IMG/VR virus record: IMGVR_UViG_3300005264_000011
Span: 1 to 43,703 of that record
Length of the DNA: 43,703 nucleotides
DNA from: a virus
Strand: one strand, 5' to 3'
Shown here: piece after piece, positions 1-43,703 of the stretch
Numbering within the stretch: the first letter of the stretch is position 1
Layout of the letters: each line of letters starts with the position of its first letter
The notes under the pieces: generated by a model
What the model was told of the DNA's origin: nothing
Seen by the model: only the letters and a program-made list of their open reading frames with translations
The model's database searches: none
Program-made: the position numbers and the translations under genes

Positions 1-62
1 CCCATAACAGAAACCTTTGCTTTATTATGGCTCGTTGAAAATACAATAATTGATCTACCTTC
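1..62. repeat. Terminal direct repeat, left copy (circular closure)
   Basis: These 62 bases are identical to the last 62 of the window. Joining the two copies restores an intact reading frame across the junction, so the molecule is circular or circularly permuted. The overlap is most simply an assembly overlap and not a biological terminal repeat. Confidence 0.95.
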
Positions 63-95
63 ATACTCTTCAGAAACTTTGTAAGCTCTTATCAT
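1..95 (-). CDS. N-terminal part of junction-spanning Cys-rich hypothetical protein
   Basis: This is the 5' end of the gene that continues at 43641 and ends at 43422. The start ATG (93-95) overlaps the TGA of the ParB-methyltransferase gene as ATGA, a coupling seen throughout this genome. The N-terminus reads MIRAYKVSEEYEGRSIIVFS and runs in frame across the 62-base overlap. The complete protein has 104 residues; without joining the ends only a 74-residue fragment with a false start would be called. See the entry at the right end for the rest. Function is unknown. Confidence 0.8.
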   Translation of the reverse strand, partial: MIRAYKVSEEYEGRSIIVFSTSHNKAKVSVM

Positions 96-1315
96 ACCGT
101 GTACTCCTTGCTTATATCGTCACCGTTACGAGTAACCTTAATCGGCTTTTTATTCTCGCGACAGAAATCGACGTACCGTTGGACTATAATATCGCAATAC
201 TTCTCGGATAGTTCTAGTCCGTAACAAATCCGACCGGTCTTTTCTGCAGCAATAATTGTGGATCCACTTCCAAGGAAGCTATCATACACAATGTCCTCAC
301 CCTTAGTATTGTTAGTTATTTGATACGCTATAAGCGCCACCGGTTTCATAGTAGGGTGAAGTTTGCTCTGATTAGGCCGGTCGAATTCTAATATAGTGGT
401 CTGAGTACGGTCTGTATTCCAGAGGTGTGCGGCACCGTCTTTCCATCCGTATAGGCATGGTTCGTGTTTCCAATGGTAGTCCTGCCGTCCCATAACCATA
501 CAGTTCTTATTCCAGATAAGGCATTGTCTAACCTGAAGCCCAGAATCATTACAAGCACCCCGGAAATTATAACTCTCGAGATCGGCATGCCATATATAGA
601 ATACGGCACCGGCCTTCATAAAAGTATATGCGTTTGTAAATGATTCAAATAGAAAGCTTCTAAATTCTTCTGGATCCTTAAATGAATCGTTCTTGATCTT
701 CAACTCATCTTTAGTTTTGCCGGTATAATCGACGTTGTATGGTGGATCCGTTAAATACATATCGGCTTTAAAATCACCGAAAAGAGTTTCAATGTCCCCG
801 AAGTTTACTGCATCACCGCATACGAGCCGGTGTTTTCCTAATTCATACACATCACCACGACGAGTTCGAGGCTCAACGCCCTCCGGAACCTCGTCATCAC
901 CTTGGGTGTCATCCATCCCACCTTCAAGCTCACTAAATAATGATTCAACTTCATCTTCTGAAAAACCCCAATCTGAAAGCTCCTCCGAATCGAAGTGTTT
1001 TTTGAGCATATCGAGATCCCATTCGCCGGTATTCTTATTAAGTCGAATGTTGAGCTCTTTTTCTTCTTCTCTATTGAGGCAAACCTCGACTGCCGGAACC
1101 ATTGTTTCTCCCATCGATTTCCATGTTTTAACACGTTGATGTCCTCCCACTAAGATATTTTTCCTATCCTCATGAGTATTAACTATTACCGGATCCACAA
1201 ACCCGAACCGTTTCATCGAGTCTGCTAGATCGGATTGTTGTTCTTCGGATAGTTTTCGAGGATTATATTCTGCTGATATTAAGTCGCCTATTTTGTACTG
1301 TGTTATTTTAATCAT
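92..1315 (-). CDS. ParB-like nuclease domain fused to N6-adenine/N4-cytosine DNA methyltransferase
   Basis: A 407-residue two-domain DNA modification protein. Residues 1-130 form a ParB/Srx-like domain with NPR (18-20) and GGHQR (57-61). Residues about 150-385 form a methyltransferase of the beta arrangement: the catalytic motif DPPYN (190-194) comes before HPTMKP (320-325) and the AdoMet-binding FLGSGST (347-353). DPPY favours adenine-N6 as the methylated atom. This fusion is common in phages and prophages, where it often lacks a restriction partner; none is seen here. An AGGAGG site precedes the ATG. Target specificity is not readable; the strong excess of GGATCC in this genome makes that palindrome a candidate. 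It is the last gene before the map junction and is coupled to the next gene by ATGA. Confidence 0.93.
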   Translation of the reverse strand: MIKITQYKIGDLISAEYNPRKLSEEQQSDLADSMKRFGFVDPVIVNTHEDRKNILVGGHQRVKTWKSMGETMVPAVEVCLNREEEKELNIRLNKNTGEWDLDMLKKHFDSEELSDWGFSEDEVESLFSELEGGMDDTQGDDEVPEGVEPRTRRGDVYELGKHRLVCGDAVNFGDIETLFGDFKADMYLTDPPYNVDYTGKTKDELKIKNDSFKDPEEFRSFLFESFTNAYTFMKAGAVFYIWHADLESYNFRGACNDSGLQVRQCLIWNKNCMVMGRQDYHWKHEPCLYGWKDGAAHLWNTDRTQTTILEFDRPNQSKLHPTMKPVALIAYQITNNTKGEDIVYDSFLGSGSTIIAAEKTGRICYGLELSEKYCDIIVQRYVDFCRENKKPIKVTRNGDDISKEYTV

Positions 1316-1379
1316 ATTTTGAACCTCCTAGATCAATATAATGCTCTTTTTTGTCTGTTTTTGCAACAAAACGATCACT

Positions 1380-1652
1380 TTACGTGATTTTTTGTCGTTT
1401 TTTCACAAATATTCCACGAATCATGGTATTAGCTTCTTTTTGATTTAATGCTGTCACGCCATTAAGTATTGCTAATTTTTTCTTATTTTCCGTAACATCA
1501 TAATGCGGCAAACTTTTATTCTGGAACCAATCTCTTTTAAGGCCGATCTTTTTAGCTATTTCATGCAGTTCTGTTAAGTCATCATTATCTGTAAACATAT
1601 GGAACCACTGTTTGCCACGCCATTCTATACCAAAATTGTCTACATATATCAT
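1380..1652 (-). CDS. DUF4031 family protein
   Basis: A 90-residue protein matching the DUF4031 pattern from memory: an N-terminal YVDNFGIEWRGKQWFHM segment, then ELHEIAKKIGLKRDWFQ and HYDVTENKKKLAI. The family is small, frequent in phages and of unknown biochemical function. The ATG (1652) overlaps the TGA of the upstream membrane-protein gene as ATGA. The stop codon lies inside a short palindrome (ATCAC, GTAAA, GTGAT) that might weakly terminate or stabilise the transcript. Confidence 0.75.
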   Translation of the reverse strand: MIYVDNFGIEWRGKQWFHMFTDNDDLTELHEIAKKIGLKRDWFQNKSLPHYDVTENKKKLAILNGVTALNQKEANTMIRGIFVKKRQKIT

Positions 1653-2194
1653 GCCTTAACCACCACATATCCATATTTTTTAAATGTAAGAACGATATCA
1701 TTAATTAGATAGTTAGCGTTTTTATTACCCTTACACATATTACTTATTTCGTTTTTTAAATCAAAAAACTCTTCTTTGTCGCCACCGCCACCACAAAGAG
1801 TCCAGTTAATCTGTGCGAGATCTCGTTCTCTTTTTTTACCAAGGTTCGGATTCTTAAGTATATTAGATAAAGCTTCCCGGTTTGAGATATCCATTTTCCT
1901 GAAATTTTTAAGAAATACACGATACTCTTCCACGCAGTCTTTCTCCTTCTTACTTAGTAGCGGCCGATCCCACGTATCCTTTATGTTTTTAAACACCGAC
2001 TTATGACCAACACGATTGTTTGCATAAATAAGCAGACTTATAAGAAGAAGTATCCAACCAAGCCAGCTAAGTATCATCGACATTAAAAAATCATTAATCT
2101 TTAGTTCTTCATCATCCTCCCAGCGGATAAGTAAGTATCCCATTATTCCCATCGCCAACCATCCTATAAACCATAAAGTATTTTTATCTATCAT
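1649..2194 (-). CDS. Hypothetical membrane protein with two N-terminal membrane segments
   Basis: 181 residues from the chosen ATG at 2194, which overlaps the stop of the preceding gene; the longer open frame to 2248 would overlap that gene by 65 bases and has no ribosome site. Two hydrophobic stretches (about residues 5-22 and 37-57, the second ILSWLGWILLLISLLIYA) flank an acidic loop. A hydrophilic, Lys/Glu-rich C-terminal domain of about 120 residues follows and contains a GGGG run. It is not recognised; a membrane-anchored host-interaction role is conceivable but unsupported. Confidence 0.65.
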   Translation of the reverse strand: MIDKNTLWFIGWLAMGIMGYLLIRWEDDEELKINDFLMSMILSWLGWILLLISLLIYANNRVGHKSVFKNIKDTWDRPLLSKKEKDCVEEYRVFLKNFRKMDISNREALSNILKNPNLGKKRERDLAQINWTLCGGGGDKEEFFDLKNEISNMCKGNKNANYLINDIVLTFKKYGYVVVKA

Positions 2195-2474
2195 CGTCGC
2201 CACCGTATTCCTCTTGAGTAAAATTTTTCTTATGAAAATCTGCAACAAAGTCGTACAATTGTCTTGCTGTTTTCTCGTCAGCCTTTTCTATAAAAGATAG
2301 CGAGCTCTCTTCCTGCTTATCACCTTCTATTATTAATGCAGCATCCGAAAAGATACTATTAAACTCAATGACCTGATGAACTTTCGTTACATCCTCCTCT
2401 GGAACATACTCTGCGTAAAATAGAACCTGTTTATCCACATCTTTTAATTCAATAATTTTTGCAAACCTTTGCAT
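2184..2474 (-). CDS. Hypothetical acidic protein
   Basis: 96 residues, rich in Asp and Glu, ending in GGDDDR. A clear TGGAGGT ribosome site sits just before the ATG, so translation is likely. No motif, membrane segment or cysteine pattern is recognised. The end overlaps the start of the membrane-protein gene by 11 bases, indicating coupled translation. It sits among small accessory genes between the VRR-NUC nuclease and the methyltransferase. Confidence 0.6.
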   Translation of the reverse strand: MQRFAKIIELKDVDKQVLFYAEYVPEEDVTKVHQVIEFNSIFSDAALIIEGDKQEESSLSFIEKADEKTARQLYDFVADFHKKNFTQEEYGGDDDR

Positions 2475-2487
2475 ACTTGACCTCCAG

Positions 2488-2682
2488 TTATTTGTGAGTA
2501 TTTATATATTTCACAATAGTATTATTAATACCAGCTAACTCACTTCTTCTTGTTCTTAATTCTGCATGGTGAGCTTTTACATCAGCATCATCTGCAAAAT
2601 TTTTAATTCTATCCAACCGTTTAATATCTTCTTCAAGTATAAACTTACGATTGTAAATATAATCTAAAAATTCTTTATTCAT
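2488..2682 (-). CDS. Small predicted coiled-coil protein
   Basis: 64 residues, almost entirely helical in appearance, with charged heptad-like spacing (LEEDIKRLDRIKNFADDADV, then a RTRRSELAGINN segment). AAGGAAG lies about eight bases before the ATG. No family is recognised; the size and pattern suit a small dimeric coiled-coil accessory protein. Confidence 0.55.
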   Translation of the reverse strand: MNKEFLDYIYNRKFILEEDIKRLDRIKNFADDADVKAHHAELRTRRSELAGINNTIVKYINTHK

Positions 2683-2685
2683 TTT

Positions 2686-3039
2686 TCATACTTCCTTTCT
2701 TTTATTTAAATACACCATATGCATTCCAAATCCATGTATCAAAGACGATCCACATTTACCGCATTTAAAATGCATACATGCTAAATCTTTTGGATCAACC
2801 CTTCTTTTCCCATCATCACAAGCATAATACGTTTCATCCAACGTGTAACCAGTATAAGGTGTATACCATCTAATATAAGCACAATCTCGGCAATTTCTTC
2901 TCAGGCATTCTTTCGAGTTAATTTTTATATCAATACAATAATTAACTTGACTGCAATGCTCGCATTTTATCCATATTCCTGATTCGTTTTGATATATAGA
3001 TAAAATGTGCTCACAATTAGGACATGTTGGTTTATCCAT
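2686..3039 (-). CDS. Zinc-ribbon protein with several Cys pairs
   Basis: 117 residues with at least four cysteine pairs: CPNC near the N-terminus, CEHC about 20 residues later, a middle CLRRNCRDC cluster and a C-terminal CGKC. This suggests two or more zinc-binding ribbons; the metal is inferred. The ATG is preceded by GGAGGT, which lies at the 3' end of the overlapping mini-gene upstream. No enzymatic motif is seen; such proteins often bind nucleic acid or host proteins. Confidence 0.65.
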   Translation of the reverse strand: MDKPTCPNCEHILSIYQNESGIWIKCEHCSQVNYCIDIKINSKECLRRNCRDCAYIRWYTPYTGYTLDETYYACDDGKRRVDPKDLACMHFKCGKCGSSLIHGFGMHMVYLNKRKEV

Positions 3040-3042
3040 AAT

Positions 3043-3138
3043 TTACCTCCAATAGAATATTAAGCATAGGAACCAGTCTCTATACTTAAACATACGAGTG
3101 CAACCATTCTCGTGTCCACACTTCGTACAATTAGCCAT
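3043..3138 (-). CDS. 31-residue Cys-rich mini-protein
   Basis: A short frame starting MANCTKCGHENGC, with a CxxC plus a third cysteine eight residues after the first, then an aromatic, hydrophobic tail (RDWFLCLIFYWR). The ATG overlaps the end of the VRR-NUC gene, and its stop overlaps the ribosome site of the next gene, which is the coupling style used across this genome. It fills the only gap between two good genes. Only a weak GGTGG site precedes it, so it could be non-coding. Confidence 0.4.
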   Translation of the reverse strand: MANCTKCGHENGCTRMFKYRDWFLCLIFYWR

Positions 3139-3478
3139 CAATCCACCCAACACCAAACTTAAGCTTAATTGCAGCATCTACTTGTTCGACCGTCGTATAG
3201 ATGTCTGCCCATATTTCTTCTAGATCCTCGAACCTATCAATAATAAAAGTGCGAACCATGCTCTTTTTTAGTATCTCTTTGTGCCGGATCCTTTGAGATT
3301 TTCGAGCCTCGCCGCCTTTTCGCTTAGTCTCTATATAGAATGCTAGGCCGTGAGTTAAAACGAGCACGTCCGGCCAGCCTCTTCCAGAATAAACACTGCC
3401 GTGATTATTAATTGCCATCGTGTTCGGTTTGGCGTTAAAAAAATCGATAGTTTTTGTCTGCAGGTTACTTTCCGGCAT
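3131..3478 (-). CDS. VRR-NUC domain nuclease
   Basis: 115 residues covering essentially one VRR-NUC domain of the PD-(D/E)xK superfamily. The active-site pattern is visible: GWPDVLV with Asp37, YIETKRKGG with Glu50 and Lys52, and the downstream SQ (Gln62) typical of the family. Phage single-domain members act on branched DNA such as Holliday junctions or flaps. It is probably used for recombination or for resolving DNA before packaging. It overlaps the preceding small gene by a few bases and lies in the early replication and nucleic-acid segment. Confidence 0.85.
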   Translation of the reverse strand: MPESNLQTKTIDFFNAKPNTMAINNHGSVYSGRGWPDVLVLTHGLAFYIETKRKGGEARKSQRIRHKEILKKSMVRTFIIDRFEDLEEIWADIYTTVEQVDAAIKLKFGVGWIDG

Positions 3479-3659
3479 TTGTAGACCTCAATAATAATCC
3501 TGCTTCCATTGATACAGATGTGTTTTGTTCTGCTAACCATTCCAAATAGGATCTATCTTCAGAAAAGATATCTCCAAGGTATTCACCCTTATACTTACCA
3601 AAAGGCATTATAATTTTTTCAATATCATTTTTGTTTTTTTTATTTCTTATTACTGCCAC
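3465..3659 (-). CDS. DUF3820-like small protein
   Basis: 64 residues from a GTG at 3659, chosen because AGGAGG lies six bases upstream; the longer frame starting at 3680 would place that ribosome site inside the coding region. The core MPFGKYKGEYLGDIF followed by SYLEWLAEQN matches the DUF3820 pattern (proposed nucleic-acid-associated module, sometimes attached to exonucleases). Placement directly before the VRR-NUC nuclease fits a DNA-metabolism role. Confidence 0.65.
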   Translation of the reverse strand: MAVIRNKKNKNDIEKIIMPFGKYKGEYLGDIFSEDRSYLEWLAEQNTSVSMEAGLLLRSTNAGK

Positions 3660-3669
3660 ATTTAACCTC

Positions 3670-3858
3670 CTATATATCAAAAAATGTTGTATTCCGTTTA
3701 CTATTTATAAGACAAGAGTAGTGTTGTTCTGGATCATACATCTTATCTTTCTTAATTTTATCACCGGTTACATCGACCATGTATCTCGATTCGTTTATCA
3801 AAACTCCGGATCCACAAACCGAGACTATAACTATTAACAAAATAATTAGCTTCTTCAT
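3670..3858 (-). CDS. Small exported or lipoprotein-like protein
   Basis: 62 residues starting [18 protein letters not shown], a short basic N-terminus followed by a strong hydrophobic core, which is a signal peptide. A Cys at position 15 is placed as in lipoproteins, but the residue before it is Val, a poor lipobox. The remaining 40 residues are charged with no recognised motif. The start overlaps the stop of the acyl carrier protein gene by four bases, so the two are co-translated. Confidence 0.6.
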
Positions 3859-4094
3859 TTCAGTTTCTTCTTTACTACATCAACCAGATCCTGAACAGTC
3901 TTAATTTTAGCGTCCTCGCTGTCTGGGATCTCAATTACAAACTCTTCCTCGACCGCCATCATGAGCTCAACCCAATCCAAGCTATCCGCACCGAGCTCGT
4001 CAATAATCTTTGTTTCAGGTTTGATTTCTTTTTCGTCTACCCCGAGCTGTTCAACAATAATTGACTTAATTTTTTCGAATACTTCTTTTTTCAT
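3855..4094 (-). CDS. acpP: Acyl carrier protein
   Basis: 79 residues with the full acyl-carrier-protein architecture: four helices, acidic character and the signature [12 protein letters not shown], in which Ser38 is the attachment site for 4'-phosphopantetheine. Length and alignment match bacterial AcpP over the whole protein, with no truncation. The ribosome site is a strong AAAGGAGA. In bacteria AcpP carries growing fatty acids and donates acyl chains to lipid A, phospholipid and toxin enzymes, and binds regulators such as SpoT. No fatty-acid or phosphopantetheinyl-transferase gene is seen in the phage, so it would depend on host enzymes. Confidence 0.93.
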
Positions 4095-4112
4095 AACTTC
4101 TCCTTTATTTTT

Positions 4113-4301
4113 TTAAGCAAAACCAAACCATACTCCTGCGATAACAAATACAAACAATGCAACTAACAAGAATGCGAAAATTATAGCAATTGATAGTTTA
4201 ATCACTTGATACTTCTCATCATCTTCTTTTTTATAACATTCATGCATAATCATAGTAAAAATAAGAAGAGTTAAAGTTGTTAATATTAGCTTAAGAAACA
4301 T
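4113..4301 (-). CDS. Small membrane protein, two transmembrane segments
   Basis: 62 residues from the ATG at 4301, which has GGTGGAG upstream; the frame extends to 4331 but without a ribosome site. Two hydrophobic helices (LKLILTTLTLLIFTMIM and SIAIIFAFLLVALFVFVIAG) flank a short charged loop. Size and topology resemble holins or small phage inner-membrane proteins, but it lies far from the endolysin, so holin function is only one possibility. Confidence 0.6.
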   Translation of the reverse strand: MFLKLILTTLTLLIFTMIMHECYKKEDDEKYQVIKLSIAIIFAFLLVALFVFVIAGVWFGFA

Positions 4302-4593
4302 TTTTATTCTCCACCTTAACACCCTGTGCATCTTGGAGTTTTTTCAATTCGGCAGGACTCATTTTCCTAAGTAGTCCTGTATTTTTTGCGCTATCAAACA
4401 TTAAGTTGACCAGTTGCCGGACCAGCTTCCTCATCTTCTTGGCGTTCTTAGGATCCTCAAACTGTGGGTGGATCCTCGTTTGATACGTGAATGTTTTCAA
4501 CTGCTTAACACTCGTTGATATTGCCGCCAAAACGATCGGTTGATCATCCGCAGCAATTTTCTGCTTTACCTCTGTTTTATTTTTGTTCTGCAT
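4291..4593 (-). CDS. Hypothetical basic protein
   Basis: 100 residues, Lys-rich, predominantly helical, with no cysteines and no membrane segment. A central NAKKMRKLVRQLVNLMF segment could form an amphipathic helix. Both ends overlap the neighbouring genes, which argues for real translation. Family not recognised. Confidence 0.55.
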   Translation of the reverse strand: MQNKNKTEVKQKIAADDQPIVLAAISTSVKQLKTFTYQTRIHPQFEDPKNAKKMRKLVRQLVNLMFDSAKNTGLLRKMSPAELKKLQDAQGVKVENKNVS

Positions 4594-4867
4594 CCTGCTC
4601 CTCCTTCATTTTTTTTACATACTCATCGTATGATTCTGCTTTCATTTTGAGACCGTATGGGAAGTCGATAATCGATAGACGAAGATAGGTTTTACATTTT
4701 GGACAGGATCCTCCACCTTGATTGAATCCCATCTGCATAAATATCGATACTGCCGCTTCGTGTTTGTTTTTACAAACCGGGCATATGAAAGGATACCTCT
4801 TCTGCCAGTATCGATTCTCAGTATCTACATCAACATTTAAAAAATTTACAAGCATGTGTCCGTACAT
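4577..4867 (-). CDS. Zinc-ribbon protein
   Basis: 96 residues with one four-cysteine ribbon: CPVC at about residues 29-32 and CPKC at about 55-58, separated by a glycine-rich turn. The start at 4867 is supported by AGGGAGG lying inside the end of the upstream gene. The C-terminus is charged and helical. This could be a DNA- or RNA-binding or protein-bridging zinc ribbon; no further assignment is possible. Confidence 0.65.
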   Translation of the reverse strand: MYGHMLVNFLNVDVDTENRYWQKRYPFICPVCKNKHEAAVSIFMQMGFNQGGGSCPKCKTYLRLSIIDFPYGLKMKAESYDEYVKKMKEEQDAEQK

Positions 4868-5204
4868 AATTAATCAATCCTCCCTTATTTTTAATACACC
4901 TTACTTCGATCGGTATCTTATTATCATGAGCATACCTTAGCGCATACTCCATACCTCTACTTATACCATAGTCTGTATAAAACACATGCTTATCTGCAAC
5001 AGATCGCCAAGCTAGACCGGCTCGGATCCCAAGCTCACGCTCCTCTTTGACTTTATCGTTAAGGATACTCTTCTGAGTATAAAGTAGGTGGGATGCAATC
5101 GGAGCCTCTCCCCGGGATAAACTATCTTTCACACACGCCCGGGCGTATTTAATGTTACGCCTAATATTACCGGCGTATGGACTCTCGAGTATTACTTTAA
5201 TCAT
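4830..5204 (-). CDS. DUF7768 / nucleoside deoxyribosyltransferase-like (SLOG-related) protein
   Basis: 124 residues with the ESPYAGNIRRNIKYARA start typical of the deoxyribosyltransferase-like Rossmann fold: a beta strand, SPY, then a helix in ARxC. EAPIASHLLYTQ and YGISRGMEYALRYAHDNKIP follow. Such proteins are widespread in phages and are usually annotated DUF7768 or DUF4406-like, with proposed nucleotide or nucleotide-signal binding. The ATG overlaps the stop of the clamp-like gene as ATGA. The substrate is unknown. Confidence 0.7.
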   Translation of the reverse strand: MIKVILESPYAGNIRRNIKYARACVKDSLSRGEAPIASHLLYTQKSILNDKVKEERELGIRAGLAWRSVADKHVFYTDYGISRGMEYALRYAHDNKIPIEVRCIKNKGGLINYVRTHACKFFKC

Positions 5205-5809
5205 ACCCGAACCTTTATTGGCATCATTATCCCAATGAGCTCGTCTTTCATGTCGTATATTTGAATCGGTTTCTCGTCGGAGGTCATATGTATATCAAGA
5301 TAATGGTCCCGGCTTAGTTTGAATAGTTTGAATAGATCAAAGTTCACCCGGACACTATTACAATCGGACTCCGGCTTTTCTTTAGGAGTAATCGATTCTA
5401 GATCCATATACTTACCATATATTTTTAGTTGTTTGTATCCATCGGATCTACCAAGTACGGTGGCGTCGATATATTTTTCTCCAAAAGTAAAACAAACCAT
5501 TTCATGCAGCTTTTTTAAAGCAGGAATCATATTAAATAGTTTCATTGGTATTAGTGTTTGTTCATCCGGAAGTTTTAACTCTTCATCGAGAGCAAACCTT
5601 CTTATATGTAAGGCGTAACCGTTCGCTATAGCGGCCTCCATCCTTCCATCCTCAAGCACTCGTATTCTAACAGTTGCCAGTATTGGCTTGTCCTCGAGAT
5701 CGCTCTTATTCCACATTAACTTCACCATCGTTTTAATAGTGTTAAAGGTTTCCCTGTTCATAGTTATTTCTATCGGGTTCTGATTTTCTTTTTTCTTCTG
5801 GTCTGACAT
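5201..5809 (-). CDS. Sliding-clamp-like protein (DnaN-related)
   Basis: 202 residues. The segment AAIANGYALHIRRFALDEE resembles the ATDGYRL region of the DnaN beta clamp, MDLESITPKE resembles the FPdYe.vIP segment, and the C-terminus IGIMMPIKVRV mirrors the MPMRL ending that closes DnaN domain III. The protein is about half the length of bacterial DnaN (about 366), so it would contain two rather than three clamp folds, as in PCNA-type subunits. A strong AAGGAGGAG precedes the ATG. With no phage polymerase seen, it may tether host polymerase or other phage enzymes. Confidence 0.6.
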   Translation of the reverse strand: MSDQKKKENQNPIEITMNRETFNTIKTMVKLMWNKSDLEDKPILATVRIRVLEDGRMEAAIANGYALHIRRFALDEELKLPDEQTLIPMKLFNMIPALKKLHEMVCFTFGEKYIDATVLGRSDGYKQLKIYGKYMDLESITPKEKPESDCNSVRVNFDLFKLFKLSRDHYLDIHMTSDEKPIQIYDMKDELIGIMMPIKVRV

Positions 5810-6257
5810 AATTCTCCTCCTTGCTAGTTATTTTACAACCTTTAAATTTTCGTTTTAAATCAAAGAGTCTAAGCATCTCCTCTTTGTTTGCTTCCTTAAT
5901 AATTACAACCTCCTCGCTATCAAAATGTATACCGCTCTTACCGAATGTGATCGAGAGGTCTGCATGCACCGCAATGTTCTCGTCGAATATTTCAGAATAA
6001 AAAAGAACGGATCCAGCGTAATCCATCGGCTTTGAAAGCTCCGGGGAAGTCGCCCATTTATATCCTTCTATTTTTATACCGTTCTTATCAATAATCGTGG
6101 TACCGATACTGTTATAATCCTTCTCAGCTAAAAGAATTGCTTTTTCTAGCCGATCAAAATATACATCCATGTTCTTTTGGGTATTGCCACCCGGTTGCTG
6201 GACCCGGGCATGTACTTTTGTGAATGCTTGATATTCAGGTGTTTTAAAGAAACTCAT
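5742..6257 (-). CDS. Hypothetical protein upstream of clamp
   Basis: 171 residues, mixed alpha/beta in appearance, with a charged, low-complexity C-terminus rich in Glu, Lys and Asn. The last 22 codons overlap the start of the clamp-like gene in another frame, an unusually long overlap here (68 bases); the strong ribosome site of the clamp gene lies within it. No family recognised. Position suggests a replication-accessory role. Confidence 0.55.
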   Translation of the reverse strand: MSFFKTPEYQAFTKVHARVQQPGGNTQKNMDVYFDRLEKAILLAEKDYNSIGTTIIDKNGIKIEGYKWATSPELSKPMDYAGSVLFYSEIFDENIAVHADLSITFGKSGIHFDSEEVVIIKEANKEEMLRLFDLKRKFKGCKITSKEENYVRPEEKRKSEPDRNNYEQGNL

Positions 6258-6267
6258 AGTTTTTCCT

Positions 6268-6822
6268 TTACTCGATCAATTTAATAGTATTTGTGTTAAT
6301 ACTTTTTAAAAATTTCTCAGAATCAGCACCCAAAAGTATCTCGCCGAGTCTAGTTTTTAAGATTTTAATTTGCTCTTCTATTTTTTCAATAGATTTCCAT
6401 TTTTCTGGAGTATAATCTATAACATTTATACTATCTCTAGTATTTGTTGAAACTTGATATTTTACATATCGACTACAATCTCCGGGTAAATACTTATCGT
6501 GATCTTTAAAGAACTCATCCTGCCTTGTAATTTCACCAACCCAACTTTTGTAATACAAAATACCGTCAATATCAGTTCCCCTAAACTCTCTAGATGTATC
6601 ATAAGACCCACTAAATTGATTAACTCTTATTATTATAACCGGCTTAAATTCCAATTTACCATCTTCACCCATCAACCTTATTATTTCAGCCTCTAGATTT
6701 TCAAGTGATTTATTTTCTACCGTACTACTTAAAACCGTTGTAGAGAAAACACCATTATTGTCTATCCTTACATCGAAATCCATCCCGTTATCGATTTTTA
6801 TTGTTTTAAATTTTTTAGCCAC
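6268..6822 (-). CDS. Hypothetical protein
   Basis: 184 residues, starting MAKKFKTIKIDNGMDFDVRI. The first 110 residues look beta-rich and the last 50 helical (EKIEEQIKILKTRLGEILLG). No cysteine cluster or catalytic motif is seen. The start shares a base with the stop of the previous gene and is preceded by GAGGA. Function unknown. Confidence 0.55.
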   Translation of the reverse strand: MAKKFKTIKIDNGMDFDVRIDNNGVFSTTVLSSTVENKSLENLEAEIIRLMGEDGKLEFKPVIIIRVNQFSGSYDTSREFRGTDIDGILYYKSWVGEITRQDEFFKDHDKYLPGDCSRYVKYQVSTNTRDSINVIDYTPEKWKSIEKIEEQIKILKTRLGEILLGADSEKFLKSINTNTIKLIE

Positions 6823-7292
6823 TATATCCTCCTCATTTTTGTGTAGATCCTAAATACAAATCTAGGTGCGAACTTCCAGTTTGTTCTCTGGTATATATCG
6901 CCATGCTTTTTGCACATATATCCGTAGTCGCTAAAATTCAGCTTCTTGTTGCAGATGTCGCATATAGCATCGAACTCTGAAAGTCTCCTGAAGCAATTCT
7001 TACTAAAACTAAATCCGTCGTAAAAGTTCCTGCAGAAGAAGTTTTTAAATTGACTCTTGATCGCATTCTTTAGTTCGATCCAGCTTCTTCTCAATGCTTC
7101 GCATGCTTCAAAAAATGTTTCTGTTTCCGGTACATGAATAACCATCTGCTCTATTTCGATGATGTCATACTCAGCGATCTCAGTATCGAGAAGATATTTA
7201 CAGTCGCCATTTTCTAATTTACACAATGCTCCGGATCCATACCTTGCTTTCTCGTATGGCATGTCTCTATTAATAATTTTTACTTTACTCAT
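6822..7292 (-). CDS. Hypothetical protein with C-terminal zinc ribbon
   Basis: 156 residues. The C-terminal third holds a ribbon-like pattern, CDICNKKLNFSDYGYMCKKH, with additional upstream cysteines, and ends in a basic, aromatic tail (APRFVFRIYTKMRRI). The N-terminal part is acidic and unassigned. ATGA overlap with the upstream gene. A nucleic-acid-binding role is plausible but inferred. Confidence 0.55.
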   Translation of the reverse strand: MSKVKIINRDMPYEKARYGSGALCKLENGDCKYLLDTEIAEYDIIEIEQMVIHVPETETFFEACEALRRSWIELKNAIKSQFKNFFCRNFYDGFSFSKNCFRRLSEFDAICDICNKKLNFSDYGYMCKKHGDIYQRTNWKFAPRFVFRIYTKMRRI

Positions 7293-7747
7293 ATCGCCAA
7301 CCCATCCGGATATCGCTCGAGAACAGCGCCGCAGTCATGACATTCTACTTGAAAAAGTTTAAGCGGATCCCCTCCTGTTGTTTGAACCTTGGCAGTATGT
7401 TTGCATTCAAAAAACATCGGTGTTGCCTTCAGGTATGCTTGAAGCGGTGGAAGTATATGCTCAGCGAAAACATATGCTGCCTTTTCTACCTTCTTGTTAT
7501 ATACGACATATGCATAGCTTCCGTTCATCTTGCCGCCAAAGTATCCAATATTTAAACTAATTAGAAACTCTTTAAATGTACAGCTACCGATACTCCTCCA
7601 AGAGAATGAGAAGTTTCCATAGTCTGATACTGCTGAAAACATTCCGTCGCTTGTTATTACTATCTGTGCCAGCCATCCACCGTTTTCTTTTCGCAGGGTG
7701 AATGTTTCTGCGATTGGCGATGTTTCTGCTACTATAACTTTACTCAT
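7289..7747 (-). CDS. Hypothetical phage protein with C-terminal Cys/His cluster
   Basis: 152 residues from the ATG at 7747, chosen because AAAGGA lies eight bases before it; an ATG three codons earlier overlaps that ribosome site. The central SFSWRSIGSCTFKEFLISLN block and aromatic, beta-rich composition resemble unclassified proteins recurrent in phage replication segments. The C-terminal CKH and CHDCG suggest metal binding. Not assigned. Confidence 0.55.
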   Translation of the reverse strand: MSKVIVAETSPIAETFTLRKENGGWLAQIVITSDGMFSAVSDYGNFSFSWRSIGSCTFKEFLISLNIGYFGGKMNGSYAYVVYNKKVEKAAYVFAEHILPPLQAYLKATPMFFECKHTAKVQTTGGDPLKLFQVECHDCGAVLERYPDGLAI

Positions 7748-7759
7748 TTTTACCATCCT

Positions 7760-8047
7760 TTATTTATAAGTAACTAGCTTTTTCACTTTCGACCACTCTT
7801 TGTGTGTTACTTTTACCTTCTCAATTTTTACATTTTCATTATCACTTACCACTTTAATTACCTCAATTTTAGGAGTAACGATTTCAGATTTTACAAACCT
7901 TGTTTTATTGTAATAATCATGGATTGAACCGTTTTTAAACTTTCTTTTTGGTTCCGAGTATTCATATGTTCTTAACTCAAGAGTTCCATTATATTCATTA
8001 AAGTTTCTAAAAGTTACGGTTCTTGTTTCCTTTAAATCGCTCTCCAT
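7760..8047 (-). CDS. Hypothetical basic protein, first gene after a promoter
   Basis: 95 residues, Lys-rich, beta-strand-like, no cysteines. GGAGGATAAAA precedes the ATG. It is the first gene downstream of the 8.1-kb promoter and dyad, so it is probably the leading gene of a transcript running through the accessory block. Function unknown. Confidence 0.55.
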   Translation of the reverse strand: MESDLKETRTVTFRNFNEYNGTLELRTYEYSEPKRKFKNGSIHDYYNKTRFVKSEIVTPKIEVIKVVSDNENVKIEKVKVTHKEWSKVKKLVTYK

Positions 8048-8062
8048 TTTTATCCTCCTTTA

Positions 8063-8114
8063 TTTATGTTTATTTGTTTCTATATACTTACATTAGCTCT
8101 CAAACAAACATAAA
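8063..8114 (-). promoter_or_regulatory. 14-bp imperfect dyad enclosing the promoter
   Basis: Arms 8063-8076 and 8101-8114 pair over 14 positions with one G-U wobble on the minus-strand transcript. The dyad spans most of the promoter at 8090-8118 and ends just before the ribosome site of the gene starting at 8047. It could be an operator or a 5' UTR hairpin. Confidence 0.45.
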
Positions 8115-8118
8115 TCAA
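8090..8118 (-). promoter_or_regulatory. Promoter: TTGATT-17-TAATGT
   Basis: On the minus strand TTGATT (8113-8118) is separated by 17 bases from TAATGT (8090-8095). The surrounding sequence aligns without gaps to the 15.4-kb promoter: AACTTG, 14 variable bases, GAGAG, then TATAGA near the start point. Confidence 0.6.
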
Positions 8119-8130
8119 GTTATTTTAAAA

Positions 8131-9699
8131 CTATTTTTCATCTCTCAAGATACTAACCAAGAACCAGTTGGGTAGTCGGTGCCGGTTCTGTTTTACGAAC
8201 CATTTAAATCCCTTATCCATTACATAGGTTCGTGCCCAATCGTCCCGGGTTCTAACAGACCGCCCGAAAGCCTGAACTAATGTTAAGCAGGTCTTCCACA
8301 TATACCATTCGGGATCCAGCCGCTTACGTTCGGAAATCTGTTTGTCTCCTAGATACGGATACGGAATCTTACAAATAATCTGGAACCGGGAAAGGTCATC
8401 CTTTAAGTCCAGCCCCTCGGTCATACTAGGCGAAATTAGCACACTCGGCTTATCAGTTGCGGCGTGAGCTTTAAGGATCTCGTCTCGGGTTCCTGTCTTG
8501 GGATAGAATAGCCGATCGTCGTTCAATCTAGATACTAGGAAGTCCGCTATCTTATAAGTATTAGTATGAATGATACCCTTCTCGTTTTTGTGGATAGCTA
8601 ATACCGCCGCAACAGCGTTTTTCATCTTAGGAAGGGATTCGTCTATATCAGCCATCTTAAGACTATACCGGGCAAACCTTAGATCGATTGGACGGTTCTC
8701 TTTCGGAAAAGTAGACGGCATCTTTATTACTGCCACTTTATCTTTAGGGATCCCCATCGATCGAGCGTATGAATCAGCATCCAGTATCGTCGCCGACATT
8801 AATAGTTTCTTGAATCCTAGCTTGAAAACATCCTGCGTTTTCTTGTCTATAAATAGCGGTTTGAATGTCATCTCTTTTTCGCAAAAAACCCAGTTATCGG
8901 ATTCTTCTGAAGCCATAAAGTCGTCCATTTTATTAATATAATTATTCATATCATTAATATTTTTCAATAGAGTGATCTCGTTGCTATTTATTGCTGACAA
9001 TTCTTTATGCCGCCGGTTAAGTTCTGGAATAATTATCTCGCGAATAAATGCACGTTTGTTCTTATACGTTTTCATTTCTTCAAGGATACCGGTATTGCAC
9101 CCGAGTTTCTTTAATTGTTTAGCTGAAATACTTATCGAGTACCGATCCATGAGTATGGCCTCTATATTGTGAGCCTCGTCGCATATTACAAGCTCCCGGG
9201 GGTATTCGTGCAGTTTCTTTTGACTAAGTCCTATGTGGTAGTTTAAAACCGATACCCGGGACTCTAATGTTTCGTTTAAAGCGTTAAAATACGGACAGCG
9301 TTCCTGCAGCCCATTTAATCCTCGCATCGGACATTTAAGTTTTGATATCGAGCATGGCGCCAAATTACATTTTAAATGTGTATGCTTCGGAAGCCGGCAA
9401 TCATAGTTACCCTTTCCCTTCAGCATATTCAAATCAAAATCTTTAACATACTGGTCCTGCAGTATTTTTTGTGAAGTTAAAAAGTAAGCGTTTCCAAAGT
9501 ATCTGGCAACTGTTAAAGCAATCGGACTCTTACCTGCACCGGTTGGAGCCTCCAGTATCACATACTCTTTGCCGCCTTCAAACCTTGTTATAATCTTTTC
9601 TATTACTTCTTTCTGGTATTCCCTAAACTCATCGAAAGGGAAGTGTTCTTCTATTGCATCAGGCCGTTGAGCCAATTTAATCGAGTTCTGTTCCATCAT
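8131..9699 (-). CDS. XPD/DinG-like superfamily 2 helicase with Cys cluster
   Basis: 522 residues. Walker A APTGAGKS (51-58), motif II DEAH (174-177), LLMSAT (motif III) and QAFGRSVR (motif VI) define an SF2 helicase of the Rad3/XPD/DinG branch. Between motifs Ia and II, cysteines at 101, 111, 116, 123 and 135 match the place where this family carries an iron-sulphur cluster. Such helicases unwind 5' to 3' and can remove RNA-DNA hybrids or displaced strands. It is the gene directly after the primase-MCM fusion and overlaps its end, so the two are co-expressed. AGGAG lies just before the start. Confidence 0.9.
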   Translation of the reverse strand: MMEQNSIKLAQRPDAIEEHFPFDEFREYQKEVIEKIITRFEGGKEYVILEAPTGAGKSPIALTVARYFGNAYFLTSQKILQDQYVKDFDLNMLKGKGNYDCRLPKHTHLKCNLAPCSISKLKCPMRGLNGLQERCPYFNALNETLESRVSVLNYHIGLSQKKLHEYPRELVICDEAHNIEAILMDRYSISISAKQLKKLGCNTGILEEMKTYKNKRAFIREIIIPELNRRHKELSAINSNEITLLKNINDMNNYINKMDDFMASEESDNWVFCEKEMTFKPLFIDKKTQDVFKLGFKKLLMSATILDADSYARSMGIPKDKVAVIKMPSTFPKENRPIDLRFARYSLKMADIDESLPKMKNAVAAVLAIHKNEKGIIHTNTYKIADFLVSRLNDDRLFYPKTGTRDEILKAHAATDKPSVLISPSMTEGLDLKDDLSRFQIICKIPYPYLGDKQISERKRLDPEWYMWKTCLTLVQAFGRSVRTRDDWARTYVMDKGFKWFVKQNRHRLPNWFLVSILRDEK

Positions 9700-12604
9700 C
9701 CATTCTCCTATCTGATTTATTTAAAAAATTGTCTATCGATTTATCTGCCTCCAAGCTAGGTTTTAATTCTTTCAAAAAGTCAATAAAACCCGGTTGCAGT
9801 ATGTAATACTTTTCCCTTTCATCGATAGCATTCAATCTTCTAAGTTTCTTTATTTTGTCTCTATAACCTTTTTCTTTAGTACTCCAGTCCGTTATGGATC
9901 CAGAGTTAATACAATCCGATATAGTCATCTTGCTTACTATTGCGGAGTCTAATAGATCCTCGACGTTTTCTAAGTCACTCAAGTTTAGTATTTCGCACAC
10001 ATCTCTAGGCTTGAGCAAGTTTGTTTTTGCAAACTCTTTTTTAGAATAGTCGTTATAAGCGAACCTTGGTTTGTTATAGAGTTTTTTTATAAATTCTATA
10101 ATATAATCTACATGCTCAATCGTCGGCCGCACCTTGCCTTTTTCATCTATAGCGAAGAGTCGTATCGCAAATGAAACCGTAAGCCTTGCTATCTTGTTTC
10201 TAACATCAGCCGGTTCTATCAGCGGTATGCTTGCGCTATAAATTTCTGACAATTCACATGCTTTCTTTAATATATGTTTTTCCACCTCCTTATCGATTAA
10301 TATGTCTGTTGATTTCCTACTCCAAGCGAACATGCATAGTGAGTGGCAACTGTCGCTGTCGAATTTTGGCACAAATGTTTCAGGTGTTTTATTTACCACC
10401 GAATTTGAAACCTCACCGGAAGCGACGGTCATGGCTATATCGACTCTTCGAACATCTTCTGGTTGCCCGAATATCTCTCTTATAACCTGTACTCCGTATG
10501 GATAGTTCTTAATTCCAACATTATCTTTACGAGGGTTCGATAGCCATAAAAGCCGGCACCTTGCTCTCGTTTGTTCTGACATTACTTTCTGAATCTTTGC
10601 TTCTCCGGATGATCTTATTTCACTAAAGGATGCAATCGACTCGGTCGACATCCCGGATGCTTCATCTATTACTACCAGCCGTCTATCGTTTAAAGGGATC
10701 CGACCCCATTGCAGTTGCCAGTTGCCGCCAATTTGTGAAAGGCCGCCAATTAAACCGGCATAGCTATTACTTTCTCCGGAAACGAACTCACCGACTCCGT
10801 AATGGTGGCATATAAATTTTGTATATACCGACTTACCCTGTGCCGAATCTCCAACAATTGCACCCTCAACCCAGCCCTTGCCTATGTTCTTGTTCTGAAA
10901 ATCAAACGTTAGCGCAGAATGGTAGACTAGATCAATCATTAAGTACATATCTTCTCTATCGTATATGTGGCTCAGTCTAGATAAATCTTTGTAGATCTCG
11001 TTTACTTTATCATCAATCGTTTTACCGGGTTCTACTTGAAACTTTTTGAGCTTCTCTTTGGATGCATCATCTAGAACGAAATCCTCTATATTGGTATCAG
11101 ATGATTCTATATCATAAATTTGATGCTGTACGTGCTGGCTCCTAGTATCTAGGCAAGTCAAAGCATGAACATTATAGGATCTATTCGTTTCTATTTTTGT
11201 GTCGTCGTCTGTTATATAGTATCCGATACGATAAACGTGCTCGTAATCTTCTTCTATATTGTAGGTAATATCTGGTACTAGCCTAATCTTTTCGATTGCA
11301 TAGAACTCTTTTACGTTCAGATTGAAGCTTTTACATTTACCGACTATACCCAAGTACTGCTTTAATCTACCAAGTATAGTCTGTTTATTTTCTCTAATAA
11401 GCTCTAGCAGTACCGGATCGTCTCGTTTTATTTCAACATCTGCGGATCCGTCTAGCAGTTTACAGTTGAAACATTTCTCCCCGGATCTCTTTGTATTGAA
11501 GCAGATCGCATTAATACTTTTTGGCGCTCCGTATGGCGAGTGGTCCTTACCGCAACAGAGCACATTTTTTATATAGCATTTCTTTTCTATATACTTACTC
11601 TTACTAGCTTCTGCGAGTATTACCTTATATTCGTTGTTGTCTTTACTGACTCCGTCACCGTAAACCGGTGCGTCTTCTACCAGTTGAAGGAATTCATCCT
11701 TAGTATGACCCTCAACCGTAATGTAGTCGGTAAAGTCGCCTCGTGGATGCTGACTATCATCTAGCGGCAAATGGATAATCTTTACTTGCGCAGCAAAAGG
11801 AAAAATGGACTTTGCTCGTATTAATGCACCGTCACGACCGGCCGCATCTATATCCATACAAATTATAACGTTCTTATCTTTAAATTTTGGCGACCAGTAC
11901 TTGCTCCAGTTCTTTGCTCCGGTTGTATTCGTTATACCGTTTATACCAATACTTCTAGCGACTAGCGTGTCCTTCTCGCCTTCAAAAATATAAACGACCT
12001 CTTTATTTAGAGCAGATATTGGATACAATCTATCCTCACCGAAACCGACACGCTTACCATCTCTAGTTTCAGCATGCGATATTATCTTAGCTTTTTTACT
12101 CTCCGGATCATACTTACGGATATTAACGAAGTCACTGACCTCGTCTTTTATTGGGAACCAGAACCGTCCAGCCTTGTATCCTATATTGTGTGAAATGATT
12201 ATCTTTTCAGATATCCCGAAAGCAACCAATTGATCAACTTTTAATCGATTTTCTTTTACTAGATTGTCTTTTGCATCTAATATTATATCCGGATTAATTT
12301 TTAGTTTAGCCTTTTGTGGTTTAACTTCGATACCAAGTTCTGGAGCTAACCATAAAAGCGGCTTATCTTTGCCTTTGATCTCTTTTACATATGTATATAT
12401 ATTTCCCTTGGCGCCGCAACTAAAACAACTATACTGTCCTGTTTTCCTACTATACGAGAAACTTGGTTCTGTTTCTTCGTGGAATGGGCATAAACCCACT
12501 ACGTTTTCTTTACTGTCGGCTCGGCTTTTCTTTTGCACCTCTGAAAATATAGAGTCCATAAATGCAGGGTTAAGCTTAGCTTCGACCTCCTGTTTTAAAT
12601 CCAT
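9677..12604 (-). CDS. DnaG-type primase fused to MCM-like AAA+ helicase
   Basis: 975 residues. N-terminus: CHC2 zinc finger (Cys39, His42, Cys60, Cys63), then a DnaG-like catalytic core with TOPRIM motifs EGEKD (208-212) and DIDAAG (251-256). The second half matches MCM proteins: an OB-like region with its own cysteine ribbon (343-381), Walker A GDSAQGKS (585-592), Walker B VVIDEAS (644-650), sensor-1 LSNPR (688-692), an arginine-rich REIF..DVRRVD segment, a helical lid (798-842) and a winged-helix-like C-terminus. Ordinary phage primase-helicases use a RecA-type DnaB fold, so the MCM-type AAA+ partner is unusual. It would prime and unwind at the fork. GGGGAGGA precedes the ATG. Confidence 0.88.
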   Translation of the reverse strand: MDLKQEVEAKLNPAFMDSIFSEVQKKSRADSKENVVGLCPFHEETEPSFSYSRKTGQYSCFSCGAKGNIYTYVKEIKGKDKPLLWLAPELGIEVKPQKAKLKINPDIILDAKDNLVKENRLKVDQLVAFGISEKIIISHNIGYKAGRFWFPIKDEVSDFVNIRKYDPESKKAKIISHAETRDGKRVGFGEDRLYPISALNKEVVYIFEGEKDTLVARSIGINGITNTTGAKNWSKYWSPKFKDKNVIICMDIDAAGRDGALIRAKSIFPFAAQVKIIHLPLDDSQHPRGDFTDYITVEGHTKDEFLQLVEDAPVYGDGVSKDNNEYKVILAEASKSKYIEKKCYIKNVLCCGKDHSPYGAPKSINAICFNTKRSGEKCFNCKLLDGSADVEIKRDDPVLLELIRENKQTILGRLKQYLGIVGKCKSFNLNVKEFYAIEKIRLVPDITYNIEEDYEHVYRIGYYITDDDTKIETNRSYNVHALTCLDTRSQHVQHQIYDIESSDTNIEDFVLDDASKEKLKKFQVEPGKTIDDKVNEIYKDLSRLSHIYDREDMYLMIDLVYHSALTFDFQNKNIGKGWVEGAIVGDSAQGKSVYTKFICHHYGVGEFVSGESNSYAGLIGGLSQIGGNWQLQWGRIPLNDRRLVVIDEASGMSTESIASFSEIRSSGEAKIQKVMSEQTRARCRLLWLSNPRKDNVGIKNYPYGVQVIREIFGQPEDVRRVDIAMTVASGEVSNSVVNKTPETFVPKFDSDSCHSLCMFAWSRKSTDILIDKEVEKHILKKACELSEIYSASIPLIEPADVRNKIARLTVSFAIRLFAIDEKGKVRPTIEHVDYIIEFIKKLYNKPRFAYNDYSKKEFAKTNLLKPRDVCEILNLSDLENVEDLLDSAIVSKMTISDCINSGSITDWSTKEKGYRDKIKKLRRLNAIDEREKYYILQPGFIDFLKELKPSLEADKSIDNFLNKSDRRMDDGTELD

Positions 12605-12624
12605 TAAAGCGTCCTCCCCGGCAT

Positions 12625-12816
12625 TTATTCAGCAAATTGTTTTATTATAACGTCTTCATCGAATCTTAGAGTTCGCTTTCTTTCTCCTTCAAATAATACA
12701 ATAGGGATTATTACTTCATCCTCTATTTTTCTGTATACAGTTGATTCTGCTACATTTAAATAATTTGCAACATCACTTACTTTCCACAACTTCTTTTTTG
12801 GTTGTTCTTCTACCAT
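12625..12816 (-). CDS. Small HTH (excisionase/MerR-like) DNA-binding protein
   Basis: 63 residues: KLWKVSDVANYLNVAESTVY is a typical winged helix-turn-helix start, followed by a short basic wing (RKRTLRFDED). It is clearly related to both halves of the next upstream gene, with the same spacing of VSDvA, sTVYrK and RKRT-RF. AGGAGGT precedes the ATG. As the second gene after the 13.2-kb promoter it could regulate the early operon or bind the origin. Confidence 0.75.
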   Translation of the reverse strand: MVEEQPKKKLWKVSDVANYLNVAESTVYRKIEDEVIIPIVLFEGERKRTLRFDEDVIIKQFAE

Positions 12817-12822
12817 ATCAAA

Positions 12823-13182
12823 CTACCTCCTAAACCTTTCTTTTATTTTACTCGGAATGAATCTCCGGACAGTATTTTTCTCACTTTTAAACAATTCTAC
12901 GATACAGCCTTGAAGCCTTCCTCTTCTAGCCATAGCATTAACATAGGTCGGCGGCACCTTCATATACTTAGCCACATCTTTATTATCCCATAAATCAATA
13001 TCATTACTCCCTAGGATAGCTCTAACCTTCAAGGGATTGAACCGTATCGTTCTTTTTCTTATACCAACGAACGGAACAACCAAGATCTGATTAAAAACGC
13101 CAACACGAACCTTTTTATATATTGTTGCCTCGGATATTTTAAATGTTTTAGCTAAGTCGCTTACCGTCATCAACTTAAGCAT
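12823..13182 (-). CDS. Tandem double-HTH DNA-binding protein
   Basis: 119 residues made of two diverged copies of the same HTH unit: residues 1-56 (LMTVSDLAKTFKISEATIYK ... RKRTIRF) and 58-119 (LWDNKDVAKYMKVPPTYVN ... TVRRFIPSKI). With the adjacent 63-residue gene this gives three related units in a row, implying duplication and fission or fusion. It is the first gene after the promoter at 13224-13251 and lies next to the long inverted repeat, so autoregulation or origin binding is an attractive inference. CAGGAG precedes the ATG. Confidence 0.75.
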   Translation of the reverse strand: MLKLMTVSDLAKTFKISEATIYKKVRVGVFNQILVVPFVGIRKRTIRFNPLKVRAILGSNDIDLWDNKDVAKYMKVPPTYVNAMARRGRLQGCIVELFKSEKNTVRRFIPSKIKERFRR

Positions 13183-13223
13183 GTTTTTTCTCCTGTTTAT
13201 CTTTATTTACTATACACGAATCA

Positions 13224-13251
13224 ATTATACTCATTTTTAACCTTTTAGCAA
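13224..13251 (-). promoter_or_regulatory. Promoter: TTGCTA-16-TATAAT
   Basis: The -10 is a perfect TATAAT (13224-13229, minus strand), with TTGCTA (13246-13251) 16 bases upstream. A TATAG motif follows about nine bases later, as at the other promoters of this phage. It drives the HTH genes, primase-MCM and the rest of the left segment. Confidence 0.7.
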
Positions 13252-13287
13252 CAACCGTTTATTTCTGGTACTTTCAAAAACACTCCT

Positions 13288-13438
13288 ATACTTATCCTTA
13301 TTTAGTCTAAGTGTTTTTTTATGCGGTAAATTCATTCTCGAAAATGTCTATGGGATTTTTAGAAAACCTTTTTCCATAGAAATTTTTTCTTAACCTTTTA
13401 CCGCACCAAACAACACTTAGACTAAATAATATAAGTAT
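13288..13438. repeat. Long nested inverted repeat; candidate origin or operator
   Basis: Outer arms 13288-13295 and 13431-13438 (8 bp), then 13300-13315 and 13412-13427 (16 bp perfect), inner arms 13322-13330 and 13397-13405 (9 bp, TGCGGTAAA), and 13347-13353 and 13374-13380 (7 bp). Each 16-bp arm contains the small palindrome TTAGTCTAA. It lies between a terminator and a promoter, so it is probably not transcribed by this operon. This 302-base gap contains no gene. Confidence 0.75.
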
Positions 13439-13440
13439 GC

Positions 13441-13466
13441 AAAAAAAAGGGCGACTCTTGCCGCCC
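13441..13466 (-). terminator. Rho-independent terminator
   Basis: On the minus strand GGGCG, loop GCAAGAGT, CGCCC is followed by eight T. It lies 19 bases after the stop of the ssDNA-binding-like gene and closes the 17.7-13.5-kb operon. The other strand also ends in a T run, so it may work both ways. Confidence 0.88.
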
Positions 13467-13484
13467 TTTTTTGCCTTTACTGTT

Positions 13485-14279
13485 CTATTCAAGTTCATCG
13501 TCCTGAATCTTACTATCATCTGGTACTACCTCAGCCTCTACATGATCGCCAGAGTTCTCGGCCATGTTGTCGTCTTCAGCTTTATCTACATCATACTTAG
13601 TTGGAGTTTTCTTTAACTCTTCCCGGATGTTATGGGCAAGTGTCGCTTCTTTTTCTTCTGACCAACCTGCAGGTTGAATATTTAAAGCATAATATTCTTG
13701 GTCTTCATTATTTTTCGCGACTTTTGAACTAAGCTTGAATGCTCTGGCAAAGATCGGTTCGCATTTTGCCTTAGTAAAAGTACCAAGTACAGATGCTAAG
13801 TCTTTTCCAGCACCTTTACCAGCCTTACCCTTAAGCGATAATACATAAGGTATTGGGCATAAATTACCTCTTACAACAATAAGGAATCGATACGTTTCAT
13901 ACTTCCATAAATCATCCTTAGTAAGTTCGGATCCGTCATCCCAAAACAATCCGTCTCGAGAACGTTTAATTTTTGCGTTCTTGTCCTCTTTTTTATCTTC
14001 CTTGGTTGGGAACCTCAACCAAAGCTTCTCCTTCTTTACTACAGTAAATGTTACGTCTTGTCCGAATATTTCCGTAGTAACCGAGTCAAAGAACTCTCCT
14101 GCCTCAACCAGTTTATCCTTAAATGCTTGCGATGTGAATTGCGCACACTGTACGAATGATGGTTTAAGTTCTTCAAGAGTAAAATCTTCCCCACCTTCAC
14201 CTTCGTACTGTTTAAGGTAAGCCGGGACTTTACTTTCGGCTGTTGTGGCAACCGCTGTTTCTTTTTTTTCTTCCACCAC
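13485..14279 (-). CDS. Putative ssDNA-binding protein with acidic tail
   Basis: 264 residues. The body (about 20-210) is beta-rich with conserved-looking tryptophans and the block RFLIVVRGNLCPIPYVLSLK, then GKAGKGAGKDL. The last 40 residues are strongly acidic and end DDSKIQDDELE. A compact nucleic-acid-binding body plus an acidic C-terminal tail is the layout of phage SSBs, and it is the last gene of the operon headed by the SNF2 helicase. Start is GTG with AAGGAAG nine bases upstream. The family assignment is by layout and context only. Confidence 0.5.
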   Translation of the reverse strand: MVEEKKETAVATTAESKVPAYLKQYEGEGGEDFTLEELKPSFVQCAQFTSQAFKDKLVEAGEFFDSVTTEIFGQDVTFTVVKKEKLWLRFPTKEDKKEDKNAKIKRSRDGLFWDDGSELTKDDLWKYETYRFLIVVRGNLCPIPYVLSLKGKAGKGAGKDLASVLGTFTKAKCEPIFARAFKLSSKVAKNNEDQEYYALNIQPAGWSEEKEATLAHNIREELKKTPTKYDVDKAEDDNMAENSGDHVEAEVVPDDSKIQDDELE

Positions 14280-14299
14280 AAAAAATCACTTCCTTTCTT

Positions 14300-14926
14300 T
14301 TATGTTTTTACTTTCGTGAATCTAATCTTACGAAAGGTTTTCATTTGAACGCCGTCTGGACATATAGCTTTAGTATCATAAAACTTTTTCATGTCCGCCG
14401 CTTTGATGTCACGTTTAACTAAATCGTGCGCATCGAAACCGTCGTCGCTCTCGTACTTCTCGACATAGTCCCAGAACTTTTTCCAATCTTTAACTTGAAA
14501 GCTCATTTTTTCGGGACGATCAGCTTTGAAACCGGCATGCCTAAGTTCTTCTATATCTGCATCGCAAATAATAGAATTGATTTCTTTTTCTAGCATTCCG
14601 ATCTCTTCTATCAATGGTGCCGTAGTAGCAGTTATCTTTTCAATCTTCTCTAATCGTTTTGCTCGTTTTGCCATTAGGCCGTTAGCATAACCAAAAATTT
14701 GATCATCTATCTTTTTTAGAGCGGCTAACGATTCTTTCCTTTGTCTAGATAACTCGTCTAGATCTAGTCCGGGTTTAATTTTTTCTTCTACAGGATCAAC
14801 TTCCTTCTCTTTAACTGGAGCGGCTTCTTTTTCTTCTGCAGCACTTTCCGGAGCTTCTTTTTTCTCACCTAGATCTATATCCTCGATCTCGTCTTGCACC
14901 TTTACTTCTTCGTTCGCTTTTTCCAT
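14300..14926 (-). CDS. Coiled-coil protein, possible Gam-like host-nuclease inhibitor
   Basis: 208 residues from the ATG at 14926; the open frame begins at a GTG four codons earlier, but that GTG is part of the AGGAGGTG ribosome site. An acidic, Glu/Lys/Pro-rich leader (1-50) is followed by a long coiled coil (55-125) and a compact C-terminus with HDLVKRDIKAADMKKFYDT and PDGVQMKTFRKIRF. The coiled coil plus short beta end with P-x-GV resembles Mu Gam proteins that shield DNA ends; this is a tentative reading. Neighbour of the SSB-like gene. Confidence 0.5.
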   Translation of the reverse strand: MEKANEEVKVQDEIEDIDLGEKKEAPESAAEEKEAAPVKEKEVDPVEEKIKPGLDLDELSRQRKESLAALKKIDDQIFGYANGLMAKRAKRLEKIEKITATTAPLIEEIGMLEKEINSIICDADIEELRHAGFKADRPEKMSFQVKDWKKFWDYVEKYESDDGFDAHDLVKRDIKAADMKKFYDTKAICPDGVQMKTFRKIRFTKVKT

Positions 14927-14963
14927 TTTTTTTCTCACCTCCTAACTTAATCATTTTTTACAT

Positions 14964-14998
14964 ACCGGAAACCCGAGGGGGGGGGGTGGGTTTCCGGT
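14964..14998. repeat. 11-bp hairpin with a homopolymer loop (ten G on +)
   Basis: ACCGGAAACCC (14964-14974) pairs perfectly with 14988-14998. The loop contains ten consecutive G (14977-14986), read as ten C in the minus-strand transcript. No T run follows on either strand, so it is not a standard terminator. The 213 bases between 14939 and 15151 hold this and the next hairpin but no convincing gene. Confidence 0.7.
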
Positions 14999-15005
14999 TG
15001 TACCA

Positions 15006-15040
15006 AGGTGCGCTTTCTTGGGGAAGAGGGGTACGCACCT
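15006..15040. repeat. 7-bp stem-loop next to the G10 hairpin
   Basis: AGGTGCG (15006-15012) pairs with CGCACCT (15034-15040). Alternative pairings in the same segment (CCAAG with CTTGG; GTACC with GGTAC) suggest a foldable leader upstream of the coiled-coil gene. Confidence 0.5.
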
Positions 15041-15151
15041 GTAATACCATATTAGTATAAGCCTCGTTCCATTTGTTTAAGTATAAACAATTGTCGGCCT
15101 TCTAAATGTAAGTCTATCAATATATTATGGAATAATCTTTCATATTCTAGT

Positions 15152-15343
15152 TTAATAATTTTTAAAGCGATCTTCTTTATAATCATGCTTTTGATCATCG
15201 TAATCTTCTTCTGGATTATATTCTGTCTTTTCATCGTCCTCTTCCTCCTCTATTTCGCATGGTACTGGATCCTGCTTTGAAACACAGTCCCCGGTGTGTG
15301 AATCGTAGTGTTCGGATCCTCCCGGGCAATTACCATAGCACAT
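15152..15343 (-). CDS. Small Cys-rich acidic protein
   Basis: 63 residues: an N-terminal cluster of four cysteines (MCYGNCPGGSEHYDSHTGDC) plus one more at position 29, then a strongly acidic stretch of Glu and Asp and a charged tail. AAGGAAG precedes the ATG, and a promoter lies 40 bases upstream. The acidic stretch could mimic DNA or bind a basic host protein; this is speculation. Not recognised. Confidence 0.6.
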   Translation of the reverse strand: MCYGNCPGGSEHYDSHTGDCVSKQDPVPCEIEEEEDDEKTEYNPEEDYDDQKHDYKEDRFKNY

Positions 15344-15383
15344 TCTTTACTTCCTTTATTTACCTTTATTTATCTATATTTAT

Positions 15384-15412
15384 ATATTAACTCTCATTTA
15401 TACCGATTGCAA
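15384..15412 (-). promoter_or_regulatory. Promoter: TTGCAA-17-TAATAT
   Basis: TTGCAA (15407-15412) and TAATAT (15384-15389) are 17 bases apart on the minus strand. The segment shares AACTTG, the GAGAG block just before the -10 and TATAGA near the start with the 8.1-kb promoter at identical spacing. It directs the Cys-rich gene and those after it. Confidence 0.65.
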
Positions 15413-15425
15413 GTTTATTTTAAAT

Positions 15426-15647
15426 TTATTTTTTGGAGCATTCTATAAACGCTATTTGGCGCATAAGGCCATCGTTTACAGACTCGGTATGCTTAACATT
15501 TTTTTCTAGGAAATGAAATTGATGTTTAATATCTTCTAATAAATCACAATACTTTTTATCTTCTACTGAATCACTATGAAGATAATTATACTTATATAAT
15601 TTACATGATTTTTTTTTGCAGCATATCTCACAAACTTTATCCAACAT
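15426..15647 (-). CDS. Small Cys/Lys-rich protein
   Basis: 73 residues with CEICCKKKSC at positions 6-15, two further cysteines and an otherwise charged helical sequence. It begins inside the end of the SNF2-helicase gene (11-base overlap), with a purine-rich GGGGGGTAAGGA upstream. Possible zinc binding; no family recognised. Confidence 0.55.
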   Translation of the reverse strand: MLDKVCEICCKKKSCKLYKYNYLHSDSVEDKKYCDLLEDIKHQFHFLEKNVKHTESVNDGLMRQIAFIECSKK

Positions 15648-17370
15648 AATCCTTACCCCCCTTAACTTTCTTCAGAACCTTCTCCTCCATAGCTTCTTTT
15701 CTTTTTATTAATGGAAGTAGATCCTCGTCAATTGTTCCTTTAGCCATTAAGTACCAGTATACACAAGACTTCTCGGTACTTCCAACTAGACGCCGGTTTC
15801 TTCCCTTTGACTGCTTCCAATCACCATAGCTATGGTTTAACTCGTAATAGATAGCGTGGCGAGCACACGGGATGCTGTAGCCTATCCCAGTCTGAAGCTG
15901 ACCAACCCAGACAACTGTATCGTCCTTTTGATAGTCTAAATATATCTTTTTATTCTTCTGATCACCATCATATATATAGTAACTAAGTTTTAGATCCTTG
16001 ATAAGTTTCTCAACCTTGCGAATACTCGGTTTAAATTTGCACCATATTATTATTTTTTTCTCTCCAGAGTTTAAAAGCTCTTCCACAATATCTTTTAATA
16101 CTTCTATTTTTTCGTTTGATATTTCGATATATTCATTCTTTATAGCCGTGAAGTCCTGTATCTTTGGAATAAACCCACTAGCGGCCTGTTGCCGGCGTAT
16201 GATCTCCTCGAGAGTATTACCGATAACCTTTTCTTCAAATATTGAATTCTCTATATCCTGCCAAGTAATCGTGGACTCATTTACGATCTCGTCATAGATT
16301 GCCTGAGTCCCGGGATCCAATCTAAATAATCTATTCTTGTGAATCTGTTTGGGTAGATCTACAACATCGTCTAGATCAAACCTGAGCGCATTTAAAGCAA
16401 CACGACTCTGAAGCTCTTCTTCGTTTCGGATCCCCAAAACTTGAGTGGGACCAAATCCTGCATCGAATCCACCCATCACCAAGAACTCTTCCTTAAATTT
16501 TGTATATGAGGATCCGAATATTTCCGGGTCCACAATCTTATAAGGCATAAATATATCGTTCGGCCTGTTTGCAACCATCGTGCCGGTGAGTCCTATTCGA
16601 TACTTAATAGTTCGAGCAATCTTCATGCAAGCTGTAGACCGGTAACTATTGCGGCCTTTCATAAAGTGGCATTCATCAAATACAATCATATCGAAGTGTT
16701 GATCAAGCATCGCCTGTCCCATGACCGACATCTTTCTTTCTGTGACCTCTTTTGGTTCCTTCACGCCGGTTTCAGGATTTTTTGTTAGTACTTCTTTAGT
16801 CACCTCGTAATCTGCCACTATATCGTAATTGATTACATAGAAAAGGACGTTGTTTTCATTTAGACGCTCCAAACGCTTATCAACCTTACCGTAAAGCTCG
16901 ACTGCTTCAAAATGACTATGGACCCGAACCTCCTCTGCCCAGTTCGGGATTAAAGAGGCCGGACATATTATCGCGACCTTGAAAACTTTTCGTTCTAGAT
17001 GTAATGCGACAGCCGCATCGATTGCCGCTTTACTTTTTCCAGTTCCCGGATCCGCAAATGCAAACGCCTTCTTTTTCTGGATAAATAAATTTGTTAACGC
17101 CTTTTGGTGGGAGTATGGTTTCGTTTTGTATGGGAACTCTTTATCGTATGAAATTATATTATTAAGTTTCTCTTTGAAATGGTTGTGGATCTTATCTGAC
17201 ATCTGCACACCGTTAAGCAAACAGAGTTTTTGATATATATCAATTGTAAATGGGAGCGCCCAGCACTTCTTACCCTTGAGCCACCGGGCTTTTAACATCC
17301 GCATAAAATCTTTACCGGCGAATGGACAGTATATATTAAACTGCTTATCCTTATAATGAACTCTAAACAT
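15637..17370 (-). CDS. SNF2-family DNA helicase/translocase
   Basis: 577 residues. Walker A DPGTGKS (107-113), motif II DECH (near 223), LTGTMVANRP (motif III) and a C-terminal motif VI, QSKGRNRRLVGSTEKS, define an SNF2/SWI2-type SF2 ATPase. The N-terminal 80 residues (KARWLKGKKCWALPF) resemble the substrate-recognition strand pairs found before some phage and SMARCAL1-like SNF2 proteins. It may remodel forks or promote annealing or branch migration. It is the first gene of its operon; CAGGAGGT lies four bases from the ATG and immediately after the base of the structured RNA element. Confidence 0.92.
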   Translation of the reverse strand: MFRVHYKDKQFNIYCPFAGKDFMRMLKARWLKGKKCWALPFTIDIYQKLCLLNGVQMSDKIHNHFKEKLNNIISYDKEFPYKTKPYSHQKALTNLFIQKKKAFAFADPGTGKSKAAIDAAVALHLERKVFKVAIICPASLIPNWAEEVRVHSHFEAVELYGKVDKRLERLNENNVLFYVINYDIVADYEVTKEVLTKNPETGVKEPKEVTERKMSVMGQAMLDQHFDMIVFDECHFMKGRNSYRSTACMKIARTIKYRIGLTGTMVANRPNDIFMPYKIVDPEIFGSSYTKFKEEFLVMGGFDAGFGPTQVLGIRNEEELQSRVALNALRFDLDDVVDLPKQIHKNRLFRLDPGTQAIYDEIVNESTITWQDIENSIFEEKVIGNTLEEIIRRQQAASGFIPKIQDFTAIKNEYIEISNEKIEVLKDIVEELLNSGEKKIIIWCKFKPSIRKVEKLIKDLKLSYYIYDGDQKNKKIYLDYQKDDTVVWVGQLQTGIGYSIPCARHAIYYELNHSYGDWKQSKGRNRRLVGSTEKSCVYWYLMAKGTIDEDLLPLIKRKEAMEEKVLKKVKGGKDYVG

Positions 17371-17385
17371 TTGACCTCCTGCAAA

Positions 17386-17533
17386 ATACTGTGATTAAAA
17401 AGCTCCCCACCTTCAAGTCAGCCACACCACATTGTTGCTGAACCCGGATAACCCTTGCGAGGTTGATTACTCCTCTCTCCACTCCGTTAATCACTCAGAG
17501 CCAAGAAAGTGGATCGCTTTTTAATCACAGTAT
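17386..17533 (-). ncRNA. Structured RNA element B (148 nt), closed by an 18-bp perfect helix
   Basis: Read on the minus strand, 17533-17516 pairs perfectly with 17403-17386 (ATACTGTGATTAAAAAGC and its complement). A short internal loop is followed by a second 8-bp helix (17505-17512 with 17407-17414) that needs one U-G wobble valid only in the minus-strand RNA. Inside are three small hairpins: 17488-17493/17464-17469, 17460-17464/17450-17454 and 17437-17441/17418-17422. The whole forms a closed multi-branched fold ending three bases before the ribosome site of the SNF2 gene. No known RNA family is recognised. It could be a 5' UTR regulator or a separate RNA. Confidence 0.75.
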
Positions 17534-17543
17534 CAATTTTCGA

Positions 17544-17674
17544 AGAGTCGGTCTCACACCCATACTTAGTTACTTCGTCCAAGTATCGTCCGAGGTTATC
17601 GCTAAGAGACGAACCGTCATACAACGGATTTTCTCCTCTTAGAGGCTGTGCTTTTTTAATGCCTCGCCGACTCT
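17544..17674 (-). ncRNA. Structured RNA element A (131 nt)
   Basis: On the minus strand the ends AGAGTCGG (17674-17667) and CCGACTCT (17551-17544) form an 8-bp closing helix. Inside are GAGGC/GCCTC (17661-17665 with 17642-17646), CTAAGAG/CTCTTAG (17636-17642 with 17602-17608) capped by CCGT/ACGG (17624-17627 with 17614-17617), and ATACTT/AAGTAT (17581-17586 with 17562-17567). The promoter just upstream places the predicted first base of the transcript on the first base of the closing helix. Ten bases separate it from element B. Not a recognised family. Confidence 0.72.
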
Positions 17675-17681
17675 ATAACTA

Positions 17682-17710
17682 AATATAGCAAGATAAAGAT
17701 AAATATGCAA
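17682..17710 (-). promoter_or_regulatory. Promoter: TTGCAT-17-TATATT
   Basis: TTGCAT (17705-17710) and TATATT (17682-17687) are 17 bases apart on the minus strand. Seven bases after the -10 comes A17674, the first base of RNA element A. ACTTG and a following TATAGA match the other promoters of this phage. Confidence 0.78.
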
Positions 17711-17733
17711 GTATATGAGAAAATATAAATAAA

Positions 17734-17765
17734 GAAAGCGACCCGAGGTGCATCGAACCGCTTTC
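17734..17765 (-). terminator. Terminator after the late operon
   Basis: On the minus strand GAAAGCG (17759-17765) pairs with CGCTTTC (17734-17740), followed by TTTATTTATATTTT. It lies 28 bases after the stop of the last late gene and just upstream of the RNA promoter, separating late from early transcription. The 423 bases from 17371 to 17793 contain only this terminator, the promoter and the two RNA elements. Confidence 0.75.
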
Positions 17766-17793
17766 AGTAGGAGAAAAATGAAAAAAACCTTAG

Positions 17794-18141
17794 TTAAGCT
17801 TTAACGTATCCTTCGTATAACTTTTGTGCGAAAGGCCGTATAAGCGGTGGCAGTACTATGTCGTCTATATTTCCCGGGATTGTTTTTGTTATCAGTCCTA
17901 TAATGAAATTAACAGCGAGGTTCATTTTCTTCTCACCATCCTCGGATCCTATTTGTGAATTCAATTCTTTCATAAAATTAATTGCTGCAGCTTTAATTTC
18001 AGGATCCTCTAGTTTATCAATTATGAATTTTTCTTTACCTTTTAATGAAGCACCTAACTTCATCGCCTTTGCTTCAATTAATGGACGAAGAAATGCTCCT
18101 GCAACAAACATTACTGCTCCAACTGCTAATTGTTCTAACAT
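17794..18141 (-). CDS. Hypothetical protein with N-terminal membrane segment, possible holin
   Basis: 115 residues. The N-terminus LAVGAVMFVAGAFLRPLIEA is a plausible membrane helix; the rest alternates amphipathic helices and a second hydrophobic stretch (LAVNFIIGLITKTIP). It is the last gene of the late operon, 1.6 kb after the endolysin, so a holin role is possible but not shown. AAGGAGGT precedes the ATG. Confidence 0.55.
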   Translation of the reverse strand: MLEQLAVGAVMFVAGAFLRPLIEAKAMKLGASLKGKEKFIIDKLEDPEIKAAAINFMKELNSQIGSEDGEKKMNLAVNFIIGLITKTIPGNIDDIVLPPLIRPFAQKLYEGYVKA

Positions 18142-18160
18142 ACCTGACCTCCTTTTTTAT

Positions 18161-18733
18161 TTATCCAACGTATTCATGTATTCCAAAATAAAAATCTAAT
18201 GTTGTTCCGTTTGCTCCAACGCAAGCACAACGAGCCCATGCTTTTTCGCCTGCAACTGTTCTTGTGGTTAATATATCACTAATACCGCTATCATTATTAT
18301 TTGATGCTGATATAAAGGGTGCCTCTGTATATTGTTCTGCCGCAATCTTAGCCGCTATATCAGCGCTTTCACCAGATACAACTTGAATAATAAAAGCACT
18401 TGTACTGTTTGTGTCGGTAACCATAAACCTGTGACCATCATATTTAACCATCCCCGGTGATATTGGAGTGTCTTCGCTACCTAGTATTTGAACCCATGCA
18501 CCGAAGTCATTATCTCCTGCAATAAGTTCAAATGGTAATACAGCCCCATCCATCCTATCTGCAACATGAGTTTCGCCAGAAGGTGATGCCGCCATACCGA
18601 CCCACTTTTCTCTATTATGTAAATGCTTTTCTATTTCTTCTGCTCGATAAGCTACACTATCAGGCTCACCAAGTAATCCATCAGTAGGAGCATTATCGAT
18701 TTTATCTATTCCATATTCTCTAAATCCTGACAT
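18161..18733 (-). CDS. Putative virion accessory protein
   Basis: 190 residues, acidic, rich in Gly, Ser, Thr and Asn, beta-strand-like from residue 60 on (AFIIQVVSGESADIA and similar). Composition and position beside two similar genes suggest a virion surface protein, decoration or fibre component. No signal peptide. TAGGAGGA precedes the ATG. Not recognised at family level. Confidence 0.5.
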   Translation of the reverse strand: MSGFREYGIDKIDNAPTDGLLGEPDSVAYRAEEIEKHLHNREKWVGMAASPSGETHVADRMDGAVLPFELIAGDNDFGAWVQILGSEDTPISPGMVKYDGHRFMVTDTNSTSAFIIQVVSGESADIAAKIAAEQYTEAPFISASNNNDSGISDILTTRTVAGEKAWARCACVGANGTTLDFYFGIHEYVG

Positions 18734-18742
18734 ATTATCCTC

Positions 18743-19309
18743 CTAGGATACTAATTCTAAACTACCGCCATCTATTGGTCGCCAATCAAAAAATACGTCC
18801 AAGTTAAAATCAACTGGTGCATCGGTAGTAGTAAAATTTAATCTAATAAAAGTATCTACATCGCCAGTTTTTTGTGTAACATAAAAAGGCTTTCCGAGTT
18901 TAACGTCAGATGCTTCAAGTACTCGTCCCTGATCAGCTAATGATATAGAATATGGTTGTGTTATATCTTGATCTTTAGTGAAGATAGTTCCAACTGGAGC
19001 ACCACTCAAAGCAGCGCCAGTTGTTTTTGTTAAGACATCCGATACTGTACCATCCCAGACATCTGCATACATAGACGTTAAATTAGTTAATGTTGTAATA
19101 CTTACTATTTCAGCGACCTGTTTAATTACCTCAATTGTTCCAGTTACTTTAAAAATAGGAATATTTACAGTGCCGTTACCGGTTACATTTACATTAAGAA
19201 CTTCTTTTCTGAATCCAGCTAACCGATAAGCCATATCTTCGATACTATTTAAAACTCTTTCAGAGTTTATAACTGGAACTTTTACTGGGTTCGTTTTAAA
19301 TCCTGCCAT
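18743..19309 (-). CDS. Putative virion protein, beta-rich
   Basis: 188 residues beginning MAGFKTNPVKVPVINSERVL. The middle is Thr/Val/Gly-rich beta (VNVTGNGTVNIPIFKVTGTI) and the C-terminus has an LNFTTTDAPVDFNLDVFFDW jelly-roll-like stretch. Reads like a phage decoration or tail-surface protein and is flanked by two genes of the same style. No catalytic motif seen. Confidence 0.5.
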   Translation of the reverse strand: MAGFKTNPVKVPVINSERVLNSIEDMAYRLAGFRKEVLNVNVTGNGTVNIPIFKVTGTIEVIKQVAEIVSITTLTNLTSMYADVWDGTVSDVLTKTTGAALSGAPVGTIFTKDQDITQPYSISLADQGRVLEASDVKLGKPFYVTQKTGDVDTFIRLNFTTTDAPVDFNLDVFFDWRPIDGGSLELVS

Positions 19310-19311
19310 AA

Positions 19312-19692
19312 TTACACCTGTGGGTTCTTTATTTTTTTAGTAACACGAAGAGCCAACGTTCCTGCAGTAGAACCAACGGTTCCAGCTTTACCTTGAATCG
19401 TTAGTCCAATAAGACCTTCAACATCAAATGTGAAATATCGATTAACGTCGTCTGTTTCTCCGGATCCTGTAATTTCTTTTTCAGATACTCCATCTAGAAT
19501 GTAATCTTTTGTACCGGGAATATCGTCGTGTCCGATAGAGTTTATGTCTATAAGTAAGCTATCGTTAGCAACACAATCAATATAAACGCCAAGAACGTCA
19601 ATATCCCTTACGTCGATCACGTCCCCAAGGTCTGCATATGTATCTGTTAGATCTTGAGCGCTTGCGATTGTTTCTGGTGCAGTTAAAGTCAT
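19312..19692 (-). CDS. Putative virion decoration protein
   Basis: 126 residues, acidic, beta-rich, with no Cys cluster except an isolated DCVAND. The pattern LGVYIDCVANDSLLIDINSI followed by a C-terminal TLALRVTKKI strand suits a small beta-sandwich virion protein. It is the first gene after the 19.7-kb candidate promoter and has AAGGAGACG before the ATG. Function inferred from style and position. Confidence 0.5.
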   Translation of the reverse strand: MTLTAPETIASAQDLTDTYADLGDVIDVRDIDVLGVYIDCVANDSLLIDINSIGHDDIPGTKDYILDGVSEKEITGSGETDDVNRYFTFDVEGLIGLTIQGKAGTVGSTAGTLALRVTKKIKNPQV

Positions 19693-19719
19693 AATATCGT
19701 CTCCTTAAAATGTTTTTCT

Positions 19720-19748
19720 CGTATACTATATATATTAACATTATGCAA
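19720..19748 (-). promoter_or_regulatory. Candidate promoter: TTGCAT-17-TATACG
   Basis: On the minus strand TTGCAT (19743-19748) and TATACG (19720-19725) are 17 bases apart, in an AT-rich gap downstream of the endolysin gene. The -10 is imperfect; the AT-rich spacer offers alternative -10 hexamers. Confidence 0.45.
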
Positions 19749-19750
19749 CA

Positions 19751-20197
19751 TTATTTAATAAAAAACAAACCATCCTGATTTAAATATGATGCAACGGATC
19801 CGTGAAACCATGTCGGAGCCAGTGAGATATCCTCGATAGTCATGTATCCCATCGCAATAAATAGATCCGGATTCTTTTTTATATCGTTGAATACTTCTTC
19901 GATTGTAACCTTTTGCGGCTTCTTGTCTGAAGCTAATCCAAAACGATGGTCGCCATAGTTTGAACCAACGTCGCAGTCGCAAGGTCTAAAGCCACTATAT
20001 TGGAAGCCACCGCCCCAATGCCAATCGTTTATAACCGTGGACCCGTATCGATCAATAAACGCTTGGTCGGCCTTTATTAGTTCCGGACGGATAAGAAGTA
20101 TAAACGTTCGTGCCGGGATCCGGCCAGCTTTATATAATTCATATTCTTTTTTAGGAAGGTATTCATATGTCGATAAGTTTTTTGTTAAGTCACCCAT
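19751..20197 (-). CDS. Endolysin, peptidase M15 family (D-Ala-D-Ala carboxypeptidase-like)
   Basis: 148 residues. Zinc-site motifs of the M15/VanY-like family are visible: DHRFGLASD supplies His84 and Asp91, and APTWFHGS supplies His132, with Glu/Asp122-123 as likely general base. The upstream YSGFRPCDCDVGSNYG matches the usual sYR.p..n..v...S segment. It would cleave peptidoglycan cross-links or stem peptides. No signal peptide, so release should need a holin. It follows a strong terminator and has GAGGAG before the ATG. Confidence 0.88.
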   Translation of the reverse strand: MGDLTKNLSTYEYLPKKEYELYKAGRIPARTFILLIRPELIKADQAFIDRYGSTVINDWHWGGGFQYSGFRPCDCDVGSNYGDHRFGLASDKKPQKVTIEEVFNDIKKNPDLFIAMGYMTIEDISLAPTWFHGSVASYLNQDGLFFIK

Positions 20198-20212
20198 AGT
20201 ATCTCCTCAACG

Positions 20213-20243
20213 AAAAAAGGGCTCCACGCAGGAACCCTTTTTT
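20213..20243. terminator. Bidirectional rho-independent terminator
   Basis: AAAAAAGGG (20213-20221) pairs with CCCTTTTTT (20235-20243) around an inner TCC/GGA helix and a small loop. Six T flank the stem on either strand. It separates the tail-fibre/exported-protein genes from the endolysin gene. Confidence 0.88.
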
Positions 20244-20266
20244 AAATTCAATATAAAATTTAGTTA

Positions 20267-20626
20267 CTATCTCAGATATTTGCCGGTAACGATTGCGGAA
20301 AAATTTGAGTTTCCATTAATCTTGAATGTCATCGCCGCCCCAGTTAATCCTACAATAACAGGTTGTCCACCAGCTATCCATTGTCCCAAAGTAGCTCCAA
20401 CGTTAGTAGTAGTAATTGTTGTTCCATCTGATATTACTAGATTAGATGTCGTTGCATCACCGTCAAATATGACAGCAGTTACAAAGAACTTTTGATCAGC
20501 TATTACTGGAATAGTAATCGTTTGAGTTCCCATTGATGTTCCCGAAACCCTCTCAGTCACCATTTTATTATCTAATGCTACAGTCAGACTAAACATTAGT
20601 AATGCTGCTATTAATAACTTTTTCAT
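20267..20626 (-). CDS. Exported small beta-rich protein
   Basis: 119 residues with a Sec signal peptide, MKKLLIAALLMFSLTVA, likely cut near residue 17-18. The mature part is Thr/Ile/Val/Gly-rich and beta-like (TQTITIPVIADQKFFVTAVI, ending TGKYLR). Export is unusual for a virion protein; a periplasmic or surface function such as lysis support or superinfection exclusion is possible. GGAGGATTTGT precedes the ATG. Not recognised. Confidence 0.6.
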   Translation of the reverse strand: MKKLLIAALLMFSLTVALDNKMVTERVSGTSMGTQTITIPVIADQKFFVTAVIFDGDATTSNLVISDGTTITTTNVGATLGQWIAGGQPVIVGLTGAAMTFKINGNSNFSAIVTGKYLR

Positions 20627-20648
20627 ACAAATCCTCCTTTTTTTATTT

Positions 20649-20670
20649 TGTAAATCTGTAAATCTGTAAA
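20649..20670. repeat. Short tandem repeat TGTAAATC
   Basis: Two exact copies of the 8-mer and a third partial copy (20649-20656, 20657-20664, 20665-20670) in the gap upstream of the exported-protein gene. Could be a protein-binding array or slippage product. Confidence 0.7.
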
Positions 20671-20713
20671 CTTTCCCATATATTGTATTCTAATTATACA
20701 TCTATTTTTTATT

Positions 20714-21274
20714 TTACAAACTCTCTATCTTTTTTAATACAAGAGACATCCACCATATAACGCCAGAGCAACCAAGGAGAACAGGTGCAACATAAACAAA
20801 CCACCGGATTGCATTCATCCAAAAACTATCGTTCTCGCGTTTCTCTTTTAAAACTTTTTTAATAGTATCAGTAATTGTTAATTCTAAGCTTGCCTTATTT
20901 TCTTCTAGATGTTCTTTAATTATTTTGCCGGTTTCAACTCTACATGTATCATTCATAGTCGCATGCTTCTCCCTGTCATGTTTTATATATTGACCAAGTA
21001 GATCCGTTGTTGCCTTAACATTTTTATCAGAATGCTCAAGAACTTTTAGTATTCTTTCATCGGAAGCATTTATTTGCTCAAAAATATTATCTATTTTTTC
21101 TAATAGATTCTCTATACTCTGTTCAATTGCTGGAACAGTACTTAAGTCATTCATTGCTGTAGATATTGCTCTGCCGGCTATATTGCACACGAGTTCTACT
21201 GTTACCTCCTGCCCTTTATATTCCTTGTAAATTCTAGCAACAAAACCATCTATAACTTTAGGATCTATATACAC
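20714..21274 (-). CDS. Coiled-coil protein with C-terminal membrane anchor
   Basis: 186 residues from a GTG at 21274, chosen because AAGGA lies six bases upstream and the stop of the preceding gene overlaps the upstream extension. Residues about 50-150 form a coiled coil (IENLLEKIDNIFEQINASDE and similar), and the C-terminus has one hydrophobic segment, FVYVAPVLLGCSGVIWWMSL. Tail-anchored coiled coils occur in phage lysis cassettes and in tail-associated proteins; it follows an exported protein and precedes the endolysin, favouring a lysis-related role. Confidence 0.55.
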   Translation of the reverse strand: MYIDPKVIDGFVARIYKEYKGQEVTVELVCNIAGRAISTAMNDLSTVPAIEQSIENLLEKIDNIFEQINASDERILKVLEHSDKNVKATTDLLGQYIKHDREKHATMNDTCRVETGKIIKEHLEENKASLELTITDTIKKVLKEKRENDSFWMNAIRWFVYVAPVLLGCSGVIWWMSLVLKKIESL

Positions 21275-21275
21275 A

Positions 21276-21617
21276 TTATTCCTTTTTATCAATGAAGAAA
21301 TCAAACTTAAATTCCCAAGTTAGAAACCTTTTAAAAACCCAACCATACATAGTCCACTCGACATCCTTTGGATTACGATACGAACCTTTTGCAATATCGA
21401 TCTGCTCTTTGACTTCACCTAAAACATAAGTTGCGGCTAAGCTCTGCCAGATATTCCAACCTAGATTATCCTCCATAACACCAACTAATTTTTCAGAAAA
21501 TACGCAATGCAGCATTTGGCTCTGGTCTGCTCCTAGATAATAAAATACTGGAGTAACGAAATCTATTGAGAAACTTAAACTCGTTGCTAAAATTAATGTT
21601 GCTAGTAATTTTCTCAT
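21276..21617 (-). CDS. Exported protein, weakly YfiM/DUF2279-like
   Basis: 113 residues with a signal peptide (MRKLLATLILATSLSFS). The mature part contains LAATYVLGEVKEQID, then KDVEWTMYGW, which recalls the GxxKExxD and SxxD...G arrangement of the YfiM/DUF2279 envelope proteins. The resemblance is from memory and weak. ATGA overlap with the large fibre-like gene means co-translation. A role at the cell envelope during lysis or exclusion is inferred. Confidence 0.5.
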   Translation of the reverse strand: MRKLLATLILATSLSFSIDFVTPVFYYLGADQSQMLHCVFSEKLVGVMEDNLGWNIWQSLAATYVLGEVKEQIDIAKGSYRNPKDVEWTMYGWVFKRFLTWEFKFDFFIDKKE

Positions 21618-24451
21618 CCGGTTACTAATCCTCTGTCTTGCAATGTAGCAATTAGATTTCCAACAATATCTGCTAATTCAGCGGTTGTCACTGTGTCTGC
21701 ATCTAAATTACTCGGTGCGGTTAAGTTCGACATATCAGATACACCATCACTTGGTGGAATAACTTCTGGAATTAACGCCAATTGCTCACGAATATTTATC
21801 TCGTCAATATTTCCAACAACCTCTGCCGCTGTAGCAATCGCATAAGAATTTCCAGAAGCCGAAACCGCTAATGCATTATTACTGGTTGGTGTTCCAGAAC
21901 TATCTACGAATCCAACCTTAACGAATCCTTGAAATATATGAGTTCCTAGTGCAGTTGTAACGAATGTTAAACCCTTATCTAAATTATAATCAATACCTGT
22001 AACCGAATTACTAATCAAGCTAAATTCAGCGTTTTCAAAGAATAAGAATTTTTCAAATTCATACATGAATTCAAGTTGATCTACTGTTGGTGCAGTAGCA
22101 CTTGACCTAGCCAACGCCAATCTGCCATTATTTCCAGTTGGATTAGTTTTCCAATATCCTACATATAAAGGTTCTGCTTGGTCAACATCTTGAACATTAG
22201 CACCAGAAGCTACTAATACATTATTAACATATATCGAAGCGATTCCGTCTTTTCTAACAAAATCTATTTTATTAAAATTATTCGTAGGGAATGAACCCAC
22301 TGGGGCAGTAATACTTGTTGTATTCTTAAATCTCCAAATAATAGAAGTTGAAGACCTATACATTACTAATTCATCTGAGTTGACCGTTGTTCCCCTTTGG
22401 AAATATGCAGAAACTCCACTTGCATTTAATGGGTCTTCCCATATCGTATAATAAAAATCACCAGTTGAATAATCTAAACCAGAATTTATTGCTTGCACTA
22501 ACCAATTTCCGCCACTTGAACTAAAGCTAGAATAGGCCATTAACTCTGCCCCAGTTTTAACCGCTGATTTTACTATTGTTCCAACCACTTGGAATCCATT
22601 ATTATTAACACTTCTATCTGGGTCTGCAAGAACTACAACTAAATTATCAATAGTTCCAGTATTTGTTGACCTTCCGAATATTTCCATGTTAACACCATTT
22701 GAAACAAATGTTTCACTATGTGAACCGTTTGCACTTAGCCTTGCGGATGCACTGATACCGCACGTTGTATCAATACCCATATTATCACTGCCAGTATATC
22801 CAGTAATATCAAACGACACGTAATAACTTTCACCTGCAATAAACCCAGTAACAACATCTCGAAGATAGCTTAATCCTCCACTCCCTGCATATACTGCTGT
22901 ATCTGCATCGGTAGCAGACCAACCAGTCTCAGGTGTTCCGGCAGTACAATCAACAACTGATGTGTCTGTTAAGTTTGTATCATCATTACTTGCCAAACAT
23001 GCGAATTGAGTATCTCCCACTAACAACCCAGAAAAATACTTATCAGTCGTGTATCCAACCATTCCTTCTTCTGGTGTTATATCGTTTTGAAATATCCAAC
23101 TAACTCCCAAGTTATTACCTACAGCATTATTTGATATTGCTTTAATTAGTGCCGTTGCATTAGTCGCAGAACTAAGTAATGGCAAATCCCCACTAACGCC
23201 TGTATGAGTATTATAATAAGCCTCTGCATTTAATACTGAACCTGTTTTCGTATTATATGTAATTACGTTATCCGCACTCGGTATCTCATCGAATACATAC
23301 AACAAACTACTTGCCCCAGTACTTCCACTAAAAGTAAATATGAGTTTATTATCTTCTGTAAAATCACATTTAAACACATATCTATTCCCAGCTGATGAAT
23401 TTGTTATATCAATAGATGTTCCATCATCTTTTAAAATACTTAATCCAGTATTTGTTGCAACCGCAACCGTTTCAACAGGCAATCCTGTTGTTTCATCAAT
23501 TGGTGCGTTTGGCAATACCGTAATAGCCACATCGTTTACAGCGTTACTTATAATCGCCTGAGAAGAAACAAGTCCTAACCTAGTTCCACTATTCCTACCA
23601 CCTATTTTATTATTAAACTCCTGATATCCAGTTGTTATGTGTTGCTTGTTGCTATCTTTATTAAAATTAATTACATTAACACCTTCACCACTTGAACCCA
23701 CTACTAATACCCCATTTTTAAACGCAACCTTACCTATGCCTCTTAGCATTTTAGTTGTCCCAACTTCAAAAACCATCCATATTGGCAACCCAGAATCATC
23801 ACCATTAAAAATAGTTAACTTTGTTGATAATACTGAAATAATTGAATTTGCAGGACGCTTTTTAGTTGCTCCACGAGTCGCAGTATTAAGTGTTTCGTTA
23901 TACCAAGATGTTTCAGCATTCTTATTTCTATTAGAACCTCCATCGCTATCATTACTACTCTGATTAGATTCAACATCAATAGCACTCGCAGAACTTTCTA
24001 CTATCTTATCAACTGCCGTTGCTAATGGGTCTTTTATGCTTAATGGGTCGATGTAATCACCGAAACTTATCCCACCGTCACCTACTGCACTCCAGAAACT
24101 ATCTGAGCTTGTCCCAATTGGAACACCATTAACAGTGAAACCATTGGAGTCAACTACTCCTGTGAAATCTGCACTCGATCCAATTAGCGCACCAGCAATA
24201 CCAAGAGTCTGCAATACTTGAAGAGTTTTCCTTACAACTAAATCTTCTATAATATCAACATCTTTAATCACTTCAATGGTTGCACTATCAGAATTTATTT
24301 GATCTACATTAATATTTTGGATTTTTGTTTCTGTTCCGGATACCGGACTTATCATATTAGCGTTAACATTAACTCCGTCTAACTGAATATTTGCATTATC
24401 AACTGCATTATCTATATTTGGTCCTGTATTTTGCCCATCATAATCTGTCAT
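21614..24451 (-). CDS. Large tail fibre / receptor-binding-like protein
   Basis: 945 residues, rich in Asn, Thr, Ser, Gly and Val, with no GGATCC sites and a base composition more AT-rich than neighbours. N-terminus: short Asn/Asp-rich segment and VVRKTLQVLQTLGIAGALIG, a likely trimerisation or attachment helix. Middle: repeated beta motifs (residues about 215-420). Residues about 620-800 look like a concanavalin/LamG-type sandwich (DFYYTIWEDPLNASG, IASIYVNNVLVASG). C-terminal helix 900-945 could be a coil. The best candidate for host recognition. AAGGAGGA precedes the ATG. Confidence 0.65.
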   Translation of the reverse strand: MTDYDGQNTGPNIDNAVDNANIQLDGVNVNANMISPVSGTETKIQNINVDQINSDSATIEVIKDVDIIEDLVVRKTLQVLQTLGIAGALIGSSADFTGVVDSNGFTVNGVPIGTSSDSFWSAVGDGGISFGDYIDPLSIKDPLATAVDKIVESSASAIDVESNQSSNDSDGGSNRNKNAETSWYNETLNTATRGATKKRPANSIISVLSTKLTIFNGDDSGLPIWMVFEVGTTKMLRGIGKVAFKNGVLVVGSSGEGVNVINFNKDSNKQHITTGYQEFNNKIGGRNSGTRLGLVSSQAIISNAVNDVAITVLPNAPIDETTGLPVETVAVATNTGLSILKDDGTSIDITNSSAGNRYVFKCDFTEDNKLIFTFSGSTGASSLLYVFDEIPSADNVITYNTKTGSVLNAEAYYNTHTGVSGDLPLLSSATNATALIKAISNNAVGNNLGVSWIFQNDITPEEGMVGYTTDKYFSGLLVGDTQFACLASNDDTNLTDTSVVDCTAGTPETGWSATDADTAVYAGSGGLSYLRDVVTGFIAGESYYVSFDITGYTGSDNMGIDTTCGISASARLSANGSHSETFVSNGVNMEIFGRSTNTGTIDNLVVVLADPDRSVNNNGFQVVGTIVKSAVKTGAELMAYSSFSSSGGNWLVQAINSGLDYSTGDFYYTIWEDPLNASGVSAYFQRGTTVNSDELVMYRSSTSIIWRFKNTTSITAPVGSFPTNNFNKIDFVRKDGIASIYVNNVLVASGANVQDVDQAEPLYVGYWKTNPTGNNGRLALARSSATAPTVDQLEFMYEFEKFLFFENAEFSLISNSVTGIDYNLDKGLTFVTTALGTHIFQGFVKVGFVDSSGTPTSNNALAVSASGNSYAIATAAEVVGNIDEINIREQLALIPEVIPPSDGVSDMSNLTAPSNLDADTVTTAELADIVGNLIATLQDRGLVTG

Positions 24452-24464
24452 GTTTAAATCCTCC

Positions 24465-25535
24465 TTATGTTATTGTACCATTTTGAATATCAATGGCAAA
24501 TGCGAATCCGTCTTCTCCATCTCCACCGTTTCCACCCGGAGGACTACCTATCCCACCGTCACCACCAGAAATATCAGGTGTTGGTAATGTTCCAGTTAAA
24601 TTATTATAAGCGATTACTACCGCACCGCCACCACCACCGCCACCTGCACCAGAACCGCTCGAAGCATTCCCGGCTGTAACACCTTTACAACTAATTGATG
24701 GCGTTCCTGTGACCACTATAGTATCAGCTATAATTAAAATAGAACCGCCACCTGCTCCACCATTGGTTGTCCCACCACCTACAGAAGTGCTTCCACCACC
24801 GCCACCGCCGGAACCATACCCAAGTTGGAATTGATTCATATAAAATTTATCAGACCCAGAATTTCTATTTCCATCGCTACCTGCTCCACCAGAAACCGCA
24901 CCACCACCGCCGCCGTCAACTGGGAATAAAGATGTTATATCACCACCGCCACCACCGACACTCGATTGAGCACCGCCACCGCCACCTGTTCCACATCCAA
25001 GAGCACCTGCTCCACCTACTTTACCGGGATTATGAATTGCTCCACCTGCTCCACCTGCTCCACCTGCTCCATCGCCGTCTATATCTGCAACGATTGTTAA
25101 TGTACCCTTAACTCTAATTACCACATATCCTAATGCTCCAACAACCAAATCGTTTCCAGAACTGATCGTGAAATTATCGAAATGATACTCACCTTCCATA
25201 TCAACAAATGAAGATGTGTCGTCGTCACCATCCTCGCCGAATCCTGCGCTAAGAAAATTTTGAAAATTGATCAAGAATGGAAAACTCACCTTTGCAACAA
25301 TTGCACTAGTTGTTGGGTTTATTATATTTAATTCTTTATTTTTATTAAAAAATGCATCACCGAATGGATAATCTTGTGTTCCTATTGGCTGTTCACCGTC
25401 CGTATCTACAACACCACCGTCATCAAATGGTATTGACCCTTCTTCGGATCCTGCGTTTTTAATTGCTGCATTTACTTCGTCCGGATCCGTTGTCTGGCCG
25501 ATTGCAAATTTTGGGATTATTGTTCCTTTAGCCAT
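24465..25535 (-). CDS. Glycine-rich adhesin-like tail protein
   Basis: 356 residues. Residues 1-150 are an ordinary domain with a beta-helix-like end (LVVGALGYVVIRVKGTLTIV). From about 155 to 345 there are repeated glycine tracts (GAGGAGGAGGA, GTGGGGGAQ, SVGGGGGD, GYGSGGGGGGS, GAGGGGGGGAV) separated by short variable loops. This mirrors the polyglycine-II sandwich of T-even gp38-type adhesins and of other Gly-rich phage tip proteins, in which the loops between Gly strands contact the receptor. It lies between tail-tip and fibre genes. Function is inferred from layout. Confidence 0.65.
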   Translation of the reverse strand: MAKGTIIPKFAIGQTTDPDEVNAAIKNAGSEEGSIPFDDGGVVDTDGEQPIGTQDYPFGDAFFNKNKELNIINPTTSAIVAKVSFPFLINFQNFLSAGFGEDGDDDTSSFVDMEGEYHFDNFTISSGNDLVVGALGYVVIRVKGTLTIVADIDGDGAGGAGGAGGAIHNPGKVGGAGALGCGTGGGGGAQSSVGGGGGDITSLFPVDGGGGGAVSGGAGSDGNRNSGSDKFYMNQFQLGYGSGGGGGGSTSVGGGTTNGGAGGGSILIIADTIVVTGTPSISCKGVTAGNASSGSGAGGGGGGGAVVIAYNNLTGTLPTPDISGGDGGIGSPPGGNGGDGEDGFAFAIDIQNGTIT

Positions 25536-25546
25536 AATTTATCTCC

Positions 25547-27088
25547 TTATATTAATTCTAATTCAACCGTAGTCTTTAAACTGCCATCGTGATCAACGCC
25601 TCGAATTTTCCAATTCAAAGACTTTTCAATTTTAATACCAACAGCCTTTGACCACACGATGTCTTGCCACTCAACAAAACCCCACCTTGTAGCATTGTCT
25701 GGGACTTGCCCGAAAGTCTCAACACTAACTCTGTTCAATAGATTCAAAAATGGAGCATATGGAAAGTCCATGAAAAAATATCGCTTCTTAGTTTTTTGTA
25801 AATCAAGTATATAATCAATTATATTTTGCCTTTGGGTTGCATCATATACGCCGCTTATATTAATGGTAATTTCTTTTATTCTAATTACTGTTGAATCAAT
25901 CGCTTCTTCATCTTGACCAGACCAATACACAGCATTAAATACTCGGTCGGTTCCTTCTCGGACTCCACGTATTTTTAGTTTCCTATTATTGAAATCATTA
26001 AATTCGTGATCGACTGAAGCAGATGGACTCGGTGTTTTAAAATAAAAGAATCCGTCTTCTATATCAACAAAAAATATAGACATCCCGGTCGATAAAGATT
26101 CTAGTACACTGAACACACTGCCATCATAAACAGAAGCATCTATATCATAAGAAATAGGAGGATCTATATAAGTTGTACTGGCTGATGTGTTAAAGTATTT
26201 TGCAAATATTGGATTGCTAACTATCTCATATACTAAGTCAGCAACATCCGTTAATCTAACCACCCGGACATCATCAATTGCGGCATCGGTTGATCCGCTC
26301 GGTATAAATGTTAATACTTCTGCGAAACTTGCCGCAGTATGTTTAAAACTATACTCACCATTCTTAGTTCTGCTTGTATCGGTTGTTGATCCCATTTGAA
26401 CGGCTATACTTCCAGTTGTTAAACTACTCACTTTATAATAAATTGTATACTCGAGTAATTTCGCAAGGTTCTGTGTTTGTGTCATATTTCCGGTTCCTGC
26501 ATTAGCTTTACCACCCTCGATTGTCCACCCAGCACCAAGCGCCCATTTCGAATCGGTGTCAAATGTACCATTTTGAACGGTGTCACCTTCAACAATATCT
26601 TTAATATTTATATCCTTGAATACAGAGGTATAATCGAGCGCCGTAACCTTCTCCATTACATCTTCCCGGGAAGTCCTGTCAGCATCGATTAAACCTTCAA
26701 ACACGTTAATTTCTTGCGACCATGCTTCAGGATCACTTTGATCATCAATACTTTGATCTCTTACTTTATCAACAAGTTTTATTTTTGATCTATCTCGAAC
26801 GAATCCATTAAATATAGAAGTAGGATCCTCTTCAGAACTAAATCCTCCGTATGGATTAAGAATATCGAATGCACAGCTTCCAACTGAAACGGCACCGAAC
26901 TTCCAACTGCTATTTGATAGTTTGCGAGATAATCCGGAGATAGGTTTTCGTCTTGTAAATATTTCATCTAATTGAGTCCAGACGCCCTCGTATGTTCCAT
27001 CTGTATTTAATTTATCAATATAAACTCGTCTTTGTATAGTTAACTCGGAGTTAGATTCCCATAATTGTTTATAAGTTTTTGCGACCAT
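25547..27088 (-). CDS. Tail tip / baseplate hub-like protein with inserted CBM-like domain
   Basis: 513 residues. The outer parts (1-165 and 280-513) resemble phage tail-tip hub proteins, ending in VELELI beta strands. Residues about 170-275 (VQNGTFDTDSKWALGAGWTI ... IPSGSTDAAIDDVRVV) look like a carbohydrate-binding beta-sandwich, CBM4/9-like, inserted into the hub; the NGTFD..W.....W opening and final IDDVRV strand are typical. Such insertions occur in phages that touch capsule or wall sugar. TAATG overlap with the preceding gene. Confidence 0.6.
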   Translation of the reverse strand: MVAKTYKQLWESNSELTIQRRVYIDKLNTDGTYEGVWTQLDEIFTRRKPISGLSRKLSNSSWKFGAVSVGSCAFDILNPYGGFSSEEDPTSIFNGFVRDRSKIKLVDKVRDQSIDDQSDPEAWSQEINVFEGLIDADRTSREDVMEKVTALDYTSVFKDINIKDIVEGDTVQNGTFDTDSKWALGAGWTIEGGKANAGTGNMTQTQNLAKLLEYTIYYKVSSLTTGSIAVQMGSTTDTSRTKNGEYSFKHTAASFAEVLTFIPSGSTDAAIDDVRVVRLTDVADLVYEIVSNPIFAKYFNTSASTTYIDPPISYDIDASVYDGSVFSVLESLSTGMSIFFVDIEDGFFYFKTPSPSASVDHEFNDFNNRKLKIRGVREGTDRVFNAVYWSGQDEEAIDSTVIRIKEITINISGVYDATQRQNIIDYILDLQKTKKRYFFMDFPYAPFLNLLNRVSVETFGQVPDNATRWGFVEWQDIVWSKAVGIKIEKSLNWKIRGVDHDGSLKTTVELELI

Positions 27089-27972
27089 TATTCAACCTCA
27101 ATCAATGAAATAGTGACATTGCCAGATAAGTTGTAACGGTTATCTTTTAAAATTCTTGTTCTGTTACCAATAACTGATATTTTAAAAATATCCTCGAACC
27201 GGTGACCCTCTTCTGTATATTTGAATTGATTAACGTCGCCGCCGCTCTTCCATATAAACATCGGTGAATTCTTATCTAACATGGTTTGAAGTAGATCTAA
27301 ATCGTTTTGATTGAAATGGTGGACGAGTGATAGATTGAACCTGAAACTGCCACCCTGCTTATATACAAAGCTCTTACCGTTATCAAGTTCTTGGATATTA
27401 TCCTTTGAAGTGAATGTTGGTGTTAGAATAGGTCTAAACTCGAACTGACCAATATTTTCGAATGCGTAAAACTCAATTATTACTTTTTCGGCATTTGATG
27501 GATTAGTCACACTGCCTATCGCTCTAACTTTACTTGTAAACAAAGAGCCGTTTGTAATAGCCGCATGATGATATGTTCCACCGGTTGCTAGTCTGTATAA
27601 TGCGCCAGTTGAAGTTCTGTAATAAGCGCCGGTTGATGTTTTTAAGAAACCATACGAAATATCCTCTTTAGAATAAATGGTTGCATTGGATGTCGTAATA
27701 TTAATCCAAGCTGAACCACTCCAGTATTGAAATACTAACCCGGGAAGATTGGTGCCATAAGCATAAAAAGCACTAATAGGAACCTCGATGCCATAGTCTC
27801 TCTCGAGATAAACTTGTATTGCATCGTTATCCTCTCCAGAGCTTACATAATTTGACCACAGTTTATTATCGAATGCATACTGTGCATATGTTGTATTACT
27901 CGAGGCTGTATAAGTCCCGGCTTTACCGATATTGTTAAAATCATCTCCAAATACTCTTATTCCTTGTCCCAT
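27088..27972 (-). CDS. Distal tail-like protein
   Basis: 294 residues between tape measure and tip genes, the place of the distal tail protein in siphoviruses. The N-terminal 100 residues look like a beta-sandwich (AFYAYGTNLPGLVFQYWSGS); a short internal repeat follows (STGAYYRTSTGALYRLATGG). The C-terminal part is beta-rich and includes LVHHFNQNDLDLLQTMLDKN. Assignment by position and style only. Start overlaps the previous stop. Confidence 0.5.
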   Translation of the reverse strand: MGQGIRVFGDDFNNIGKAGTYTASSNTTYAQYAFDNKLWSNYVSSGEDNDAIQVYLERDYGIEVPISAFYAYGTNLPGLVFQYWSGSAWINITTSNATIYSKEDISYGFLKTSTGAYYRTSTGALYRLATGGTYHHAAITNGSLFTSKVRAIGSVTNPSNAEKVIIEFYAFENIGQFEFRPILTPTFTSKDNIQELDNGKSFVYKQGGSFRFNLSLVHHFNQNDLDLLQTMLDKNSPMFIWKSGGDVNQFKYTEEGHRFEDIFKISVIGNRTRILKDNRYNLSGNVTISLIEVE

Positions 27973-30221
27973 TATGATCCTTGAAAAATTAATTCTTTAT
28001 TAGCAATTTTTTCACTAGCAATAGTAAATATTTTCTCTATCATTCCTTCATTAATATTATCCCCAAAATTTGCTCCCGTAAAGTTGAAGCTTAATGTTGT
28101 ACCGCCACCGCCACCATTAATACTATCGAGAATACCCTTACCAACCATAGCGAAGTCACCGCCCTGTACAGCCGAGACCTCTCTAGCATTCATAACGAAT
28201 TCGTCCTCTGGTCTAAATCCTGCAATTGCCGTGTCGCCTTTCGGGATCTTTATATCACCACCACCGGCATATCCATGAACATCGCCACCCTTAGAGAATC
28301 CAAATAAAGATAATACAAACTTTCCTGCAGTAGCTAAGAAACCAGCCGCCGCCTCTCCAGCCGCTTTGATCGCGAGCTTATCAGCCAACGCAGTTATTAA
28401 GCTATTAGCGAAACTATCCATAACGGTACCTATTGGCTTAAAAAATGCAGTCCCTAGGCCTTCCCATATGTTATCGCTAAAAGTTTTACCTACGGCCGAT
28501 AAAACGTCGCCTCCTGATTGAACAGCGCTAACGAAAGCCTTAGTATATGCTTCACCATCTGCGGCACCTAATGTTCCACCGAGACCGGTTCCTTCGGTAC
28601 CGATCCCACCACCAAGACCAGCGACTATATCATCAAAGGTTTTTACTTTCTCACCTTTCCCTGCTTTGGAAGGCTTGAATTGTAATAATAGTTTATTTTG
28701 TTTCCGGAGCTCGTCGTTTACTTTCTTTATTTTTTTAGCACTCTCGTCGAATGAATTATTTACTGGCTTCAGCAACGGAGCGATATCAGCAATTTTATTA
28801 TAGCCATTAATTAGTTTCGCAACGAAAGCGATCCAAACCAACTGCGCCTTACCTATTGCAATTTTAATATTATTGAATAGGAACTTGAAAGCGTTTCCAA
28901 AGGATCCGAATCTTTGACGGATTTTAAATAATACAACACCCAAAGCCACGACTGCAATCGTTATCGCTGTTACTATTAATCCGATTGGGTTTGTTATAAT
29001 GGCCAATGATAACGCTTTGATTGCTAGTACTGATTTCATTATTACGCTACCAAGTAGAATAAATTTACTTATTGAAAAAGCGATAACTGTTACTAGACCG
29101 ACAAGACCAGCCGCACCGGTTATTGTAAATGCAACAAATTTAACGAACCCGGGATGGTTAAGTATAAACTCTCCCATTTTACTTATCAGTCCTGTAACCT
29201 TTAATAGCGCAGGAGCTAATTGTTCTCCGAGAGTAATAGCTACAGCCGTCATAGTTCCCTTAAATCGATTGAAGGCCACGTTAAATGTAACACTTTGTTT
29301 AGCAACCGCATTATCAAGTTCTTCAGTATTCTTTCTTACATCTTCTAAGATGGCATCATATCCGGCCATATTATCAGATAATAATACAGTTGCAGCACTT
29401 ACGGCTCGTTTTTCTTTTAATAGATCCTGAAGCTGAACTGTATTCCCACCGGTTGTCTTATGAAGCTGAGCCATGATTGTTTCAAACTTATTAAAGTTAC
29501 CTGCAGAATCGACAACTTCAACACCAATCTTTTTAAGTTCATCCTTATTCATAATAAGGGATCCAAATAAACTATTTAACCGAGTTGTTGCCTCACTTGT
29601 ATCTAGACCAGCTAATGTTAACCGAGAAAGACCGGCGGCTGTTTGATCGAATGCAATCCCTAACGCATCGGCTTGCGGTGCAACCTTACCAATATTAGAA
29701 GCGAGAGCCGCAACCGTTGTGTCACCTTTTTTTTGTGCTGAGAAGAATATCTGTGAAGCACGTTCTGCAGTAACAACATTTCTAGTATATGCATTCATAA
29801 CAGATGTTAAACCGCTAACAGAAGTCGCAATGTCGGTGTTTCCACCGATTGCTAGACGCTGAGCTTGATCGTATGCCTGAAAAGCTCGCTGGTTGGCACC
29901 CAAGGCCGAAACAGCATTAAATAGAGCGTCTCCAGCAGTATCTATAGAGAAACCCCAGTCCTTTACAGCACCAAGCACCTTGTTTTTTATTGTAGCGCCA
30001 TACTTCTCGAGTTCTTTTCCACTTAATAAAGTATTAACGTTAGTTGCTTTTGTTTCAAATTTACCAAACGTCATTGATAAACCGACTATTCCAGCAGAAA
30101 GAGCGGCAAACGCAACAGCACCTTTTTTAGCGACGCTATCAAACTTCTTAGCAGTCTTATCCATCTTGGATAGAAACTGTTTCGTTTCCGCATTTACTTC
30201 AAAGATAACTTTATTAACCAT
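27972..30221 (-). CDS. Tape measure protein (TP901 type)
   Basis: 749 residues. Residues 1-330 are helical and match the TP901-family core (FDSVAKKGAVAFAALSAGIV, FGKFETKATNVNTLL, AYDQAQRLAIGGNTDI). Residues about 345-435 contain several hydrophobic helices (AFTITGAAGLVGLVTVIAFS, ITNPIGLIVTAITIAVVALG). The C-terminal third is Gly-rich. Its length sets tail length and it may help DNA pass the membrane. At the usual alpha-helical rise of 1.5 angstroms, 749 residues suggest a tail near 110 nm. It overlaps the end of the second chaperone frame. Confidence 0.9.
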   Translation of the reverse strand: MVNKVIFEVNAETKQFLSKMDKTAKKFDSVAKKGAVAFAALSAGIVGLSMTFGKFETKATNVNTLLSGKELEKYGATIKNKVLGAVKDWGFSIDTAGDALFNAVSALGANQRAFQAYDQAQRLAIGGNTDIATSVSGLTSVMNAYTRNVVTAERASQIFFSAQKKGDTTVAALASNIGKVAPQADALGIAFDQTAAGLSRLTLAGLDTSEATTRLNSLFGSLIMNKDELKKIGVEVVDSAGNFNKFETIMAQLHKTTGGNTVQLQDLLKEKRAVSAATVLLSDNMAGYDAILEDVRKNTEELDNAVAKQSVTFNVAFNRFKGTMTAVAITLGEQLAPALLKVTGLISKMGEFILNHPGFVKFVAFTITGAAGLVGLVTVIAFSISKFILLGSVIMKSVLAIKALSLAIITNPIGLIVTAITIAVVALGVVLFKIRQRFGSFGNAFKFLFNNIKIAIGKAQLVWIAFVAKLINGYNKIADIAPLLKPVNNSFDESAKKIKKVNDELRKQNKLLLQFKPSKAGKGEKVKTFDDIVAGLGGGIGTEGTGLGGTLGAADGEAYTKAFVSAVQSGGDVLSAVGKTFSDNIWEGLGTAFFKPIGTVMDSFANSLITALADKLAIKAAGEAAAGFLATAGKFVLSLFGFSKGGDVHGYAGGGDIKIPKGDTAIAGFRPEDEFVMNAREVSAVQGGDFAMVGKGILDSINGGGGGTTLSFNFTGANFGDNINEGMIEKIFTIASEKIANKELIFQGS

Positions 30222-30579
30222 TAAACATCCCTTCCAATGCTAAACGAGCTTTCTCTTCGTTTTCCTTCTCAGTATCATCATCCGGCTCTTCATCTTTGGT
30301 AAGCTCTTTAATATACTTCTTCAGAGCGTTCGTTCCCTTACCAAAAAAAGAACTCAACGAATCCCTTAAAGCGACTGTTACGGATTCAGCAATATAAATT
30401 CTTGCTACCTTAACAATCGCTTCGTACCGACTAACCTCTATCTCGTTTAGAAGCGACAAATAGTCTTGCGCTTGAGTAATCGAGAGAGTGTCAATCTCAT
30501 AACCCGGGATCCCATGCCTAAGAAGTTTAATTCTAAGACTTGTTGCTGGATCCATCTTTATCTGCTTTTTCTGCTTCAC
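30214..30579 (-). CDS. Tail assembly chaperone, downstream (T-like) frame
   Basis: 121 codons in the +1 frame relative to the upstream chaperone, overlapping it by 47 bases. The open part begins just before a GTG at 30579, but no good ribosome site is near it. In most long-tailed phages this second frame is expressed only as a C-terminal extension through programmed frameshifting. Here the needed shift is -2 (or +1), as in phage Mu, and not -1 as in lambda. AGAAAAAG at the overlap allows a -2 slip of tRNA-Lys. The predicted fusion is about 233 residues. An internal ATG (MDPATSL) offers a non-frameshift alternative. Confidence 0.75.
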   Translation of the reverse strand: MKQKKQIKMDPATSLRIKLLRHGIPGYEIDTLSITQAQDYLSLLNEIEVSRYEAIVKVARIYIAESVTVALRDSLSSFFGKGTNALKKYIKELTKDEEPDDDTEKENEEKARLALEGMFNG

Positions 30580-30913
30580 TTTTCATTATCTCTTCAACTT
30601 TCTGTGTCTGCTCACTAGACATCTCTAATTCGAAAGCTTTGTCGATAATTTCCTGAGCTGAAAGAGGTATGTCGTATGCAACCTTATCCTTATCTAAAGT
30701 TTTTCTAATCTCTGGTTTTATTCCATACCAAACCATGTTAATCAAAGTCTCAATAAGATCCTTTTGGTATTTTTCTTGTAAGTTCTGGATAGTAATATCG
30801 CATTCAGCTTTCAATTCACGAAGGTTCCCCATCTTGTATTGAAGCCGGTACTCCTTACCATCTAATATAATATGTCCATCTTTTGCCACTTTTACTTCCT
30901 TTTTTTCTACCAT
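30533..30913 (-). CDS. Tail assembly chaperone, upstream (G-like) frame
   Basis: 126 residues, acidic and helical (LQYKMGNLRELKAECDITIQ, then SAQEIIDKAFELEMSSEQ), lying between tail tube and tape measure where lambda gpG-type chaperones always sit. Strong AGGAGGT ribosome site. The transcript upstream can fold into a pseudoknot that contains a perfect anti-ribosome-site sequence, so translation may be controlled. The last ten codons overlap the second frame and contain the possible slippery run. Confidence 0.8.
   Translation of the reverse strand: MVEKKEVKVAKDGHIILDGKEYRLQYKMGNLRELKAECDITIQNLQEKYQKDLIETLINMVWYGIKPEIRKTLDKDKVAYDIPLSAQEIIDKAFELEMSSEQTQKVEEIMKSEAEKADKDGSSNKS
30565..30571 (-). 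other. Candidate -2 frameshift site, GAAAAAG
   Basis: In the zero frame the codons are GAA AAA GCA. A P-site tRNA-Lys on AAA can move back two bases onto another AAA, after which AAG CAG ATA AAG ATG continues in the downstream frame. A +1 shift would reach the same frame. Confidence 0.5.
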
Positions 30914-30936
30914 AATATTGACCTCCTATTTATTTT

Positions 30937-30989
30937 GACCTCCGGCTTTCTTTTAAATGGGGTAGAACCGGAGGTCACCGCCCTACCCC
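30937..30989 (-). promoter_or_regulatory. Predicted H-type pseudoknot with anti-ribosome-site strand
   Basis: On the minus-strand transcript GGGGTAG (30983-30989) pairs with CTACCCC (30959-30965), and GACCTCCGG (30968-30976), lying in the loop of that stem, pairs with CCGGAGGTC (30937-30945). The two stems of 7 and 9 bp are perfect and interleaved. GACCTCC can also pair with GGAGGTC of the true ribosome site at 30920-30926, so the element can switch between two partners. Confidence 0.7.
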
Positions 30990-31006
30990 TGAAGTCTAGT
31001 TAAAAA

Positions 31007-31867
31007 CTAGGTGCTTCCTAAAATTTGATCGATCTCGTAGACACTACCATCGTCAGAAACCTGTGGACTACCAGAGATAGTTATTTCACTAAACTCTCTA
31101 GTTGCCGCACCGAATGGAAGTCCACCCGGTAAGAACAATTTAGGTATAGTGATAACATAAATATCACCAGTAACCTGTTTCGGTTGAATCAAAGTAACCT
31201 GTTTAAGTGTTGGGTTGCTTGAACTACCGATAGAAATTTTGTTACTACCAACATTAACCGGTCTAACATCCTCACAAACCGCAACATCGCCAGCAACGAA
31301 TGCAGGCACTCCTGCAACGGTTAATGTAATACCAGCCGCCGCAACTTCAACAGTACCCGGAGTCGAACAATCGACATCCTCGGCAAGAAGGTTGTTTATA
31401 TCTGTTAAGTTTGGAGCTAAAGAAGCACCATAGATATTAACTAAGCCTGCTCCTGAACCAATCTTAAAGATATAAGTTCCTGCCTGCAGGTTCGCTTGGT
31501 TTGTAGACGAAGCCGCAACTGAGACGATACCATTTGTGCCGTCCTGAATAGTTACTCCACTTGTGTTAGCAATCGCACCAACAGAACCTCCTGTCTCTGC
31601 AGCATTTGTTGTAATAGTTGAATCTTCAACAGCGCTATAAAGACCGGCTCGAATTTCTGTTACAACCATATTCAATTGAGGATCCGGTTGACCTCCCTCA
31701 ATCATCCAAGGACCAGCAGCATCTCCACCGGTATTTTTAACAGCTTCGATTTCGTTTGTATATTCAACGGATTGAATAGCACGAAGAACGCTATCGTTAA
31801 TAATATCCTTTGTTACGGTATCCTGAAAATAAATATACTTCATTGAATAAAAATCATATACTCGCAT
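31007..31867 (-). CDS. Major tail tube protein
   Basis: 286 residues, beta-rich and acidic, without cysteine clusters except two. N-terminal strands (YIYFQDTVTKDIINDSVLRA) and a C-terminal domain (TGDIYVITIPKLFLPGGLPF ... EITISGSPQVSD) fit a tail tube subunit; the Ser/Thr/Gly/Ala-rich middle (residues 85-200) may be an extra surface domain. Location between connector genes and the tail chaperones supports this. AGGGAGA precedes the ATG. Confidence 0.65.
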   Translation of the reverse strand: MRVYDFYSMKYIYFQDTVTKDIINDSVLRAIQSVEYTNEIEAVKNTGGDAAGPWMIEGGQPDPQLNMVVTEIRAGLYSAVEDSTITTNAAETGGSVGAIANTSGVTIQDGTNGIVSVAASSTNQANLQAGTYIFKIGSGAGLVNIYGASLAPNLTDINNLLAEDVDCSTPGTVEVAAAGITLTVAGVPAFVAGDVAVCEDVRPVNVGSNKISIGSSSNPTLKQVTLIQPKQVTGDIYVITIPKLFLPGGLPFGAATREFSEITISGSPQVSDDGSVYEIDQILGST

Positions 31868-31889
31868 TTTTTGTCTCCCTTCTTATTTT

Positions 31890-32195
31890 TTAAACAAAGT
31901 CTCTTGGAGAAAAAGAAACTCTAAGTCTGAATCTAGAAGGAATCTCTTCGTATCTAGTCCCGGCCTTAGCGATATAATTATCTCCGTGAAGCCTTTTATT
32001 TATTTTAAGCGTTTTTCCGTGATAAGTTGGAAGCTCAGTCCCCCTTGGTAAGATGATCTTTTTAGTAGAACCAACTACCTCGTGGTGTTTATCAAGCTTA
32101 TTTGTTTTGACTTCCTTAGTTTTATTAATAACCGTATCTAAGTCGTCCTTATCCTCATCAAACTCTTTCTCTATCTTCTTTTTATTAATACTCAT
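31890..32195 (-). CDS. Small basic tail-module protein
   Basis: 101 residues. The first 45 are highly charged (Lys, Asp, Glu) and probably disordered; the remainder (KIILPRGTELPTYHGKTLKI) looks like a small beta domain. Mu-like phages carry a small gene at this place (DUF2635 in Mu); the LPRGTELP core is compatible, but the relation is tentative. AGGAGGT precedes the ATG. Confidence 0.5.
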   Translation of the reverse strand: MSINKKKIEKEFDEDKDDLDTVINKTKEVKTNKLDKHHEVVGSTKKIILPRGTELPTYHGKTLKINKRLHGDNYIAKAGTRYEEIPSRFRLRVSFSPRDFV

Positions 32196-32198
32196 ACT

Positions 32199-32705
32199 CT
32201 AACCTCCTATTTTCATTGATATAACGATGCCGGCAGATATTAGCCCCTGTGGTGTCTTTTCTGCACGTTTGTTTACAGTAAAAGGCGCCGTTCGTCTTGC
32301 CCTAATGCGAATATCGGCTGTCTCTTTAAATGACATCCCTTCCATCGCACGAAAAACCGACTCTTCATATCGTTGCCCCTTTTGAAATGAAGTCTCAGTC
32401 CCATCGTCGTAAAAACTAACAAAGCATCCCAATATAACATCCTGCGAAGCAAGATAATTAGAATTATTTTTATCAGCTATAGTTATATCATCTCTGATAA
32501 GCTGAAATTTAACAAGTTCCTGCTGTCGTCCGGACTCATCTGCTCGCTGTCCATAACTTGTTACCGCTGTCATTTGAGCCGCCGCTCCATATTTAGCATT
32601 CTTTTCAGTATTAACTTCTGTAACGTAAGTATTTAAATTATTAGTGAAATAATCTAAGACATTATTTACTAGATCAATCGGATCGTTTATATTTACTTGT
32701 GTCAT
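32199..32705 (-). CDS. Tail terminator / completion-like protein
   Basis: 168 residues located just before the tube protein. Helical N-terminus, then a beta domain that ends PQGLISAGIVISMKIGG, which resembles minor tail or tail-terminator proteins that cap the tube and join it to the head. ATGA overlap with the gpG-like morphogenesis gene. Assigned by position and style. Confidence 0.5.
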   Translation of the reverse strand: MTQVNINDPIDLVNNVLDYFTNNLNTYVTEVNTEKNAKYGAAAQMTAVTSYGQRADESGRQQELVKFQLIRDDITIADKNNSNYLASQDVILGCFVSFYDDGTETSFQKGQRYEESVFRAMEGMSFKETADIRIRARRTAPFTVNKRAEKTPQGLISAGIVISMKIGG

Positions 32706-33217
32706 GCAAACACCCTCTCTACTTGATATCCATTTATTTCAAAGCTCTGAACAAATGCGCTCTCTAATGATTTTAACATACCTTCGATACTTTTTTCACC
32801 CGGGATACTAAAATTACGCATAGGAGGATGTGTTCGACTCTGATCATCGGTACTATCATGAAAACCAGCATAAGGCACCCTCGTACCATATGCGGCCGAG
32901 GTAAAACCTATATCGGTTATATTTTCCTCGTGAGCAGGATTGACCATAGAATTATATAATCGATCGGTTCTTCGAAGGATCCCTTTCGATTCCGGATAGT
33001 TTGATTTCTTCCACGCTTCATATACTGGATTTAATGGAACCCATTGGAGGTCTACTCCACGAGGTTGTTGTCTTTGGAATATTGCGTCGACTTCTTTTCT
33101 ATATGAAACACCGATTTGTGTGAATGTTTGGAATAATGATATTTTTCCAACTTTGTCGAGGTTAGCGACTAGCTTCTGAGATTCGGGCGTTAATTTTACC
33201 TCTAATCTATCAGTCAA
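32702..33217 (-). CDS. Phage virion morphogenesis protein (Mu gpG / P2 gpS-like)
   Basis: 171 residues with the family pattern: a helical start (KLTPESQKLVANLDKVGKIS), FQRQQPRGVDLQWVPLN, GILRRTDRLYNSM, and YGTRVPYAGFHDSTDDQ..HPPMRNF. This combination (W.pL, L..tG.L..si, Y...hq.g, ..iP.R.F) is typical of the tail completion family. The only start is TTG at 33217, with AGGGAGGG six bases before it. It works in joining head and tail. Confidence 0.82.
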   Translation of the reverse strand: MTDRLEVKLTPESQKLVANLDKVGKISLFQTFTQIGVSYRKEVDAIFQRQQPRGVDLQWVPLNPVYEAWKKSNYPESKGILRRTDRLYNSMVNPAHEENITDIGFTSAAYGTRVPYAGFHDSTDDQSRTHPPMRNFSIPGEKSIEGMLKSLESAFVQSFEINGYQVERVFA

Positions 33218-33229
33218 CTTAATCCCTCC

Positions 33230-33700
33230 CTATAAATTACTTGATGATAATATGCCTAGTTGATCGTTTATGTTCTGAGCCTTAAACCAAGGTTCGACGA
33301 CGTTTCCATTTGAATCTATATTATTGAATTCAATCGCAGGATCCTCGCCTCGCATTTCTGAGAATTCGAGTGTGCCATCCATTATTTTTGACAGCATTTT
33401 ATCGGCTTCTTTGCAAAGATTACGTTTAAAATCGAATACCGTGTCCTTATCGGACTCACGAAGTACTCTATCCACCTCGCAGACAACACGCCATTCGATA
33501 TATTGTTTAGATACAGCTTTGTCGCCGGGATCCGTAAGAGGAACAGTTTCATACCCCATAGTCTGGAGTATTGCATTATATACAGCTTCATGATTGGTGA
33601 TCATAGCGTCAACCTTAGCAGTCGTCATAATATTACCTGCAGATAGATCTAGGTTTGTGTAATAATTCGGAATGTTAGTGCTTGCAGTATAATCACCCAT
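33230..33700 (-). CDS. Head-tail connector (DUF1320/gp36-like candidate)
   Basis: 156 residues, helical, containing AVYNAILQTMGYETVPLTDP and CEVDRVLRESDKDTVFDFKR. Placed between head protein and morphogenesis protein, where Mu carries gp36 (DUF1320). Helical content and order agree with an adaptor. AAAGGATAA precedes the ATG. No decisive motif is visible. Confidence 0.55.
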   Translation of the reverse strand: MGDYTASTNIPNYYTNLDLSAGNIMTTAKVDAMITNHEAVYNAILQTMGYETVPLTDPGDKAVSKQYIEWRVVCEVDRVLRESDKDTVFDFKRNLCKEADKMLSKIMDGTLEFSEMRGEDPAIEFNNIDSNGNVVEPWFKAQNINDQLGILSSSNL

Positions 33701-33711
33701 CAGTTTATCCT

Positions 33712-34308
33712 TTACTTATTCTTTGTGTCTGGACCCGGAGCTTTACCTTCTGAATCAACAAGATCTTCTTTCTCATCGTCGTCTTCAGTTGCCTTAGCAT
33801 CAGCAGCACGTTTAGTTACAATTAAATCAGTTAAGTCTTGTTCGCTTAATACAGTTAAGTCTTGTTTCTCACCCTGTATCTCAGTCAAACCAAGCTCAGT
33901 TGCTTCATTAACTAGATCAGCAATCCTAAGATTTAATTCTTCTTTATCCTTGATGTCTTTTCTCAAATCATCAATAGATAATTTACTTAACTCTTTTTTA
34001 GTACCGACCTCGAGAGCGAATGCTTCTTCTATTAGATCAGCTAACACTTGATCGTCGATAGCTTTCTGCTTTGCCGCTTCAATCTCAGCCGCTTTTTCCT
34101 CTGGAGTCTTAGCTGTAGACTTAAACTTTCTAAGTTTAGCCGCTACATCAGCTTTAACGTACTGCACATACTCTTGTCCTCGAAACTTTCCAGTAAATTT
34201 AAATAAATTGTAACCTTCAACTTCTTCAAGGTACCCTTCTTTTAAATCAATTGTATTAATTAGAGGAAATAAATCTTTTTTACTTTTGATATACATTTTA
34301 TCTGACAT
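33712..34308 (-). CDS. Head protein with Rho-N/HeH-like helical repeats
   Basis: 198 residues. The first 65 form a small compact beta domain (YNLFKFTGKFRGQEYVQYVK); then two helical repeats of similar pattern, GTKKELSKLSIDDLRKDI and KQDLTVLSEQDLTDLI, resemble the Rho-N/HeH fold frequent in phage head-neck genes. The tail is acidic. A 15-base direct repeat within the gene (33829-33843, 33854-33868) encodes part of the duplicated motif. Located just after the capsid gene. Confidence 0.6.
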   Translation of the reverse strand: MSDKMYIKSKKDLFPLINTIDLKEGYLEEVEGYNLFKFTGKFRGQEYVQYVKADVAAKLRKFKSTAKTPEEKAAEIEAAKQKAIDDQVLADLIEEAFALEVGTKKELSKLSIDDLRKDIKDKEELNLRIADLVNEATELGLTEIQGEKQDLTVLSEQDLTDLIVTKRAADAKATEDDDEKEDLVDSEGKAPGPDTKNK

Positions 34309-34330
34309 TGTTAAACCTCCAGTTTTATAA

Positions 34331-34362
34331 TAAGACGACCACTTTTTATCGTGATCGCCTTA
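34331..34362 (-). other. 12-bp stem-loop after the major capsid gene
   Basis: TAAGGCGATCAC and GTGGTCGTCTTA pair over 12 positions with two G-U wobbles, loop of eight bases. Only weak T follows, so it could be a partial terminator or an mRNA-stabilising end of the capsid message. Confidence 0.6.
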
Positions 34363-34378
34363 TCTAATTTTTTCTTAC

Positions 34379-35392
34379 CTAGGAATTAGTAACCTTGATA
34401 ATCTTCCACCAAGCACCAATACCAACCATACCTTTATAGCGTACACCATACTGGTATGCATCGTTCTGCTTAACGCTTTCATCATCAGGCTTAGGTAAGT
34501 CCAATTTAGGCGCTGTTCTTCGTTGGTTCAAGAATGGTCTCATAAACACGTTCTCAGTATCCACTAACTCTACATAGTAGTCGTTCTTATCTGTGAACTG
34601 ATGTCCGATAACATCTTGAATAAAACCACGAACCGTATTATCTCCAGTTGCAGCTATGGAAGTTGTATTCTTTAAATCGATAAACTTTCCAAGCATTTCA
34701 ACAGGACAATGGATCTTGATTTTTGTAACTCTTTGATTCAACTTACGCTTCTTAGCGTTTGCAGAGCCGTTTTGAACATAGTAGAACCCACTGAATCTAG
34801 AAAGAATACCAAGGATGTCAGCTTTTAACTGAGCAAGTGTTGATCCTGTTCCAGTGTAAATGTTCGACTGAGTACCAGCAACTGGTCCATAGTCATGAGT
34901 TGTTGCAAATAGAACCTGTCCGTCTAATGCAGTAATAACATCGCCGATGCCTTCACCACTTAGAGGAGTACTCGAAGTTCCATTTTCCATTAGAGTCATA
35001 ATTAACTCGAAAGGATGATCCATAGCCATCATCATCAATGAATTGATAGATGCACTATAAGGATCCGCACCAATAAGTTGACCGTCGTTACCGATCTCGA
35101 TACCTTCTTCTAACTCATCAACATCAATCACGAGACCTTTGTCGAATTTTTTGTTAGCAACAACAAAGTTGTAAGTATCAGGGAAAGAATCATAAACTCT
35201 ATTTCCTGTGAACAACTTTAAGCCACTAATGAATTGATAGAAAAGATATTTAACGCTTGCCTTTTGCCCAGTTACTAAAGTGTAAGCTAAAGAACTGAGA
35301 GCCGGGTCATGATTCTGATAAGTCTTTGCAAAACCAGTTAATAGTAATTGGTTAAGCAGTTTTACGATATTCTGTACTTTTTGTCCAGCCAT
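34379..35392 (-). CDS. Major capsid protein, Mu gpT-like
   Basis: 337 residues. N-terminal arm (NIVKLLNQLLLTGFAKTYQN), then a core with FVVANKKFDKGLVIDVDELE and a large middle domain; the end KQNDAYQYGVRYKGMVGIGAWW is characteristic of Mu gpT-type head proteins. Length (Mu gpT about 305) and neighbours (decoration before, protease/scaffold upstream, connectors after) fit. HK97 fold is expected from family knowledge. AGGGAGA precedes the ATG. Confidence 0.85.
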   Translation of the reverse strand: MAGQKVQNIVKLLNQLLLTGFAKTYQNHDPALSSLAYTLVTGQKASVKYLFYQFISGLKLFTGNRVYDSFPDTYNFVVANKKFDKGLVIDVDELEEGIEIGNDGQLIGADPYSASINSLMMMAMDHPFELIMTLMENGTSSTPLSGEGIGDVITALDGQVLFATTHDYGPVAGTQSNIYTGTGSTLAQLKADILGILSRFSGFYYVQNGSANAKKRKLNQRVTKIKIHCPVEMLGKFIDLKNTTSIAATGDNTVRGFIQDVIGHQFTDKNDYYVELVDTENVFMRPFLNQRRTAPKLDLPKPDDESVKQNDAYQYGVRYKGMVGIGAWWKIIKVTNS

Positions 35393-35410
35393 AATAGTTT
35401 ATCTCCCTTC

Positions 35411-35860
35411 CTAGATTACGACGTATACGTTGCCACCACCGTCTACATGAACGATAGTACCAAGTGCCACGTCGTTTGATGTAACAGAAGCAAGAGCGAT
35501 CTTATCGTCTCCAGCAACTTCTACTTCATCACCGATATTTGCGATAGTAATCGCAGTTGTCAAAACTTGACCCGGTACAAATTTAAATACCTTGCCACTT
35601 CCTTTAGCAAACATCTTGATAGTATAAGTACCATCAGAAGCATTGTCTGCCGCCGCAACACTAAGCTCTCCGAAAGCCATTCCAGCGAACTCTTCGCTAG
35701 ATGTGTCGGAGCCTAACTTTACATAGCCGATATTAGCGGCTTCGTAATTCAAAATAGCACCATCATAAATGGTGATAGCACCGTCAACAACCTGAGCGTC
35801 AACGATTGCGAAGTTTTCAATGTAACCTCGGTCTAAAACATTTGCAGTTAATGCACACAT
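35411..35860 (-). CDS. Capsid decoration-like protein
   Basis: 149 residues, acidic, beta-rich, Val/Ala/Gly-rich with repeated strand-turn patterns (AITIYDGAILNYEAANIGYV ... VALGTIVHVDGGGNVYVVI). It lies between the scaffold and the major capsid gene, the usual place for a decoration or stabilisation protein (DUF2190-like in other phages). AAGGGAGA precedes the ATG. No enzymatic motif. Confidence 0.6.
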   Translation of the reverse strand: MCALTANVLDRGYIENFAIVDAQVVDGAITIYDGAILNYEAANIGYVKLGSDTSSEEFAGMAFGELSVAAADNASDGTYTIKMFAKGSGKVFKFVPGQVLTTAITIANIGDEVEVAGDDKIALASVTSNDVALGTIVHVDGGGNVYVVI

Positions 35861-35876
35861 AGTTTAGTCTCCCTTC

Positions 35877-36326
35877 TTATTGTTTAAATTTTCGAGCATA
35901 GATAACTTCATCTTTAGTAAACTCTTTAGAGTCAACCATTTTTTGCTCTGTTTCGCTAAGTGCCATAGTGTCCGATACGTCGCCGCCATCATCTCCTATT
36001 GCTTCCTTATTGAATAACGCTGGCATGTCAGCATATGCCGCAGTTAAAGCCTCAGCCGTATCGAACTGAGCTAATACTAACTCTTTTCTTTCCGGACGTT
36101 CTTTAAGTGCAACAACAACCTCGTCAAACGCTCGCTCTTTAGATTCCTTCAAGCTAGTAGCTTGTAAATCCTTTAACGCAGTACTATCAGCCTGAAGTGC
36201 TTCAACTTGACTAGTTAAACTAGTGATAGTTGTATTAGCTGTAGTTAACTGAACGCTAACCGTTTGTAGAGCAGTAACGTCTATACCAAACTTTTTTAAT
36301 GCAACGATTAATTGATCTTTATCCAT
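35877..36326 (-). CDS. Internally initiated scaffold protein (nested in protease gene)
   Basis: 149 residues, the last third of the protease fusion, with its own ATG (Met345 of the long product) and a ribosome site AAAGGAAGG eight bases upstream. It is a long coiled coil (VQLTTANTTITSLTSQVEAL) with an acidic end, typical of scaffolds. The arrangement parallels lambda, where Nu3 scaffold is translated from inside the C protease gene. Expression from this start is inferred from the ribosome site. Confidence 0.65.
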   Translation of the reverse strand: MDKDQLIVALKKFGIDVTALQTVSVQLTTANTTITSLTSQVEALQADSTALKDLQATSLKESKERAFDEVVVALKERPERKELVLAQFDTAEALTAAYADMPALFNKEAIGDDGGDVSDTMALSETEQKMVDSKEFTKDEVIYARKFKQ

Positions 36327-37358
36327 AGATGCAACCTTCCTTTCGTTTTTTTTCTCACTCAACTTAATGGGTTCATTCTTTATTGCCGGCCTGTTTGTCA
36401 ACGTCGCACCTTTAAGCACATAAGAATGGGGCTTCTTTTGCTCATCAGTGTATATATTGACATACTCTGGGCTCGCATACTTAAAGGACTTTTCTTGGAT
36501 TAACTCCTGTCCCTTCTTATTAAATTCTGTGAGCGCATACAGATTGTCGTCAACAAGTTCTAATCCCTTGAACCATCCGACAGCTTCTTTCTCGCCGTCA
36601 TCGTTTTCATGAGTGATATCTATAGAAACATCCCGATTCAATACGTTAAGGTCAAAATTCTTAATGAATCCCTTAAGCATATCCTTCGAGAAATTTAAAT
36701 TACCATACTTATCGGTGTGGAAACTTCCAACCTTGAATAATGGAACCCTTGAAAGCTTCTTATCATCATCCTCTATTTTTAAATCTACCGAGAATGACTT
36801 AGACTCTGAAAGTTTTAGTTCCTCAATTGAATCACTATTTAGAACGCTATCAGCTAATCCGAAACCAATGGACTCCTGAGCGCTGAACCATACATCATCG
36901 GATCCGATCTTAGCTTGTAGATCCTCGCGGCTCTTGCCGGTACACTTACCAAGTATATCGAACATTGTATTATTAGTATCTTCGATCTGTTCTAGATCAC
37001 TCTTCATTTCATCAATCTTACCGCAAGTTAATGCGCTTACTTGATGCAACATGAATCGTGAGTTCTCGCTTATAAGTCGATTCTCACCACAAGCGGCAAT
37101 GACAGCGGCCGCAGAAGCGGCGTCACCTAACACAATCGTATTAACCGGCGATTGGATGCTGTTCATTATATCAATAATCCCGAAAGCAGCGTTAACTACT
37201 CCACCGGGAGAATTTATAATCAAATTGATTGGGAGGTTGGATTCACTATTGAGTTCTAGTAACTCATCGATAGCAACTTGAGCGACATCTTCCCATATAA
37301 TATCGAATAGGAATACACTTCTTCTTGAACTTAAAATTCTATTTAGATCTAATACCAT
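35877..37358 (-). CDS. Prohead protease fusion: ClpP-like + Mu gpI-like + scaffold
   Basis: 493 residues. Residues 1-185: ClpP-type serine protease with INSPGG (48-53), Ser82 in GDAASAAA, His105 in MLHQ and Asp154/155 in SDDVWFSAQES. Residues about 195-340: Mu I-protease-like domain (FSKDMLKGFIKNFDLNVLNR, AVGWFKGLEL, SFKYASPEYV, LKGATLTNRPAIK). Residues 345-493: coiled-coil scaffold. Most phages have only one of the two protease types. The product would build and mature the prohead. CAAGGAGGATTAAT precedes the ATG. The second protease domain may now serve another structural function. Confidence 0.85.
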   Translation of the reverse strand: MVLDLNRILSSRRSVFLFDIIWEDVAQVAIDELLELNSESNLPINLIINSPGGVVNAAFGIIDIMNSIQSPVNTIVLGDAASAAAVIAACGENRLISENSRFMLHQVSALTCGKIDEMKSDLEQIEDTNNTMFDILGKCTGKSREDLQAKIGSDDVWFSAQESIGFGLADSVLNSDSIEELKLSESKSFSVDLKIEDDDKKLSRVPLFKVGSFHTDKYGNLNFSKDMLKGFIKNFDLNVLNRDVSIDITHENDDGEKEAVGWFKGLELVDDNLYALTEFNKKGQELIQEKSFKYASPEYVNIYTDEQKKPHSYVLKGATLTNRPAIKNEPIKLSEKKNERKVASMDKDQLIVALKKFGIDVTALQTVSVQLTTANTTITSLTSQVEALQADSTALKDLQATSLKESKERAFDEVVVALKERPERKELVLAQFDTAEALTAAYADMPALFNKEAIGDDGGDVSDTMALSETEQKMVDSKEFTKDEVIYARKFKQ

Positions 37359-37383
37359 ATTAATCCTCCTTGTTTATACTATA

Positions 37384-39636
37384 TCAGAAAGTCGCCGTTT
37401 TTTGTATGCTGGGTGGAGCAGTAACATTATCAATCTCCGGCTTATCCTTTGAACTCGCCTTATATATTGGGTCTAACCACGATTTACATCTAGGATGTAA
37501 CATCGGTGTTGCACCATTTAATTCCGAACTACCTGCAGAGAAAGTCTTGCCTTCGTACCAGTTACAAATATCGGTTACAGGATCCTCGTTAATGAATGTG
37601 AATCCCCATAGCTCCTCTGATATAGAATTATTGAAAGTATTCTGTCCGAAGTTTAATGAAGAAGTAACAGCCGCATCCGAACCAACAGTTACTTTAGGAC
37701 TAGATGCTATATAGTTGTCCACGTCCTCTTCTACTCGAGCCATCGCTTGGTCTACACTAAAACCTTTCATAATAGACGACTGGGCTCTAAATATAGCCTT
37801 AGACTTCAACCCGGTTGTTAGATCATCGGTTACCTGATCGGATTGGTTTATTATAAATGCCTTAAGATCATTATCCTTCAAGTCAGATACTTTCTTATCT
37901 GGAGCAACCGAGAGCTTCACATTGTTTCGTTTCGCTTTCTTGGCGGCAGTATTCCAACCGACGTCGGCAATACCTGACATCTTGCGGCGCAGTCCAGCGT
38001 TGAATTTATTAACGTTGGTCAATTCGATCTTTCTAAGACCAGCTAATTCAACAGTGCCGGACTCTAAAACTTTTCTAATATCTGCTTGGAGCTTGGCGCC
38101 AGTTATTGTTAATTGCTCCTGCATAAAGAAAAGCATAGATGCATCGTTATCCTTCAAGAACTTGAGCCGCTTAGTACTCTCCGCTCCGGTTCCATCACTT
38201 ACTGCCATTATTTTTATATCCTTAGAAGCGCCAGCGCCACAAGAACAGTCGTCACCAGTACAGCCATCTTTATGAGCCTTTGAAATTCCTTTGGATTTAT
38301 CATCTTTGTTCTCCTTGGCATTCTTTGGATCCTTATTTAGATTATCGGTTTCGTCGTCGTTTATATCGTTCTCGGCGTCCTCTTCACGCTTCTTAAGTTC
38401 TTCTGGAGAAAGAGTCGGCAATTTATACAGTTTTCTAAGAAGTATCTCGTCGTTGATTGTTTTCTTGACTGCATCAGACTCAAATAGTTTAGTAACAATC
38501 TCCATGAATGCAACATTCGCTTTCTTGTTTAGATCTAGTCCGACCAATTCAAATTTAGAAGCGTCTACATTCGCAAAATTTAATGCAACCATTGGTTGTA
38601 TAGCCTGCTTAGTCATTCCTTCACCTATAAGCTCAGCAGCGAACTGTAGACCATCGAGAAACATATCGGATTGGTCACGTCCTAAAGCGAAAGCGCCACC
38701 TTTGCCGCCCTGTCCTAATAGAACGAACTGCATAAGGATAGATGTAACCATTTGTTGATCTAGGTACTGAATAACCTTAATGGTCTTATCTGGTTCAAAG
38801 TTATTCTCGAGCATTTTAATCTCAATATTATTCTCAACGATGCCAAATGCTTTCTCGTGGGATATCCAATTCTTAAGCAACGTCTTTAATGCCTTATACT
38901 CTTTAGAAGTACTCTTTGTTCCTTTTGGAACTGTAGCGAAAGGAACTCCTGCAGCATTACGTTGCATACCGATACCCATAAGCTCCTGATAGATAGTTTT
39001 ATGTTTATAACTCTTGTATGCTTCTCGGAGAATAGACTTCCCTCGTAAATCTTCACCGGTCTGGTCCAATTGAAACATAACAAGCTGATCGAACGGTATA
39101 TTTTTAATAGTACCCTGAGCATTAATGAACTCAATATATCTTGCTCTAGACCTAAGATACTCGATTGATGTCTGTAACCGTTGTTCAAGTAAAGGAACGA
39201 GCAAAGTACTCTTTTCATATTTAACTGGAGTCCATAACCTTTCAAATACTGAATGTCCGAAGTCGAACATAGTTAGTATTTGATTCATTAGAGCATTGAA
39301 AGAAGGATACTTTTTAAACCAGTACCAATTAAGAAACTCTAATACTTTTTCTTCTTCTGGAGTTGCATCCGGGATCTCTTTGAATTGCCAGTTAACAGAT
39401 TTGATTGGGTTCTTAACGCCTCGGAGCATCGTGCCGGCCATTGCTTCGCCTAATGCCATCTTGTGGAACCGGAGCATTCCTGCTCTACCTATTAACTCAG
39501 AAGTATAGTCATTATTGAATTGATCAGTATATCCACCATAAGTTACTGTTCCAGAATCATTGGAAGTTTCATCGTGTTCGGTATCTATTGTTTTATCTAG
39601 ACGTAAAAATTTACCGAATTGATCAAATATACTCAA
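37384..39636 (-). CDS. Portal (DUF935, Mu gp29-like) fused to MuF-like domain
   Basis: 750 residues. Residues 40-410 match DUF935 portals (MLRGVKNPIKSVNWQFKEIP, GHSVFERLWTPV, RGKSILREAYKSY). A charged linker with an odd cysteine cluster (Cys459, 464 and 466, GCTGDDCSCG) follows. The C-terminal 260 residues contain a MuF-type ending: WGFTFINEDPVTDICNWYEG and HPRCKSWLDP. In Mu these are two proteins (gp29, gp30). The portal is the DNA gate and MuF a minor head component, sometimes ejected. Start is TTG (39636), the only early option, with AGGGG six bases before it. Confidence 0.88.
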   Translation of the reverse strand: MSIFDQFGKFLRLDKTIDTEHDETSNDSGTVTYGGYTDQFNNDYTSELIGRAGMLRFHKMALGEAMAGTMLRGVKNPIKSVNWQFKEIPDATPEEEKVLEFLNWYWFKKYPSFNALMNQILTMFDFGHSVFERLWTPVKYEKSTLLVPLLEQRLQTSIEYLRSRARYIEFINAQGTIKNIPFDQLVMFQLDQTGEDLRGKSILREAYKSYKHKTIYQELMGIGMQRNAAGVPFATVPKGTKSTSKEYKALKTLLKNWISHEKAFGIVENNIEIKMLENNFEPDKTIKVIQYLDQQMVTSILMQFVLLGQGGKGGAFALGRDQSDMFLDGLQFAAELIGEGMTKQAIQPMVALNFANVDASKFELVGLDLNKKANVAFMEIVTKLFESDAVKKTINDEILLRKLYKLPTLSPEELKKREEDAENDINDDETDNLNKDPKNAKENKDDKSKGISKAHKDGCTGDDCSCGAGASKDIKIMAVSDGTGAESTKRLKFLKDNDASMLFFMQEQLTITGAKLQADIRKVLESGTVELAGLRKIELTNVNKFNAGLRRKMSGIADVGWNTAAKKAKRNNVKLSVAPDKKVSDLKDNDLKAFIINQSDQVTDDLTTGLKSKAIFRAQSSIMKGFSVDQAMARVEEDVDNYIASSPKVTVGSDAAVTSSLNFGQNTFNNSISEELWGFTFINEDPVTDICNWYEGKTFSAGSSELNGATPMLHPRCKSWLDPIYKASSKDKPEIDNVTAPPSIQKTATF

Positions 39637-39681
39637 ATTTTACCCCTAGGTTATATTTTTATAATGCACATTTACTATTTT

Positions 39682-39711
39682 ATAATATATGAAAGAACAT
39701 TAGCTAGTCAA
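39682..39711 (-). promoter_or_regulatory. Promoter: TTGACT-18-TATTAT
   Basis: In the 80-base gap between terminase and portal genes, TTGACT (39706-39711) is 18 bases from TATTAT (39682-39687) on the minus strand; an ATAG motif follows near the start point. It would boost head-gene transcription. Confidence 0.6.
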
Positions 39712-39726
39712 CAGCAGTGTTTTCTA

Positions 39727-41046
39727 TTACCAATCTTCGTCGTCGTCATAATCGTCTTCGTCGTCCGGATATTCATTGTTCTGATCTTCGTATAAGTCAG
39801 AGTTAAGATCGCCTTTACTAATCTCTTCATAAGCATACCTGAGCGCATCGATTATATGATTAAATTTATCAACCGGAACCGGCAGAACGTTTCCATACTT
39901 ATCTTTCTTGAATTGATATTGTTGTAATTCGTTTATTGTATTCTGACATCTAGGATGAACGACGATTGTACATCCCTGCAACCATTTCACGCCGCTCTCA
40001 ACACTTCCTTTACCTTTTACGGCGGCTTGAGCATTAACATGGTAATCAATAAAGTCGGCGATAGATTTAGGTTCTGCAGAATCACATATAATATATTCAT
40101 CCCCGACCATCGCTATAGTTTTTCGTGCCGCCGGTTCGTTCTGTAGTCCTATCTCGTATATCTCATCGCATATATAGATTATTTTTCTATTTGAATCATA
40201 ATGTGACCGAGTCACTGCGAAAGGATCCTTAGCGAAGCCCCAATCTAATCCGTTCTGATAGTTGTCGAAGTGCTCCTCGTTAAAGTCCTCTATTCTCCAG
40301 TTCTTGAATATAACTTCTCCAAGTACTCCCCATTCACCTTCGGTATATACTGAGTGATAGTATGGATCATCTTCGTTCTCTAGATCAAATACATCCTCTT
40401 TAGTCAAGAATCGACGGTTATCTCGATATGTTGTCTTGAGTATCGATAGGCCATCCTTCTCTTGGTATTGATGCTCACCGGTCCAGAAGCCTTTGAAGAA
40501 CTTCTGATATATCCAATGGGTTTTAAGTATCGGATTAAATAGAAGAGTAATGCGCTTCTTGATATCACCTTTAACGAGTCCCCTTTGCCGCTTGAGTAGC
40601 TGTTTAAATGACTCATACGAGTTCTCGGTGGCTTCTTCCATAAGAATATCTGTAATAACACCTTTAAGCGGCCTGATAGACTTAATCTTTTCAGCATCAT
40701 CTAGTCCACGAAAAAATATCATATAGCCGTTAACTTCGCATACGATTTCTTTTTTCTGGAAACTTACTCGGAAGTAACGACTTAGTCCCATCTCGTTGAT
40801 GGCAAAGATAACCTCATTCCATACGGATCCGGCGATAGTATTTGCAACGTTTCTTGTTACGAGGTAGTTGCGACCACCCTTCATCATATCGATAACGGTA
40901 CGTTGTCCAACAGTTGAGTATGATTTACCGGAAGAGGATCCTCCATAAACTATCTGGACCCGGTGTTGATTATCTAATACATGTTCCTGATATATATCGT
41001 TAAATATTTCAGGGTTTATATTGAGAGTTATACTATTGGTCGTCAT
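39727..41046 (-). CDS. Terminase large subunit
   Basis: 439 residues from the ATG at 41046; the frame could begin two codons earlier at TTG. ATPase: Walker A GGSSSGKS (35-42), Walker B region ITDILMEEATE, coupling motif in LLFNPI. Nuclease: GLDWGFAKDP, ICDSAEPKSI and NHIIDALRYA supply the acidic triad of PBSX-type (Terminase_3) enzymes. It ends in an acidic Asp-rich tail. It cuts and pumps DNA into the prohead. The start lies inside the end of the small-subunit gene. Confidence 0.93.
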   Translation of the reverse strand: MTTNSITLNINPEIFNDIYQEHVLDNQHRVQIVYGGSSSGKSYSTVGQRTVIDMMKGGRNYLVTRNVANTIAGSVWNEVIFAINEMGLSRYFRVSFQKKEIVCEVNGYMIFFRGLDDAEKIKSIRPLKGVITDILMEEATENSYESFKQLLKRQRGLVKGDIKKRITLLFNPILKTHWIYQKFFKGFWTGEHQYQEKDGLSILKTTYRDNRRFLTKEDVFDLENEDDPYYHSVYTEGEWGVLGEVIFKNWRIEDFNEEHFDNYQNGLDWGFAKDPFAVTRSHYDSNRKIIYICDEIYEIGLQNEPAARKTIAMVGDEYIICDSAEPKSIADFIDYHVNAQAAVKGKGSVESGVKWLQGCTIVVHPRCQNTINELQQYQFKKDKYGNVLPVPVDKFNHIIDALRYAYEEISKGDLNSDLYEDQNNEYPDDEDDYDDDEDW

Positions 41047-41512
41047 AGCCAATATTAATGACTACTGGTCTATCCTTATCGCCTATTAGAGCAGTTTCAT
41101 TCTTGTGCTTATAGTCTTCTGATTTAGTATTGGTTAATGCGAATATAACAGCGGTATCACTTGGTGGCACCTGCTTGGTAGTTTTCTTAATATGAGTTCT
41201 TGTAACCTCTTCACCGGCCTTATCCTTCGTTTTGTATTGCTCGGTTGTTATCTCTTCATAAGTATATCCGGCGACTCTTTTCTTCAATGAAGATTCAGCT
41301 ATGGCGCCAAGATTCTTACGTGCCTCAACCTCAGCTTCTTTTATAGACTCAGAAAATTCATTGTTCTCCTTGATCCATTTATAGAAAGTTTCTTCTGTAA
41401 TATCGTTTGTGCGGCATATTTCTCTATTAGTATTAGCGACATCTTTCTTTAGCTCAATAATGATATTAAATAACTTTTTCGTTAATTTTGTCTTTCTTCC
41501 TACTTTTGCCAT
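41033..41512 (-). CDS. Terminase small subunit
   Basis: 159 residues. N-terminal HTH (TKKLFNIIIELKKDVANTNR, then ICRTNDITEETFYKWIKEN) for packaging-site recognition, a helical middle (ESIKEAEVEARKNLGAIAES) for oligomerisation and a C-terminal segment ending in VVINIGYDDQ. It directly precedes and overlaps the large subunit. GGAGGATAGTA precedes the ATG. Confidence 0.82.
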   Translation of the reverse strand: MAKVGRKTKLTKKLFNIIIELKKDVANTNREICRTNDITEETFYKWIKENNEFSESIKEAEVEARKNLGAIAESSLKKRVAGYTYEEITTEQYKTKDKAGEEVTRTHIKKTTKQVPPSDTAVIFALTNTKSEDYKHKNETALIGDKDRPVVINIGYDDQ

Positions 41513-41514
41513 TA

Positions 41515-41745
41515 CTATCCTCCATTATCTTTGTTAATATACTTTTCTGGATTCTTAAGCATTTCTATTATTTCATACATACAACCAGAAGTTAAATAAC
41601 AATTATCATTTGTTATAAAATTCCAATGGATAAACCTTCCAACCCTATGCTTCTCTATTTTACCCAAAAACTGACCAGACATATTTCTAACAAAATACTC
41701 ATCTTTCCTAACTCGTTGAAGTTCTAAATATTTTTTCTTTGCCAT
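41515..41745 (-). CDS. Hypothetical small protein
   Basis: 76 residues, basic, aromatic, beta-like (LELQRVRKDEYFVRNMSGQF). Start overlaps the previous stop as TAATG. Its end is two bases from the terminase small subunit start. Family not recognised. Confidence 0.5.
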   Translation of the reverse strand: MAKKKYLELQRVRKDEYFVRNMSGQFLGKIEKHRVGRFIHWNFITNDNCYLTSGCMYEIIEMLKNPEKYINKDNGG

Positions 41746-41987
41746 TATATTTCTCTATTATCTTTTGTATCCGATAACGTTTGCCAGACACCGTTTCTTA
41801 AGTAACCATGATACCGGCTAACACCGATTGTAAGTATGGATGGGAATACAGAAATAGTTCCGTCGTCATGTTCATCGACTCTGTGCTGGTTTAAGTTTGC
41901 CAGTGTTCCTATTGGGGTTAGTGCATTCCAATCACCGTTTGGAGCTTTCCAGTACTCCCCATTCTTTTTGTTGCTTATGTCTTCCAT
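41745..41987 (-). CDS. Hypothetical small protein
   Basis: 80 residues with EYWKAPNGDWNALTPIGTLA and a His/Asp-rich segment (NQHRVDEHDDGTISVFPSIL), probably a compact beta fold. GGAGGAGCG precedes the ATG. DUF6527-like proteins look similar (His-rich, phage-borne), but I am not certain. Function unknown. Confidence 0.55.
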   Translation of the reverse strand: MEDISNKKNGEYWKAPNGDWNALTPIGTLANLNQHRVDEHDDGTISVFPSILTIGVSRYHGYLRNGVWQTLSDTKDNREI

Positions 41988-42250
41988 TACAACGCTCCTC
42001 CACTTTCCCTATACTGTTTTGCCTCTTCACAAACAGGAGGCATTACAACTAAAGGAGTGGGTTCTGTATTGTTTTTATGGTGTTCTAGTATACTATCCTG
42101 CTGGATGCTAATCATTCCACATAGGTGAGTAATTAGCTCTACAGGATCAGTTCCATTAATATAACAATTAATTGCCTTATTATAAACAGGATTATCGTTA
42201 TACATTTTTTTATTAACTTTTTTAAAAACCTCAGCTTCTTTATTTATCAT
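41987..42250 (-). CDS. Hypothetical small protein
   Basis: 87 residues, helical, containing PVYNKAINCYINGTDPVELI and a terminal EEAKQYRESGGAL. ATGA overlap with the preceding small gene. Not recognised. Confidence 0.5.
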   Translation of the reverse strand: MINKEAEVFKKVNKKMYNDNPVYNKAINCYINGTDPVELITHLCGMISIQQDSILEHHKNNTEPTPLVVMPPVCEEAKQYRESGGAL

Positions 42251-42420
42251 AACTTATCCTTATAAACTTGTGCATTCTCTCTAGAAAGCTTTATTTCTCT
42301 AATAGTACCGTTTGAATGTTTGTAATGAAAAACCAGCAACCCAGTCTTCTTATCTTCTCTATCAAATACCATATATGGATAAAGGTAATTAATTTTATCG
42401 CCTATTTTTAATTTACTCAT
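42247..42420 (-). CDS. Small hypothetical protein (57 aa)
   Basis: 57 residues starting MSKLKIGDKINYLYPYMVFD, with the compact beta character of small SH3/KOW-like folds. It fills an otherwise empty stretch: its stop overlaps the next start as ATGA and it begins two bases after the preceding stop. The ribosome site is weak (AAGGGG, far), so coupling is likely. Confidence 0.6.
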   Translation of the reverse strand: MSKLKIGDKINYLYPYMVFDREDKKTGLLVFHYKHSNGTIREIKLSRENAQVYKDKL

Positions 42421-42422
42421 AT

Positions 42423-42599
42423 CTATTCAGCCCCTTCATCTTTTATTGTAACACAAGAGTTATTCACAACTTTTCCACAGGGTGTGTCATGCTGATGCGT
42501 TTTAACTTTTTCTATTTTTTCCTCATACTTAACACAAATAACCATCGGTATTAGACCCATTAATAATACGCCAATCATCTGAATAGCAACTGCGCTCAC
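42423..42599 (-). CDS. Small membrane protein (58 aa)
   Basis: 58 residues from a GTG whose G is shared with the TAG of the previous gene. One membrane helix (VAIQMIGVLLMGLIPMVICV) then a charged tail with two cysteines. With the gene after it, it fills the 348-base stretch 42251-42598. No family. Confidence 0.55.
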   Translation of the reverse strand: MSAVAIQMIGVLLMGLIPMVICVKYEEKIEKVKTHQHDTPCGKVVNNSCVTIKDEGAE

Positions 42600-43261
42600 T
42601 ACTCAACCCCTTTATACAACCCGGGATAGTTAACACCATCCTCAGCCTTACAAACAACCTTTGCTTCACTCTCATAGAACCAACCGTATTTAGTTATCCA
42701 TATTTTTTTACTACTATCCGAGTGATGATCCGCTTTAAACGCTTTAAACTTCTCATGAACTAAATCGTAACACCAAGACTCTTTATTCGGTTTCTTCATA
42801 AGTCTAACAATATAATATGGACAGTATTCAATCTTAGTTTTAAAATCGACAATTTTACTTGGATCAATATCCATATTTACCCTTATCGGTGGAAGATCGT
42901 TATTAGTAAGTATAGATACCGCCTCTGCCGCCTCTTCAACACTTATTCCGATATCCTTAATACTTATACCGTTAGCATGAGCGTTTTCAATCGAGTCAGC
43001 TATCTTTTGAGCCTGAGCGTTCTTATAATCTTCAGGAGTATAAACAAACCCTTCTCCAATTTTACCGGTAAGATGCGAGATATCCATTCCTAGACCATCC
43101 TCGTCATCATCAAGCATGAATACATCCATCTCTTCTTGGTTCTTAACGTATCCTTGGTGGTATCCGTCGCACACTCCGGCGCTATGCCCTTTTTCGTATC
43201 CTATCCGAATACAGCAAACAATAATAATAATCATGCATATACATATTGATAATATAATCAT
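42599..43261 (-). CDS. Membrane-anchored hypothetical protein
   Basis: 220 residues from the ATG at 43261 (ATGA overlap; a GTG five codons earlier is the alternative). N-terminal membrane segment MIILSICICMIIIIVCCIRI, then an acidic linker (DDDEDGLG) and a soluble domain with YTPEDYKNAQAQKIADSIEN and SVEEAAEAVSIL. Type-II-like orientation is likely. Not recognised; neighbours are also membrane proteins. Confidence 0.6.
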   Translation of the reverse strand: MIILSICICMIIIIVCCIRIGYEKGHSAGVCDGYHQGYVKNQEEMDVFMLDDDEDGLGMDISHLTGKIGEGFVYTPEDYKNAQAQKIADSIENAHANGISIKDIGISVEEAAEAVSILTNNDLPPIRVNMDIDPSKIVDFKTKIEYCPYYIVRLMKKPNKESWCYDLVHEKFKAFKADHHSDSSKKIWITKYGWFYESEAKVVCKAEDGVNYPGLYKGVE

Positions 43262-43425
43262 CGGTATTGCCCCCACGTAAACTCTAGGCTAATAAATATT
43301 AGGTTGATCGCCATCGCCTTCATAGCGAAGTCAATCGATACTCCAATAAGTATCTGCGTGAATCCGATTATTATCCGGAACCGCCAAATCATTATCATTA
43401 ATGGTTTTGTTATATCAAAATTCAT
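43258..43425 (-). CDS. Small membrane protein (55 aa)
   Basis: 55 residues from the ATG at 43425, supported by AGAGGAG and ATGA coupling; the frame runs to 43464 without a ribosome site. Two short hydrophobic stretches (LMIMIWRFRIIIGFTQILIG and AMAINLIFISL). Function unknown; forms a small membrane-protein cluster with the next two genes. Confidence 0.55.
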   Translation of the reverse strand: MNFDITKPLMIMIWRFRIIIGFTQILIGVSIDFAMKAMAINLIFISLEFTWGQYR

Positions 43426-43703
43426 AATTGCTCCTCTTGTAATTTTTGTCTCATAAAAGCACACTCTTCAACATCACATTCGCCATCATCGCAAGCAAAA
43501 CAATGCCATCCTGCTTCACAAAATAATGAAGAATTTTCACAGAAATCAACTATATATTCAGTGTTATTATTTAGCGATTCAAATTTAGGTGCTAATCTAC
43601 AACTTAATTCTATATATTCCAATCCATCGAAATTATCATGACCCATAACAGAAACCTTTGCTTTATTATGGCTCGTTGAAAATACAATAATTGATCTACC
43701 TTC
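43422..43703 (-). CDS. Junction-spanning Cys-rich hypothetical protein (C-terminal part)
   Basis: The gene starts at 95 at the left end and finishes here; total 104 residues. The C-terminal half has six cysteines after residue 68 (VDFCENSSLFCEAGWHCFAC, then ECDVEEC), suggesting metal binding or disulphides. ATGA couplings on both sides place it in a run between the methyltransferase and small membrane genes. Not recognised. Confidence 0.75.
   Translation of the reverse strand, partial: EGRSIIVFSTSHNKAKVSVMGHDNFDGLEYIELSCRLAPKFESLNNNTEYIVDFCENSSLFCEAGWHCFACDDGECDVEECAFMRQKLQEEQL
43642..43703. repeat. Terminal direct repeat, right copy
   Basis: Identical to 1-62; see the left copy. Confidence 0.95.

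Follow-up and report, generated by a model that had tools for sequence, protein, structure and literature searches.

A candidate structured 5' leader upstream of the SNF2-type helicase gene of a phage

In early phage mRNAs, timing and stability are set by structured leaders, few of which have been described beyond the model phages. The lambda N leader runs from the promoter pL through nutL and an RNase III hairpin to the N gene, and the put RNAs of phage HK022 are cis-acting antitermination leaders that fold at the very start of the phage early transcript. Transcripts of lambda, T7 and T3 are cut by RNase III, which can thereby expose a ribosome site, and it is established that this enzyme processes phage leaders, the lambda N leader included (PMC5371410). 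Protection of mRNA by structured or paired 5' ends is likewise established (PMC3997798 and references therein).

Here we analyze a 301-nt stretch preceding a helicase gene in IMG/VR record IMGVR_UViG_3300005264_000011, all 43,703 bases of which constitute the window referred to below. Because a 62-bp direct repeat occupies both ends of the record (1-62 and 43642-43703), it is probably a complete phage genome, and all genes with a recognized family lie on its minus strand. For the terminase, identity to the corresponding proteins of Marinitoga camini viruses 1 and 2 and phage MPV1 is 52-53%, and the primase and SNF2 helicase show 36-43% identity to proteins from a few IMG/VR records. Elsewhere, the genome encodes a fusion of ParB-N with an N6/N4 DNA methyltransferase (92-1315; phrog_498, type II MTase-like), and one of the 51 scanned proteins, all from minus-strand genes, carries a phosphopantetheine-attachment (acyl carrier protein) domain (PF00550, 3.9e-14), which is unusual in phage. 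Our tentative reading, at somewhat less than even confidence, is that the stretch serves the SNF2-helicase transcription unit, which would extend from ~17674 to the terminator at 13443, as a structured untranslated 5' leader acting in cis.

Layout of the leader and its transcription unit

Along the minus strand, a terminator-like hairpin is followed by a candidate promoter, the element E1, ten bases, the element E2, five bases, the ribosome site AGGAGG and the ATG of the helicase gene at 17370 (Table 1). Much of this had been proposed in a first-pass annotation and is borne out: the upstream hairpin (17765-17734) resembles a terminator, the hexamers TTGCAT (17710-17705) and TATATT (17687-17682) are present with a 17-nt spacer, and the predicted +1, near 17674/17675, coincides with the first base of the 131-nt E1, whose ends pair over 8 bp (P1; 17674-17667 with 17551-17544). 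After the ten-base linker, the 148-nt E2 is closed by a helix in which 18 of 18 bp are perfect (17533-17516 with 17403-17386). The distance from E2 to the ribosome site, previously given as three bases, is five (TTTGC).

Table 1. Features of the leader and of the helicase transcription unit.
Feature	Position	Strand	Basis or description
Intrinsic-terminator-like hairpin ending the upstream transcription unit	17734..17765	-	13 pairs, 6 G-C; T-rich tail TTTATTT
Candidate promoter TTGCAT-17-TATATT, extended -10 (TGC before TATATT)	17682..17710	-	sequence; prediction
E1, 131-nt four-helix fold from the predicted +1	17544..17674	-	8-bp P1 closes; z -4.2 / -4.9; MFE = centroid; P1 probability ~1.0 in leader
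ORF1, 45 codons, TTG start behind AAGAGGAG	17487..17624	-	SD scan; intermediate codon score; unusual position-specific GC; runs through E1/E2
E2 inverted repeat, 148 nt	17386..17533	-	18 perfect bp, GA/GA tandem mismatch, 7 more pairs (~27-bp rod); ~90-nt poorly defined middle
ORF2, 43 codons, GTG start	17363..17494	-	start overlaps ORF1 stop; stop overlaps helicase ATG; no SD, low codon score
Shine-Dalgarno AGGAGG of helicase gene	17375..17380	-	sequence and SD table
SNF2-type DNA helicase gene	15637..17370	-	577 aa; first long gene after leader; PF00176 2.7e-16, phrog_62 3.6e-90
Bidirectional intrinsic terminator closing helicase unit	13443..13472	-	AAAAAAGGGCGGCAAGAGTCGCCCTTTTTTTTGC

Because the -35 hexamer matches the consensus at 3 of 6 positions, the candidate promoter rests on its extended -10 (TGcTATATT); it scores 8/12, under the cut-off of the sigma-70 scan, and judged from these motifs is likely weak and sigma-70-like. 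An extended -10 look-alike at 4178-4189 was rejected, as it falls inside a probable membrane-peptide ORF. Also set aside was TTGCATAYTTAT, a motif common to 17699-17710 and 13431-13442: these are its sole exact matches, but it was picked post hoc, and chance would supply 2.5 matches with one mismatch.

Downstream of the helicase gene lie small genes, a gp34-like gene and then the bidirectional terminator, beyond which an HTH gene (12823-13182), followed by the primase gene, has its own candidate promoter (13251-13224, a 10/12 match). The first-pass annotation had suggested a leader controlling the replication operon, and the position, promoter, terminator and fold do fit the helicase unit; however, its reach would stop at 13443-13472. 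Since the primase and a second helicase are encoded past that terminator and behind the 13251-13224 candidate promoter, the leader would govern ~4.2 kb and not the whole replication region.

Predicted folds of E1 and E2

E1 folds at -47.3 kcal/mol, and the comparison with shuffled sequence that had been put forward as a check gave a z of -4.2 on the minus strand, with 0 of 200 shuffles as good, and of -2.8 on the plus strand (-4.9 and -2.1, respectively, with other shuffles); the interior, taken inside P1, still reaches -3.5. Its MFE and centroid structures are identical, pointing to a single well-defined four-helix fold, and the probability of P1, nearly certain within the leader, drops to ~0.45 once 120 more downstream bases are added. 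For E2, which folds at -61.2 kcal/mol, the strand specificity previously attributed to it is not apparent, with z at -7.2 on the minus versus -7.0 on the plus strand (-6.4 and -7.0 with other shuffles). Nor did its supposed multi-branch interior hold up: z is -1.4 to -1.6 inside the 18-bp helix and +0.2, no better than shuffles, inside the 29-nt arms, and the middle has several rival pairings, each of a probability near 0.5, so that E2 amounts to a single long inverted repeat whose middle is undefined. The 18-bp repeat itself is beyond chance, because 200 first-order Markov windows produced no perfect inverted repeat within 250 nt longer than 15 bp. As a whole, the leader has a predicted folding energy of -110.8 kcal/mol (z -6.4, beating 100 of 100 shuffles), and about half of this folding signal is the one long inverted repeat of E2. 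Its G+C content is 46.9% at 17404-17674 against a mean of 38.1%, placing it in the top 2% of windows; other measured intergenic stretches have 30-37%.

Two further ideas about these elements were rejected. A 6-bp kissing contact can be drawn between the open strand GCGAUAAC of E1 and GGGUUAUC of E2, but shuffled loops do comparably well (p = 0.39). As for an origin of E2 in a MITE or insertion sequence, its flanks (AAAATTG and TTTGCAG) are not repeats and so show no target-site duplication, and zero further copies were found in the genome, phages or plasmids.

Counted in favor of a leader are the order of terminator, extended -10, E1, E2, SD and helicase gene, the folds of E1 and of the whole leader, which beat all shuffles, the raised G+C and the improbable 18-bp repeat; counted against it are the lack of any homologue found, nearest relatives whose helicase genes have no such leader, an E2 signal shared by both strands, the poor -35 and a strong-SD reading frame (ORF1) running through the leader. 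If transcription begins at the opening base of E1 and continues through E2, the 5' end of the mRNA would be buried in P1, and a compact four-helix domain of this sort could shield the message against decay that requires a free 5' end. The E2 rod, with its 18 bp, tandem GA mismatch and 7 further bp, would be long enough for RNase III, and a cut there would free E1 and give the helicase message a short new 5' end immediately before its ribosome site, as in the lambda N leader.

The helicase operon is bounded at its other end by a second 18-bp perfect inverted repeat (13298-13429, within the region 13285-13440; arms of 33 nt, 91%), which lies directly behind the 13443-13472 terminator, intergenic between the helicase and primase units. 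It is the only other one of its length in the genome and the strongest fold in the genome scan (z -9.9 on the minus and -13.1 on the plus strand), and is possibly an origin or operator. The motif TAYTTAGTYWA, entertained as an operator, is confined to this repeat near 13.3 kb.

E2 might instead act as DNA, an inverted repeat for phage protein binding, replication or recombination whose RNA hairpin is incidental, and we regard this as unlikely. Its equal z on both strands and unstructured middle agree with such a role, as do the 13298-13429 repeat, which bounds the same operon, is flanked by a terminator and a promoter, and folds strongly on both strands, and a relative (L177) with an operator-like inverted repeat (CTATCCATT...AATGGATAG, L177:2734-2782) over the TTGACA promoter of its helicase unit. 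However, E2 is 140 nt past the predicted start site and not on the promoter, its tandem GA and a G-U pair fit RNA, and E2 and the 13298-13429 repeat have no clear sequence in common.

Small reading frames and the search for relatives

The first-pass annotation missed ORF1, a frame with a strong ribosome site inside E1/E2, which raises the prospect, in our view rather unlikely, of a small protein or leader peptide: the SD of ORF1 (GAGGAG, 8 nt before the TTG) is predicted to pair in helix P3, and translation and folding of the leader would then control each other. Finding AAGAGGAG 8 nt before a TTG speaks for this, as such combinations of SD and ORF are uncommon away from real genes (genome-wide, 8 additional cases with a strong SD and at least 40 codons, most of them plausible small genes), and so does the identical 8-nt overlap geometry of ORF1 stop with ORF2 start and of ORF2 stop with helicase start. 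Yet the start is a TTG, the codon score is only intermediate, at the 11th percentile among genes and within the top 4.5% of wrong frames, G+C by codon position is unlike that of genes, and searches with ORF1 and ORF2 found no homologue; ORF2 is probably a chance frame.

Matches to the leader itself were sought widely. Consistent with the earlier statement that no known RNA family has this layout, Rfam 15 yielded zero families above the gathering cut-off in the window and noise only at E up to 10, and the Pfam scan of window proteins turned up no reverse transcriptase, the neighbor that a retron ncRNA would call for. Leader DNA had no match in phage or plasmid collections, and in IMG/VR the E2-arm pattern went unmatched. 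A match to the arm of E2 in IMG/VR record 2518285549_000003 was put down to chance, as it falls in a coding region that lacks the fold. No copy was recovered by covariance model from 69 IMG/VR contigs containing one of two 15-base E1/E2 words, and records of terminase, primase and helicase relatives gave no credible leader match by DNA or covariance model. Single-sequence covariance models found the window alone in ~1.9 Mb of retrieved sequence, bar two weak matches at E 0.2 and 1.6, and GTDB genomes returned five distant partial primase matches only, with no prophage kin. With no homologue to align in the collections searched, evidence from covariation is absent.

The helicase operon is kept among relatives at 36-41% identity and the leader is not. 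Among the nearest helicase relatives, the stretches before the helicase gene are short or unstructured in G041 and G050, and L177 has the same order of helicase gene, gp34-like gene and terminator as here with no leader. A 25-bp perfect inverted repeat occurs at L116:16956-17016, in the related record G050. As far as is visible in these collections, which may lack near relatives of the window, the leader thus appears lineage-specific.

These searches bear on whether the leader releases stable phage ncRNAs, one or two of them, that act in trans, a reading along the lines of the ncRNA pair suggested in the first-pass annotation. The compact, well-defined predicted fold of E1 and the likeness of the E2 closing helix to processing stalks would suit this, but no terminator separates E2 from the helicase gene, there is neither homologue nor covariation, and the middle of E2 is unstructured, leaving the proposed pair unsupported and, to our mind, improbable. 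The related claim of an undescribed structured RNA element likewise found no support in the form of a homologue in the collections searched; it is quite improbable that E1 founds a lineage-specific phage RNA class not described before, in which a compact domain of four helices from +1 would sense or bind something and gate the helicase operon together with E2. Finally, pure chance, with a fortuitous fold in E1 and a recent, functionless duplication or inversion in E2, is very improbable: coding windows of the same genome also reach z -4.2 and relatives do not conserve the leader, but the 18-bp perfect repeat exceeds the Markov controls, and the leader has raised G+C and attains its z of -6.4 without any choice of inner boundaries.

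Comparison with known leaders and structured RNAs

The cis-acting leader that we favor is at present a single sequence without comparative support, a well-bounded candidate that is unproven. If confirmed, it would extend leader biology to a phage with a terminase that has its nearest counterparts in Marinitoga (Thermotogota) phages. Like GOLLD, ROOL and other RNAs from comparative genomics (PMC12286853, PMC2864571), it would be a structured RNA in a phage, but those were defined from many homologues, whereas here none was found and no Rfam model matches. With the 5'-terminal stabilizing stem-loops of the ompA and papA type it shares a 5' end predicted to lie in a stable helix, although E1 is larger and branched.

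E1 is roughly twice as large as an HK022 put site. Put sites too are folded RNA opening the transcript, as E1 is predicted to do, but the unit here spans ~4.2 kb up to its one terminator, and the genes beyond it sit behind a candidate promoter of their own. Because a single terminator (13443-13472) is followed by that new 10/12 promoter match (13251-13224) before the next gene, there is no visible need for antitermination, and a nut- or put-type leader was rejected.

In layout, the locus also resembles the lambda N leader. Neither nut nor boxA-boxB was recognized here, the first gene encodes a helicase and not an antiterminator, the middle of E2 is large, and processing is put forward here as an inference. 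Nonetheless, a long near-perfect helix of the lambda N type (18 bp, GA/GA and 7 bp) does lie between the candidate promoter and the first SD, and the two loci have in common a promoter (here predicted), a structured leader (likewise predicted) and a long hairpin that stops right beside the first early gene's SD.
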